Source: Apostichopus japonicus (Eukaryota; Echinodermata; Holothuroidea; Aspidochirotida; Stichopodidae). From it: a DNA stretch of 64,000 nt. Position numbers and translations under genes: made by a program. Each line of letters begins with the position of its first letter. Within the stretch, counting starts at the first letter, position 1. This document shows positions 1 to 64,000 of this stretch, piece after piece. A model generated the notes under the pieces. It searched no databases and was not told the DNA's origin. It saw only the letters and a list, made by a program, of their open reading frames with translations. Location of the stretch: assembly GCF_037975245.1 (NCBI RefSeq), contig NC_092561.1, forward strand, positions 5,010,001-5,074,000. Reading direction: 5' to 3'.

Positions 1-1370
1 GTTGAAATACAACAATACATTTTCACCCACAGCATATTGGCTATGAACGAAATACCGTCGTATGCAAGCAGTTATGTTAAAACCCGGTCATAATAGGACG
101 AGAACCAATGTATTTTCACTATAGGGACAGCTTACGTCATAATGTATGCTCGCCGGTAATTATACTATTGTTGATGACTGGGGGGGGGGGGTATGCCGCG
201 GCCCCCTCCCCGATGTTTGGTGCCCTGTACATATAGGAACATGTTGATGATTGGATTTGCTTTGCTTCTCCAATAGCTTCCAAGAATATTGAAAGAGAGC
301 AGTGGATTATCTCTTCCGTTATCATTTGCACGGCTACCTCAGTAAACATCGTATATTTATAGTGATATAGTGCTGATAATGCAAGACTCGCTTCCCTACG
401 AAAGTAGTGGTCAGACTTCCATCGGGGAAATGTAAAAATAACTTTTTCGAACAAACAATACTTTCGAAAGTAATAATTCATACCCAGTGATCCATGCAGG
501 AATGATATCGCTGCCATATTGACACGCAGTAAATTATTTCGACAAACAACCATGAATGTTAAGTTAACTGTAGATATTATCTATCTCGTTATAAACGGTA
601 TGGTTACAATATTAAAGTGATATATATATATATATATATATCGTTTATAGAATGCTAACATAATGTGAAGTGAGTACCAGGCTGATAGACAAGTGCCATA
701 TACACACCCGTAAATGACAATGCAGATATGTCGAGAGAGTGGGAAGGGGGGGGGGGGTTGGGAAGAACGACTTGTTCTCGTGTGCTCGGGTATTTGAGAA
801 GGATGGAAAGAGGTGAGTTAGACAGTTTTTCCCACAGTTATTCGCAATTATTGGTAAGTCAATAAAGTAAATTACTTGTCAATGGACATATATAGAACAT
901 ACGGTAGGGTCCGATTCTCGTATACCGAATAATATGGGAATTTTAGAAAATTTACTCCAAAAAGGAACACTTCAATTGTGTAATCAATTTTAGTTTATTT
1001 TGCCCTCGTAAATGTAAAGTTCGAATTAAACTCATGTGATAGGATATTTTTCTTATGCAGAATCAGAGGCGTCGAGAGGTGGGTAAGACCCCAGGACAAC
1101 TTTGGCACCGGGCCTAGTTTCCTCAATTAGGTATATAATGTAAATGAGAATGATATATTATCCTTTCTTCCATATTTTCATGGGCCCTCTAGTTGACTCA
1201 AATCACTACCTGACGATGATTATCAACTTAAGAAGTAAACCTAGTAAAATCGAGAACATAATCCCCTTTGATGCGTTTTCATATATATCATTTAACCACC
1301 TTAACTAATCCACTTCACAACAACTAATATATCAAAACCAAGACAGGGGTCAACTCATCTGATATATTAT
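1..1370. other. Gene-poor leader region, no gene recognised
   Basis: I see no recognisable exon here. The stretch contains a run of ten or more G at about 180-190, a TA dinucleotide microsatellite at about 622-642 and another poly-G tract near 748-758. The one longer open frame (137-553, minus) has no family resemblance and crosses the poly-G tract, so I do not call it a gene. Confidence 0.5.
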
Positions 1371-1860
1371 GCGTTTGGTATGCCTTGTTATCTTTTTTAC
1401 CGTGCACCTCATAATAGCTAAAAAATATTAAATCCAAGACCGAGATGATCTTATCTGGATATTATACGCTTGTTATGCATAGTGATGACTTTAAGCACCT
1501 TATAATAACATATAAATACCGAAGTGTGATATACTGACCATTTTGTTATTATTATGCGTTTGGTATGCCTTGTTATCTTTTTTAACCGCCTCATAATAGA
1601 TAAAAATATTAAATCCAAGCCCGAGAAGATCTCATCTGGATATATTATACGTTTGTTATGCATAGTGATGACTTTAAGCACCTCATAATAAGATATAAAT
1701 ACCGAAGTGTGATATATTGACCATTTTGCTATTATTATGCGTTTGGTATGCCTTGTTATCTTTTTTTAACCGCCTCATAATAGCTAAAAAATATTAACCT
1801 AAGCCCGAGATGATCTCATGAGATATATTATACGTTTGTTATGCATGATTATCATGTTAA
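1371..1860. repeat. Tandem repeat, unit about 183 bp, about 2.7 copies
   Basis: The phrase GCGTTTGGTATGCCTTGTTA recurs at about 1371, 1556 and 1738, and TTGTTATGCATAGTGATGAC recurs at about 1470 and 1654, giving a period of 182-185 bp. The units differ by scattered substitutions and small indels. The third copy is incomplete and ends near TTATGCATGATTATCATG. No coding potential is evident. It is AT-rich and looks like a short satellite-type array. Confidence 0.85.
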
Positions 1861-2452
1861 TCACGGCATTATAAGTTCCTCTTGGTCTCAACAGGGGTGC
1901 CGATATACCGCACCACGCACGCCGAGAAACATAATGGACTAACAGACAAACAAGGCTATCAGTTGATGGTATCAGTTGATGTGGTGAGGGGTATCTTGTG
2001 ACCAACTTCATCATCTTTTTTGGTGTTACCGGATATCCTTACAAGATAAACTTCAGGCTGGGAAGTTGAATATCGATTTCTATAAATATTTGTGTCATGG
2101 TTAAATTATGTATTAATTCGTATTGTTCTAGAAATAGTTTCTTTATCATTCCAGCTGATCTGTCTTTCTGTAGTTCAGTCTTTGTAAATTTGTAATAGTG
2201 TTATGTTGATCACTTAACCATTCTTACAATCACTGACGTATATATGGGTACCGTGGATTACCAAAGACAGTGTAGATCTCGTACTTGATCCTGCGTATTC
2301 TATTTGGGAATGTCCTATACTATAGTGAGAACCATGCGGTGGAGAATCTACACCAGTGCACGACCCCCCCCCACACCCTTCTTCAAAACTTCAAAACAAC
2401 TCATTTGCTCATTACAATGATTCAAGTTATGTATGATAAACGTAAACTGACC

Positions 2453-2745
2453 TTAAAGGCATTGAAGACTCGCCCCATACAGCGTGCCGCCATCTTTAGA
2501 AAGTTAACTTTCCGTTGCTTACCTGGGATGTCCATCGCTGTATCGTTTGTACACTGTGCTGTGGGTATTGACCGCAGCTGTTTGTACTGACTGTACACTA
2601 GTGTCTAATTACCGACGGTAGCAAGCTGTGTGTGCATTTTATGGAACGATGGTGGTGTCTAACACTTCTGTTACACCTCATTCGAAACTAAGGCAGATTA
2701 CCGGCATTAGACGCTTCTTTTTGCGCGAGTCTTCACACCCTTTAA
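2453..2745. mobile_element. MITE-like element with imperfect terminal inverted repeats
   Basis: The left end starts TTAAAGGCATTGAAGACTCG; the reverse complement of the right end reads TTAAAGGGTGTGAAGACTCG. The two agree over about 20 bp with three or four mismatches. The length of about 293 bp, the lack of coding content and TTAA at both extremities fit a non-autonomous DNA transposon. If TTAA is the duplicated target it would point to a TTAA-specific transposase, but the superfamily is not established. Confidence 0.65.
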
Positions 2746-4219
2746 AAGGGCTATTTGAGTTGATTTTTTATATACACATAAATTCCATAAATATGTAGAA
2801 CATTAAAAGTTTCACTAGTCATGGGTTAAATTAAAATGATGACGTATAAATGGAACTTTAAGATTGATATCTACCATATAGGTCTACTGTGTGTTCTGCA
2901 TATCACTAATGCTAATTTGAAAACTGTCTGAGGCTAGAAAATGTTGACAGCCAAATGAACTAATTAATGACATTCTCATTAACCTGCTTTATTTAAATCA
3001 TTACACTCTAAGAGGGTTTCTTATTTTAGAACTTGGTAAACTACTCTCCCAAACATATAAAGACAGATTAATATATTACTATATCGTTGTTGTAATATAT
3101 ATAATTTAAGAAAGTTATATACATGAGAATTGCACTTTGAAAGTAAGGGAAATTATTGGGGGCAGAAAAAGGTATTCATTTGTGGGTAACGTGGGATATA
3201 AAACAGAATCTCGATAAACGTTTTTACTCCATGTATTCTATGGATTAATAGAGTCAATCCGAATAGTACAGGAGTCTTTAAATTTTGAATTTATTACTAT
3301 GAACATTGTTTTATTTTCTTTATTGCAGGGAGGGGGTTGGGGGGTCAGGGGTGAGGAGTGAGGAGTGGGCGATGTGGGGATGTTCCCCAGTTTTTGTTAT
3401 ATAATTCCACTAGCGTATCCATGCAGAGTAAACTATTTTACGATGGCGCTAGTCTAATACTCAAGAACATTTTGATAGACAATCCTATGATGTCTTTTAA
3501 AAGCATCCGTACATTCAATATTGGCTGGTCACGTAATTATTTGTCGGTGGCTGCAAACATGCTAGTTAGACCATCTGGCCATAGGCAAGGCTTCACGCAC
3601 GCCACTTATATTGCTTCTGGTCGACCTTTGACCGACCTTATTCTCACCCCCCCCCCCCCACCAGGTTCTTTGCGACAACAAGGAAGACACGGGATCCTAG
3701 GCCACAAAAAAGTGCCATACCACCACTGGAGCGTGATGAACTCTAGTATGCCTTCAACCCTAGTACGATTTAAACGACCAGCAGAGCAAGAGTCTTTTAC
3801 CTGCCCCTTATAGCACTGGCCACCACGTCAGATGTTAAAATATATATTATAAAATTATATATGCATGAAATGCTTTAACTTGCTTACGCAGCTAACAAGA
3901 GAGGTTTACTTGAACCAGTTGAAAAGTGCAAGCATTTTTATGCTGGCATTGTTTAGCTTTAGTCGTTTTACTTGATTTCGACATTCACGGCATATGCAAG
4001 CAACATTTAATGGTTTACTTAAATCTGCTGTCTACTTTAGCTGTATACGGTACCGTACAGCAGTTGCATTAAATTCCAGCCCAGGCCTGCATATATTGTA
4101 ATTTCTCGCTTCGCAATTTGACAGTCATTTTGTTATTTTATTTTAATTAAAGATTTCATCATAATATGTTTTGTACACATTATAAGCATACCACTACACG
4201 CTTCCCTTATACGCGCAAG
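2746..4219. other. Intergenic, no gene recognised
   Basis: The sequence is AT-rich with homopolymer tracts: poly-G near 3327-3345 and a run of about ten C near 3647-3659. A 151-codon open frame at 3358-3813 crosses the poly-C tract, has no recognisable domain and is not called. Nothing else is supported. Confidence 0.4.
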
Positions 4220-4550
4220 CCAGCGTATTGTCAGGGTCATGGGCGGCGATCATGGGCGGCGACTGGTGAAAAAACTATTGGGAAAATCTTGGTTCTCAGG
4301 CAAAAGTGTACATCTGGTTGGTCATTTTCAAGCCCGAGAAGTGCCATTTCCGGTGATCTGGGGGGCTATCAAAACCAGAAATTTCCTTGTACGCTGCGCG
4401 CCAACCAATGGTGGCGCTCCTCTTTGATAGTACTTCGCCTGCACCCAAGCAAACCCCCCCCCCCAATATTTGAAACAAATCGCCGCCCCTGGCCAGGGTC
4501 ATTGCGCGTTCCTTTACAAGAGCGCAAGATAATATGCCCAGTTTGACTGA
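4220..4550. mobile_element. Dispersed repeat, family related to 46140-46290
   Basis: The segment includes GCGCGCCAACCAATGGTGGC and a CGAGAAGTGCC block. A related segment occurs in opposite orientation at about 46140-46270, where the reverse complement keeps the order 'gggaagtgcc', 'tttacgct', 'gcgcgccaac', 'atggtggcgc'. Two diverged copies in different contexts show a dispersed element. The superfamily is unknown and the ends are approximate. Open frames across it (for example 4166-4546) are not genes. Confidence 0.6.
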
Positions 4551-5164
4551 ATCCTAACACCTGAAACAACAAAGTAGACAACCTTGTAGCATCCAGTATA
4601 TATATATACAGACGAAGAGTCCAGACATATCTTACATGTATTTTACTATACACAAGGACTGTGGATTCGTTCGCGAGGATTTGTAAGCTAGATATCCGAT
4701 ACACGTTGAACAATTTTTTCTTCATTTCATATTTCACCGATCGAGTGATATCTCGAAATGTCTTAATTTCATTAATTGAACAGATTCCCGAAGGACGCTT
4801 TTCCGAAGCAAACTAATATTGAGTTAACTGGAGCGAAGCTTTGGAAAGATGTGACGGTATGTAAATTAGTTAAGGAACAATTGTAGCCTTGGACCCATTT
4901 CGAAAGTAAATCTGTACCAGTAAATTTTTTGAGCCATGATTTGACATCACCTCATTCAGTTTCAGTTATCTGTTTGATCTGATTTTACGTATACTGAACA
5001 TATATACACAGGGACGTCGCTAGAGAGGGGGGGGGGGGGTGTGGGGTGTCTCACCCCAATCATGGTCAAACTGAAATATATATATATACACACAAATAAG
5101 AATAATCGAATAAAATGAATAAGAAGAAGTATTCATATCAGTAGGCCTATATTATCCTTATAGT
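4551..5164. other. Intergenic, no gene recognised
   Basis: There is no exon-like sequence. A short TATATATA tract and a G-run of about ten bases near 5027-5038, preceded by GGGACGTCGCTAGAG, may be the edge of another decayed dispersed repeat. There is not enough to define it. Confidence 0.35.
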
Positions 5165-6102
5165 TACTTGCGTCATTTTCTTTTTTCTTTTTCTGACTTT
5201 AGAGAAAAGTATCATATTAATTGTCCTTTCACTGTTTACCATGGTGCAGTTAGTGCTATTCCAGGTCATTGGAGAAGGTCATTGAATCACAGTAATACTA
5301 ATCCTGAAACATTGAACACTCAGGCTATTCAATATCATTCATATTTTCTTCATTATTCATGGTTCATTTATTAAGCAGCTTATTCAAAGAGTAATCACTC
5401 GCCTTAGGTCTATTGTTAAATGGAATGATAAGTTTGATTTTAATGAGAGTCAATGGAATGTTATCTTTCAAATTCCGTTTAAGTCTTTAAGGGAATCAAA
5501 GTTACAGTATTTCCAGTATCGCTTTCTTCATCGTATTTTGGGAACAAATTACTTATTATTTCAAATGAAAATGACAGATAACCCTCGTTGTAATTTCTGC
5601 GGAGTTAATGATGAAACAATAGAACATCTTTTTTTGGGAATGTAATATTAGTGCTAGCTTTATTTTCAATAGACAGTTTGTTTTTTCCAAGAAAGATGTT
5701 TTCTTCGGATATCAACTGTTATCAAAACATCCATTGAACTTTCTAATTTTTTATATCAAATATTACATTTTCAGAAGAAAGTTAACAATGGTTCGTTAAT
5801 TGTAAAGGAATTTTTGTATAAGTTCAAATTTCAACTACAAGTGGAACATCAATTACATAAGAACAAATTACGTGGGCCGTTTCCGTTCCAGACCTTAAAG
5901 GCCACTTTTAGTACGAACCCATTTTTATTTGAAGAATAGTGGTTGCTGTTATGCCATTACTGTTTTGTTTATATGCATAAAGGTTTTAATGCAGAATGTT
6001 TGCGTTTATATACTTTAAGGAAAAATATGTGATGAATGTTGTTGTTGCAAAAGATGAACAATAAATGATGGCTTAAGAAAAAAAAAATACTTGCGTCATT
6101 TT
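5165..6102 (+). mobile_element. 5'-truncated non-LTR retrotransposon (LINE) 3' end with 15-bp target-site duplication
   Basis: The insertion (5180-6087) is flanked by the 15-bp direct repeat TACTTGCGTCATTTT at 5165-5179 and 6088-6102 and ends in an A-rich tail, the hallmark of target-primed reverse transcription. The body encodes the C-terminal tail of a LINE ORF2. Frames joined across small indels read INCPFTVYHG, then LRESKLQYFQYRFLHRILG, then a zinc-knuckle-like segment PRCNFCGVNDETIEHLF followed by a WECN-type residue set, as in the zf-RVT region of L1/Tx1-type elements. The frame is broken near 5371 and again near 5630 (a run of seven T), so this copy is dead. Only the last 0.9 kb is present, typical of 5' truncation. 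Confidence 0.88.
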
Positions 6103-6723
6103 AAAAATATATTTTACTCCACCACTTTACATACTAGCGACCCTTAAAAAACTCCCAAGCTGCACCCTAAAATATATCATAAAACGCTTTCTACGGTATA
6201 CATCATAAAATACGTCCTAAAATGCTACCTAATATACATCCTAAAGTAGTCTTACAATACGTACCGAAGTACGTTCTAAATAATGACCTCCTGGTAACAT
6301 ATTAAATTTACATATGCGGGCAAGCCCGGCTTAGTGATAAAGCAAGCCTTGTGTAATTTGAATTTAATATTTTCTTTCTCCCTCCTGCATAGCAGTCAGG
6401 CAAGTGCTTACAACAAGCTGATAATTTTGCCAAACTTGCCATCGGATCATGGTACGGTGGTTGGCGTGTGACGTCACGACATAGTCCCGAAAATTGGCAT
6501 CTCTTCAATCGTTCAAAAGATGTAATAAAGGGATGATGTGTGTCGCTTTGACGGACAATACTGTATCAACATTATGTAGTGTCTTAAACAGCTGATTGAT
6601 CAATATGTAGCAAGATAAACAAACTTAAAAGAATCCTTCAAAGAGCTTTAAGATTTTACTGAAAGTGAAGTAATACAAACAATTTTATTTTTTTCAGCGT
6701 TTAGCAACGTAAAACGGCTAACA
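6103..6723. other. Upstream region of the CUB receptor gene
   Basis: This lies between the LINE insertion and the first recognised coding exon. I see no further gene and no convincing TATA box; the promoter and any 5' untranslated exon of the receptor presumably lie here or further left. A 66-codon minus-strand frame at 6308-6508 is not supported. Confidence 0.3.
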
Positions 6724-9700
6724 ATGGTACTTTTGTTGATTGTATGGATATTTCCTCTTTTACTGAAGAACACAATGGCTGACGAACTTACAGAAGATAT
6801 CGGTGAGTATAATGAAGCATTATTATATTCCCCGTTTTTTTGTCTTAGTCCATTCCAAACAGTGACCGCAGTATGTTACTACACCAACAAATTTCATCAA
6901 ATGGTACACAAACACTTCAAACAGCACACACACACACAAAAAGTTGCATTAATCCAAGGAAAATGAAATTGGGAATTTGATTTTAGCCAGTAGATTTTAG
7001 ATGCAACGGCAATATTTAGCTAGTGGCCATGAGGTGGATAGAGAGAGAGAGAAAGAGAGCGGTAAGCGAATCAATCTGCAACACACATTACATATAAGTA
7101 CGGCGTCAAGGCGTTTTAACATTTACCCCTCTATTCTAATTAATACGTATATTAATTTAAAAAAAACTACAATTAAGCAATTTAAGCTTAAGTGAAATTA
7201 GTTCCACTAAAATACAGTTGTAATTTTGTTAAGGTAACTTTTATTTTATTAAAGTAAGCGGCAGTCTACATAAGCTGCACATTTAGTTTTTTTAATTTTT
7301 TTTTGTGGAATCCTATTCAACTTATAATAAGTAGATTTCCATTTCACTATGTGGTACATTGATCAGCATATTGTAATCTATAGGAGAGAAATTGCTTGAT
7401 TGATATTTGTCTTTGCTATTATATTTTGCTCAATTTCTTAGGTTCATGTCAACCGATCTACATTAATACCAGCGGAAGCATGTTATTCTCTCCTAACTAC
7501 CCTGGGAATTACTCTGGAAACAGCCTGTGTGATTACTACGTCACCGCACCCGAGGGACACTACGTCGGTTTCATTGTACATGAAATAGAAATTGAGTTTA
7601 CCTCTACATGCGTAATGGATTCACTCTCGGTAATTTTACGACTCTTATCAATTTAAACTTCAGACGGATTAAGCATCAATCTAATGATGGTATATTTTTT
7701 AACAATTGCTAACAAGATTTAAGACAAAATACGTGTTAACGCTTCTCTTATATTGAGTTAAGTATATAATTCATTGTTTTTAATTCTCAAAAGTCATCAG
7801 GCAACCAGTTTTGATGTTTACCATCCTTTTTGACAAAACACATTAGAACTTTAATAATGGAAGATTTTCCCTTTGTTATATAAATAGTACCATTTCTGTT
7901 GAGGGATTAAGTAACTGTACAGTAATTATGTGGCCTATTTGAGATATCAACCCTCCCCCCTTCTCCACAACCATTTTACTAAGACATGCCAATTTTTTTT
8001 TTAAAAGATTCAAATACTGGAATTTATGGTAAAGATGGTACTTTTGGGTCCATTGCATGGTGTAGTGTTGCGGCCAATTTTGCAAGTTTGGTTTTCTGAG
8101 ATCCAAGATACATGTCCTACTGCATTTTGCCAGGGACCCCAAAAATGGCGAAACTGACTAGCCTAGCAGAGACCATATGGAGACCATACGGTCATGAGTT
8201 CCTATGAAACAGCTGAAAAATAAATAGATAACATATCACCACCAGCAGTTATTTTTACGACGCTTAAGCGACCACAAATGTGGGAGAAACCCGCAACTAC
8301 AACTTAAACGTCGGGTGGCTTCCAATTCAACATTTTTAACTCAAATTTGGAATCTTTCAATTTTAGAAAGTCATTTCAGATGGGAAAACCGTAGATTGCT
8401 CTTGGATGAAAAACCCACCTTACTATGACCCGGCCGGGAATCGAACCCCGAACCTCCCGATTGATAAGCCTCATTGCTTCAAATGCCACCGCCTTTATCC
8501 ACTCGGCCACAGCACCATATAAAGAATAAAATATAAAAATTAATAATACTAGAAAGAGGTTTAATGTCTCATGTCACATTTTACAATGTGATATACAAAT
8601 GGTGCAAAATGGTGAAGACTTTTACGACGCAGAATATTTGAAACAATTGGTTTAACACTGAGTTTCATGCATAATCGTAGGTCTGTAATGAAGTATAAAC
8701 GCTACCGCTGAATTACTTTAATATTCAACGAGCCTTCTAGATATGTATAGCATTTTTCTAAAGGTGCTCAAATTTAATATAGACTGTGTAAAATTTATGC
8801 CCAAGTTATATCTTCTTTTTTGTTACTAAGATAAACGAAATCTTCATTAAAATTCTGTCTAACTTCTTTTAACTCCGCTTAGCCATGAACTCTCTCTCGC
8901 AAGAGTAGACCAATCCACGCCACTTGTTTAATATAAAAATATGTTTAAATGTCCTTTTCAATCCTAAGTGCACTTTTTGTAGGTTTGTTTCTTAATATTC
9001 TTAATTACCTTCACAGATTTATGACGGAGAGTCGACAGCAGACATTCTGCTTGCCAAATTGTGCGGTTATACCATAATGTCACCGGTTTTCAGTGACAGT
9101 CGACATATGACCCTTCGTTTTAAGAGTGATAGCGGCAATGCAGGCTTTGGTTTTTGGGGCCAAGTCTTCTTTAAAAGGGGTAAATATTTGTTTTCTGTTA
9201 TATTTCTGTTGTCTGTGAATAATCAACGTTAGTATGACCTTTAAGAAATTTCAAACTATATACATAACGTTAGTTAGATGTGAAAACAATTTGGTACGAT
9301 CAATACAAATTTGTCTATTTTATTTAGGCCCGGTCACACTATACCGATTTTTTATCGGAATACTATCCGATTTTCCCAGAGGAATCAAAACAGCCAGTTT
9401 TTCGTTCGGGTCTTTTAGCCACAGTGATAAAGGACATGATTTGCTATCTGTTGAGCCATTCCGATGTGGAATAGCCCTCTCCTAACTTTTGATATTGACT
9501 CCGTTTCCTTTTATCGGATAGCTATCCGATTTCTCTTCCGATTTTTATCGTTTTCGATGTGACGTCACTTCATAATGTAGTCCGTTCCAGAACCCCTCGG
9601 ATTTGGAGCAGGTATTCGAATATTCCACTGCATTCATTGCATTCACTACCACAAACCTCAATTTCCCGCCTAAAATCGGAAAAATCGGACCATATTCCGA

Positions 9701-12700
9701 TAAAATATCGCTGTAGTGTCTAACACTATAAAACTAAATATTACACAATCTGAAAGAACAGAGAACAATGAGATCAGCTACTAAATTTAAAAGGAATAAA
9801 CAGAAGAATAAAAACAGATCTCGCCACTTACGTAAGCTAAGCCTACACCCAAGCAAGTGAAGGTTTCCCAAAAGCGAAGTCTTTTGTCACAAACGGTAAT
9901 CTTATAAATAACAATAAATAACACATTCTTGAAAGAAACAAGATACTACCACAATTGGAGTTCCAAAGGAACACTATCAAGATTTGTTATATGGAACCTG
10001 AGGGAAAGCCAGTGTAACTTCAGTCATTAAATGTTATTAGCTGCTTATATATCATCCCTACATGCATGGCAAGCCAAATGTCCAATAACATGTTTTCGGT
10101 CGAAAAACCTGGAATATTGACCGATTAACATGGAGTAGCTACCGATAATCGAAGGTTTTCGACCGATAATCTAGGTTTCTTCCAGGTGGCTGAAGTTAGT
10201 TGTATAGCTTGACAAAATTTCTGGAAACTTAAACAAAAAGTGTTACACTGACAATTATGCACATACCAAAACGACAGTTGTCATTAACTCATATGTGGAG
10301 TATATTGACTGTATGGATGAACTGTTTGAATGAATGCTTTAAAAAGTATTTATTAACCTTACATGTCAAAGGTCATGAGGCCAAAGTTAAGGTTCAAAAG
10401 GGTAAGCCCCCATGTATTTTAATCGCGGTGGGTGGATGACGATGTGCCTCAGTTGTGATGACATCATATTTTTCATGTACCCAAGTTTTGGGATAGATAA
10501 GGGTCTGCAAACTCCATGGATTGCCTACCAACTTATATTTATTAGACATCAGCTATAGCGTTGTCATATTTTGTTTTTATACTTATTACATACAGGCGAT
10601 ACTTGTTCATTGTCTTTAACTGAGAGTGGTGAGATAACGTCGCCAAATTTTCCCGCTAATTATAACGATATGGAAAGATGTACATACACAGTGATCGCGC
10701 CAGACGACAAGTTAGCAGCGATAACTTTCTATGCGTTCAGTGTGGAAAATTCAGAGGGTTGTATAAGCGACGCAGTGACCGTGAGTATAGCTATAGCAGA
10801 TAAACTTACAAAACATTATCAGTTGATTCCAGCAATGTCAACGAATCATCGGGCATTGACTGTACACGTGTAGAATGATAAGTAATGTATACTTAAATGA
10901 TGACTTCAGGCACAAAATTAAGTTTGATACGTTTGAGACCTTTAATAATAAAAATACACTGCTATTAATCTATGGGTTGTATTTCTGTAACCCATTTACA
11001 CCTTGTGAGGAATGACCCTTTAAACCGATGAGGGTAATCACTTAAAGCGACTGGACTATATAGTCTAATACACAATACATTCGGTCAGTTACTCAGATGC
11101 AACACAAGCTTCCTCAACCAGAAAACAGAATCCATTATTGGTCTACAATGGGGTGCAAATTGGTCAACTCAAGGGTGTTATGGTGGTTATATATCTAGAG
11201 GAATGAACATGTTTTGGTCGAATCATTATAAATTATAAATAAATAAATAGACAAACACATTTTTGGCCTGCACCGAGGAGCCGACGCCATCATACAGTGA
11301 TCCGTTTAGGAGCATTCCATTTATTTCAATGTTTAACTTGGTACCTACTTGATACATGAAGCTATATTGTGGTATCTCATGAACGTGTTATATGCATTAT
11401 TAACTGCTAACGCAGATGCAAAATGGTGTTACGTGAAGCCATTATTATACGAAATCAATTGTATATCGATGTCATTATAGTTTGAATCTGCTACTTACTT
11501 GATACATGCAGATATATGGTGGTGACACGAAGAACGTTACAAAGCTAACCAGCCTCTGCGGATCCGTAAATCGACGGACATTTTACAGTGAGGGCAACAA
11601 GATGGTTGTACAGATCACCAGTAATACTCAGAACTCAAGTTTCGGATTCAACGCCTCATTCTCTTTCCACGATCGTAAGTTTTTGTTTCGAGAACACAAT
11701 TAGAAACGAATAAATTTAATCATTACTTTAGGCATCGTTTTACGATGTTCATGATAATCATGTGCCTAATCATCAGACTCTTCTTCGAAAAGTTTAAGCT
11801 AGTTAAAACTTCAGTTTGAGTTTGGTTGTAACTTTGTGTAACTCTCCCAAGCCTGTCTGTTGCGTAGAAACCTCATATAATGTGATTCTTTTGGTGTATT
11901 TTCAGATATTATCATAACTAGTACATTTTTATTGAAAACAGCATAATCTCTTTCAGTTCATCTCATTCCCAGGACACATCTGTAAAAGCGTCGTTGACGA
12001 GAGTGGATCAACGATTACGTCACCAAATTTCCCTGAGAACTATGGTAACTTTCAAAACTGTGAATATCTGATCGAAAGCGGTGAAAATCAAGTAGTTGAA
12101 TTGACATTTTCTTCCTTCGTTACCGAATTCGACGAATGGTGTGCAGTTGACTCTGTTACGGTGAGTTAATCATCTTTAGATATATAACTTATGTTAACGC
12201 TTAATCGGTGCTTTTAAGAAATATTTAGTTTTGATATGCCATAGGCTATTCGAAATAAACTTTCACTGTTGATAACGTTTCTATGAATTCGCGTTTTCCA
12301 AGATATTCAGCTTTAAAATATTCTTAATATCTGGAATGTTTTCTTGATAAACGTGATAGGGATGACTGTCATGAATAAGACTTGATCCAGTCTGAATATA
12401 TACATCAACGAGCCACATGTGCCTCAAAGTTTCTTTATTAATTACAACGTACATGTTCTGTAATGGACACGTGGTTTGCAAATGCTGACTCAAAATTTGC
12501 ACATCTTTAGATGACATAAACACGTGATATTTATCAATGAAACATAAGCTATAATGACTTGTCTTCGGATCACTTTCTACAGTACATAGACTGTGTTAGA
12601 TAGATTTGGACAAAATACTTTTCTTAGGTTGGTGTGATATTTAATTTGCCAAACGGGAGATCACATAATCACTGACTTGATGTTCAGCCATATGAACGTT

Positions 12701-15700
12701 GGTCTGTCATCATTGTCACCAGGTTGAAATAAAATCACACAAAATGACTAATAGGAGCAGACATTACTCATATTTTTGATAGAGTAGGCATTTATACGAA
12801 TTTTGTTGTTTTGACCACTGGTTTGACCCCAAATGACCTTTGACCTAAACATTACTTACAAATGTTATGACCCATCATGTGCTGATAATTGCGATCACGT
12901 TTTGTCAAAACAAGCTTATCTCCAAAGAGGAGGAGGCTCTAATATGTTTTTTGCTTGTAATTGATCTCAAATGACCCTTGATCTGCCAATAGAAGTACAT
13001 CTTTTATGACTCTTCACCTGCTGATTAATACGAACAAGTTTTGTCAAAATCAACGTGCCCTAGGAGAAGGTTTTTTTCATATCACGGTTTGTCCTCCAAT
13101 GGCCCATGCTATAATTATAGGTCAACAACCTATAGTATGAATAAAATATGTTACAATCTCTTCAGATTTATGACGGGTCGACTGACTCCTCTGCAATATT
13201 AGCGCAACTCTGTGGCTCCTCGCTTCCTGGTACCACTACGTCGACCAAAAACCAGCTGTTCGTCAAGTTCACAACGAACGATATCATCACTGCCCCTGGG
13301 TTCAGCGCCCAGGTCAATTTTGTCAAAGGTAAGTGGTAAATTCATATGTCAGCTTTCATGCCTTCGAACGATGAGGTTATATACTGGCTTCATTGCGATA
13401 TTCTAATTGTAACGAAACATATTCAATACCAGCCATTCAGAGGTGTGAATAGCAACTAGAATTAGCATGGAGATGAAAGTAGCTGGTGTGTTTTTGTAGG
13501 TTTTGTGTGCAGATCGATGTCGAGGTACCGTTTTCTTTCAGAGTAGTCACGTCCAACAACATTATGTTGGACACGATTCTAGAAGGTGTTGAACTTTAGG
13601 TAACCGCCCTTATACAGTTCGGTTGGGAATACATGTGGATGCAACGCCATTCAACGTAAAAGTCGCAATATCCAAAATAAGAGTGACTCCCGTTCCCTTT
13701 TGCGCCCACCCTTTCTCTTTCCTCTTGTCCCTTTCACTTCATCACACACCATGTTCATCCACCTTCAAATACATTCCTATATAATCTGTCCCCTTACTAT
13801 CCAAACATTCCTCATCCTCCTTTGCTAACTCCCTTTCTTACAGCCCTCTGTATAGTTTTATCCCCGACAGCCCTTTCATTTCCTGCAGCACTTCATATCC
13901 TGCTTTCGTTTTTATATCAATTGTATTCTGCCTAATCGTATTCCGTTCATCACTCATTATTGCAATTGACGTCGCTGTTTTACAGCAACCATCAAAAACA
14001 ACCAGCTTTGACAATGAGGAAGCATTTGTTGCCCACTGCATCCACTGTATTTGTTAAAGGTTGACATATACCGACTTGAACGTATAAGGTTACAAGACGT
14101 TCTCTTCCTTCTGCATTTCCACAGCACCATGTTTAAAATGCAGTACTAAAGATTTCTATTATGATGAGTGCCCTCCAGACGGACCAGAACCAAGAATGAG
14201 GCAACGATTCGAGCTGCAGCGTTACCCTCCGAAAGGTCTTTTACAGTGTAGATCTGCCCTTGGGAAACTGCCGTCATCGCTATACCATGGAACCTACTAT
14301 TGGATGATCAGTGCATGCCCAAATGGGGCTGATCAGTCTTTGAGTAAAAACTGTACAACTGATTGGAATGTCAGGAACGAAAAAGGCGGAAATGTATTTT
14401 TGGAACCTCCGGTTGTTGCCGGTTTTGATGTCCTCTTCAAAAATCGATATTGTGCGTTGTGTAACAACTTCCCTAGTTACAACGAGATGATGATTTACAG
14501 CACTTGTAATGAATGCCCGTTTGTATATACCTATGAAGTTGAACAGATACTTGAGGATGAATCAGCAAGTTGTAGTCAAGTGGTGAGTCTCTCATCAGCA
14601 AGACAATGCGATCCTCACAAAACGGACGATGAGATAGCATGTCCAGGAGAATGTCAAAGTTGCAAAAGAAAAGTCACGGCACTTTTTGGCCCCTTGGCGG
14701 AAATGCGGAAAAAGGTTAAAAAGAACATTTGTGCCAGAGGCGAAGTTTTACGCGAAGGTAAATGTATGAAGATGTCAAGCATCTGTGCAGAACAGAATTT
14801 CCATTACTACGCGGCTTTGGAAATAGACAAATCGTCGTATGGCTGCAGTTACCTCAAAGAGAGAAGCAAAATATGCTTTGAAGAACATCTGCGGCACTAT
14901 GAATTGAACGCGCATAAAACACTCGACGCTCAGACAGAAGATGTATTGAATTTTTCTTTACCATGGAATGAAACAGAACAAGTGTCATGGTTGAGTACCA
15001 GCGGTGATGACGATACAGTCGTGTTACAGATTCCTGAGAGTTTTACATCAAATGTGAAGTGGAAAGAACATTTGCTTTCGGTATTCGAGGCCATTGTGTT
15101 CTCCAGCAACGTAAGCGCGAAGACGTGCTACTTAAGTTGTATGAAATTAATCCAATTCTGCAAACCGAATGAAACTGAACTTTCACTAGAATGTAACGGA
15201 GTGATTGAAGAACGTACATTAGACAGCTCTGGCGAAGGTTTTGAATCAACGTTTGGTGACTTCTTCGATGGAAATTACTGGATTGGGTTCGCTACCACAC
15301 TGAACGTACTAGATGGTAATAGCTCCAGAGAGAAGATCATTTCATGTAACGCCGTCCAGTCAGTTGATATTGAAGAAACGAAAGGTTCATTATGGAGTAG
15401 TGTCTGCTGTGTGATCGCCATCATTAGTCTATTACTCACGTTTATCATCTATCTTGCTTTCCCACCGCTGCAGAACACATTCGGAATCGTCGTGATGGTC
15501 TTTGTGCTTTCTTTGGCAATGGCCATTCTTTGTTTGGAATTCATCAGCCATCTTGTTACAGATATTCCCTGGTTATGTTCATCAGTAGCAATAATAACAC
15601 ACTGGTTGTGGATATCCGTGTTCGGTTGGATGACAGTTCTCGCTTACGATCTGCGGCAGACATTCAGCGCAAAGAACATGAGACTGGCGGGCAGAATCAA

Positions 15701-16858
15701 CTGCAAGAAATTGTTAATGTATTCACAGGTTGGCGTTTGTCTACCCTCCTTGCTGGTGGGCACTTGCGTCGTCTGCTGGATGACGGGTGCAGTTTCTGTT
15801 GTCTATGGGTCCATCTCGGGTAAGGAATGTTGGATCTACGACGGGATATTTGTCTTAATTGTTGTTAGTGGCCCGCTGTTGTTAGCCGTTGGTGTGAACG
15901 TCGTTCTCTTTATCCAAATCATCAAAGGTATCTTGGCTCATAGGAGAAGTTCGAAAACTGCCAATCTTCATTCGACCCAAGAGAAGGGGCCTTTCCCTGA
16001 GCTAATAGTCTGTATCAAGGTAAATATTTCGTATTTGTTTATCCCCATCCATCCGTACATTCCACACCTCCAAACATGTTGATAAAAGTCTCCGTATTTC
16101 AATCTTGATCTTACATAATATTATAGTAACGATTTAGCGTCTGAAAGCTTTAAGCGCAATGATTATTATATGCAACGTGTATTTGAAATTACAACTTGCT
16201 AAATGACAAATGTAATAAATAGTAGCAAAAGAATAGCTTAGATACAACTATTATCATACAGGAATGCAGGTTATAGGCATTGGAACAGTGTGGGTAAAAG
16301 AGGAAACTACTTCTAACTTGAAATAAAGGACACATGAGTATTACATATATATATATATTTAAGCAAAAAGAGTGCCGGACAAAACAAATGATGAATTGTA
16401 TATTTACCTTTGGTAGCTACCCACGCCACTATTCTAGAATGCACGTAGAAACCACGCACTACTTGAAGGTAACTTAAACGTTGAAATTAGCATAATACGT
16501 TTTTTCTCTAAAGCTAGTCTATGTCAATACAGTACACTTTGGTAGGAATGACTATCATTGCTTATACATTATCATTGGAATTTTTCCTCTGCAGATTTCA
16601 GTCTTAATGGGGTTCATGTGGCTTTCTGGGTACATAGCTCCCGCAACAGGCATACGTTCGTTCGAGTATTTCTTTTACGGTTTGCTTCTTATTCAAGGCA
16701 TTCTCATCTTCTTCTTCTTTGGAGCCAATTGCAACCAAAGGGCGAGGAGACTCTGGTCTCGAAAGTTGAGACTAGACAGGGCGACTTCGTTTATCACTTC
16801 CTCATTAAGTATGACTGTTATGGGTACTACCAACTCGAGTACACAACGTGATAACTAA
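6724..16858 (+). CDS. Three-CUB, cysteine-rich, family-B-like seven-transmembrane receptor (9 exons, about 1095 aa)
   Basis: Inferred exons are 6724-6802, 7442-7629, 9017-9179, 10596-10780, 11512-11674, 11973-12160, 13166-13328, 14125-16019 and 16595-16858. All joins are GT-AG and phase-consistent, and the total is 3288 nt with the stop. Exon 1 gives a hydrophobic signal peptide (MVLLLIVWIFPLLL...). Each following exon pair encodes one CUB domain (residues about 28-143, 145-259, 262-376), with four cysteines and an IYDG or IYGG motif after the mid-domain intron. The large exon 8 adds a cysteine-rich ectodomain with FKNRYCALCNNF, seen in methuselah/adhesion-like invertebrate receptors, then most of a 7TM bundle from about residue 800. 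Exon 9 completes the bundle and a tail of about 40 residues. TM1-TM3 (ISLLLTFIIYLAFPPLQNTF; WLWISVFGWMTVLAYD) resemble secretin/adhesion-type receptors. No GPS cleavage motif was seen before TM1. It is probably a plasma-membrane receptor; the ligand is unknown. The start is the only ATG giving a signal peptide in phase. Confidence 0.9.
8222..8517 (-). mobile_element. tRNA-derived SINE, copy 1 (inside receptor intron 2)
   Basis: Read on the minus strand from about 8517, the element begins with a tRNA-Ser/Leu-like head: A-box-like TGGCCGAGTGG, an anticodon-arm region, and B-box GGTTCGATTCC. A tRNA-unrelated body follows (TTTTTCATCCAAGAGCAATC, a TTTGGAATC block, GCGGGTTTCTCCCACATTTG). The same head and body occur on the plus strand at about 60070-60385, which defines the family. 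The element lies antisense within the intron between receptor exons 2 and 3. Confidence 0.85.
9327..9727. mobile_element. MITE-like element with about 45-bp imperfect terminal inverted repeats
   Basis: The left end reads GGCCCGGTCACACTATACCG and then has TTTTTTATCGGAATA and a CCGATTTT block. The reverse complement of the right end has TAGACACTACAGCG, then ATATTTTATCGGAATATGG and a CCGATTTTTCC block. The two ends align over about 45 bp with several mismatches. It lies in the intron between receptor exons 3 and 4. No transposase is present. The target-site duplication could not be fixed. Confidence 0.7.
10068..10190. mobile_element. Short hairpin-rich repeat related to 28794-28889
   Basis: AAGCCAAATGTCCAATAACA is followed by a TTTTCGGTCGAAAAACCTGG block and a second TTTTCGACCGATAAT block. 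The same vocabulary (CAAATGCCCAATAA, a ggaatat core, TTTTTCGACCGATGA) recurs at about 28794-28889, which makes these two diverged members of one small inverted-repeat family. This copy lies in the receptor intron between exons 3 and 4. Confidence 0.5.
12805..13080. repeat. Diverged internal duplication, about 150-bp unit, in receptor intron 6
   Basis: Two similar blocks follow each other. Each has a CAAATGACC phrase, a run ending in 'tatgaccc' or 'tatgactc', 'tgctgat', a GTTTTGTCAAAA phrase and a G-rich 'ggaggagg' or 'ggagaagg' phrase. The period is about 150 bp. It is noncoding. The TGACCTTTGACC wording resembles the vocabulary of the AGGTCA-rich element at 17.2-19.5 kb, but I cannot show common origin. 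Confidence 0.5.
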
Positions 16859-17224
16859 CACTGACCCAATCGATACAGGTCTTTCATATAGTAGGAGAGA
16901 CTACATTGACAAAAGGCAAAGCACAGGCTGCGGGCACAAGCGTCAGGTATACTGTAGCAATCAATCCGTCGTCGTCATTGACATGCTCAGCTCATCAAGA
17001 CACCCCTCCCGCTACACCTACTGCTACCTCTTACTGTCTGCTGCTCTCTATACATTGTGTATACACAAGGTCTGGATGGGCATACCGGTTTACGCGCCGA
17101 AGGCGCTGGTCATCTGTTCGCGAAAGGTGCTAGTGTCGTTCGATGTGCTAACTGAACTGAAACTGTTAGAGCCCCAGCGCTCCCTGGTGATTTCTAAATC
17201 GCGCGTAGGAGTGTAGACATACCA

Positions 17225-19519
17225 AAACAAGAGCCCAAGGGCACTGTGGTTCCTTGCTTGGGGTATATGACAATACACATAATATTATCGAGCAAGATTG
17301 GGCTCAAATAGTCCAAGTAATTGTGGTCCTACATGTTCCCATAAAGTAACCAACACTATAGCCAACACTTTTGTGATCACAAAATGTGACCGGATTTTTT
17401 ATCAAAAGGCACTTTTGAGATCTAAATATGGCGTCGCAAATGTAAGAAATATAAGAGACCTACAAGCGTGTCAACAGATATGATAACAATGGTGACCTCA
17501 GATGACATGACCTTTAAGTTTCAAAATGTTCCACCACCCCATTCACAACTTGTCCCAAAATATCAACCATGTCACACCTTGGCATTGAGATTTAATTGCA
17601 TTAAATGTCAAAAAATTAACTTTGAACTTGTATGTAACTTCACACACAAAGGTCACCCGGAGGTCAACCAATTGAAATTTTTGATCGGTGAGACCTAAAT
17701 AGAGCATGACTGTAAAAAATTCAAACATTTTTTCTTTGCCCATTTTCTCCCCCATAATACTACTTTTTTAACATTAGCTGACCTTTGGTGACCTTGGATC
17801 ACATGACCGTTAAGTTTGAAAATATTCCCCTATACCATTTGCAACTTGTCCAAAAAAATCAACCTTGTCACACCTTGGCACTGGGAGTTATTGCATTAAA
17901 TGTCTGAAAATTAACTTTGACCTCATATAACTTCGCACACGAAGGTCACACGGGGGTCAACCCATTGACATTTATGATCAGAAGGTACCTTTGACATCTG
18001 AAAATAGCATCAAAACTGTAAAAATCCCTAAAACACTAAAAAGGTCACCAGAGGTCACCAGAGGTCAAATTGAGGTCAAGGGTCACCCAGATGCGGGTCG
18101 ACAATTGGATTACATTGAAGCAACTCCCAACCCTAACGGACAATTTGTTCTCAAGTTATCGCAAAAAATACTAGTTTTTTATCATTAATTGACCTTTGGT
18201 GACCTCGGATCACATGACCGTTAAGTTTGAAAATATTCCCCTATACCATTTGCAACTTGTCTCAAAATATCAACTGTGTAACACCTTGGCACTGGGAGTT
18301 ATTACACTAAATGTCTGAAAATTAACTTTGACCTCATATAACTTAACATACAAAGGTCACCTTGGGTCACCTTATTGACATTTTTGATTGATGAGACCTA
18401 AATTAGAGCATCAAACTATAAAAATTCAAACATTTTTTTCCTTGCCCATTTTCTACCCCCAAAATACTAGTTTTTTGACATTAATTGACCTTTGGTGACC
18501 TCGGATCACATGACCGTTAACTTTGAAAATATTCCCCTATACCATTTGCAACTTGTCCAAAAATATCAATCTTGTCGCACATTGGAACTGGGAGTTGTTG
18601 CATTAAATGTCTGAAAATTAACTTTGACCTCGTATAACTTCGCACACGAAGGTCACACGGGTGTCAACCAATTGACATTTTTGATCGGAAGGTACCTTTG
18701 ATATCCAAATCTAGCATCAAAACCAAACATTTTCCTTTTTGCTCGTTTCCTCCCAAAATAAGCACATTTTTTCTAATGTGACCTTTGACCTTTTGACCTT
18801 GGTTTCAGATGTAGTTTAATCTCCTGATTCCAAAAAACAAAACGAAAAGTCTGTACAACCATCCTAACTCTGACCGAAAAACTTTGACCCCATATAACTT
18901 CGCACATAAAGGTCACACGGGGTCAACCTATTGACATTTATGATCAGAAGGTACCTTTGACATCTGAAAATAGCATTGAAACTGTAAAAATCCCAAAAAC
19001 ACGAAAAGGTCACCAGAGGTCAAATTGAGGTCAAGGGTCACCCAGATGCGGGTCGACAATTGGATTACATTGAGGCAACTCCCAACCCTAACAGACATTT
19101 CGTTCTCAAGTTATTGCAAAAATACTAGTTTTTTATCATTAATTGACCTTTGGTGACCTCGGATCACATGACCGTTAAGTTTGAAAATGCTCCCCTAACC
19201 AGTTCACAACTTGTCCCAAAATATCAATCTTGTCGCACATTGGCACTGGGAGTTATTGCAGTTTTAATATTTTCGGTTTTTGGACCATAACTGACCTTTG
19301 GTGACCTTTGTGGGCACCAAAAACAATAGGGCACACCTTCTCCATATGGCGGATCTATAGTCCAAGTTTGGCCTCAATCTAACATTCCCTTATTGAGTTA
19401 GCGCGTACCCAAGCAAGTGTCACAGACACACACACACACATACACACATACATACATACACACACACACACACACGCCAACCTGACTGCATAGGTTCCTT
19501 TTGCTAAAGCAAGGAACCA
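17225..19519. mobile_element. TIR-bounded 2.3-kb element carrying an AGGTCA-rich internal array
   Basis: A perfect 13-bp inverted repeat bounds it: TGGTTCCTTGCTT at 17247-17259 and AAGCAAGGAACCA at 19507-19519, preceded on the left by AACAAGAGCCC. A second member with the same ends lies at 52004-54566, and the two right ends also share ACCAAAAACAATAG, CAAGTNTCACAGACACACAC-like and CTGCATAGGTT phrases. The interior is a composite tandem array. The phrase TGACCTTTGGTGACCTNGGA recurs at about 17779, 18190, 18486 and 19145, together with long shared blocks and a CA/TACA microsatellite at about 19423-19476. No open frame is long enough for a transposase. It lies between the convergent 3' ends of the receptor and the oxygenase. 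Confidence 0.8.
18042..18090 (+). promoter_or_regulatory. Cluster of AGGTCA direct repeats (DR4, DR4, DR5 spacing)
   Basis: AGGTCA occurs at 18042-18047, 18052-18057, 18062-18067 and 18073-18078, with spacers of 4, 4 and 5 bases, followed closely by GGTCA. A second copy of the block at about 19007-19040 keeps one 4-base and one 5-base spacing. AGGTCA is the canonical nuclear-receptor half-site, and DR4 and DR5 are spacings used by RXR heterodimers. Whether any receptor binds here is inference; the block is part of the repeat element and may have no function. Confidence 0.4.
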
Positions 19520-19644
19520 AAAAAGCAAGACATGATCTCTTCTCGAGTACGGAATATGAGGAGACGTAAGTTAAAAGTCACGTTTATCATTCAAAAAATG
19601 AGATGGAAGCGTTCTTATCTTAATAGTACATTTAACGTATAATT

Positions 19645-22600
19645 CTATGTATCGCCGATGGAGAAGCTCTTCTTTGTTCTAGCAATTATGTAATCCAATG
19701 CAGAAATAGGAGGATACTTATTCGATCCGTCTAAGCATTCAATAATGGCGTCGTCGTCTGGGTTACCAAAGAATGCGATTGACTGCCGGGATAAGTTAAC
19801 TGTCTTTGGCGAAAAGACAACTCGATGTTTCTGTCGAAAAGAAAAGAAACAAGGGTTGTTGAAAAATGAAAACAAATGAAGAAAACGGTTGTTTCACCTG
19901 GAATTTTCTTTTCCACTTATTAAAACCACAATCTGTTGGTATACCATAAAGAACTAGACTGTTGATATGGATGAAGGAAAGATGAATTATCCTGTTACTT
20001 AACATCCACCTATAAGCCCTATCATCATGAAAACAGACTCATTAACGTGCGAATACGGCAGAATGGCATGAGTACGAGTAAAATTAAGTCAATTTCTCCT
20101 TGCGAGTAAGAGTAGAAGGCTTAATTCCCTGGTAGAAGTAATTTATCTTAGTTGCAGTATTATATCAATACTATATTTCCAACAAAAAGAAAGCTCGAGG
20201 TATACGATTACGAGTACAAAAACATAAGGGCAACAATGAGTACAGGCAACTATGCTGGAATACGAACTACCATAACAACCACATGGCTACCATGAAAGAT
20301 AAAAAACAACAGTAAAAAATTCTAACGTCATGCAAATGAATTAGTTATGGTTCATTGCAATGAATGAACTGCTCTTCCGATGACGTATCATAAAGTCGAC
20401 TTTAGCTTTGTGTTTTTTGTGACAGTGGTGAACGTTCCAGTCGTTGGCTGTTGATTGCTATTCTGTTTTGCTCTACGCAAGCAATGCATCTGAGATAACA
20501 TTCATGCTAGCTCTAAGGAATCGTTTTGGAACAACAAAAGTGCTGTTTAGTAATGGACTTGTTAACGAAGGTTTTGTACGAGATATTCCACGTTTTTTTA
20601 CATCCTATGGGTTAAGGGTTGTATAGGTATGCTAAATTAAACTATAGGGAAACAATCAAGTTTGGAGTTTATTGAATCAGAGGCAATAGACTTGAAATGC
20701 TCGGAAAATAACGGAATCTTGCATGCAAAGTTGGCGGATTATTAGCCCCCACCATTGGCTCCTAACATAAACCATTCGTTTTTAAAATGCAACTTTTCTG
20801 GCATATTTTGTTTTTCATTTTTTAGCGATTAAAATGATCAACTTACCGCAGCTCTGTAAACGTCCGATGTCCAGCGTTGCATCAAATCTCCTAAGTTGAC
20901 TAAAACGGTATCCGGTATGTGTTGAACCGGTATCCAACGACCGTCAACGCTGCGTACCTAAAATAAAATATAATAATACAACATATATATATGGTTTTCG
21001 GAAAACGGTAAAACTATATGAAGCATTGAACAAATGCTAAGCCCGAGCGCTTAACCTCCGTATCCCATCAAACAAAATTTGCGATACAGATAAGAACATC
21101 TCATCTCATCGCAAAAGTATGTAAAACGAATTTCTTTAAACGGTCTAAATATCTTCTTATTAAGTGAAGACGAACTATGTTGTGGTATGTCAGGAGTTCG
21201 TAAGTGGCGGTTCGCGGAAGATTTTACATGTCATCCATGCATGGTGCTTCGGTGGTTAAAAATAGAACTTTTGTATTTGCTTGGTTTGCATGTAAGGTTT
21301 GATAAAACACTGAAAGGAACAGTTGCACCATGGACTAAACATTTAAAGGCATATTTGAACGGTGATTATTAATTGCGGTAAGATTTTAATAAATGCATGT
21401 ACAATGACCTATCAACATTCTGTCTACGTTAATTCATTATTCACAAAGGACGATACACTATAAGGTCTTGGCCAAAACAAAAAGGGGTCCTGTGAACTAA
21501 TTGTTCCCGGGGACCGGCCTGGCTTTCGACGCCCCCTGACCCGTGCGTGACTCCGGCCATATCGACACATGGCCTATATATATAGTTCTGTAAATGGAAG
21601 AATCAGGCTTTACTGTCATTAATAGTATTTTAAATGAAATTTGAATTTTTGGGGCATGCAAGTAAAGATACATATATTTGTATAACATTTGTTACGTGAA
21701 AACAAACAGCGACATTGTTTAACTTACCTCCAGGCCTCCTGTTGTATCTTGAAACAATAAAGTAATTGCTCCATAATCAGAATGTTCACCGCATCGCATG
21801 GGCATGTCTTCGATTTCGTCATCAGACTGAAAAGGTGGGTAGTACAGCGTACGGAGAGTGGTACAGTTGCGCTTGGTGCCGATATGTCCACACTTGCTTG
21901 CCAGAGCCATGGTATCCTAAGTGGAGAATACGTCATAGTTATTCAAGAACAAGCTTTTTGGTTTGGGGAGGAGGGGTAAAGGGCAGGGGAGCTGTTCATT
22001 AACCATATGAAAAGGAACATATTAAGCGTTATACATCCTCATAGTGTCTCATCCCATCACCACCACCCCCTCAGGCCCGGGTTCATACTATGTGGAAACA
22101 TGGACCATAAAATCGTTTTGGGTGGCCCTAATCTCCTATGACTGATATATCCATCAAATTAACCTTTTTCTGAATTTCATTTTTGGGGAAAGTCATTAAT
22201 GATGTCATGGAAGACAATGTTTTTCATAATGTGAAAGGTATATGAACTGTTTTGTGTAAGTGCGTGTGCGTGGTTGGGGAATGTACAGTCCATTGATAAA
22301 TACACTTAAAACGTAGATGGATCTCTCCCCAGTGCATGAAGCCTTATCATAATTGCAGGAAATTTGCCTACGCGAAGGGCCCAAAAATTTGCGGGGTTCT
22401 AGGCCATGGCCTACTTGCCTATGCCATAACCTAACATTGCCCACACCCCTCCCATCCCTTACCCTAAAGTCATATCCAAGAACATGATTTGGTTGGAGTA
22501 GGTGCATGGGGCAGGGGAACTTTCCATCAACCATATGAAAAGAAATATATTTGGCGTTACTTATATGCAAATGCACACACCGTTTACAACAGTGTTAACA

Positions 22601-25600
22601 ACATACTCATAGTGCGCCAACCTCCTCCCCTTGCCCCTCCCCCCTTCACTTTGATTGGAAGGAGAACATTTCAGAGATTGTCAGTTTATAAGTCATTCGT
22701 ACCGTACTGTGATAACCACCAAAAATGGCCAAAAGTTTTGGAAAGTAAAGTATTCGTCAAACTGTTAAGATCTACCTGTAATTGATCATTTACAAGAACA
22801 GGACTATTGGTTCATTTAATATGTTAGAATTGTGTCACAAATTGATCAATTCCATACATTTATTACGTACTGGTCACCTCGTAATTCAGTTGCAAAATGG
22901 CAAATATGACTACTTTAACGATTAAATATAAAATAAGTATTTCAACCATTTTCTGCAAGAAAGCTGTTGAAGTGACGTAGAGGATATTAGAGACTTTGAA
23001 TTTACCTTTAACCTCAAACCTTTGGCCATTATCTCCAAAATCCTCTGATGCAGTACCTTGCAATTCTGATAAAGGTCTATTAAACAAGCTTTCATATTTG
23101 GTACGTCTGGAATTTCGGGAAATTCGTTCGAATCCTGGATATAACGCATAGAACAGGTAAAGAACAAAGAAACAAATCAATAAACATATCAACAAGCTCC
23201 GTCTTGGTTCTTTTAATTTAACTTTTAAGTTAACTTTCAAATTACAGAATTTGTTCCGTTGGTTGGAAAATTGAAATTATGATAAGGATATAGTTACTCG
23301 ATATTAAAAACAATTTGATTTTGAAGTGAATTGTTTGCACAATTTACACAAATCAGATCTAAAAAAAAAAAAAGAGGATGCAAACACCGTTTCTTTAATG
23401 ATGGGTCGTAGGTTGAACGATTCCTTCATATCTTTTTGCCCATAGTCCGTATCCAACCTACAAACACAAAAGTAAAAATATAAATATGCAGATATTATAT
23501 ATGCTGAGTTGTCACTAGAGGTGCACCTCAGCAATTGCAATCATTCACCCCACCCCCATTCCCCCCTGCCTTAGAAATTCCAGTCTGTTTTGGCGAACTT
23601 TTACAGACGTATCTATTCATGCTCTGCTTGCATTCCTCCTCACTCATGGGGGGGGGGGTTCTTTTAGGGAACAGCCCTGTCACCGAGGAGGGTTTTTTCA
23701 TGCGCTAGCTACGTCTTCAATGAGGGTGGTTGAGACAGCACAGCCCACCCTCCCCCACCCCAATAAAGTTAGCTTCCATTTCCTTCGGTTGGTTTCTTGC
23801 CAAGATGTGTGCTTCTATTCTGATAAATTGATTGTCTAATCTGCGCCATTTACTCTTATTTCCCCTTTATTACTTCCTTTTAAAACGCTAATCCTGAAGT
23901 AGCTGCTCAGCACATCTGGAACAGGCTCTCCCCCTTCCCCACCTCCTCACTAGCTGTTGAAACTCCCCAGTGCATGATAGAAAGCAGTGGGAGGGGCTGG
24001 GGTAGGGTTACACTGTAGAACAGTGACAAGTGCAGGCTGCAGAAATGTAGAGAATAATTTAAAATTTGCAGAACAGATTGAGTATCTATTATCTTTGTAT
24101 GCTTCGCGTTATGAACATTAGCGAAGACGAACCATGTATGCACTACATAATACTGGAACAACTATAGGTAACAAGAAAAAGCTAGCAATCAACTAATGTC
24201 GCTTAAATGTGTTGGTTACAAAGAATTTGCATACTAAAAGAAGCATTAAGCTCAAGTTGTGCCTGTTGCTCTCCTAATTAAATGAAGGTCGTAATTCCCC
24301 ATGTTTTATATAAGCCTTGCTTGGATTATATAGCGCATTCTATACTTTCAGTATAAACTTCAATTTGTAGACATGTTTTTCTTTTTAATTACTGAATAAA
24401 ATGTCTTTCATGTTGAAAGGAAGTAATAAGAATGCTTCTGTATAAGACAATAACCAAAGAAAATAATTTTACTGTTGAATAGAATCGTGGTGACCAGAAA
24501 CAGCACTTTGGACAACTAACAAAACATGCAATTAGAGGTGACTTTGCCTTGCTAGCACACTTTCGTAAAACACTGAATGATTTACTGCAAAAACATTTAT
24601 AAGAAGAAGGATTTTTATGCTTGTTTACGTTTAGCGGAATCTATGTATTCCACGATATAAATACATAACAGAACATTATGTTTTGAATTCATTTTGCAAA
24701 TTACACCAATCTAAAACTGACCGCACATTCAGTCGTACATTTTCATACGCACATGCGCATAGCTTCAGAATAGTTGAACTTACCCTTCCAGGTCAGGAGG
24801 CACGTAACCATGGAAACTGTCTTTAATCCAGTCACCACTCTTATACTTGGCCTTTTCAGAGGAGCCCAACGAGAAGAAACCTTTCGAAACTTGGAAAGCT
24901 TGTTCAATCTAAGAACGAAATATGGTTCACAAAGCCTAAAAACAAAATAGCACTCAGTAGGCTATATGATGTTACAACTTTAAAACAGTTTCTGGTCTAT
25001 TTCAAGTTCTCATTGTTTCTAAACGTATACCGTGTTATTACTGATATAACATTTACAAAGATCAAGCTAAAACACATATACGTTTGTGGCAAAGACTTGA
25101 CTGAAAAATTGATGAGTTAGTTAAATAGCTTGAATCATTTTAATTCCAACAAATTTCGTCTTCCAAACATATTCATTTATATACTAAAATGTTATAATGC
25201 ATATTTTCAAAGCAAGTTGCCAACAATCAACGTTATTGGAAATGAAATATGTCTTATGAAATGTGATGAGCAATAATGTTATGGTATTAAATATCAAACA
25301 CCATCGAAATGATCAAAATATAATAAAACAGCGTATGTACTGTTTAAGACAAACAAAATGACGAGAATTAGGAATAAATGGTTTAAGATTATAACATATA
25401 CCTCCCCCATCATCACAAACCCGGCTGTCAAAAAAACACGTTCCTAAGTAGAGAAATACGGCGCATTTACCCCAAATGGACATGCTATCAAAAGCAACAA
25501 TTTTGATAAAGAACTTTTCGGGATTGTAATGAAAACGCAGTTTATACTGTCACCGTCTATTTGTTTTGTAAATCAGGCTAGCTAATTAGCAATTATTCTT

Positions 25601-26082
25601 CATTTTAAGACGAGTACAGTTTTTGAATGTGAAACTATGTAGGATGTTTAGAATTTGTAGTCCAGTTACTATAGGGGCATTTTTTCTCATCAAGATTACT
25701 GAATAGGCCTTTTTCCTCAAAATGTGATTACAATTTATGACATTTAACATACTCAGGTACCCCGGTTTGTTTGTATTTTTTCATCACAAAGGGTACCAGG
25801 AACCTAATAGTTATTGAATGTTACTTGATCCTCAATATTTTGTCATGCACCTGCTATGTTTTCACACAAGTAAGAATTTTAATTTGCAACCTGCAGCACC
25901 ATAAATTGATCACTCACCGTTTCGAGAGGGATTCCAACATTTTTAAGATGGACAAATCCAATCGTCACGAACGCCTCGTGGATTTCATCTGCCAGTGTCT
26001 GCAGTTTACTTTCATCCGGTGTTTCTGTATGTAGTCCGTAACCCGAAAAGTCAACGATTGGTACACATTTTGATGTATCCAT
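19645..26082 (-). CDS. 2-oxoglutarate/Fe(II)-dependent oxygenase, isopenicillin N synthase-like fold (7 exons, 324 aa)
   Basis: Inferred minus-strand exons are 26082-25918, 24908-24784, 23457-23388, 23134-23006, 21916-21728, 20957-20847 and 19830-19645. All phases agree, the total is 975 nt, and the product is 324 aa, normal for the family. The N-terminal half (VPIVDF..., GFVHLKNVGIP) matches the DIOX_N-type region. The C-terminal half carries the iron triad H208-x-D210 (in EHSDYGAITLLF) and H265 (in KHRVVF), and R278-x-S280 (LSRQS) for 2-oxoglutarate. LRTLYYPPF and VLVNLGDLMQRW are family signatures. All catalytic residues are present, so it should be an active cytosolic oxidoreductase; the substrate is not predictable. 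The donor after exon 3 (GTGTTT) is weak; the other sites are good. Initiation at 26082 gives the usual short leader before VPIVDF. Confidence 0.92.
21955..22640. repeat. Diverged duplicated segment inside an oxygenase intron
   Basis: Two blocks about 530 bp apart share a GGGGCAGGGGAACT-type phrase, then CAACCATATGAAAAG-type and 'GCGTTA' phrases and finally CTCATAGTG. The copies lie at about 21975-22050 and 22505-22615. The second has an extra insertion containing a TATGCAAATGCACACACC phrase. They look like two members of a dispersed repeat or a local duplication. They are noncoding. Confidence 0.55.
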
Positions 26083-27496
26083 ACTGCTTCGAATGTAATA
26101 CAGCAGTAGTGCACTTTAGGCCAGCTATCTTCGAACTTGGAAATTTATTTTGCAACTATACGTACGGTATACCTGTAACATATACAATACAAAACCCATG
26201 AAAGAGACCTACTACAGAATCTGCTATATACCACTAGACAACCTATACATGTGTATAGTCCCAAAGCTATACTATAGCTTACCTATTATAACTTTGAATT
26301 TCGATTAAGGGTCAAAATAATCGACGTCGTGAAAATCAATTTTTCGACCTACTGTGTAGAACCTATACTTCCTGTTCGAAACAGTGAGCCGTTCGTTTGT
26401 TATTCTTGGCCAAGTCGTTTGTAATACTCCTTTTCTCGCGTGTAACTGTATATGCCTTAGAGTCCGTTTCTGTCTACCACGAATGTGCTTGCCCTGGCAC
26501 TGTATTTTACAAGCCCGAGGATCTGTCCGATACAAACTTCTTGGACATTTCTCCAAAGAGGGGCGAGAACTTATGCAAACCACAAATCTTTATTCATATT
26601 ATTTTTACGAAATTGTATCAATCGAAAGCGTTGCCGCTGGCGTCACGTCTCTGGGCAGTGCAGCAAATACAGATACGGGAAAATAGTTTTGTGAAAAAGA
26701 AAGGTACACTATGGGCTGTTCAAAGGGTCTTAACAAGACTACCCGTTTGTTGGCAGAAAGAAAAAAGAAACGCATATAAGGCTGATACAACTTTAATGAA
26801 GGGCTGTCGATATTTACAAAGTGTATGATCGTATATGGAAACTCCGTGATGTTAGAAGCACAAAATAATGTTCCTTTTAAGGATAACAGCAAAGTGACGA
26901 TCAATCTTGTTTTAATGCTTCAGCTTAAATTCCGGCGATATCATCGATACTCTGATGGACCCACCGAGAATGAGTTTATATCGTCGAGACCACAGCTCTA
27001 GCATGGGGATTTTTTGGGCATATAGCGTATGAGCAATTCCGGCAAAATTTGGTAAAATAACTTAACGAGAAACTGCTCCAGATTTCAAAATTGATATTTC
27101 CTTGTCTCATTGATGTCAAGTCGTTTTCGATGAGGTAATGTAGACTAAAATTCCGACTGCCGCCAGGAGGTGGTTGCGATTTTACATTACCAACTCAAGG
27201 CAACTATATACTGACTACACCATGTCAGCAAACTGAACCAAACGCTGCCTGGTATAGCACATCACCCAAGTTTGATAAAATATACGGTAAGCGAGGTAAC
27301 GAGATAGGTATGACATGCAGAAATACATACAGAAATGCACATACACCCGCCACAGTGAGCTGCCTTTTGTGGTTCCTTCATTTGTGTATGGTGTACAGAC
27401 ACATGGTATCAGGTAGGCTATAGTACGCGGAAGACGCCATAGAGATTTATATGGCATGCCATCTGGGACAAACACCGCATAATATGTCCTTTCTTA
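26083..27496. other. Upstream of the oxygenase gene, no gene recognised
   Basis: This is the 5' flank of the minus-strand oxygenase. Overlapping open frames occur in both strands at 26305-26904, the longest 143 codons (26397-26828, plus). None shows a family motif and none has an obvious exon structure, so I do not call a gene. A divergent short gene cannot be excluded. Confidence 0.35.
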
Positions 27497-28128
27497 TTAA
27501 AGCAGCATTTTGCGTTGGGTCACTTTTTTCCACCTTTTTATCATGTGCATCGATTTTTTTACATGTATCAATCATAAAACAGCAAACTAAGATACCATCC
27601 AAGTTTCACCCTGCCAAGAGCGTTAATTAGCGAGTAATTAACGATTTAATGTCGATAATGAGAAGAGTGTCCTCGACAAATTCCACAGTTAAAATTAATC
27701 GCATACAATTCCGCCAAACCCACTAGTTTGAATGCAACCAATCAGAGATGCAGGTTTAGTTATTGCCCATTGCTAAAAATAGATTCAAGACTTTGCGTTG
27801 GTACAACCACATGAACCAGGGAGTTGTTATGGAACTCCTTGGTACAACTGCCATATAGACTGTACACAAACAAGCGTGGTGTTATATTACGTATCTGTCA
27901 ATGACGTTCGTAGTGTTTAAATATTCATATTATGGGCGAGGTTTATTGGGTTCCCAACGGAAAATATCTTGGAGAACAACAAAGTTGAAAGTTGCAAATT
28001 TTTCGACTTTTATGCCACCATTTGAAGTAAAATATAAATAGATTAGCTAGTTATGTATGTCGTTATGGCAAAGTGGAATCAGTGAGGTTGAGAAAAATCA
28101 TAGAAAAGGACGCAAAATGCTGCTTTAA
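27497..28128. mobile_element. 632-bp MITE with 19-bp perfect terminal inverted repeats
   Basis: The left end is TTAAAGCAGCATTTTGCGT (27497-27515) and the right end is its exact reverse complement ending at 28128. The repeat includes TTAA at each extremity, which may be the duplicated target. The interior has no long open frame and includes a smaller hairpin at about 27803-27850 (ACCAGGGAGTTG / AACTCCTTGGT). It is probably a non-autonomous DNA transposon; the superfamily is not assigned. Confidence 0.8.
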
Positions 28129-28500
28129 TACGTATATATACGTGTTAATTCGATTATATACGCGTATTAAATCAGACAATAACTTGCATGTCATATAGCT
28201 TCCACAAACGAGTTCCGAGAATTATCACATTGTAGCCTCGCCAGTGTAATAAATGAGAGATTGCAAAGTTAGTCTCTATTGACGTACAACCAAGCCAATT
28301 AAATGTACTTGATCTAAACAATTGCATGATTTAAAACTTGTATATATCCGAATTATTCCTCCTATGTATTCGAATTAATACGTGTTTATATTCGTTTCAA
28401 TACGCGAGTATATATGTATTATAAGCCTTATGATTCGCTAATAATATATACGCATATATTCGAATTATTCGCAGATAAATTCAAAATAATACGCATTATG
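28129..28500. other. AT-rich block of TACG/CGTA palindromic words
   Basis: The stretch is dense in words such as TACGTATATATACGTG, TATATACGCGTATTAA and ATTCGAATTA. The left and right parts look loosely inverted relative to each other. It may be a decayed inverted-repeat element next to the 27497-28128 MITE, but I cannot define ends. No coding content is visible. Confidence 0.35.
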
Positions 28501-28745
28501 CGGTGAGTTTGTCCTACATGGCTTGCCATACATGTAGGGCTTGAGAAGCAATCATATAGGCTACCTGTGATGCAGAGTACGGTAACGGATGCACCTATAA
28601 CGGTAAAGCGCGATCTCTAATATAACAGGGGAGGACCAAAAGGTATTATACCCGCACAGATGCATTTCAAGCATCGACTCCTGTGGTGGTCTATTATATA
28701 GGCTAGCCACACCAACGTTCATCATGACCGCAGCAGGTGTGTATA

Positions 28746-28786
28746 ACCAGGGAGCTGCTACTCTAACAGAGTAGCAGCTCCCTGGT
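28746..28786. repeat. Perfect 19-bp-arm hairpin
   Basis: ACCAGGGAGCTGCTACTCT is followed by the 3-base loop AAC and then the exact reverse complement. The same ACCAGGGAG(C/T)TG word occurs at about 27818 and 28998, so the arm is part of a local repeat vocabulary. It is noncoding. The stem would be very stable. Confidence 0.85.
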
Positions 28787-28793
28787 TTAACAA

Positions 28794-28889
28794 TCCAAAT
28801 GCCCAATAATGAGATATTCCAGGTTCATCTGTCGACAATTCTGGTTTTTCGACCGATGACTTGGAATATCTAGTTATTGGGCATTTGGC
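28794..28889. mobile_element. Imperfect inverted repeat about 96 bp, small MITE
   Basis: The left arm CCAAATGCCCAATAATGAGA plus 'tattccag' pairs with the right arm ending TAGTTATTGGGCATTTGG; the arms are about 28 bp with two or three mismatches. The centre carries TTTTTCGACCGATGA. It is related to the sequence at 10068-10190. It directly follows the perfect hairpin at 28746-28786. Confidence 0.65.
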
Positions 28890-31800
28890 TTACCATATAG
28901 GTGTGCATTCATGATGTCCCCAATGGGCTTGGTAGAGGAAGAGATATGATATGGTTGCGTGACTTTTGTATGTAAGGATGATCTCCTCGGCGTCTAACCA
29001 GGGAGTTGTTCTGGTCTAGTAAAGTGTAAGTTATTCGCAGCTTCATCTCGTGCAGCGATCACTATAAGACCGTTAATGGGATATTCCAATCGCAGACAGT
29101 GTGTTACTTATATAACTATCTACATGACATATTTTCAAGTGGCTGGTTAAACTTTTCATTCTTCCCCGAAGTGGACCGCAATACATGTTCTGTGTCGCAA
29201 TGACGATGTGGTAAGGTCAATGTTTCTTCACATAGCTTTATACTAATTTTCATTAATAATGAAATAATATTCATATTGACTTTTGTATCCTATAAACCTG
29301 TTCATTTGAAATATTTGCTTGTATATGTCAAGGTCATTCTTTAGATTTGAATCAAAATGCAACTATATTTTTAGAAATTTGTATTATTTTGCCTTTATGA
29401 ATGAGTGAGTTAAAATTAAAAAGTAAAACATAAACATTTGGAAAAAATGTACAAAACAAAAACAAACCATGTCTTCACCAGTATAGCATGCTGCAAGGAT
29501 GTGGTTTCGACATACAGATGCAGAATAATTCCAACATTTTCCATGATTAAGCAATTAAATTCAGCAACTGGGATATCTCTTTCAACCTATCGATGAAGAC
29601 TTGAGGACTGCATGGATAATCCTCTTTCAATCTGAAACTGATTAATAGCTTGTAAAGTTCAGTTGATAATGTTTATGGTTTCTTTCTCTATAATGACGAT
29701 TTACTGTCAGACTATGGACATTACCTTATGCAAGAGACAAGAATGCACAGGTTTATCCCGTGACAAGGATGTGTAAACGTTTGTCCACATTTAATAGCAA
29801 ACGCACACGTGTATTTGCGTTGGAAATTATTGTAAATTTCTTATATTTCTTCAGTATATCTTCGTGCCAATATGGGTTTAATGTGTACTTTACAGGCTTA
29901 GTACATAGTAGTGAAAGATAAAACGTGTCCTTGGTGACAATATCCTTATACTTGAAAACGAGAATGAAAACTGGTCCCACCCTCTCAAATATGGTAAGAA
30001 AATGTTTTTGTTTTAAACATTCTGTCTGCCCACCCCCTTGGAAAAGCCTCGTCCTCCCACCCCCAATAAAGAAAACAAAATAGAAAAAAAGAAAAAAGTC
30101 CAGCTATACGCCTCTATATCGCCTTGGTCTATTTTATTCGAAGTATTTGATATGTGTCACGCCTTGGAATAATTTATAGGTAAGCGGTTATATTAATGAA
30201 AATTAAAAAAAAAGTAATATTAAAGTTAAAATTTGTTGTAGGCTGATTGACAATGAGCATGATTTGAACAACGTTAATTAATGGCAATCCAACGTTTCCA
30301 TATACCTGGCATTTGCTCATTCTGTGAACTAAGAAAATTAGTTTTCAATGAGCGCCACCACTCAGAATTTCGCCTACGGCATTACAGTAGTGTAATATCA
30401 ATTGAACGAAACATATTTTTCTTGAAGTCCACCAGCCGCAAATATCAATTACTTCAATGAAAGAGTGAGGTTAGAATAATGTTTTTTGTTTTTCGATCAT
30501 ACGAGAGTATTTTGTTGGACAATTGAAAATGCAGGAATATTGATGAGGAAGAATTTATTCCCTCGGAGCATATCATTAGGATATACTTTAACTGTGTAAG
30601 CCTGCCTGTAATGTTAGAGCGTAGGCCTTAGTAAACTTGCTTTGAAAGTTCTAACGTTAAGCCAGCACAGACCACTACTAGCAGTATTATTAGGCTAGTA
30701 CTACAGTAGCCTAGTAGTACTACTGTATCATAAAAGTTAAGCCTTACTCTTACAGTGATACTGGACCTAGGCTAGACTAAGCTACTATTTATCACACCAA
30801 AGTTTGCTAAGGATCACACAGTAAATAAATATATATGGCAAAATATCTTAGAACTTGAACTAAGAAGAAACTGTTGAAGCTGGCATGACCTAAACAAGGC
30901 TTTAAGATTTCAAGGAAGAATTTCAGCAAAGGCCTATGCCATAACTCCAAAACTTAAGCTAGCCACAGCTCTATGTATGGCTTAGCACTTAGTCCAGGGC
31001 ATGCGATCCTAACCACAAAGCAGGCATCAACAATTATTCTAAGAATTACTCGCCATTTGGCGACCGTGACTTAAAGTCCATGCGCTTAAACGTAAAATTC
31101 ACTCGCCACTGTTATTGCTTCATATATGTTTGAGTATGCTTACTTGAAGTATTGTATAAAACTACATGATCATTACTTTCTGAATACTAAAAGTTAGGCA
31201 GATCCATGGTACTCCATAACTGCACATTGGAAAATTATATTTCTGTGCAGTATGAAATTTAAAAAAAATTCATCCAGAAGGTTAGTGATGAACAAATTAG
31301 AACATGTCGCAGACTCCTTAATATGCAGTTTGGCCTATTTTGTCTCAAAAAATTCCAAAACTTAAAAAATTCCTGTATATAATACACGTGCAGATAGGAA
31401 ACTATTTTACACAGTTAATTCCAATTGAGACTAGTCATTGACAAAATTTAGTTTACAACAATATGTAAACTTGCTTATCACTTGTTTATCATTCTGTGAA
31501 ATGTTTGTAATAATAGAACTTTATGCTAATATTGGGGTTTGACTAGTCCACAAGTCACAAAGTGTCGAGTGCAGTGCATTTTGTATTTGAAAAAGCTAAA
31601 ATTCTACTTGCCAATGGCGAGTTTGTGAACATTATTGTCGAGGCCTGTCACACATTAAGCCTTCTAGTACTACAGAAAAACATCAAAATCCAATAATGTG
31701 AGAAGTTTATGGTTATCTTTCATTGGCTTTCAAGTGTTTTTGCATGAACAGCTTAATTTATGTGAATAATAAAATGGACAGAAATTGACTTCTCTAATTT

Positions 31801-33018
31801 GCATGTTATGAATTGTTCGGGATAGAATAGCTCATTCTTGAGACATAACCAGTAATTATAAAGGGAGAACGACATTAGGACCACAAACAAAGGTATGCCC
31901 ACTTTACAAGCTTTTGGATCAGCAGACAAAATTGTGAATAAAAGTTGGGTCACCAGCTTTGAAAAACCAACATACTCACAGGTAATCCGATCATTTTGAA
32001 GAACTTGTAGCAAATATACTGTACATGTCAGGAATTTTTTTTGACAGTTGTCCGGTCCTCTGAGACCACCAAATTTCTTTTCAGACAACCTAATTCAGCT
32101 TTGGTCGTCTAGTCGTTGGCATAAAGTTCAGATTACATTGTACAGTATCTAAGTACCCTCAAGTAGATTAAATGATAAATTGTAATATCAGCCTCTGTCA
32201 CACTTTGTAATAAACAACAAATTATTGGTAGGCCTAGATGGTCCAACCGAAGGAGAGTTTGGCCCAAAGCTGTGTTCTATTCACCAAACATTTAGATAAA
32301 TCTCTCTCCTACAGTATATATAGTACAGATCAGTGATTCCTGTACAGTATTTGCTGCATTGTTCGGACAATCAAATTTGACGTTTCAAATTTGTCCGAGG
32401 GACAATCACAAAAACTCCTATAAAATTTGCCCTGCATGTATGCTACATCCAGTTCCAAGGATCTTGTCTTGTATACTTTTAAATACAGACAGCATAGCAT
32501 TAATTAGTGATTCCACCAAGCATGTACAGTACTTAGTGCTTGTTAGATCAGTACTCTGCAACATTTAGGGCTCACTACCTTGGACAGAGCCACATGACTT
32601 GCAGCCACCTGAACTGATTCTCAGAATTCATGAAAAATGGCTTGAACTATGGACTTGATGTAAGTCTATGAAAACCTGTGCAATCATTTTCTGACGTATG
32701 AATAAATCTGAAATGTTTTCGCTGCCCAATCTTGGATTATGCCCCATAGTTTGCGGACGTTCTCATAAGATGGACCTGTTTGCCAAGACATATGTATGCC
32801 CACCGCATATGATAAATACATGAAGATAGGGTAAGGTCTCTGTTAAAGCTGCCTATTGTTGCATTCAATTTTGATTAGTAAGTGTCATGATGTATGTATA
32901 AGTATAATTAACCTTTACCTTCTTGGACATCAGCAAGGTTTTATTTCAAGACCTACTAATAAGCATCACTGTGGTTATTTTCAAGTAAACTTAAGTTTTT
33001 TGTCTTTTTCTTTCCAGG
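28890..33018. other. Intergenic 4.1 kb, no gene recognised
   Basis: The sequence is AT-rich throughout. Open frames of up to 111 codons (31753-32088, minus) have no recognisable motif. Scattered phrases such as TACTCGCCA and AATGGCGAGT at 31045 and 31612 suggest decayed repeats, without definable ends. Nothing here is supported as a gene, and any distal 5' exon of the zinc-finger gene would be in this interval. Confidence 0.4.
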
Positions 33019-33123
33019 TGACGTTAAGTAAATTATTGAAGGAGACGTTTGTACCATACAACCTAAGGATGAAATGTGAGGGATGTACTGTATTGAAGCA
33101 TCATGACAGAAAATTATTGCAGG
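33019..33123 (+). other. Possible 5' untranslated exon of the zinc-finger gene
   Basis: The segment is bounded by a pyrimidine-rich acceptor (TTTCTTTCCAG) and a good donor (TTGCAG|GTAAGC). Splicing to the acceptor TTCTTGCAG at 34259 would place it upstream of the coding exon. It contains an ATG that reads only a short frame ending before the main start, so it would be 5' untranslated. This rests on splice consensus only. Confidence 0.35.
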
Positions 33124-33610
33124 TAAGCTAATATAATATCACATTCTCATAGAATATATAATATCATATATTATATTATTATATATCACACAGTGTTATC
33201 TTAGAAGTTAGAGCTAATATCCTCTCTGTGTTGTGTGAATTTTTAACTTTTTCTATTTTACGTTTGTTATGAAGACATGACTATATTTTAAACTTTTATG
33301 ATTTTTTTTTCTTGGTATATACAGGATGCACTCTTCTCTAGTCATTTGATGCTCAGAAAGTCCTTTTAACTTTCAAATATCTTTTATACCCGTCAGCTAG
33401 TGTACAGTACCCAAGTGTCCCTTTGAACAAAATTCGATCAAGTCAGTAACTATTTAAAAAATAAAATAATTATTGGTCCAACTACAAAACAAATCTGGAT
33501 GGGTTTTGTACCCAAAGGATTGTTAAAGAAGAGGGCATAAATGAATTTGATTTGATCATCGACATTTCATTGCCCAGAACATTGTTTTTGTTAGTAATTA
33601 TTCATTACGA

Positions 33611-33865
33611 GTTCAACCTGGTTAGCCCTCGCTTGGTTTTTACCCAAAGAAAATGGTGATTTTTCCAGGTATCACATTCAAGTAACCAAAGCTGTCAACC
33701 TTATCTTACTCCATTGGAAGTCAATACAATAAATTCACACAAGAAGTGTGAATTTCGCTGGAATAAGATGAGGAAGACAGCTTTGGTTACATCGTAGATC
33801 ACATGATACCCGGAAAGTCACTGTTTATCCGGGTATAAACCAGGCAAGGACTAACCAGATTGAAC
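33611..33865. mobile_element. 255-bp fold-back MITE, nearly palindromic over its full length
   Basis: The left arm starts GTTCAACCTGGTTAG; the reverse complement of the right end is GTTCAATCTGGTTAG. Pairing continues inward through CTTGGTTTTTACCC against the right-hand GGGTATAAACCAGG, then GTAACCAAAGCTGTC against GACAGCTTTGGTTAC, and an inner stem (CTTATCTTACTCCA / TGGAATAAGATGAG). Nearly the whole element folds back on itself. It lies in the presumed first intron of the zinc-finger gene. Confidence 0.82.
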
Positions 33866-34380
33866 ATGTAATGTTCAAATGTACTGTACAAATCAAACTG
33901 AGATATTACACAATTTTGACCCTATATTATTATTTAGTTTAATTAATTGTAAAATATAAATTTGAAGAAAATGTAGACAATTCAAGTTGACAGTCCATTG
34001 CTATGGGAACTTAGTATCAAAAAGAATATAAAACCTTATTGAAGACTCAAAACTCTGCTTAAATTGCCAGACATCTAGACATAACATAAAATACAGTCCC
34101 TAGCATATCAGTGAAATCAAGCTGTTGTGTAGTATTAATGTAATGTACTCTATCTTGAGAATTTTGATAGAGTTTCCCAATCAGTTCACAGACTTAGGAA
34201 CATAACTTTATAGACAAAAATTGATATTCCAAAATATTTCTCTTCTTTGTTCTTGCAGTTGCCGATCACACATAATGTCATCTCACCCGCCTCTTGCATC
34301 GTTTGAATCTTCTCACATGTGAGACATAGGAAGCAACTGAATCACCCCTGACAGGATTTTTGTGGATAATCCAAACATTG

Positions 34381-34518
34381 ATGGCAGAAGAGATTAACTT
34401 TGGTAAAGAAATATGGCAGAAGAATTTGATAATCCAGAACTGTTTACTGGCTCTCCATCAGATGATAGCATTGTCATTAAGATTTATGATGAGGAGAGAT
34501 TTTATCAGATTAAGGTGA
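34381..34518 (+). promoter_or_regulatory. Upstream ORF overlapping the zinc-finger start
   Basis: An ATG at 34381 opens a 45-codon frame that ends at TGA 34516-34518, overlapping the main start at 34413 in another frame. Its context is poor (T at -3, G at +4), while the main ATG has A at -3 and G at +4, so leaky scanning should reach the main start. An overlapping uORF would be expected to lower translation of the zinc-finger protein. This assumes the transcript includes 34260-34412. Confidence 0.5.
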
Positions 34519-37500
34519 GAGATGAAGAAGGGCAGCAGCAGCAGCAGCAGAGTTTTGACGTGGACAGGAACGATAGAATATTTCCCGAGGAGGACCCAGA
34601 ATCAATTCCGTCTGAAGTTGTAAATGAAAAAACAGGTTCTTCTCCTACCAAAAGAAGAAGAAAATCCAATCTTCCGGTAAGATTAAAGGATGACTTCTTG
34701 AAGCAGGGTTCCTTGCACCCACCTAGGACTACAAGGGGGGAATCCGAATCGAGCGGGAAATGTCAACAGGGGCCAGATGCTGAGGATGTCACAGTGAAAA
34801 GCGAGGCACCAACAGGGGGTTTTGGATCATCAGGAGCCAAGAGAAGGAGTGACAGACTTAGCAATACAGCAAGAATTGTCCAACAGAATTCAAAGAAGAC
34901 CAGGAAAAAGAGACACAACCCCAAAGTTCTGAAAACTCAATCGGTCGTGGGGAATGAAGAGGAAATATCTGTCGATCAAAGGACGGGTGGCGACTCTCCA
35001 CATCAGGATAACAGTGGGAGTAACAGTGGAATCGGTAACAACTCAGATGCAGTTTGTAGCGAAAAGAGTGATGCAGTAGAATTGGCAACTGCAAACAAAG
35101 TGAATGTTGAGGAATCCCCCCTCGCCGAAGGAACGTCCTTTCCGATAGAGCCTTTGGAAAGCAGATTAGACCAGGTGTATGAAGACAAAGATGTTCTTAT
35201 ACAAGTTTCAAAAACAACAAAGTCACGTAGGAATAAAAAGTCAACCTGTAAGAAATGTCATAAAAGCTTTTCCTCTCGGAGCGTCTTGGCCGTACATCAA
35301 ACAAGTTGTCATAAAAAGGCTGTCAGGGTCAGCAAGTTTGAATGTGAATGGTGCTACGAAAGTTTTCGAACCATTCGTCAGAGAAATACACACAATAGAG
35401 AGGAGCACACGGAGAAAAAAGCTTATCCCTGTCGATTCTGCCCTCGTGTATTCACTGAGTCCAGTCATTGCAAGAGGCACCTCAGAAGTCACACCGGGGA
35501 GAGACCTTACTCCTGTGAGATCTGCGGAAAAGAGTTTGTGGACAACAGTTACATTAGAAGACATATGCTTATTCATAAAGGTGTCAAACCTTTCCAGTGT
35601 GATCAATGCGGAAAGACCTTCCGTGAGAAGACCCATCTCTCTCGGCACGAAGAGACCCACAAGCGTGAGCAGGAGACCTGTTCAAAGTGTAACAAGGCCC
35701 TCTATGGAGACCAAAATAGGTGTGCTTGCAAAGATAGGGTGAAACCGCTGAAGATGGAGGAAAAGAAGAATTTCACATGTGATAAATGTGGGAAAGGTTT
35801 TACAAAGGAGGGTAACTTCCAAAGACACCTGAGAGAGCACGAGAAGGGGACCTTACCTCAAGATAATGTATTCTCTTGTGATGTATGTAGCAAAGAATTT
35901 GGTCTGGAGAGGCATTTGTTGAGGCACAAACGTATCCACACAGGTGAGAAACCATTTCAATGTACGGAGTGTGGCAAACAATTTAGGGACAGCAGCTACA
36001 TCAGGAGACACATGAGGATTCATGCCGGTCACAAACCGTTTCAGTGCGATCGCTGTGATAAGACTTTTCGTGAGAGCGGCCACCTCTCTCGTCATATGCT
36101 GACCCACACGGGAGAGAAAAAGTTCAACTGTTCCACCTGTGGCAAAGGGTATCAGGATCGAGTGTGCTTGTTGCGTCACGAATCAAAGTGCGTCATCAGC
36201 ACGATCAGGCCGGACGAAAAGGTGTCGCAGTTGTGCGACATCTGCGGTAAGGAATACCTAGGCAAAGGAAGCTTGAGAAGGCACCGACAAATACACTCTG
36301 GTCAAAAGTCTCATTATTGCACGCTGTGTCCGGCCGAATTTTATGACAGCTCTAGCCTGAAACGGCATCTTGCGATTCATAGTCGTGACCCAGCTACCAT
36401 TAATCAATGTTCAATATGTAAACGAGTGTTTAGAACCCGTAGAGCACTGAATATTCATTACGACACCCACAACGAGAATGCCTCAGCGGACAAGTTTGAG
36501 TGTAATATCTGTAATCTAGAATTTCCGAGCAGTGAGTCACTCGCCCTCCACGCGGGAGCTCATACGCATCAAATTCTACCGACAGACGTCGAAATAGTTG
36601 ATGAAGAAGATGCGGCCGAACCCGAGTCACAGATGGTTCTTCAGGTCGTCAATAACCTTGAGTGTAAGCTCTGCCATAAGCTATTTGCAACACCTCAGAA
36701 CTTGGCGAGCCACGAGTTGACTCACGCCCAGTCCATCCTTGGAGATACATTAACGCCAGCAGCTATCACGGTATCGTCAGCCTCACAGGAGATATCCACC
36801 GAAGTGTTGCTGCCTTCAGCCTTGTTAGAGTCCTCAGTCCCTCACAATGCAGATGATTTTGAAGGCCTCTTCAAACTTTTACAGGTCATCGCCCAAGCCA
36901 ATCAAAACCAGTCGGTCACGCAGACGGCTGGAGGCGTGGTGGAAGTCCCGACGATAAGGGTGTCCGGTGTAGACGTATCGGGGAGCAATACCAGAGAGCC
37001 GACGATCGTCACGGTGGTCGCCGCAGATGGGAGTACCTCCTCTATACCATCTTACATCGGCCAGCCAATGGCTGTTGCAACAGGTGACTTGGAGAGTTCT
37101 CGTCCACTAGAAGGAGACGCTGCCGATCTGAATGGCATAGAAGATCTGGAATTCAACGTGTCTGTGCCTGATCTCACACCAGAAAACGACCTGTCTTCTG
37201 ACAGTGACCAGGATGCCCCCAAATTGCAGTGCGAGTTTTGCATCTTTGAATGTCACAGGAACAAGACACTGGCAATTCACATGGCAAACATTCACCCGAC
37301 GATTGTCTTTGCAAAACAGTTACCCATTGAGAGAGAAAAGCAGGAGAACAGGGTTCTGCAGTGGCAGTGTCCGTTTTGCAATGAGGTATTCGAGGTCGAG
37401 GAAAACATGAGGGAGCACAACTGCAGAGGGGTCAAAGACAAACCCTTCAAATGCTCGAGGTGTGACTTGAGTTTCCCTCGTAAACCCGCTCTCACTCAGC

Positions 37501-38339
37501 ATCTCAAGATACATGAAAATGAGCCACAGTACAGGTGCTCCTTCTGTCAAAAGACCTTCCACTTTAAGAACAGTCTGACCTACCATGAACGCATTCACAC
37601 TCAGGAGAAGCCATTCAAATGTACCACCTGTGAGAAAGCATTCAAAGACAAGAGTCATCTCAGAAGACATGAGAAGATTCATGAAGGAGTGAAACCTTAC
37701 AGCTGTCAGATTTGCCCAAAGTCTTTCCTAGAGCGCTCTCAGTTGGTAAAGCACATCAGAGTACACTCTGGAGAGAAACCGTACCTCTGTGCCAAATGTG
37801 GGAAAAGTTTCGCAGACGCTTCTCATCTCCGGCGCCACAGTGCACTCCACGAATCTGTCCGCGAGAGGAAACACCCGTGTCCGGATTGCAACAAGGCGTT
37901 CCGCACCAACGACGGTCTCCGCTCGCACAAAAAGATTCACGTAAAGGAGAAGGCTTTCAAATGTGACATTTGTAACAAATCTTTCTCTGACAGGACTATA
38001 CTCAAGAGGCACAAACGTTGCCATAGGGAGGAGAAACCGTACACGTGTCAAATATGTGAAAAGCCTTTCCGAGAGAGGTGTCAACTGGTGAAACATTTTC
38101 GTATTCATACCGGGGATAAGCCGTACCCGTGCAAAGTCTGTGACAAGAGGTTCGCAGACACCCCTCAGCGTAAGCGTCACGTAATGACTGCCCATGCTGT
38201 CCCAACACACGCCGCTGGCGAGAAACTTTCAGAACTGTCTTTCTGTCACATCTGTGGAGAAGCTTTCACGGAGAAGGAATTGCTCAAGTCACATTGCCAG
38301 AGCCATGAAGCTAGGACTATGACTGTGACAACCTTTTAA
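34413..38339 (+). CDS. Large poly-C2H2 zinc-finger protein, about 27 fingers (1308 aa)
   Basis: One uninterrupted 1308-codon frame begins at an ATG in good context. Residues 1-270 are acidic and low in complexity, with a short glutamine run (CAG repeat at about 34534-34551) and a basic KRRRK stretch that could act as a nuclear signal. Fingers then come in clusters: about 15 from residue 278 to 760, a linker of about 170 residues rich in S, V and T, and about 12 more to the C terminus. Two fingers end in Cys instead of His (LLRHESKC, MREHNC) and one, ETCSKCNKAL, is incomplete. Linkers such as HTGEKPF and HSGEKPY are partly conserved, typical of DNA-binding arrays. No KRAB, SCAN, BTB or ZAD domain is visible. 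It is probably a nuclear DNA-binding regulator; the orthologue is not identified. An acceptor at 34259 suggests the coding region sits in the last exon. Confidence 0.95.
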   Translation: MAEEFDNPELFTGSPSDDSIVIKIYDEERFYQIKVRDEEGQQQQQQSFDVDRNDRIFPEEDPESIPSEVVNEKTGSSPTKRRRKSNLPVRLKDDFLKQGSLHPPRTTRGESESSGKCQQGPDAEDVTVKSEAPTGGFGSSGAKRRSDRLSNTARIVQQNSKKTRKKRHNPKVLKTQSVVGNEEEISVDQRTGGDSPHQDNSGSNSGIGNNSDAVCSEKSDAVELATANKVNVEESPLAEGTSFPIEPLESRLDQVYEDKDVLIQVSKTTKSRRNKKSTCKKCHKSFSSRSVLAVHQTSCHKKAVRVSKFECEWCYESFRTIRQRNTHNREEHTEKKAYPCRFCPRVFTESSHCKRHLRSHTGERPYSCEICGKEFVDNSYIRRHMLIHKGVKPFQCDQCGKTFREKTHLSRHEETHKREQETCSKCNKALYGDQNRCACKDRVKPLKMEEKKNFTCDKCGKGFTKEGNFQRHLREHEKGTLPQDNVFSCDVCSKEFGLERHLLRHKRIHTGEKPFQCTECGKQFRDSSYIRRHMRIHAGHKPFQCDRCDKTFRESGHLSRHMLTHTGEKKFNCSTCGKGYQDRVCLLRHESKCVISTIRPDEKVSQLCDICGKEYLGKGSLRRHRQIHSGQKSHYCTLCPAEFYDSSSLKRHLAIHSRDPATINQCSICKRVFRTRRALNIHYDTHNENASADKFECNICNLEFPSSESLALHAGAHTHQILPTDVEIVDEEDAAEPESQMVLQVVNNLECKLCHKLFATPQNLASHELTHAQSILGDTLTPAAITVSSASQEISTEVLLPSALLESSVPHNADDFEGLFKLLQVIAQANQNQSVTQTAGGVVEVPTIRVSGVDVSGSNTREPTIVTVVAADGSTSSIPSYIGQPMAVATGDLESSRPLEGDAADLNGIEDLEFNVSVPDLTPENDLSSDSDQDAPKLQCEFCIFECHRNKTLAIHMANIHPTIVFAKQLPIEREKQENRVLQWQCPFCNEVFEVEENMREHNCRGVKDKPFKCSRCDLSFPRKPALTQHLKIHENEPQYRCSFCQKTFHFKNSLTYHERIHTQEKPFKCTTCEKAFKDKSHLRRHEKIHEGVKPYSCQICPKSFLERSQLVKHIRVHSGEKPYLCAKCGKSFADASHLRRHSALHESVRERKHPCPDCNKAFRTNDGLRSHKKIHVKEKAFKCDICNKSFSDRTILKRHKRCHREEKPYTCQICEKPFRERCQLVKHFRIHTGDKPYPCKVCDKRFADTPQRKRHVMTAHAVPTHAAGEKLSELSFCHICGEAFTEKELLKSHCQSHEARTMTVTTF

Positions 38340-38392
38340 TAACCTCCTACCCCCCTCCACCAACAAGAAAAGGCCTCCCACATCCAGGTTTT

Positions 38393-38398
38393 AATAAA
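38393..38398 (+). promoter_or_regulatory. Candidate polyadenylation signal AATAAA
   Basis: AATAAA lies 54 bases after the zinc-finger stop codon. It is the first such hexamer after the stop and would give a very short 3' untranslated region. Later hexamers could also be used. Confidence 0.5.
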
Positions 38399-38624
38399 GT
38401 GGGTTAGTATATGAGAGCATAGTGTGGTTAAAAATGGTTTGAACTATAGGTAATCTTATAAGAAATGAGTTGTTTCATACTGGTTTCATACTGAGTTTGT
38501 CAGTTCACAATTTCCCTTCCACCCGTCCCGGAAGTTTAAAAAATGTTAGTTGGTTAGTCTATAGCAGCACGGTCAAGTTAAAAGTAGTTTGTATTTCAAA
38601 TTGGAAAGCAATTTTTTCATTTTA

Positions 38625-38706
38625 TAGAATAATAATAATAAATGAGACTTATATAGCGCCAAATCAGTAGACAAAAGCCACTGCTCAAGGCGCTTTACAA
38701 AGAAAA
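38625..38706 (+). mobile_element. Fragment of a widespread SINE-like repeat (TATATAGCGC...GGCGCTTTACA type)
   Basis: AATAATAATAATAAATGAGA is followed by CTTATATAGCGCC and, 30 bases later, CTCAAGGCGCTTTACAA. From memory this word pair is common in dispersed repeats of marine invertebrate genomes. Only about 80 bp is recognisable here, just downstream of the zinc-finger gene. Confidence 0.55.
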
Positions 38707-41274
38707 CAGATTAATTTACAAAAGAACAAGTGAAAAGATGGGTCTTAAGTAGACTTTTGAATTTTGGGTGTATTAGTCAGGTAACCAAATATCTGAGTAT
38801 TTAATTACTTTTCACTTACCTGTCACCAGATGACCGATGCCTACCTCCAGTATCCAGAGCAGGACTTTTAAATATGAGACCCCGGGCCATTGTGGTCTGT
38901 GAATGATTTCAAAACTGCAAACGAATCTTGCACTAGTCGGGAAAGGCCTCAATTGAGCCCACTCCTGGCCTACCCTGTACATTGCTCAGTGAGATGTTCA
39001 TTTGCTCTGGCCCTCATTGAAAATTAATTGTGACCACCTGTTCTAGAGAGTTGATACTATCCGTTAAAGTCTCAGTGGCTTTTATGAGAGGAGGACAGTA
39101 GAACATAATTCAGTCAGTCATTGTTTTGTGCTTTTTACCTTCAGTTTTGTCCAGCTTGTCCATCTTGCATGGCGTTTGGGAATCAAAACCCTGGATGCCA
39201 CTTTAGCCTATGAATGTATGAAATTGTTATGAATACAAAAGATTACATAGAAGTCAGGTTTTTCCTTACAATTCGGCAGGTATTGAGGTTTACTTTTAGA
39301 TCATTTGTATTTTTTTTTTTATTTGCCTGTCCTTTAAACATACTTGTCTTGTTTTAATTACTTCAAATGTATCATGAAATTTGAGAGGATTTAACCTTGG
39401 GGGCAAAGTATTTCAGAAAATCTTTAATATATACTTAGTACTACTTAGTAGTAAATCTTATGATGATAAGCTCATAACTCAAGCCAGTGCTGGGGTGGGG
39501 GGGGGGGGGGTGGGGTGGGGTAGGGGTGAGGATGTGCCAGTGAGATGTCACAGTACCTGATAATAACATGTAACCAGATAATGCACTCTAGCTTCATTTG
39601 ATACAACTAAGAAATTGGCGTGGAAGAAATTTTCAAGAGAAATTTGGATTTCCAAACTGTTCAGGGAAGCCCCCAAAAAAGAAAAAGATAACTAACAGCA
39701 TTAAGGAAAACGGTGTATGGAAATTGCTGCCTTTGGGCATCATATGCTGTTAATTGCAATATTATTTAAAATCGTAGGGGAGGTTTTAGTGGAGGGGGGG
39801 GCAGGAAGCTTCCAAAAAGTGGGGGGCACAACATAAGAGGGGCACTTTCTCATCCCACAACCACCACTCGTTATGCTATAAACTGATACACACCGGCCAT
39901 ATCACTTAAATATATGTGATGTGTTAGTATGTCTATCAATACTATTTATTGAGATTGTTTATTGTTAACCGTGCTTCAAAAAGAGATGGGATGCCATTTT
40001 AAAAATAGCATGTACAGGCTAAAAATAAATAATTAATTATAATAAATATTAAAATTAACAAAGGCTTAAGATATCCAAAATACAGTTCTTCATCGTAGGG
40101 GGACATTTTATTTGCCAGTAGGGCACATTTGCTATTTTGGAAAAATGTGGTGGGGGGATGTGCCCCCGGTTCCTACCCCCCTGGGTGTAGGTAACTTCAG
40201 TTGACAGCTTCACAGCAAGTGCTTGGAAATGAAAATCTGGCGACAATTTGAGCAATGTAGTGCAAAACCGCCATGTCGTTCAGTCTCTGGGGCAATTAAT
40301 GAAAGAGTGAGGATCAACAGATTGCACAATGGTATCATATGGTGCTTGTTCTTGGCCAATGTGTTAAGGTTGGGGCTGGGTCAGGGGGATTGAGTTGCTG
40401 TCACTCAGCGAGACCACAGTTTTATCTTTGATAGGTTTCAGCTGAAGTTGCCCATGGCAGGAAAGAAACCCATAGTTTGTGTAAGATTCAAGACGACTGA
40501 ATTTATTGGAGCTGATTGATATATATTTCCACAGGCATCTCTTACTTTCTGACTCTGACCAGAAAGAGTAAATCATTGCACTTTGGAATATTATGGTTAG
40601 TGAGTAATTAACTCAAGTAAACTTGTGGTTTACTTTCAGTTTTGGGGAAATTTTGTCTTTTGTGTGTTGTCTGTACATATACTTTGTCACTAATGGTAGT
40701 ATTCATTAGTTCTGTATTATCATACAATAGAGGAGATCCAAGATAAATATTGCAAGTCTAAAATCTCTCTTCTTCCTTTGTAAATGTGCTGTACGATAAT
40801 ATAGATATACATTCAGAAACATCCAATTATAACCACACTGGCATGGTTAGTGGTTATCATCATATTTCAGATACCTGCCACTCCGTGGCATGTGCAAGGG
40901 GAGGTGAGGAGGGGGTGTAGTTCAGTCTGGGATCGTTTATTTAAGTTATTCTGGTTTTATTGCAATATTAATACGTAGTATGAACCCCAGATCTCTCCTC
41001 CATCCGTTCAGGCCTACATGGGAGTTTTGCCATCAATTACCAAAGGGCCACACCTCCCTTAATGAAATCGTTCATTCTCCCATCAATAGAAGGTTAGGCC
41101 CCATCAAAATCAGTGAGAGGAATTTGGGATCTACCATACCTCCCCAACCCCTCAGTGCACTGAATTATCCATATCTTGCACGGGGGTTGACGCTAATGTA
41201 TTTTGGGTTTTTTCTCCACCTGAGGGTAGTCTGAAGCTCCGCCTATTTTCTGTAAGACCCCGCCTTTTTAAAAC
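38707..41274. other. Intergenic, no gene recognised
   Basis: The stretch holds long G-runs near 39497-39512 and 39795-39803, and patches of GGGGG-rich sequence at about 40140-40190 that look like edges of decayed repeats. No open frame has a recognisable motif. Confidence 0.4.
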
Positions 41275-41560
41275 CCAACGGGCTACGAAGTCAGAAGTGG
41301 TGGAATGGGGGATTGAAGTATTTAGTGGCGACGAACCAACGGGCTACGAAGTCAGAAGTTGTGGAATGGGGGTTGAAGAATTTAGTGGCTACGAGCTGGC
41401 CAACGGGCTACGAAGTCATTCTTTATAGTAAAGTATACACAAAAATGATTTTATAAAGTAAAACGCAAGGTCTGGGGCGACATCCAACGGGCTACGGTTA
41501 CCCTAACCCTATATTGTGAAGAATTTAGTGGCTACGAGCCAACGGGCTACGAAGTCATTC
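41275..41560. repeat. Irregular tandem repeat built on CAACGGGCTACGAAGTC
   Basis: CAACGGGCTACG recurs at about 41276, 41337, 41402, 41485 and 41539, usually followed by AAGTC, and alternates with GAATTTAGTGGCTACGA and a CATTCTTTATAGTAAAGTA block that is itself duplicated (about 41417 and 41557). One copy runs into TTACCCTAACCC, a telomere-type word in the opposite orientation to the TTAGGG tract 0.7 kb to the right. Confidence 0.8.
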
Positions 41561-41876
41561 TTTATAGTAAAGTATACACAAAAATAATAAGTTAGCGCCA
41601 TCTATCATTTATCCACTTTTACCTCGTAGCCCGTAGCACCTATTTTGGTTAAGTTTCAATAACGCGGGGCATTCGACAGCTATGCCGGAAATTACATGAA
41701 ATAATACATACATGAGAGCAGGGGCGCACATCCGGGGGGGATGGGGCGATATTTCCCCCACTTTTTGGTCAAGGGGGGGGGTGGTCCACACAATCATCCC
41801 CCCGCCACTTTCCAGTCCGATATAAAAAAAATAAGTTCAAATGAAAATAAAGTTAAGTTAAAATTAGGTTAGATCA

Positions 41877-41906
41877 AAATACTGAGGTTGTAACCTCAGT
41901 ATTTTT
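41877..41906. repeat. Short perfect hairpin
   Basis: AAATACTGAGGTT, then the two bases GT, then AACCTCAGTATTT form a near-spacerless inverted repeat of 13-bp arms. It lies between the CAACGGG array and the telomeric tract. No function is inferred. Confidence 0.75.
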
Positions 41907-42226
41907 GCAAGCTGTTCTCACTCGAGTGATCGACCCTGCAAACCTCATCTTCAAATTATGTTGATGTATAAGAAGGAAAAAAACAGAACATTACGATACG
42001 CTACGCTATGATAGCAGCGGGTCACCCTCACAAATTGAGAGTTTGTCGGGTAATCCTGGATAAAAATTGATAACTATTATTGGATTTTGTCGATTGGAGT
42101 ATCGGTGTCGGGGAGTAACGGCGCTCACTGATAGCCATTAGCCGTTAGGAAGGGATTGTTACAGAGAACGGACTATATAGACCACAACACCGACTATGGA
42201 CGGTGAGGCACTTGAGTAATGAACAT

Positions 42227-43014
42227 GGGGGTTAGGGTTAGCCTAGGGTTAGCTATGGGTTAGGGGTTAGGGTTAGGTTAGGTTAGGGTTAGCTTAGTGT
42301 TAGCCTAGGGTTAGGGTTAGCCGCAGTAGGGGTTAGGTTAGGGTGAGCTTAGGGTTATTGTTAGCCTAGGGTTAGGGTTAGCCTAGGGTTAGGGGTAAGG
42401 GTTAGCCTAGGGTTAGGGTTAACCTAGGGTTAGCCTAGGGTTAGCCTAGGGTAAGGGTTAGCCTAGGGTTAGGGTAAGGATTAACCTAGGGTTAGGGTTA
42501 GGTTAGGGTTAGCCTAGGGTTAGGGTTAGCCTAGCTAGCCTAGGGTTAGGGTTAGGGTTAGCCTAGGGTTAGGGTTAGCCTAGGGTTAGGGTTAAGGGTT
42601 ACGGTTAGGGTGAGGGTTAGGGGTTAGTACGTTAGGGTTAGGGTTAGGGTTAGCCTAGGGTTAGGGTTATCCTAGGGTAAGGGTTAGCCTAGGGTTAGGC
42701 CGGGTTAGGTTAGGGTTAAGGGTTAGGGTTAGCCTAGGGTTAGGGGTTAGGTTAGGGTTAGGGTTAGCTGTTAGGGTTAGCCTAGGGTTAGGGTTAGCCT
42801 AGGGTTAGGGTTAGGGGTTAGGGTTAGCTTAGGGTTAGGGTTAGGGTTAGCCTAGGGTTAGGGTTAGCCTAGGGTTAGGGTTAGCCTAGGAATATGGTTA
42901 GCCTAGGGTAGTAGGGTTAGGTAAGGGTTAGCCTAGGGTAAGGGTTGGCTTAGCTAGGGTTGTCTAGAATTAGGGTAAGGTTAGGGTTAGTTTAGTGTTA
43001 GGTTAGGGTTAGGA
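42227..43014 (+). repeat. Interstitial telomeric repeat tract, TTAGGG with TTAGCC TAGGG variants
   Basis: About 790 bp is composed almost entirely of GGTTAGGGTTAG and the variant GGTTAGCCTAGGGTTAG, with occasional insertions and single-base changes. TTAGGG is the ancestral metazoan telomere unit. Unique sequence lies on both sides, so this is internal, not a chromosome end. The variant containing CCTAGG, a self-complementary word, alternates with the canonical unit in a regular higher-order pattern, so it has been amplified as a satellite rather than preserved as native telomere. Confidence 0.95.
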
Positions 43015-43159
43015 GAGTTGCACATCATTCCCGCCTCTTTCGATGTGGCGACAATTGCTACCATGGTAAATTGTTCATGTCTAGTGTTTCATGATTTTCG
43101 TGACTTTCATAATTTTCATGATTTAGATTTACCTTGTCTTTCATTTTCATTACATTTCA

Positions 43160-43219
43160 CTTTCATTGTCAATGTACTTTCATGGCTATATAGCCATGAA
43201 AATACATTGACAATGAAAG
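43160..43219. repeat. 60-bp palindrome, 30-bp arms, one mismatch, no spacer
   Basis: The left arm CTTTCATTGTCAATGTACTT continues to CATGGCTA, and the right arm is its reverse complement with a single mismatch (G/A). The centre is TATA. It is followed after one base by a second, perfect palindrome. Confidence 0.92.
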
Positions 43220-43220
43220 A

Positions 43221-43290
43221 GCAGCGATATCGAATCAATGACAAGGTGCAATAATATTATTGCACCTTGTCATTGATTCGATATCGCTGC
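43221..43290. repeat. 70-bp perfect palindrome, 35-bp arms, no spacer
   Basis: The left arm GCAGCGATATCGAATCAATG continues through ACAAGGTGCAATAAT, and the right arm is the exact reverse complement. There is no loop and no mismatch. It could extrude a cruciform. The pair of adjacent palindromes lies about 145 bp from the end of the telomeric tract. Confidence 0.95.
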
Positions 43291-44263
43291 TGCCGAAATA
43301 GGCCTTGCCTGCTGGCTAATAGAACCGCTACGATTGTCATGAAAACGAAAGAATAATGTTCGTTACATTAAGTTATGATGGTCATTCGATGGCACAACAA
43401 ATTTTGCTGGGTTAAATTAAACAATTTATGGGAACTGTCTATATAATAATCTCAATTTAACATAATTGGACTATATATGTAAATATTTTTTCCCTTTTTC
43501 TCAGGCTTAAACTGTCCGAGTGTCGTGATGAAAAAAAATCACTGTTCGAAAGATAAATGTAGTTTTCGTTTTCTTTTTTATTGAAATGAGCAATGAGAAA
43601 AGTATGAAATAAATTTGAAATTAAAAAGGCTTTAATGACCGCTAAGTTGTGTTGAAATTCTTGAATACTTAAAGAGGCATGGCTGCCTTTGTAATATATT
43701 TAATCCAGAATGCCACACTGTATTGATGTTTGATGGATGACTTCATCGTAACAGGGTATCAGCCAATGTTACCCTTGGAAGATATCATGAAAAAGTTTTG
43801 TTATATGAAGTTCTGCAGATACTGTTGACCCTTTGATGAACTTTGACCTTCACACAAAAATCAATACATTTTTAATCAAAATGATACCTTCTCATAGAAG
43901 TAGGAGACTTATCAATGCTGCATTTCCTAAGCTATGGTGGTCACAACGTCTTCACATTTGAGCTAGTTGACGTCAAATTACTTTGGCATAAATCAAGGGG
44001 TTTGTCCAACTCATAATGGGTAACCTATATGTTTTCGTTCTTGAGATAAGGTAGGTACAATTTTTCCCCCTAAACAACTTTGGTTCACCACCATTGAAAA
44101 TTGATATCCACATTTCAGCAAATTTAGACAAAAAAAAACTCTAAAAGTAGCATTTTAATGTTTTCAGAAAATGATCTCTCGTGACCTCAAATGACGTTTA
44201 AAATTGATAAAAGATGATTGCATGTACTCAGCCAAATCGAAGAAAGATGAGGAAATGGCAGTC
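43291..44263. other. Intergenic, no gene recognised
   Basis: The sequence is AT-rich. A segment at 43800-44200 has phrases such as TGACCCTTTGATGAACTTTG and GACCTCAAATGACG that resemble the TGACCT vocabulary of the 17.2-19.5 kb element. No gene is visible. Confidence 0.35.
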
Positions 44264-44271
44264 ATTCAAAC

Positions 44272-44589
44272 CAAGGGCGTAAGAACCGGGGAGGCTGGGG
44301 CGCCAGCCCCCCCCAGTGAAAAATGTGGAGGGGCGGAAGTATCATTCCGCCCCCCCCCCCCCGCTTCGCAAGTCAGAAAACCCCTTTTTCATTTTCAAAT
44401 GAGAAAAAAAATCTCATTTGGAGCACCAAATTGAATCTAAGGCCAGGAGAAATTAAGTTTACAAACTGGAGTGGGTGTTGAAGTGTGCTATATTGCACCA
44501 AATTGCATCTGAGGCCACCTGGAGACCCCTCCCCCAGGCCGGCCATCAGTCTTCAGCCCCCCACTCAAAAGTACCTTCCTACGTCACTG
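44272..44589 (+). mobile_element. hAT-like non-autonomous element, copy 1 (318 bp, TSD ATTCAAAC)
   Basis: The element runs from CAAGGGCGTAAGAACCGGGG to TACCTTCCTACGTCACTG and is flanked by the 8-bp direct repeat ATTCAAAC (44264-44271 and 44590-44597). The ends form a short imperfect inverted repeat, CAAGGGCGTA against CAGTGACGTA. Two other copies, at 47060 and 49520, each have their own distinct 8-bp duplication. An 8-bp duplication with CA..TG ends is typical of the hAT superfamily. No transposase is encoded. Confidence 0.9.
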
Positions 44590-44639
44590 ATTCAAACACG
44601 GTGGCAAAGAGTGATAGAAATCGCACGATAGCTTTACTT

Positions 44640-46680
44640 CAGCTGAGCTAAAAATCACGGACAGGAGAGAATCCTTATCCTGTGACCAAAGGTTTTCTGA
44701 CAAAGACAGTTGTAAGTTACATGACAAAATACATACAGGCTTGAAGTCTCAACAATGTAGTTATTGTGGCAAGATGTTTTCTACTCAATGTGAGAATACA
44801 ATAGCGTATTGTTATGAAATAGTAATACTGCCTTTTTGATGTTCCCGAAAAAACTCCTTCGAGACACCGTACAGGCCCTTTAAATATTTATTTAGGTCGA
44901 GGATTCAGTTTTCCCACGAGAAGTTTTAACTATCTGATTGAATCATGTTACAGGACCTTTTCCCAAAATAGATTCGATGTGTCTGTAGAACATGTGAGAA
45001 AGTTCTTCTCACGTGATATGGAAGTTTCCATAAAAAAGGGGTGGACTCCCAACCAATCAGGGCAGATCAGTGCTTATGGACTGATTTTTATATCGTTACG
45101 TTAATGCAGGATGAGCAGGTTATTGGCTGCCTTCTGACTATACGCAGTGGGATTTTCGGTAGAGTTATCTAGAAAAGGCGGCATGGGTCCCACAAGTTCA
45201 TCACTTCGTCATCACTTCATCACTCCTTCGAATTGCGTAATTGACGGAGTCGGATCATTGTAATTTTATTAGAGGAGAGAATCGACAGAGAAGAAATTAT
45301 AACGAATCACTAATCAAATCATATCTCGTCAACTTGTTTTTTTCTGAGAACTCATTGTTTTCTTCTATCTTCCGTTCGAGACGTATCCTGAAGAAGCATA
45401 AAATACGGCATCAAGATATCCCAGTACCTCTCTCTCGCGAGTCCCGACATAATATTACATGTCGGAGGAGCCGGGTTTGTTATAATATTACAGTATACAC
45501 AGAGCAGAAAAAAAAAACGTTTAAATGCACGAGCTGTGATAAAAATTTCTCCCAGCGCTTCAAACATAAAAACACATGAAAGATCACACGTAGAGGAGGA
45601 GCCTTATACGAGTGTGACTATTACCCCACCAGAGTGACTATTGCAACAGGTTTCTACAAAGAAGCACTTATAGAGTTGCACGAAAGAACGCAACCACTGG
45701 AGCGGAGACGTATCAATGTCCATATTATCACAGAAAGTTTGTCGAAACTAAAAGTCTGAAGTTGCATGGAAATTTACATACAGAAGATGAAGTCATTTCA
45801 ATGCAAGTACTGTCGAAAGAAACTTGTGCACAGTCTTCAAGTAAGATAGAGCACAAACGGCGGATACATACAGGAAATAAACCATACCAATGCAAGTATT
45901 GTGAACCGGCATTTCCAAGGTCTTCATATAAACATGAACTCGATGAATACGCACTGGAGAGAAGTCATTTCGAAGTGAGTATATTGCTCAAAGAGGTTTG
46001 TTTGCCCGGAAGAAGGAGAGACCATGAAACGATACATACAGGAGAGATACCTTTTCAATGCAAAGATTGCGATCAGGGCGTCGGAAGCTATTTGGGATTG
46101 GTACGGCAGATCAGAGTGTGGCCATCTATCATAATTATCGGGGGATGTTTGGTAGGTCAAACTATACGCCACGCGCCACCATGGTTGGCGCGTAGCGTAA
46201 AGGAGAAAATTTTGAAAAGTGCCTCCCAGATTGCAAAAAAAGGCACTTCCCGAGCTTGAAAACAAGACCCGATTTATCTTCTGAAACACATTTTTGAAGT
46301 ATGTTTCATTTTGGTTCTTTATTTTTCGCCATTTTTTTTTAAGTCCTACATTTTTTTTGCGCCGTGGATATTGGTCCGGCCTTCGCCGGACCTGCCGTAC
46401 CGGCTCCGACGCCCCTGCCGATAAGACGTTTACTCGGCTGACAGGAATGAAAAGATTAATGTACAGCAGAGAACAATTACACCAGTGCAGTTACTGTGGT
46501 AAATTATTCCATCTTACAGGAAATTCGACTAAACATGAAGGAATACATACTGGTGAAAAGCCTAATGAATGTAAACACTGTAATACAAGTTCTCTCAAAA
46601 TGCCAACTTGAAATTACATACTTGAAAGCACAGAGGAACCGTATCAATGCACATACTGTGACTAGAGGGTTGTTTTAACG
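44640..46680 (+). pseudogene. Decayed C2H2 zinc-finger gene
   Basis: Finger fragments occur in changing frames: SCDQRFSDKDS...LHDKIHTG at about 44670-44730, CSYCGKMF near 44757, FKCTSCDKNFSQ at 45519-45555, a segment at about 45780-46080 with HKRRIHTGNKPYQCKYCE and HETIHTGEIPFQCKDCD, and QCSYCGKLFHLTGNSTKH at 46484-46540 followed by HTGEKPNECKHC. Stops and frame changes separate them. Part of a dispersed repeat (about 46130-46420) interrupts the array. It is not a copy of the intact gene at 34.4 kb as far as I can tell by eye. No functional product is expected. Confidence 0.85.
46130..46420 (-). mobile_element. Dispersed repeat inserted in the zinc-finger pseudogene
   Basis: CGCGCCACCATGGTTGGCGC and AGGCACTTCCCGAGCTTG match the reverse complement of the segment at 4220-4550. 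Finger sequence is recognisable on both sides (ends by about 46090, resumes by about 46455), so this piece was inserted into a zinc-finger array. Ends and superfamily are not determined. Confidence 0.6.
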
Positions 46681-47051
46681 TGGAAATTTTAAATCGCATG
46701 AAAGAGTTCACACATGTCGTATAAAATCGATCACTAACATGCTGTTGAAAGAAATTGAGTTAGTTCGACTTAGGATAATTATCGGGATAAATAAAATAAG
46801 ATTAATTTGTTAAATAATTGGTTAAATTATTTGACAAGATAAGAGCCATATTTAATTTTGTTTTAGCTAAATGGTATTATTGGCCAAAGGTAGCTGACAT
46901 TCTCAGAGTGATTTTACCCTTTTTTCCATGTTATTGTTGCCAAGGGAAGTACAGTATGTGATGCGTAAAAGGCTGGCTTAATGTAAAAGTATTTCTTAGG
47001 GATTTAAAATTTACTTTTCTGTTTGTACCAAACTCAAACTTGAAGCAAGTA
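46681..47051. other. Intergenic, no gene recognised
   Basis: This is AT-rich sequence between the pseudogene and the next hAT-like insertion. Nothing recognisable was seen. Confidence 0.4.
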
Positions 47052-47059
47052 GTTGTGAT

Positions 47060-47408
47060 CAGTGGCGTAGGAAGGTACTTTTGAGTGGGGGGGGGGGGCT
47101 GAAGACTGATGGCCGGCCTGGGGGAGGGGTCAAAGGGGAGGGGGACATTTCCAGGGGGCCTCAGATGCAATTTGGTGCAATATAGCACACTTCAACCCAC
47201 CCACTCCATTTTGTATATAATTTTGCATTTTCACCTGGCCTTAGATGCAATTTGGTGCTCCAAATGAGATTTTTTTTCTCATTTGGAAATGAAAAAGGGG
47301 TTTTCTGACTTGTGAAGCGGGGGGGGGGGGGGCGGAATGATACTTCCGCCCCTCCACATTTTTCACTGGGGGGCTGGCGCCCCCAGCCCCCCGGTTCCTA
47401 CGCCCTTG
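47060..47408 (-). mobile_element. hAT-like non-autonomous element, copy 2 (349 bp, TSD GTTGTGAT)
   Basis: This copy is inverted relative to copies 1 and 3. It runs from CAGTGGCGTAGGAAGGTACT to CGGTTCCTACGCCCTTG and is flanked by the direct repeat GTTGTGAT (47052-47059 and 47409-47416). The interior shares the CAAATGAGATTTTTTTTCTC and 'ccaaattgcatctgagg' type blocks with the other copies, here as their reverse complements. Confidence 0.92.
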
Positions 47409-47416
47409 GTTGTGAT

Positions 47417-49511
47417 TAAATATATTGGTCCACTGTCAAATTTGATTTTCTTTATTACAGTTAAGTTTCTTTAGGGACGCACTTTGTATCTCACAAGGGA
47501 ACCATTGAAGAAGTTCAAACAAGTTAAGTTTTGACATTTGTCTTCAACCAAACACTGTACGATGGATCCATATGCCAATTATGCAGGATGTATAATCCCA
47601 TGCTGTACTTGGGAGTTGTTTCCAAGGTTTCCCGACTTCGACCTCTGGTGACCTCCTTTGGTCTAACACAACCTGCTCAAAAATCCTTTCGTCTCCCGAG
47701 GAAAATAAAAATGCTCTGATTTATTCAAATAAAATTGAACAAAACATTGTTTTTTTCTTCTCATTTTCAATATGATTAAATCGTTGAAATATGGTATCGT
47801 ACAAAATAATACATGCAGCACATAGCATGCTTTAATTTGAACTAAGAACAGTAACATATATTTGACATATATTTTAACATATATTCAAACATATTAAGAA
47901 TAGTAACATATATTTGACAATGATGAAAACTTGAGTTTATATAGTAAGATGCCTGTTAATAGTGTATCAAGTGTTCATGGGCCAAATTAATTAACTACTG
48001 GCAAATTGATTTAGCTTGATCTTAACCGAACCATACTCCCCTTCCCCCCCGTCCCCTTCCAATACACTGAATTTTGAAACCATATCTTTTCTATTTCCAA
48101 GATTCCCAGTTGTTCTGGTGATCTGCTCCAGACACAAGTCAAATAGATATTATTAGCAAATATACATATTACAAGAGAAAGTAAATAAACAATGCATGTA
48201 GGTGTTAAATTAAAAAAAAAAACTAGTTTCTTGTTTAGCCAACTTTTAAATGAGTGTCAACATGATTATGCAAACATTACCAAAAAAGAAATTTCATTGT
48301 ATAATTATATCTGTCCTATGCTATCTACTCAGCTCCCCCCCCCCGCCCCCCTCTATTTATAGTTTGTTGCTTTGACAATAAATGGAATGGAATACGGCTC
48401 TTAGTTTCTAGCAATTTCCATTATTGTCATGTCATCATGCAAAAAATGGAAGGAAAAAAGAGTATGAAGAGTATGAAAACCAAAGAGTATGAAAACCAAA
48501 GAGTATGAAAACCAAAGAGTATGAAAACCAAAAAGAGTATGAAAACCAAAAAGAGTATATAAACCAAAAAGCACCATTCTGATTTGTAGCAATCAGCTTC
48601 ACAAATCATATCCAAAGCTTTCTAAGCATATTCTAAAGTGGCTTGCAGCCAGGGCATCGTAAAATATCATTAGGAATGTTAGGAAGCATACACCACACAT
48701 CAAACCATATATCTTAAAGGCATTTAAAAAAAAAAAAAAAATCCAGAATTCATTCAGCTTTCAATTCCATGCTAGGAAGCATAGGTAGTATTACTGACCA
48801 TATCAAAGGGGGGAAAATAATATTCTAGAATGTTCCTTTAAACTTGCGGCTAAGAATACTTTTGTTTGATTGCTGCCATTAAACCTTACAAATCAAAGTC
48901 GTTGAGATACTGTACATGGCACTTGAAAGCTACTTTAGAATACATTTGTACCAATTTTTCCTTTGACCTACCCGCTCTTTGCCTCAATTTTCTAATACCA
49001 GGAGCGTGCACACTGTACCACTGGTAGTACAAACAGTAGCCTTCGTAGAATAGTTAGCAACCACGGTAGATCGTGCCTTAATTGTCACCCCAGTCCCAGG
49101 GGTATGGCATCCTGGGCCAGAGGTCTAAGGGAAGGGGTGTCCCCATCCCCTTTTAGAAAAGTTAAAAATGTGTTTACGTAAGGTGGATAACATGCAAAAT
49201 GGTGCTATCTTTGAACTGATTACACAATGATTTACAAAAAATAGGGAATTTTCTGGAAGGGGAAATGTGGCATGGCACTCCCTGACTGGTACCCGAGCAG
49301 ACCACCCCACCCCCCCCCCCACGTAGTACATCACTGAGTACACACTAATCAGTTATAACAATCAATATCAAATACATTATATGTAAAATTGGTGAACAAT
49401 TTTTACAAAAGGTATTATATTAACAGTGTTTTACATTCTTCTTCTACACAACAATGAAATGTAAAATAATCAATGGTACAATAGATCTATAAAATGGAAT
49501 TAACCATGTTA
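47417..49511. other. Intergenic, no gene recognised, includes two small repeats
   Basis: It holds a short repeat of ACATATATTTGACA and ATATTC words at about 47855-47920 and a minisatellite at 48439-48572 (listed separately). The segment at 49095-49215 (CAGAGGTCTAAGGGAAGGGG, then ATGCAAAATGGTGC) resembles parts of the hAT-like family and of 60840-60925, probably another diverged member. No gene is visible. Confidence 0.4.
48439..48572. repeat. Minisatellite, 16-18 bp unit GAGTATGAAAACCAAA
   Basis: About eight head-to-tail copies vary by two A residues in the spacer. The array reads through as a low-complexity frame on the minus strand, which is not a protein. It lies in intergenic sequence. 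Confidence 0.9.
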
Positions 49512-49519
49512 GCCCATGT

Positions 49520-49886
49520 CAAGGGCGTAGGAACCGGGGGGCTGGGGGCGCCAGCCCCCCCAGTGAAAAATGTGGAGGGGCGGAAGTATCATTCCGCCCG
49601 CCCCCCCGGTTCGCAAGTCAGAAAACCCCTTTTTCATTTCCAAATGAGCAAAAAATCTCATTTGGAACACCAAATTGCATCTAAGGCCAGGTGAAAATAC
49701 AAAATTAAGTTTACAAATGGAGTGGGTGTTGAAGTGTGCTATATTGCACCAAATTGCATCTGAGGCCACCTGGAAATGCAAAAAAAATCCAAAGGGGAGG
49801 GGGACACCCCCTCCCCTTAGACCCCTCCCCCAGGCCGGCCGTCAGTCTTCAGCCCCCCCACTCAAAAGTACCTTCCTACGCCACTG
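49520..49886 (+). mobile_element. hAT-like non-autonomous element, copy 3 (367 bp, TSD GCCCATGT)
   Basis: The element runs from CAAGGGCGTAGGAACCGGGG to CCTTCCTACGCCACTG and is flanked by the 8-bp direct repeat GCCCATGT (49512-49519 and 49887-49894). It is the longest of the three copies and retains the G/C-rich termini plus the internal CAAATTGCATCTAAGGCCAG and CAAATTGCATCTGAGGCCAC phrases. It has no coding capacity. Confidence 0.92.
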
Positions 49887-50256
49887 GCCCATGTAGCTAT
49901 TTATTGTAGTAGTATCACAATGTAGTTCCCCCCTCCCCAGAAAATTTCCAAAAAAAAGCTTGGCTGGTAGCCATAACAAAATTCAATGAAAAATACAGTA
50001 TGCTGAAATAAAGTGGAGAAAAACAGTATATTTCAGTTGTGAATGAATAATTAAACTTGCTCAAATCTCCTGAAACCTGAACAGCTACCCAAAAGTACAA
50101 ACAAAAGTGTTAAAAAAGAGTTAACAAGGATAACTACTTAAGGCTATGGATAACAATGCCTGATGTTTTAGGAAACATGAGCTGTATGCATCATCCATGA
50201 CAACAGGAGCTAACGGAAGAAGATTTACACTTCAGTCAGGAAGATTGCAATTCAGT

Positions 50257-50700
50257 AGTGGGTAGTGCTATAGCTTTTATACTATAGTACTGTAGAGCCT
50301 AACCAAATAAATGCACTCCCTAACATAACTAGTGGGTAGTGCTATAGCTTTTATACTATAGTACTGTAGAGCCTAACCAAATAAATGCACTCCCTAACAT
50401 AACTAGTGGGTAGTGCTGTAGCAACTATACTATAGTACTGTAGAGCCTAACCAAATAAATGCACTCCCTAACATAACTAGTGGGTAGTGCTATAGCTACT
50501 ATACTATAGTACTGTAGAGCCTAACCAAATAAATGCACTCCCTAACATAACTAGTGGGTAGTGCTATAGCTTTTATACTATAGTACTGTAGAGCCTAACC
50601 AAATAAATGCACTCCCTAACATAACTAGTGGGTAGTGCTGTAGCAACTATACTATAGTACTGTAGAGCCTAACCAAATAAATGCACTCCCTAACATAACT
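50257..50700. repeat. Tandem array, six exact-length 74-bp units
   Basis: Units start at 50257, 50331, 50405, 50479, 50553 and 50627, each with AGTGGGTAGTGCTATAGC and ending CTCCCTAACATAACT. Units are nearly identical. A few differ at GCTATAGCTTTTAT versus GCTGTAGCAACTAT, and the two variants alternate in a way that suggests duplication of multi-unit blocks. The array lies about 0.95 kb beyond the 3' end of the helicase coding region. Confidence 0.97.
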
Positions 50701-51651
50701 TTGAAAGAATACTCACAGGAAATACAATATGGAAGCAAAATTGATATAAAATTAAAAAAATACATCATAAAATTATGTAACAACAGCTGCTTAAAGTTAC
50801 TCAAATTAAAGCAATATATTCAAGGATGTTTACTTGGTGGGTCGCCTATCGCCAGTCTTTGGGATTTCGATGTTTGGACTGTTCCTTCAACCAGAATGGT
50901 CAAGAATTTACTTAATAGTAATCATTGTTGCAGGTTTGCAGTTTGCTCTAGCTTGTCTAAGTGTTTGGGCTCTGAATGTCTGGAAACTAGTCCTTCAGAC
51001 ACCAGGACCAGGACAATTTATTGATGAACTTTTGACTTTACAAACACTGTCTCCTCTGTTAACATCATGTTAAACAGTGTTTATTGACTAGATTGCCTTC
51101 TCTGCATATATTGTGGGCTTGCAGCAGCGTTTGTAACCTTCAACAAGAAAGGCAAATAAATGTCATTGTCTCCTTGGACTTGACCAAGTCTTCTTCCTCC
51201 TCCTTTAATCCTTTGTCTACAAATCCCATTACATCTATCTTTTTGTGTTCACCAAACTCATTAACCTGTCTGTATTCTGTGCGTGTTTTTGTCCCTTCTG
51301 TTAACTGCTACTTGCCACTTAGCCTTTGAAGAAGATCCTGCTAGGATCGAAATGTCAGTCATTTAGCCTCTGAAGATCCTGCTAGGATCGAAACGTCAGG
51401 CCAACTTACTTTTACACATCCTTGACATCCTGGCAGGTTGTTGTTTACCAAAATTGTCTTCACCAACCATTGTTTTTTTTCTATCGGTCTCCCTTTAAGT
51501 TGGATTATGATGGGGTTTTCCCTTCAACCAGAAAGGTCAAATAATTTTGAAATGTGCTTTTCAACTTTTTAAATCCAAGAATTCCTCCTTCTTTACATCC
51601 TGGTGGCCCGGGGGATTATTATTCTTTGTAATTCCAAACTTGTCTCCCTCC
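50701..51651. other. 3' flank of the helicase gene
   Basis: This is downstream of the helicase stop codon on the minus strand and presumably includes its 3' untranslated region. At 51319-51410 two near-tandem copies of GATCCTGCTAGGATCGAAA occur (reported as a finding). I see no other gene. Confidence 0.4.
51319..51410 (+). repeat. Two copies of a GATCCTGCTAGGATCGAAA motif
   Basis: Each copy contains a 6-bp-stem hairpin GATCCT-gct-AGGATC followed by GAAA and (A/C)TGTCA or CGTCA. The copies are about 45 bp apart. The words resemble the 3' ends of some retroelements, but this is memory-based and no larger element is defined. Confidence 0.5.
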
Positions 51652-54600
51652 CTAAATGTCAGGTTTGGTTTTCGCAGCCTCCTTTCTTTGGATTCTGACC
51701 TCTTTGTATTCCTGGAATTTTTCTTTCACGCAATAGGTGGATAATTTCTTGATGTACTCCTTAAATACGTTTACGTACAGGTCTCTCTCTTTGGCATCTA
51801 TAAAGAGGTCATTCCATAATCTGTTGATTTTTGGCTGCGGATCAAAGAATGGACAATTTTTTTATGCTAATTCAGTCGACAGAAAAAGGCATAGACGTTT
51901 ATTTATACAATGTAATTTTATGCCATGTGATGTTAAATCAAAGTCATGGGATTAATTGCAAGAAGTGCAGCCTACATTGGATTCAAGTATTATTAAAAAA
52001 TAAAACAAGAGCCCAACAAGTACTTTGGTCCCTTGCTTAGTGTATTATAAGAGTGTTGTATGTCATCACACAATATCATATTTATGCCTACATGTACCAG
52101 CCATTAACCGACATCTGTATTCCAAGTTTGGATACAATCTGATGTGAGGTTGTGGAGTTATTGCAATTTTAAAATTTTGGCTCCTCCCAAAAAATTGGGC
52201 GAATCAAAGTTTTGCGCCTAAATGGTCCCGAAAATATTTGGCCAAACAAAGTGGCTCAAAAATATATTTACCCCCTCCCCCCAAAAAAAATTGAACCCCC
52301 AAAAGTGTAGGCCCAAGTGGTCCCAAAACCTTTTGGGCCCCACAAATTCGGACACAAAGAATGTGTCCCAAGATGTATTTCAGGTAGAAACAAGAGCATC
52401 AATGACGCAGTATCTCAATACTGGAAGTTTTAATTTTGATTCCTAATTTCAAATCTTTGCTCTGTCTCTACAATTATCAATATCAATCATGGTACAACAA
52501 ATATATAACTTGCATTTTTGCTACTTTGCCACGAATAGTCTCTGCAGGTTACACTTTATCCTGCTAGTCTTGCCTTTAGCGCTCATTGCCTGTTAGTCGA
52601 AAGAACGACGTTGCAAGGTTTAGTAATGTCATAGAATATTTAAGAACTTGTTTTTTATGTGGTATCCTCCATCTTGGGTCAGTCTCTGTTGGACTTTTTG
52701 GTCATATAGTTTATAGTTTGACGTCAATGACAACGGCCAAATTAGAAGAGGTGAACAACTCGACCATATTCTTGATGCCTGCCTTGAGAGCTAGGCCTAT
52801 TGACCTACTGTATGTTACTGTAGACTGTAGTGGTGACTACCATCAAAACTGTGTCCACTTCTAGATATCAAAACAACCCACGTTTTTCCATCTCAATTTT
52901 TCTGACATGAAGATTTCATGGATTTATGACTTGGAAAAAATAATGTAAAAGAAGATTACAAGTTTTTATATGCAAGTGATGGGTGGCCTCCTCCTCCCCT
53001 AATAGCCACCTCAGTTCCTCTCCATTTTGTTATTTTATTTTAATTCTTTGTACATTTGATGTCAAACATTACAGGTTCAAAAGAAAGCTAAACATACTTC
53101 TTATAACCTTATACATCTTATATCCTTATAAATAAAACATAACCTTATACAATTTTTATAGTCTTATAAAAGTTGTGATGCTATGGCCGGCTCCTCTTTT
53201 ATACGTACCCATCAACAAACTTACCCTGGTCCTTCCTAGGAAAAGCTGTCTGAACACCAGTACAATGCTAATGTGGCTATCACTGAAAGCCTAATAGACC
53301 TAGGGGGCCTAGGCCTATATATATATATTTTTAAATGCACTAGGCCTACAGTAAGTAGCCTTCAGAAATACAAGAATGTGTATACGTAATTATACAAAAT
53401 ACATGAAGGGCAATCAAACAAACTTATCATGGCCCTTGCTCTGAAAAGCTACCTGAACACCAGTACTATCCTTAAATGGATGTTACAAAAACGAAGGCCT
53501 AATATAAATTAAATGCACTACGTAGAATTCAGCAGTACAGAATTTGTATATGTAATTAGCATGCAATACACTACACCTGGCGTACCTAACTACAATACAG
53601 AAAATTGGTCGCGAGGGTAGCCATTTTCGTATATCTAACATGTAGCTGCCATGAGTCATAGCCAATCTGCTACAAAACAGACTTGGGGGCGGGGCTTAAT
53701 CATCAAAAACGGACCTTTTTACTAAAAGTAGGGGCGGCAGCTCAGTGTTGTTTTAAGAAAGAAAAATCATTTAAACATCAAATAAAGCAAATAAAAGCCA
53801 TAAAATGTCATATACAGCTGGTAAAATTCTTATTAATACCTACCTGTAAACAACAAATGAAAGTTTAAAATGTTAATAAAATATATAATACATAGGACCC
53901 TATCTTAGACGATACCACTGTTGACAGACAATTCTATTCTATTCTCTTTCATAAAACATAAGTTTTGGAGCGTGTGCAAAAATGGGTTGTTTAAACTGTA
54001 TTTCAGACCAAATTGGCCCGATTTGGACATAAATCGGTGAAAAAGTCATAGAATGAGATAAAATTCTGGAATAAAAAATAGTAACTTTTGTTGGCCTATA
54101 TGATATATGCTTGCTCTGAAAATTCCAGAGAAAAAGAACTTTATATGAAGACGCTGAAAAATTTTTAAGAGAGGAGAGAGTCCCACTTACTGTTACAATA
54201 TCTCTATACATGTAATGTATTGAGATAATAAAATTTAGGCCCAAAAATGGATCCGGAATTTTTGGGGCCGAGATGGTCAAAAAAATTAGGCCTACATGTA
54301 CCAGCTATTAACCAACAACTGTGTACCAAGTTTGGCTACACGAGGTGCAGGTTTATTGCAATGTAAATATTTTAACGTTTGACCCCATAACCTAGTCACA
54401 CCAAAAACAATAGTGCACATTTTTCTCACTGTAGTATATGTATATAGCAAGTATGACAAATATACATCACTCCGTTGTTGATTTATACTGGACCCGAGCA
54501 AGTATCACAGACACACACGCCAACACGCTAAACTGCATAGGTTTCTTTGCTTCCAGCAAGGAACCATAAATTGAAGTAACGAAGTTGAACTATTTACCAA

Positions 54601-57600
54601 GAACTCAAAGTTGCCGATGATGAAGACGGAGTACGCTGCTCTGGTGAGGGCGACATTCAGCTCATTGTGATTATCAAGGAAGCTGTAGTAGGATAACAAA
54701 AGGTTTTTTTTTGGAAGACTTCTTGTAGTAAGAATATTTTTCAGATATAGGACATGAAATATCATAGATATGAAGTGAAATTTCCGTCATGTAAAGACGT
54801 ACAACCATATCAGTCAGTTGAAAACAACTGCTGCAGACGACAACAAACATGATCGAAAGAATAAAATTCTGTGTTGAAATTTTACCCCAGATATTGAGAA
54901 TACGGTTGTGTCTTAACACAGGAGATGATCACAATATCCTTCATCTTCCCTTGAAGTCCTTTGATATCGCCTATGTAGGGTCTAGGGAACAAACAGACAT
55001 TAACAAAAACAAAATGAAGCCACCAAAAAAACACAAAATCGTCTCCAAAAAAAACAAACAAAGCAAAATGGATTTTACACACCCCATCATTTACAAACCG
55101 GTATCTTTCAAAGATCACTTAGTTTTGGTTTAGTGCTCCTCAAAATGATGATTTCAATAAGATATTCCTTTTTGTTCAATGGTTGCATTCCTTTTCAGTG
55201 ATTTTATTCCTTAGCCAATGGCGGAGCGTCCATACAGTCAGAGGGGGCGCATGCCCCCCCCTGACGGACTCGAATGGACTGCTGGCGCCCTTTTCAGCCT
55301 TTCACCACTTTTTACTTATTCACGATTATTGACTTTTTTATTGCGCTCTCAAATACCTATTGATATTTGTCACATTTTGTTGGTGTAATTTTCTGACAAA
55401 ATGGCGATGACACCTATTTATCCTTCGTTTATCTGCAAATTAGCAAGGCCCGGAAAGGGTAATGTCCGGCGATCTAGGGAGTATCTTTACTCAAAAAATT
55501 CATGAAAAGGTTGGCTTCTCTAGGGAGGGGAGTCACGTGCCTCCTGCCGCCCCCCCTCCCCCCCTCCCTTCTTATCCAGCTAGGACGTCTCTCTTGCTCT
55601 CACTTACCCAGCACGATTATTAATCTTCTGTTTCAGCCGTCTGACTTGTTCCCGGTACGGTGCTATGATCGCTAGACTAATGTTGTGACCAGAGTGCCGA
55701 AAGATAGTGTCAACCAGATTCTGCACCAGATCAATCTCTGCTTCGTTGATCAAATCACTTTAATTGTTTCAGAAATATCACAATAAATTACATACAATAT
55801 CAGAAAATTATACTGTCTGTCAGAAAGTGAAAAATCCTTGGAACCATATTCACAGGTTTATAAAGCAGGCAGATCACTTAAACCAAACTGACTTCTATGT
55901 TGTTTGGAATTGTTAAGGTGCCATCAAAACGAATCAATCAATTTCTGCAATTTTGTTCCAATATATCCATTTGCTGCCAAATGTGGAAATGATGACCTTT
56001 CTGATGCGAGCAAATTTAAAATTTTGAATTTTTTTGGAATTCTGGTGATGCCTACATGTAAAATGGTGGCACTTAGAAAGGCTTTTGTCACCCAATATTT
56101 TCTGAGAAATATGCATTTTTTTGTGTGTAACATCAATAAATTGAATAGTAGGTGATAATTCATTCTTTCCCGTGGCATGAAAATGTTCGCTACTCGCCCC
56201 AATGAAAAGAAATATAGGCTAATTTAAGGTTCAAATGATGCTGTAAAGGAGGTTTTATACTCTACTATGCTAAATGCTAAAGAAATGATGGTTGCTAAGT
56301 CAAAATTTGATGCAATTTTTTTTTATGTATACTTGACAATTACAATGCGGGTTTTCGGACGCTTGCGCGGGTCAGCGGGTTTGGGTGTTAGAATGCGGGT
56401 CCAACCCGCGAAATGCGGGTCAGTTGGGAGCTCTGATGTTGAATTTTGAAACGACTGAGTTCATTTCCATACAATATAACTTGATACAATGAGACATATA
56501 CATAAATACAATAACTAATGATATTGAATTGTACCATCCAACCAATGATACCCAACCATACCATATAAATACAATAGATGCATACATATACACATACATA
56601 CACACACCTATAGATACATACATACAAGGATGTGTAGGAGGCCTGAGAAATTGAGAGCATTCTAATTATGTATGAATATTACAAGCCTTGACAAGAATGG
56701 TTTAAAGTTAAGAATCCAATGCAAAATGCAGTTTTAATGTACATAGGCTTACCCACATAAAATAACATTATGTTCAATAGAAAGTGGGGTCTCTTAAGCA
56801 AAAACCCAGTTGGGACAATTTTTTTCGATACTGTTCATTCAAATCCTGCTTCCGAGCACTCGGAAAGACAGTATGAGTAGTTTGTTGCTATCAGATAAAA
56901 GTTGGGAACTGTTCATACTGTCAGAACGAGTGCTTTGAAGCATGAAATAGGATGACAGTATAGTGTGGTATTAGCATTACAAACAGAGTAAAGGTTAGGA
57001 ACTGTTCATACTCTCAGTACGAGTGCTTTGAAGCATGATATAGGAAGACAGTATAGTGCTATTAGCATTACAAACAGAGTAAAGGTTAGGAACTGTTCAT
57101 ACTGTCAGAACGAGTGCTTTGAAGCATGAAATAGGATGACAGTATAGTGTGGTATTAGCATTACAAACAGAGTAAAGGTTAGGAACTGTTCATACTGTCA
57201 GAACGAGTGCTTTGAAGCATGAAATAGGATGACAGTAGAGTGTGGTATTAGCATTACAGAGTAAAGGTTAGGAACTGTTCATACTCTCAGTACGAGTGCT
57301 TTGAAGCATGAAATAGGATGACAGTATAGTGTGCTATTAGCATTACAAACAGAGTAAAGGTTAGGAACTGTTCATACTGTCAGAACGAGTGCTTTGAAGC
57401 ATGATATAGGATGACAGCATATAGTGCTATTAGCATTACAAACAGAGTAAAGGTTAGGAACTGTTCATACTGTCAGTACGAGTGCTTTGAAGCATGAAAT
57501 AGGATGACAGTATAGTGTGGTATTAGCATTACAAACAGAGTAAAGGTTAGGAACTGTTCATACTCTCAGTACGAGTGCTTTGAAGCATGATATAGGAAGA

Positions 57601-60600
57601 CAGTATACAGTGCTATTAGCATTACAAACAGAGTAAAGGTTAGGAACTGTTCATACTGTCAGTACGAGTGCTTTGAAGCATGATATAGGAAGACAGTATA
57701 CAGTGCTATTAGCATTAGGAAGTATTGTCCCAACTGGCTGCATGAAACATTCATAAGGATATTCATACCCATCAGATGTGGCTTTCTCTTCACTGTCTTT
57801 GAGGTTGAATATGAGGTACGGCGTCAATTTGAAGTTCTCCCTTCCATAAATGGGGCTAAGAGGGTGAGAAAAGATGATTCAATAACTGGACGAGAGTGCA
57901 AGCTACAATACACGAAGTAACTTCTAATGGATGCTAAATTGAAAATAAAGCCATTCTCAATTATTTAATTTCCTATTAGGGCCAGGGGGAAAAAAATGGT
58001 TGCAGGAAAGTCTCCTCTTAGGGCCAGGGGGAAAATATTGCTTGCAGCAAAGGGTTTGAGGGAATCAGAATGTTACCAAAACTAGACAGCAATATCCAGG
58101 GTTGTATTTTATGTGTGTTTAGGGGGGGGGGGGGGTTTGATGCAAGATTGAGGGCAGACTATTGTTTTTTTCCCATATTTTTTAGTCGGCCTGATTTGGC
58201 ATACAAGCAAAGAGCTTTTTTTCACAGCTATATCAATTATTGTTAATGATATAGCAACAGCACTCAACAACAGAATATAAAATTAATTAATGGTATAGTG
58301 TTACTATCATTCTAACTAACATTTAACAATTATATAACAATATGTACCAAACATAATGATCTACTATTGACCTATTCAGTATGATAAGCCATAACTAATG
58401 ATATCCAATCATACCATAAAACTAATGATATCCAACCATACCAACAAACTAATGATACCCAACCATACCAACAAACTAATAATATCCAACCATACCAACA
58501 AACTAATGATACCCAACCATACCATCAAACTAGTTATAACCATACCAAACTAATGATATCCAACCATACCAACAAACTAATGATACCCAACCATACCAAA
58601 AAACTAATGATATCCAACCATACCAACAAACTAATGATACCCAACCATACCAACAAACTAATGATACCCAACCATACCAACAAACTAACGATACCCAACC
58701 GTACCATCAAACTAGTAATAACCATACCAAACTAATGATACCCAACCATACCAACAAACTAATGATACCCAACCATACCATCAAACTAGTAATAACCATA
58801 CCAAACTAATGATATCCAACCATAACAACAAACTAATGATACCCAACCATACCAACAAACTAATGATACCCAACCATACCATCAAACTAGTAAGAACCAT
58901 ACCAAACTAATGATATCCAACCATAACAACAAACTAATGATATCCAACCATAACAACAAACTAATGATACCCAACCATACCGTCAAACTAGTACTATCCA
59001 ACCATACAAAACTAATGATATCCAACATACCATCAAACTAATGATACCCAGCCATACCATCAAACAAGTTATAACCAACCATACAAAACTAATGATACCC
59101 AACATACCATCAAACTAATGATACCCAGCATACCATAGAACAAAATGATTCCCAACCATACCAAAAAGCTAATGATACCCAGCCATATCATATGCCTAAT
59201 GATACCCAACCATACCATTAAACTAATGACACTCAACCATGTCATCTCACTAGTCATCCCTAATAAGTGATACTCAACCACATCAAATGATATCAGTCCA
59301 TACTTGTTCCTGATTCTGTTGTGGTAAAAAATTTTGTTCGGAAAGCTAAATATTTCTGGATGGCACCAACATTGATCTGTGAGCCTTTGAACCGGATGAG
59401 AACTACTCCCTTGGAAGTTCATCCAGAGACGAGTGAAGAGAGACTGGGAGAGTTTTAACCGACTCGGAATCTGAGCGGAAAAGAAAAACAATTATTAGAG
59501 TTAAGCAATTCAAACAGGAGTCCAGATGTTTCTTGATTTGTTGATCAGCAAAAGGGGAACATAATAGAAAGAATCATGGTGGCATTGAACAACATGAAAA
59601 CAAATGCAACTCTTGCAAACATTGAACATTAAAGGAACTCCACATCCTCCCTTCTTTCCTCCTCTTCCACCCCTCCCCCTCTCCAAAATATCATTGTTTT
59701 GGTTGTCACACCTGTGGAAATGCCTTTGGTTTCAGCTCCTTTGGGTCTCCAGCAAGTACTAACTTAGTTATAGTACTGTACAGGGGTAATATTGTGTCCA
59801 CTTCCAGACACTGACATGCCTGCAGAAATAAAAGAAATGAAAAAATATGATACAAGGATATTAAAAACAAAAACATCAACTTAACATAACATCTGGGACT
59901 ACCATCAATTCTGCTCTTAATGATTTTCAATGATGACACAACATAAATATTGACATTGATATGTTGTAGACCATTCAATGGCACTGCTATCAGGTTAGGT
60001 TTGTATCTTTACGACACATTTAATTATTGAGAAATGCCTCGTTAAACATCTGAGGTTCTTTGATAAAAGTGGCTGGTTTACATAATGTGCTACCGGTACT
60101 GTGGCCACTGAGTGGATAAAGGCGGTGGCATTTGAAGGAATGAGGCTTAGCAATCTTGAGGTACCGTGTTCGATACCCTGCCGGGTCATCGTTAGGTGGA
60201 TTTTTCATCCAAGAGCAATCTATGGTTTTCTCATATGAAATGACTTTCTAAATTTGGAAAAGATTCCAAATTTGAGTTAAAATGTTGAAATGGAAGACAC
60301 CCGACAAGTAATTCGTAATCCATAAGCCCTTGCGGGTTTCTCCCACATTTGTGGTCGCTTAAGATGTTGTAAAAATAACTGCTACATGTTATTATTATTA
60401 TTATTATAATACACAGACCATTAGAACAGTTTGTTAGAAGCAGCTGGGAAAAAAAAAACTCAATTGGAAAACAGAAGACTTTTATGGCCTCAAATGAAAT
60501 GTTGATGATGTAGTTTGAGTTTGATTGATTTCCACATAATATAAATACAATAGTGAATAATTAAATTACAAGGAGGTGGAGGAGGACTGAAGAAGCAGAG

Positions 60601-63600
60601 CTTTTACAAGCAGTGCCCAATTACAAGAACAATAAACGAAAAAGGACACGTGGTATTAAATGTCGTCCAAGGATGCTCTGTTGTTTATATGAAGTTACAA
60701 AGAACATGTTTTTGGTTTAGGTATTTGCTTTCACAAAACGATGGATTGACGTTAACATTTAGGTTTGCACTAAGGTAGGGTTACCATATTTGTTTTTGAA
60801 AAACCAGGACACCGATCCGCGTCCTACACTGATCCGCGTCCTGGGGGAGGGGTCTAAGGGGAGGGGGTGGAAAATTTTTCGTTTTTCAAAGGTGCCTAGA
60901 TGCAAAATGGTGCAATCTAAATCACTCTAATGGGGACTCAGGGAGGTCCCCAACTTGAGTGAATTATGGTTTGGCTCCAAGTCTAGTAAAAATTAACAAA
61001 AAGTGTACTGTGCCACAGGGCAGATTGGAGTCCAAAAAATCTCCTCTGAATTTATGCACCTAAGCATACTTCTCTGAGGATCTGATTTTCCTCAACAAGG
61101 AAGGCCGCCGATGTTCAATCACAGATTCACAACACTTCATACTTCGGATTGGCGCGCGTGATACTCTGCCTAAAACTGACATTATGTTAGATAGGGCAAT
61201 ACTCATAATTACGGTGTGTTCACGCTATTGACTGCGTTCTACTATACTTTGTGAGAGCCCGTCTACGTGCAGGAAAGTGGTGTGTGTCTCTACTGCTGTC
61301 CGTATATGGTATATAATATATTATAGGTAGCAGACGACGCGAGTACGCGTTTATTGCGTATAAATTTAGTTGGAAATCATTTGCTCGTGACTTGTGAGGT
61401 TAAATTAGGGAAAACCTGTCAATTCCTGTGTGAAATTCTTGAAATCCGGATATTATTGCCAAATTGGAAAATCCACCTGGACGCCCGCGTAAGTCACGAA
61501 AAACCGGACATGTCCGGGTAAAACCGGACGTCTGGTAAGCCTACACTAAGGAGACGACATCATTCTCACTTGAGCCTACTTTCAAGGTGGATATCGTGAG
61601 AACCGAAATAGCTACAGAAACATTACTGGAGGGGTTAGCCTGGTGTAAAACAAAAAAATCACGGAACTTTGCAAAAGTTGCGGTATAGGCTCCAGTTTGC
61701 TTATGCTGCAGTGTGTTAGGATAATAGTTTTTGTCCCCGAGGTAGAAAAGGAATCACAGATATTCTGCGAATTCACGGAAAAAGCTTATGACTGTTACTG
61801 TCACTCATTTTTTTTTTTTCGTTTTTCTTTAACTTCTTTTAAACACTGTAGGTTAACACTGAGACAGGTATCGAATGTAAAAGAAAATGTCACCTCGTCA
61901 ATAATTGCGCACGAAAAGGTGACCTTTAGTGGATCGTTGGCTGGCCGTCTGAGCAACTTCTGCAAGACCTGTAAATTATAAAAGGAGACAGCTAGCTATA
62001 AGAATAAAGCGATCCCCTGACGTCACTAGCGATTAAAATGAATCATGTAAGAAATATTAAAGAATTATTGCTCAACATTCATATTCGTGTCTAAAACTTA
62101 CAAGTTTGCCAACATATATTTGCTATTGTCCAAATAGTCTTGTGTCAACATATCATCGTTGTCCTACATTTTTTTCCGGTCTAATATGTTGCTGTTATAC
62201 TGGCCAACGATACTGTTATTGTCTAAAATAGAGCAATCAAATCAATCAAAACGTTGATCCAAGATTAGTTCAATATAACAGCAACAGAGACGGCGACAGA
62301 CAAGAAAAGAACAAAATTGCTCGATTTTCTTTTCGTTTTTTGGATGAATATAGATGGAATGCAGAGTGCCTAGAAATGTTGGTAACCCACCGGAGAACTG
62401 ACATCGCTGACTCTGCAGCAGATGACGTCTGCTTTCACAATCAATTCCTCTCTTGTCTTGTCAGGATTAAACTCTGCTTTGAAGTCATTTTCCAGCTTCT
62501 GTTCCACCTCCCTATTGGATCGAAGTGCCGTCTTCTCCTTCCGTAGTTTTTCAATCTTGGAATTGAGAGGAAGGTTTATAACCAATCAACTAGTAATGCA
62601 ACTTACAGTCCTGTGTGTAAAACTTGTCATTCAATAGCAACGTTACTCACATTGCCTATTTATCATTCAAATAGCATCATAACTCACATTGCCTATTTAT
62701 CATTCAAATATCAGTGTAGCTCACATTGTCTATTTATCATACAAATAGCAACATAACTCACATTGTCTATTTATCATTCAAATACCAATGTAACTCTCAT
62801 TGTCTATTTATCATTCAAATAGCAACATAACTCACATTGCCTATTATTCTTTCAAATTAGCAGTGTAGCTCACATTGTCTATTTATCATTCAAAAAGTAG
62901 TGAAGCTTACATTGCCTATTTATCATTCAAATACCAATGTAACTCACATTGCCTATTTATCATTCAAATAGCAGTGAAGCTCACATTGCCTATTTATCAT
63001 TCAATAGCAACGTTACTCTCATTGTCTATCTATCATTCAAATAGCAGTGTAGCACACAATGCCTATTTATCATTCAAATAGCAGTGTAGCTCACATTGCC
63101 TATTTATCATTCAAATACCAATGTAACTCACAGTGCCATATTTCTTTGGAATGCTGTTGTATTGGATACTGGCGTCTAAATCTTGTTCCCTCATTTCCAG
63201 CATCCCAATACGTTTTCGTATCTGCTTCAGTGTGTTATCATGTTTGGCTGTTCGGGGAGGGGGGCAAAAATGTATGCAGATTTTTAGATGAATTGTGGAC
63301 TATTAAACTCTTTATTCAATCAAAATTTGAACTGAAAAAAATATTAAAATGAAATGGAATATTTGTCAACAAAATTTCATTCCTTGCCTAATGATCGAAG
63401 ATTGTAAACACCAGGAATGATAGAGCCCTGGTCGTCGTCATTCACATTTTGAGCAAGAATGTAATCGTACAGACATAGGACATACATAAAGGTTGACACA
63501 ATTATTATCCATAATGGAAGACATGCGTAAATTAATACGCTGGGCTTTTGTAACAATGCAGACTCCATAAAATCCAATACCTTCTGTGTCCTTCACAATT

Positions 63601-63685
63601 TTCTCCATTGAAAATTTATGGTACTTTCTGCCAATATCCGCAACATCACCTAATCGGAGTATGAAATGAGTAAGACCAGCGGGAG
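51652..63685 (-). CDS. Senataxin/Upf1-like SF1 helicase, C-terminal 437 aa (11 exons, 5' end outside window)
   Basis: Minus-strand exons: 63685-63581, 63247-63132, 62555-62412, 61968-61894, 59819-59712, 59470-59304, 57855-57769, 55757-55608, 54981-54886, 54682-54598 and 51834-51652; every junction agrees in phase. The order of blocks matches the Upf1-like core after Walker A: LGDVADIG, a coiled linker (EKLRKEKTALRSNREVE), KADVICC, motif II AIIDEACQCLEVDT, motif III LVLAGDPKEL, motif IV region QCWCHPEIFSFPNKIFY, KLTPYLIFNLKD, AIIAPYREQVRRL, motif V GLQGKMKDIVIISCV, motif VI LNVALTRAAYSVFIIGN, and the family-typical end INRLWNDLFIDA. The last exon ends in a 40-residue basic tail. The family acts on RNA or RNA:DNA hybrids using ATP. 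Several motif residues deviate from consensus (see findings). Walker A must lie beyond 64000. The donor after the third exon (GTCAGC) is weak and that join is the least certain. Confidence 0.88.
52004..54566. mobile_element. Second TIR-bounded element of the 17.2-kb family, filling the helicase's last intron
   Basis: The left end ACAAGAGCCCAACAAG with TGGTCCCTTGCTT (52026-52038) and the right end CAGCAAGGAACCA (54554-54566) match the ends of the element at 17225-19519; the right-hand ACCAAAAACAATAG and CACAGACACACAC phrases are shared too. Near each end lies a copy of CCTACATGTACCAGC (52087 and 54290) followed by similar sequence, so it has subterminal direct repeats. The interior has a duplicated block of about 190 bp and no transposase. 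It occupies all but about 200 bp of the 2.76-kb intron between the last two helicase exons. Confidence 0.78.
53217..53590. repeat. Diverged tandem duplication, unit about 190 bp
   Basis: A block with AAAAGCTGTCTGAACACCAG, AAATGCACTA and TACGTAATTA recurs as AAAAGCTACCTGAACACCAG, AAATGCACTA and TATGTAATTA. The two copies are adjacent inside the 52004-54566 element. Confidence 0.7.
55215..55580. mobile_element. Putative dispersed repeat with G/C-rich ends in a helicase intron
   Basis: The segment starts near AATGGCGGAGCGTCC with GGGGGCGCATGCCCCCCC and ends in a CCTGCCGCCCCCCCTCCC block. Style and ends resemble non-autonomous DNA elements elsewhere in the window, but no second copy is seen here. 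It lies in the intron between the eighth and ninth helicase exons listed. Confidence 0.4.
56905..57768 (-). repeat. Minisatellite, 93-bp unit, nine units plus a longer head unit at the splice donor
   Basis: GTATGA on the minus strand occurs at 57768 (the exon's real donor) and then at 57656, 57563, 57470, 57377, 57284, 57195, 57102, 57011 and 56918, with spacings of 112, 93, 93, 93, 93, 89, 93, 91 and 93. Units are very similar, with phrases CGTTCTGACAGTATGAACAG, CTTTACTCTG and TGCTTCAAAGCACTCG. The array occupies the first 0.86 kb of the intron between the seventh and eighth helicase exons. Confidence 0.95.
58390..59303 (-). repeat. Minisatellite, about 27-bp unit, about 33 units, starting at a splice donor
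   Basis: On the minus strand the consensus is GTATGGTTGGGTATCATTAG followed by TTTGTTG. The first unit is the intron's own start, GTATGGACTGATATCATTTG, directly after exon 59470-59304. Units near the exon are the most diverged; those at 58400-58900 are the most uniform, with two main variants (GGGTATC, GGATATC). Because 27 is divisible by three, long low-complexity frames read through the array in both strands. Confidence 0.95.
60070..60385 (+). mobile_element. tRNA-derived SINE, copy 2 (helicase intron)
   Basis: The tRNA-like head is CTGTGGCCACTGAGTGGATA (A box broken by a 2-base insertion), then AAGGCGGTGGCATTTGAAG and a degenerate B box GTGTTCGATACC. The body follows in the same order as the copy at 8222-8517: TTTTTCATCCAAGAGCAATC, TTCCAAATTTGAGTTAAAAT, GCGGGTTTCTCCCACATTTG. 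It ends in an ATT trinucleotide tail at about 60390-60409. It is more decayed at the promoter boxes than copy 1. Confidence 0.85.
60780..61545. other. Intronic segment with a duplicated word block, possible decayed element
   Basis: Edges share the wording of a dispersed element: ACCATATTTGTTTTTGAAAA and AACCAGGACACCGATCCGCG on the left, and AAACCGGACATGTCCGGG with ACCGGACGTCTGGTAAGCCT on the right, giving a loose inverted relation (GGTTACCA.../...TGGTAAGCC). The interior has GGGGGAGGGGTCTAAGGGGA and ATGCAAAATGGTGC, as in 49110-49205. It lies in the intron between helicase exons 61968-61894 and 59819-59712. Confidence 0.4.
62614..63131 (-). repeat. Minisatellite, 37-bp unit, 14 units, first unit is the splice donor
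   Basis: On the minus strand each unit begins with a donor-like hexamer at 63131, 63094, 63057, 63020, 62984, 62947, 62910, 62873, 62835, 62798, 62761, 62724, 62687 and 62650, spaced 37 bp with one 36 and one 38. The hexamers are GTGAGT (6), GTGAGC (4), GAGAGT (2), GTAAGC (1) and GTGTGC (1). The unit continues with TATTTGAATGATAAATAGGC. The array begins exactly at the boundary of exon 63247-63132 and ends 59 bp before the next exon. Confidence 0.96.
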
Positions 63686-64000
63686 CTAGTGAAGACAAAA
63701 GAAAGATCAAAAACAAATCAAAGAAATATTTCCTGAGATTTAACTGTACACAGCACATTATCACAAAAAAAGATTATCTCCCATGGAGTGTATGACTTTT
63801 TGACACATTGCTGTATAAATAAGAGCTACAGTCCATTCAAGTAATGGAACATATTGAATTGAAAGCTGAAATGGATTGAACGGAATACTATATCAAAAAC
63901 TTTGGGAAAAGCCACAAGAGGGGAGGTGGAGGGATGGGGTGATAAGTACTGTTTGGATGATCAGGATCGAGGTTGTCTCTTGGCAGAATATTCCAAACGT
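63686..64000. other. Intron of the helicase gene at the window edge
   Basis: Sequence upstream of the acceptor CTTCACTAG (minus strand) shows no further exon. The preceding exon, which should supply the first base of the split codon and lead back to the Walker A region, is beyond the window. Confidence 0.5.

Follow-up and report, generated by a model that had tools for sequence, protein, structure and literature searches.

How do introns of a single gene come to hold long tandem arrays in which the intron's own 5' splice site seems to be repeated? The question is posed by a window of 64,000 nucleotides from Apostichopus japonicus (contig NC_092561.1, positions 5,010,001 to 5,074,000), for which a first-pass annotation had described three introns of one helicase gene as minisatellites with units opening on the same hexamer as the genuine donor, and had attributed them to repeated, independent amplification from intron 5' ends. 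Our analysis leads us to consider it probable that the first of these arrays, and probably the second, are "mirages", i.e., in-place tandem duplications at exon-intron junctions. Repeated local amplification at junctions surely applies to the first array, probably to the second, and recurs in other genes; it does not apply to the third.

The helicase gene

The helicase core of a SEN1/senataxin-like protein ("senataxin" being the name given to the animal relative of SEN1) is encoded on the minus strand by 11 C-terminal exons, which run from 63685 to 51652 and are supported by exon ends, phases and homology. Among proteins of solved structure it comes closest to a fungal 5'-3' RNA helicase-like protein, SEN1 and UPF1, and it has the Pfam domains AAA_11 and AAA_12. 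The window thus holds 11 exons and 10 introns of the gene, and the earlier count of three introns with arrays and seven without is correct. The arrays follow exon A (63132–63247, ending in AAATATGGCACT|GTGAGT), exon F (59304–59470, AACAA|GTATGG) and exon G (57769–57855, GATGG|GTATGA), all on the minus strand. All three exons (3/3) have a GT donor in a phase that fits the next exon, and all are covered by alignment, in the case of exon A with SEN1. The F/G and G/H joins lie within well-aligned stretches of SEN1, UPF1 and the fungal relative; the alignment with SEN1 also takes in the A/C join, though where conservation is poor, and here phase supports the join. The reading frames are consistent with use of the first donor.

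The idea that the helicase is a repeated gene was rejected, as this is the only intron-bearing copy that was found in the genome. Seven further matches, one on contig C15 and six on C3, share 24–28% identity and lie in single open frames of 632–1778 codons, apparently intronless there. Tandem repeats also occur outside the gene: a 74-bp array of six copies (96% matches) lies at 50256–50700, roughly 1 kb past the stop codon of the helicase, and a long, degenerate GGGTTA array, telomere-like and chromosome-internal, at 42229–43013 of the window. In the 20 kb upstream of the window, TRF gives just short runs with units of 1–12 bp and less than 40 bp in length.

Anatomy of the three intron arrays

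Array 1 comprises, according to TRF, 14 copies of a 37-bp unit at 62627–63143 on the minus strand and spans the donor of exon A. Its 5' edge lies 12 nt inside the exon, and its unit is made of exon end plus intron start. The 28-nt junction of exon A recurs in 12 more copies in the intron, at 64–82% identity in an ungapped comparison in which shuffled queries reach at most 68%, and GT is kept in 11 of the 12. When gaps are permitted, 0 of 500 shuffles are as good. The repetition of this junction is far above chance. Searching the genome (671.6 Mb in 35 contigs) with the unit returned five matches from one candidate, all of them in array 1, a uniqueness that, like that of the array 2 unit, holds within the limits of a method that passes over very common words.

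Array 2 consists of 33 copies of a 27-bp unit (TRF; 58393–59240, minus strand). Does it, too, begin with the donor as its first unit, as had been proposed? TRF places its start 51–63 nt past the donor, depending on the strand, and degenerate similarity to the unit extends to intron nt 18–40, perhaps to nt 1. The first 64 nt of the intron are matched in quality by 9 of 2000 shuffles and by 12 of 1620 windows taken elsewhere in the region, the first 27 nt by 283 of 2000 shuffles and 98 of 4332 such windows. With gaps permitted, the top match starts precisely at the first nucleotide of the intron; 41 of 500 shuffles do as well. The array nearly abuts the donor and the test of the first unit is not significant, so that the proposal is plausible and unproven. 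A genome search with this unit gave 11 matches from two candidates, all in this helicase gene; the sole place found outside the array is an isolated 51-bp patch resembling the unit in the next intron (56513–56563, minus strand).

Array 3 (nine copies of a 93-bp unit by TRF; 56892–57717, minus strand) is enclosed by a dispersed element that occupies 56807–57736 on the same strand and is bounded by perfect terminal inverted repeats (TIRs) of 13 bp, at 57736 and 56807; no target-site duplication was recognised in its flanks. The unit resembles the subterminal part of this element. It has 163 matches in the genome, including those of the array itself, with 40 of 2023 first-look candidates scored, and its dispersal is judged from these unit matches. 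The array starts 51 nt past the donor, and its copies of GTATGA, the first at +112 and the others spaced by about 93 nt, are not in register with the donor; a hexamer like it is present in about 2% of shuffled units, and we read its presence in both array and donor as coincidence. Because array 3 is part of a dispersed TIR element, the third of the donor-derived cases fails: the enclosing element, the dispersal of the unit and the mismatch in phase speak against such an origin, and it was rejected. TIR elements and MITEs with internal tandem repeats are a known kind, to which array 3, and only array 3, can be likened by its perfect inverted repeats, its dispersed family and its subterminal-like unit.

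Junction arrays in other genes

Are arrays across donors peculiar to the helicase? As a sample of donors we used exons of three conserved families in the same genome, with TRF run on their flanks. There were 70 myosin-head matches (all listed; 65 of 186 candidates scored) and 126 kinesin matches (all listed; 122 of 202 candidates scored), and TCP1 contributed 53 of its 57 listed matches, three in one long open frame and one elsewhere being left out. Together, the 249 matches yielded 248 donors and 246 acceptors; both totals are approximate, since the matches may include intronless copies or several fragments of a single exon. Arrays were called at a period of at least 15 and a score of at least 100, thresholds that were used in an exploratory manner on myosin and kinesin and fixed as a test before TCP1. 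Four donors near arrays were corrected by eye: the cases at L092 and L175, wrong automated calls, were removed, L106 was added and L098 was moved by 4 nt. Expected numbers come from a model in which array edges are equally likely anywhere along a stretch made up of one unit length and 300 nt of intron. As an aside on the assembly, contig 35 is a mitochondrial genome: conserved positions of its cox1 make sense when AAA is translated as Asn, AGA as Ser and ATA as Ile, and tRNA-Arg comes directly after cox1, with tRNA-Lys and an inverted tRNA-Ser farther along. Echinoderms have this code and gene order, so that the genome is not one of amphioxus. Further cox1-like matches lie on a second contig, at C29:14745–16086 and 30842–31219, and possibly represent a nuclear or variant mitochondrial copy.

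Donor-spanning arrays firmly exist in several genes. An array of their own spans 11 of the 248 donors against 4.84 expected (p = 0.004 by array; 0.011 at looser and 0.001 at stricter thresholds), three in myosin, four in kinesin and four in TCP1 genes. They are located in six of 64 gene clusters (L060, L061, L062, L098, L106, L108, L109, L166 twice and L174 twice). Acceptors are spanned in 3 of 246 cases against 3.14 expected (p = 0.64), and the 11-to-3 comparison of corrected donors with acceptors as called automatically yields p = 0.029. Such arrays are present at about 4% of sampled donors and are clustered in some genes, the 11 cases occupying fewer genes than randomly drawn donors would (p = 0.0001). 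With one array per gene, the excess at donors is not significant (mean p 0.09–0.23, before donor correction), and TCP1 alone has four spanned donors against 1.94 expected (p = 0.11). The comparison of array starts with donors that the first-pass annotation had suggested thus produces, on this sample, a modest excess by array and no significant one by gene, and a preference of arrays for donors is suggestive.

That the spanned junctions are truly repeated is indicated by a gapped test, in which 12 of 13 donor junctions recur in their own intron better than in any of 500 shuffles; these are the 11 sampled ones and array 1, the exception being helicase array 2. In an ungapped test, L098, one of the two L174 arrays (L174a) and array 2 are no better than shuffles. 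Whole-genome counts gave no clear excess of tandem donor-like words: three GTRAGT in tandem occur 18309 times against 20913 for the reversed pattern, single GTGAGT 257955 against 293811, three AGGTAAGT 374 against 446 and single ones 27121 against 40132, these last two pairs together giving about 1.24-fold after scaling. These counts decide little because large arrays dominate them.

Seen individually, the arrays differ considerably in what they copy. At L060, the exon end ACTAG|GTATGC belongs to a 53-bp repeat with 10 intron copies within the stretch examined, and at L062 some 90 nt from the coding tail, together with CAG|GTGAGA, recur in three further copies, likewise within the stretch examined. 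By TRF edges, 31–89 nt of coding sequence from the exon tail are duplicated into the intron at L062, L108 and L166. L166 has one array of seven 121-bp units and, one exon further, another of twelve 46-bp units, each combining some 30 bases of exon with 16 of intron. L174 carries 38 copies of a 31-bp unit, the first of which read GTAGTA against the donor's GTAAGT, and a second array of four 69-bp units. The repeats of L061 bear the exon end GG|GTAAGC with AT instead of GT in 9 of 17 copies, and at L098 the single copy of the donor junction has lost the donor. Several sampled junctions read AG|GT, and by eye the units differ from one another. Acceptor-spanning arrays, which copy intron end and exon start, were seen at L041 (254–625), L128 (136–344) and L098 (400–717). 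The TCP1-family gene at about 160–179 kb of contig C17 has several arrays in each of L174, L175 and L176 and none in L173; two of them span donors.

How strong are the copied donors? Copies from 10 arrays, those legible without gaps, were scored with a generic donor matrix, and 48 of 55 did as well as the genuine donor or better. These arrays contain 68 copies, of which 13 were left unscored: 10 at L061 (nine of them reading AT), two in one array of L166 (L166a) and one in array 1. As most copies are as strong as the genuine donor, position rather than strength would have to decide between them. Use of the next donor, its position set by hand, would result in a frame shift or stop in 13 of 13 cases (in the second L166 array, L166b, by frame shift), an outcome also expected of most introns.

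Origin of the arrays and known counterparts

How might such arrays arise and persist? We envision that tandem duplication of a short segment spanning or abutting an exon-intron junction founds a minisatellite, which unequal exchange or slippage may then lengthen. The first copy would retain the true exon end and donor, and later copies would fall within the intron, whereas at acceptor-spanning arrays it is the last copy that would have to be used. Provided that the exon-proximal donor is used, conceivably being chosen by order or exon definition, the protein would remain unchanged because the first copy keeps exon end and donor, and the arrays might be tolerated for the same reason and be near neutral. 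That fewer arrays are found at acceptors might reflect the fact that an upstream acceptor copy, having its own tract, would be the first to be encountered. One might go further and suppose a lineage-specific process, coupled to transcription or splicing, that favours amplification of exon-donor junctions in certain genes, up to about 38 copies, with donors mostly as strong as the real one and splicing governed by a rule of order or exon proximity; we regard this extended version as speculative and rather unlikely to be correct.

Alternatively, the arrays might have no link to splice sites at all, a minisatellite-rich genome scattering them over introns so that some cross junctions by chance. 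Intron arrays are indeed frequent: at strict thresholds (period at least 20, score at least 150; myosin and kinesin, uncorrected donors), they cover 6 of 195 donor points and 7–10 of 195 points located 20–250 nt inside introns. Chance would also account for acceptor spanning at expectation and for the lack of significance by gene. It does not readily explain why more than twice the expected 4.84 donors are spanned, or why array 5' edges gather at or near donors: 23 of 29 arrays at donors start within 100 nt, compared with 8 of 20 at acceptors (Fisher p = 0.007). We therefore judge chance scatter to be somewhat unlikely, yet by no means negligible.

The remaining possibilities fare worse. The strength of the copied sites is what one would predict if they took part in splicing control of the gene as backups or decoys (the first-pass annotation had proposed decoy or backup donors), but the next donor would break the frame or introduce a stop in every case, units are unlike between introns, and the AT copies of L061 together with GTAGTA in L174a mean that GT is not kept in all arrays; a regulatory role is thus very unlikely. 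It is highly improbable that the arrays are relics of intron gain through tandem duplication of an AGGT-containing exon segment. This mechanism is established elsewhere (PMC3443670) and would suit the AG|GT junctions in the sample, but the helicase arrays end before the acceptor, and the helicase donors at issue read CT|GT (exon A) and AA|GT (exon F). Copies of a mobile or satellite family brought into introns, which is what array 3 has turned out to be, seem an exceedingly improbable source of the others, given that the search, within its sensitivity, placed unit 1 nowhere but at this locus and unit 2 nowhere but in this gene.

In-place duplication at junctions is thus the reading that we favour, and it has implications beyond this gene. 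Should mirages prove common in an echinoderm, the phenomenon is no peculiarity of amphioxus, and a genome rich in them would be a natural testing ground for spliceosomal choice among near-identical tandem donors and for a contribution of junction duplication to intron change. Repeats at the start of introns can, moreover, upset gene models. In amphioxus Adh3, each intron is said to have a unit particular to it, and the confinement of units 1 and 2 to this locus or gene resembles this.

The first-pass annotation knew of no named class of element of this sort, yet the mirages of amphioxus Adh3, globins, troponin C and PGBD5 match: two reports describe minisatellite-like tandem duplications of exon-intron boundaries, with units of 10 to about 160 bp that span 5' or 3' splice sites and place pieces of exon in the intron, many copies bearing splice signals, reportedly harmless to splicing and unstable in length (PMC3087553, PMC3902484). 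A report of mirages in echinoderms was not found among the open-access papers searched, a collection that omits most subscription papers. Tandem repeats at exon-intron boundaries have also been noted in human duplicated genes (PMC2812944). Intron gain by tandem genomic duplication works through AGGT proto-splice sites and leaves extra splice-site copies (PMC3443670); our arrays share with it an exon-level tandem duplication that yields such copies, and differ in that only part of the intron is a duplicate and that AGGT is absent from the helicase donors. As in amphioxus mirages, array 1 is a minisatellite-like tandem array, and boundary and splice site are copied both there and at the 11 sampled donors (the L098 copy without its donor). 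The difference lies in the host, an echinoderm, and in the occurrence, besides the helicase, at donors of six among the 64 gene clusters sampled. We consider array 1, and probably array 2, to be new members of the amphioxus mirage kind.
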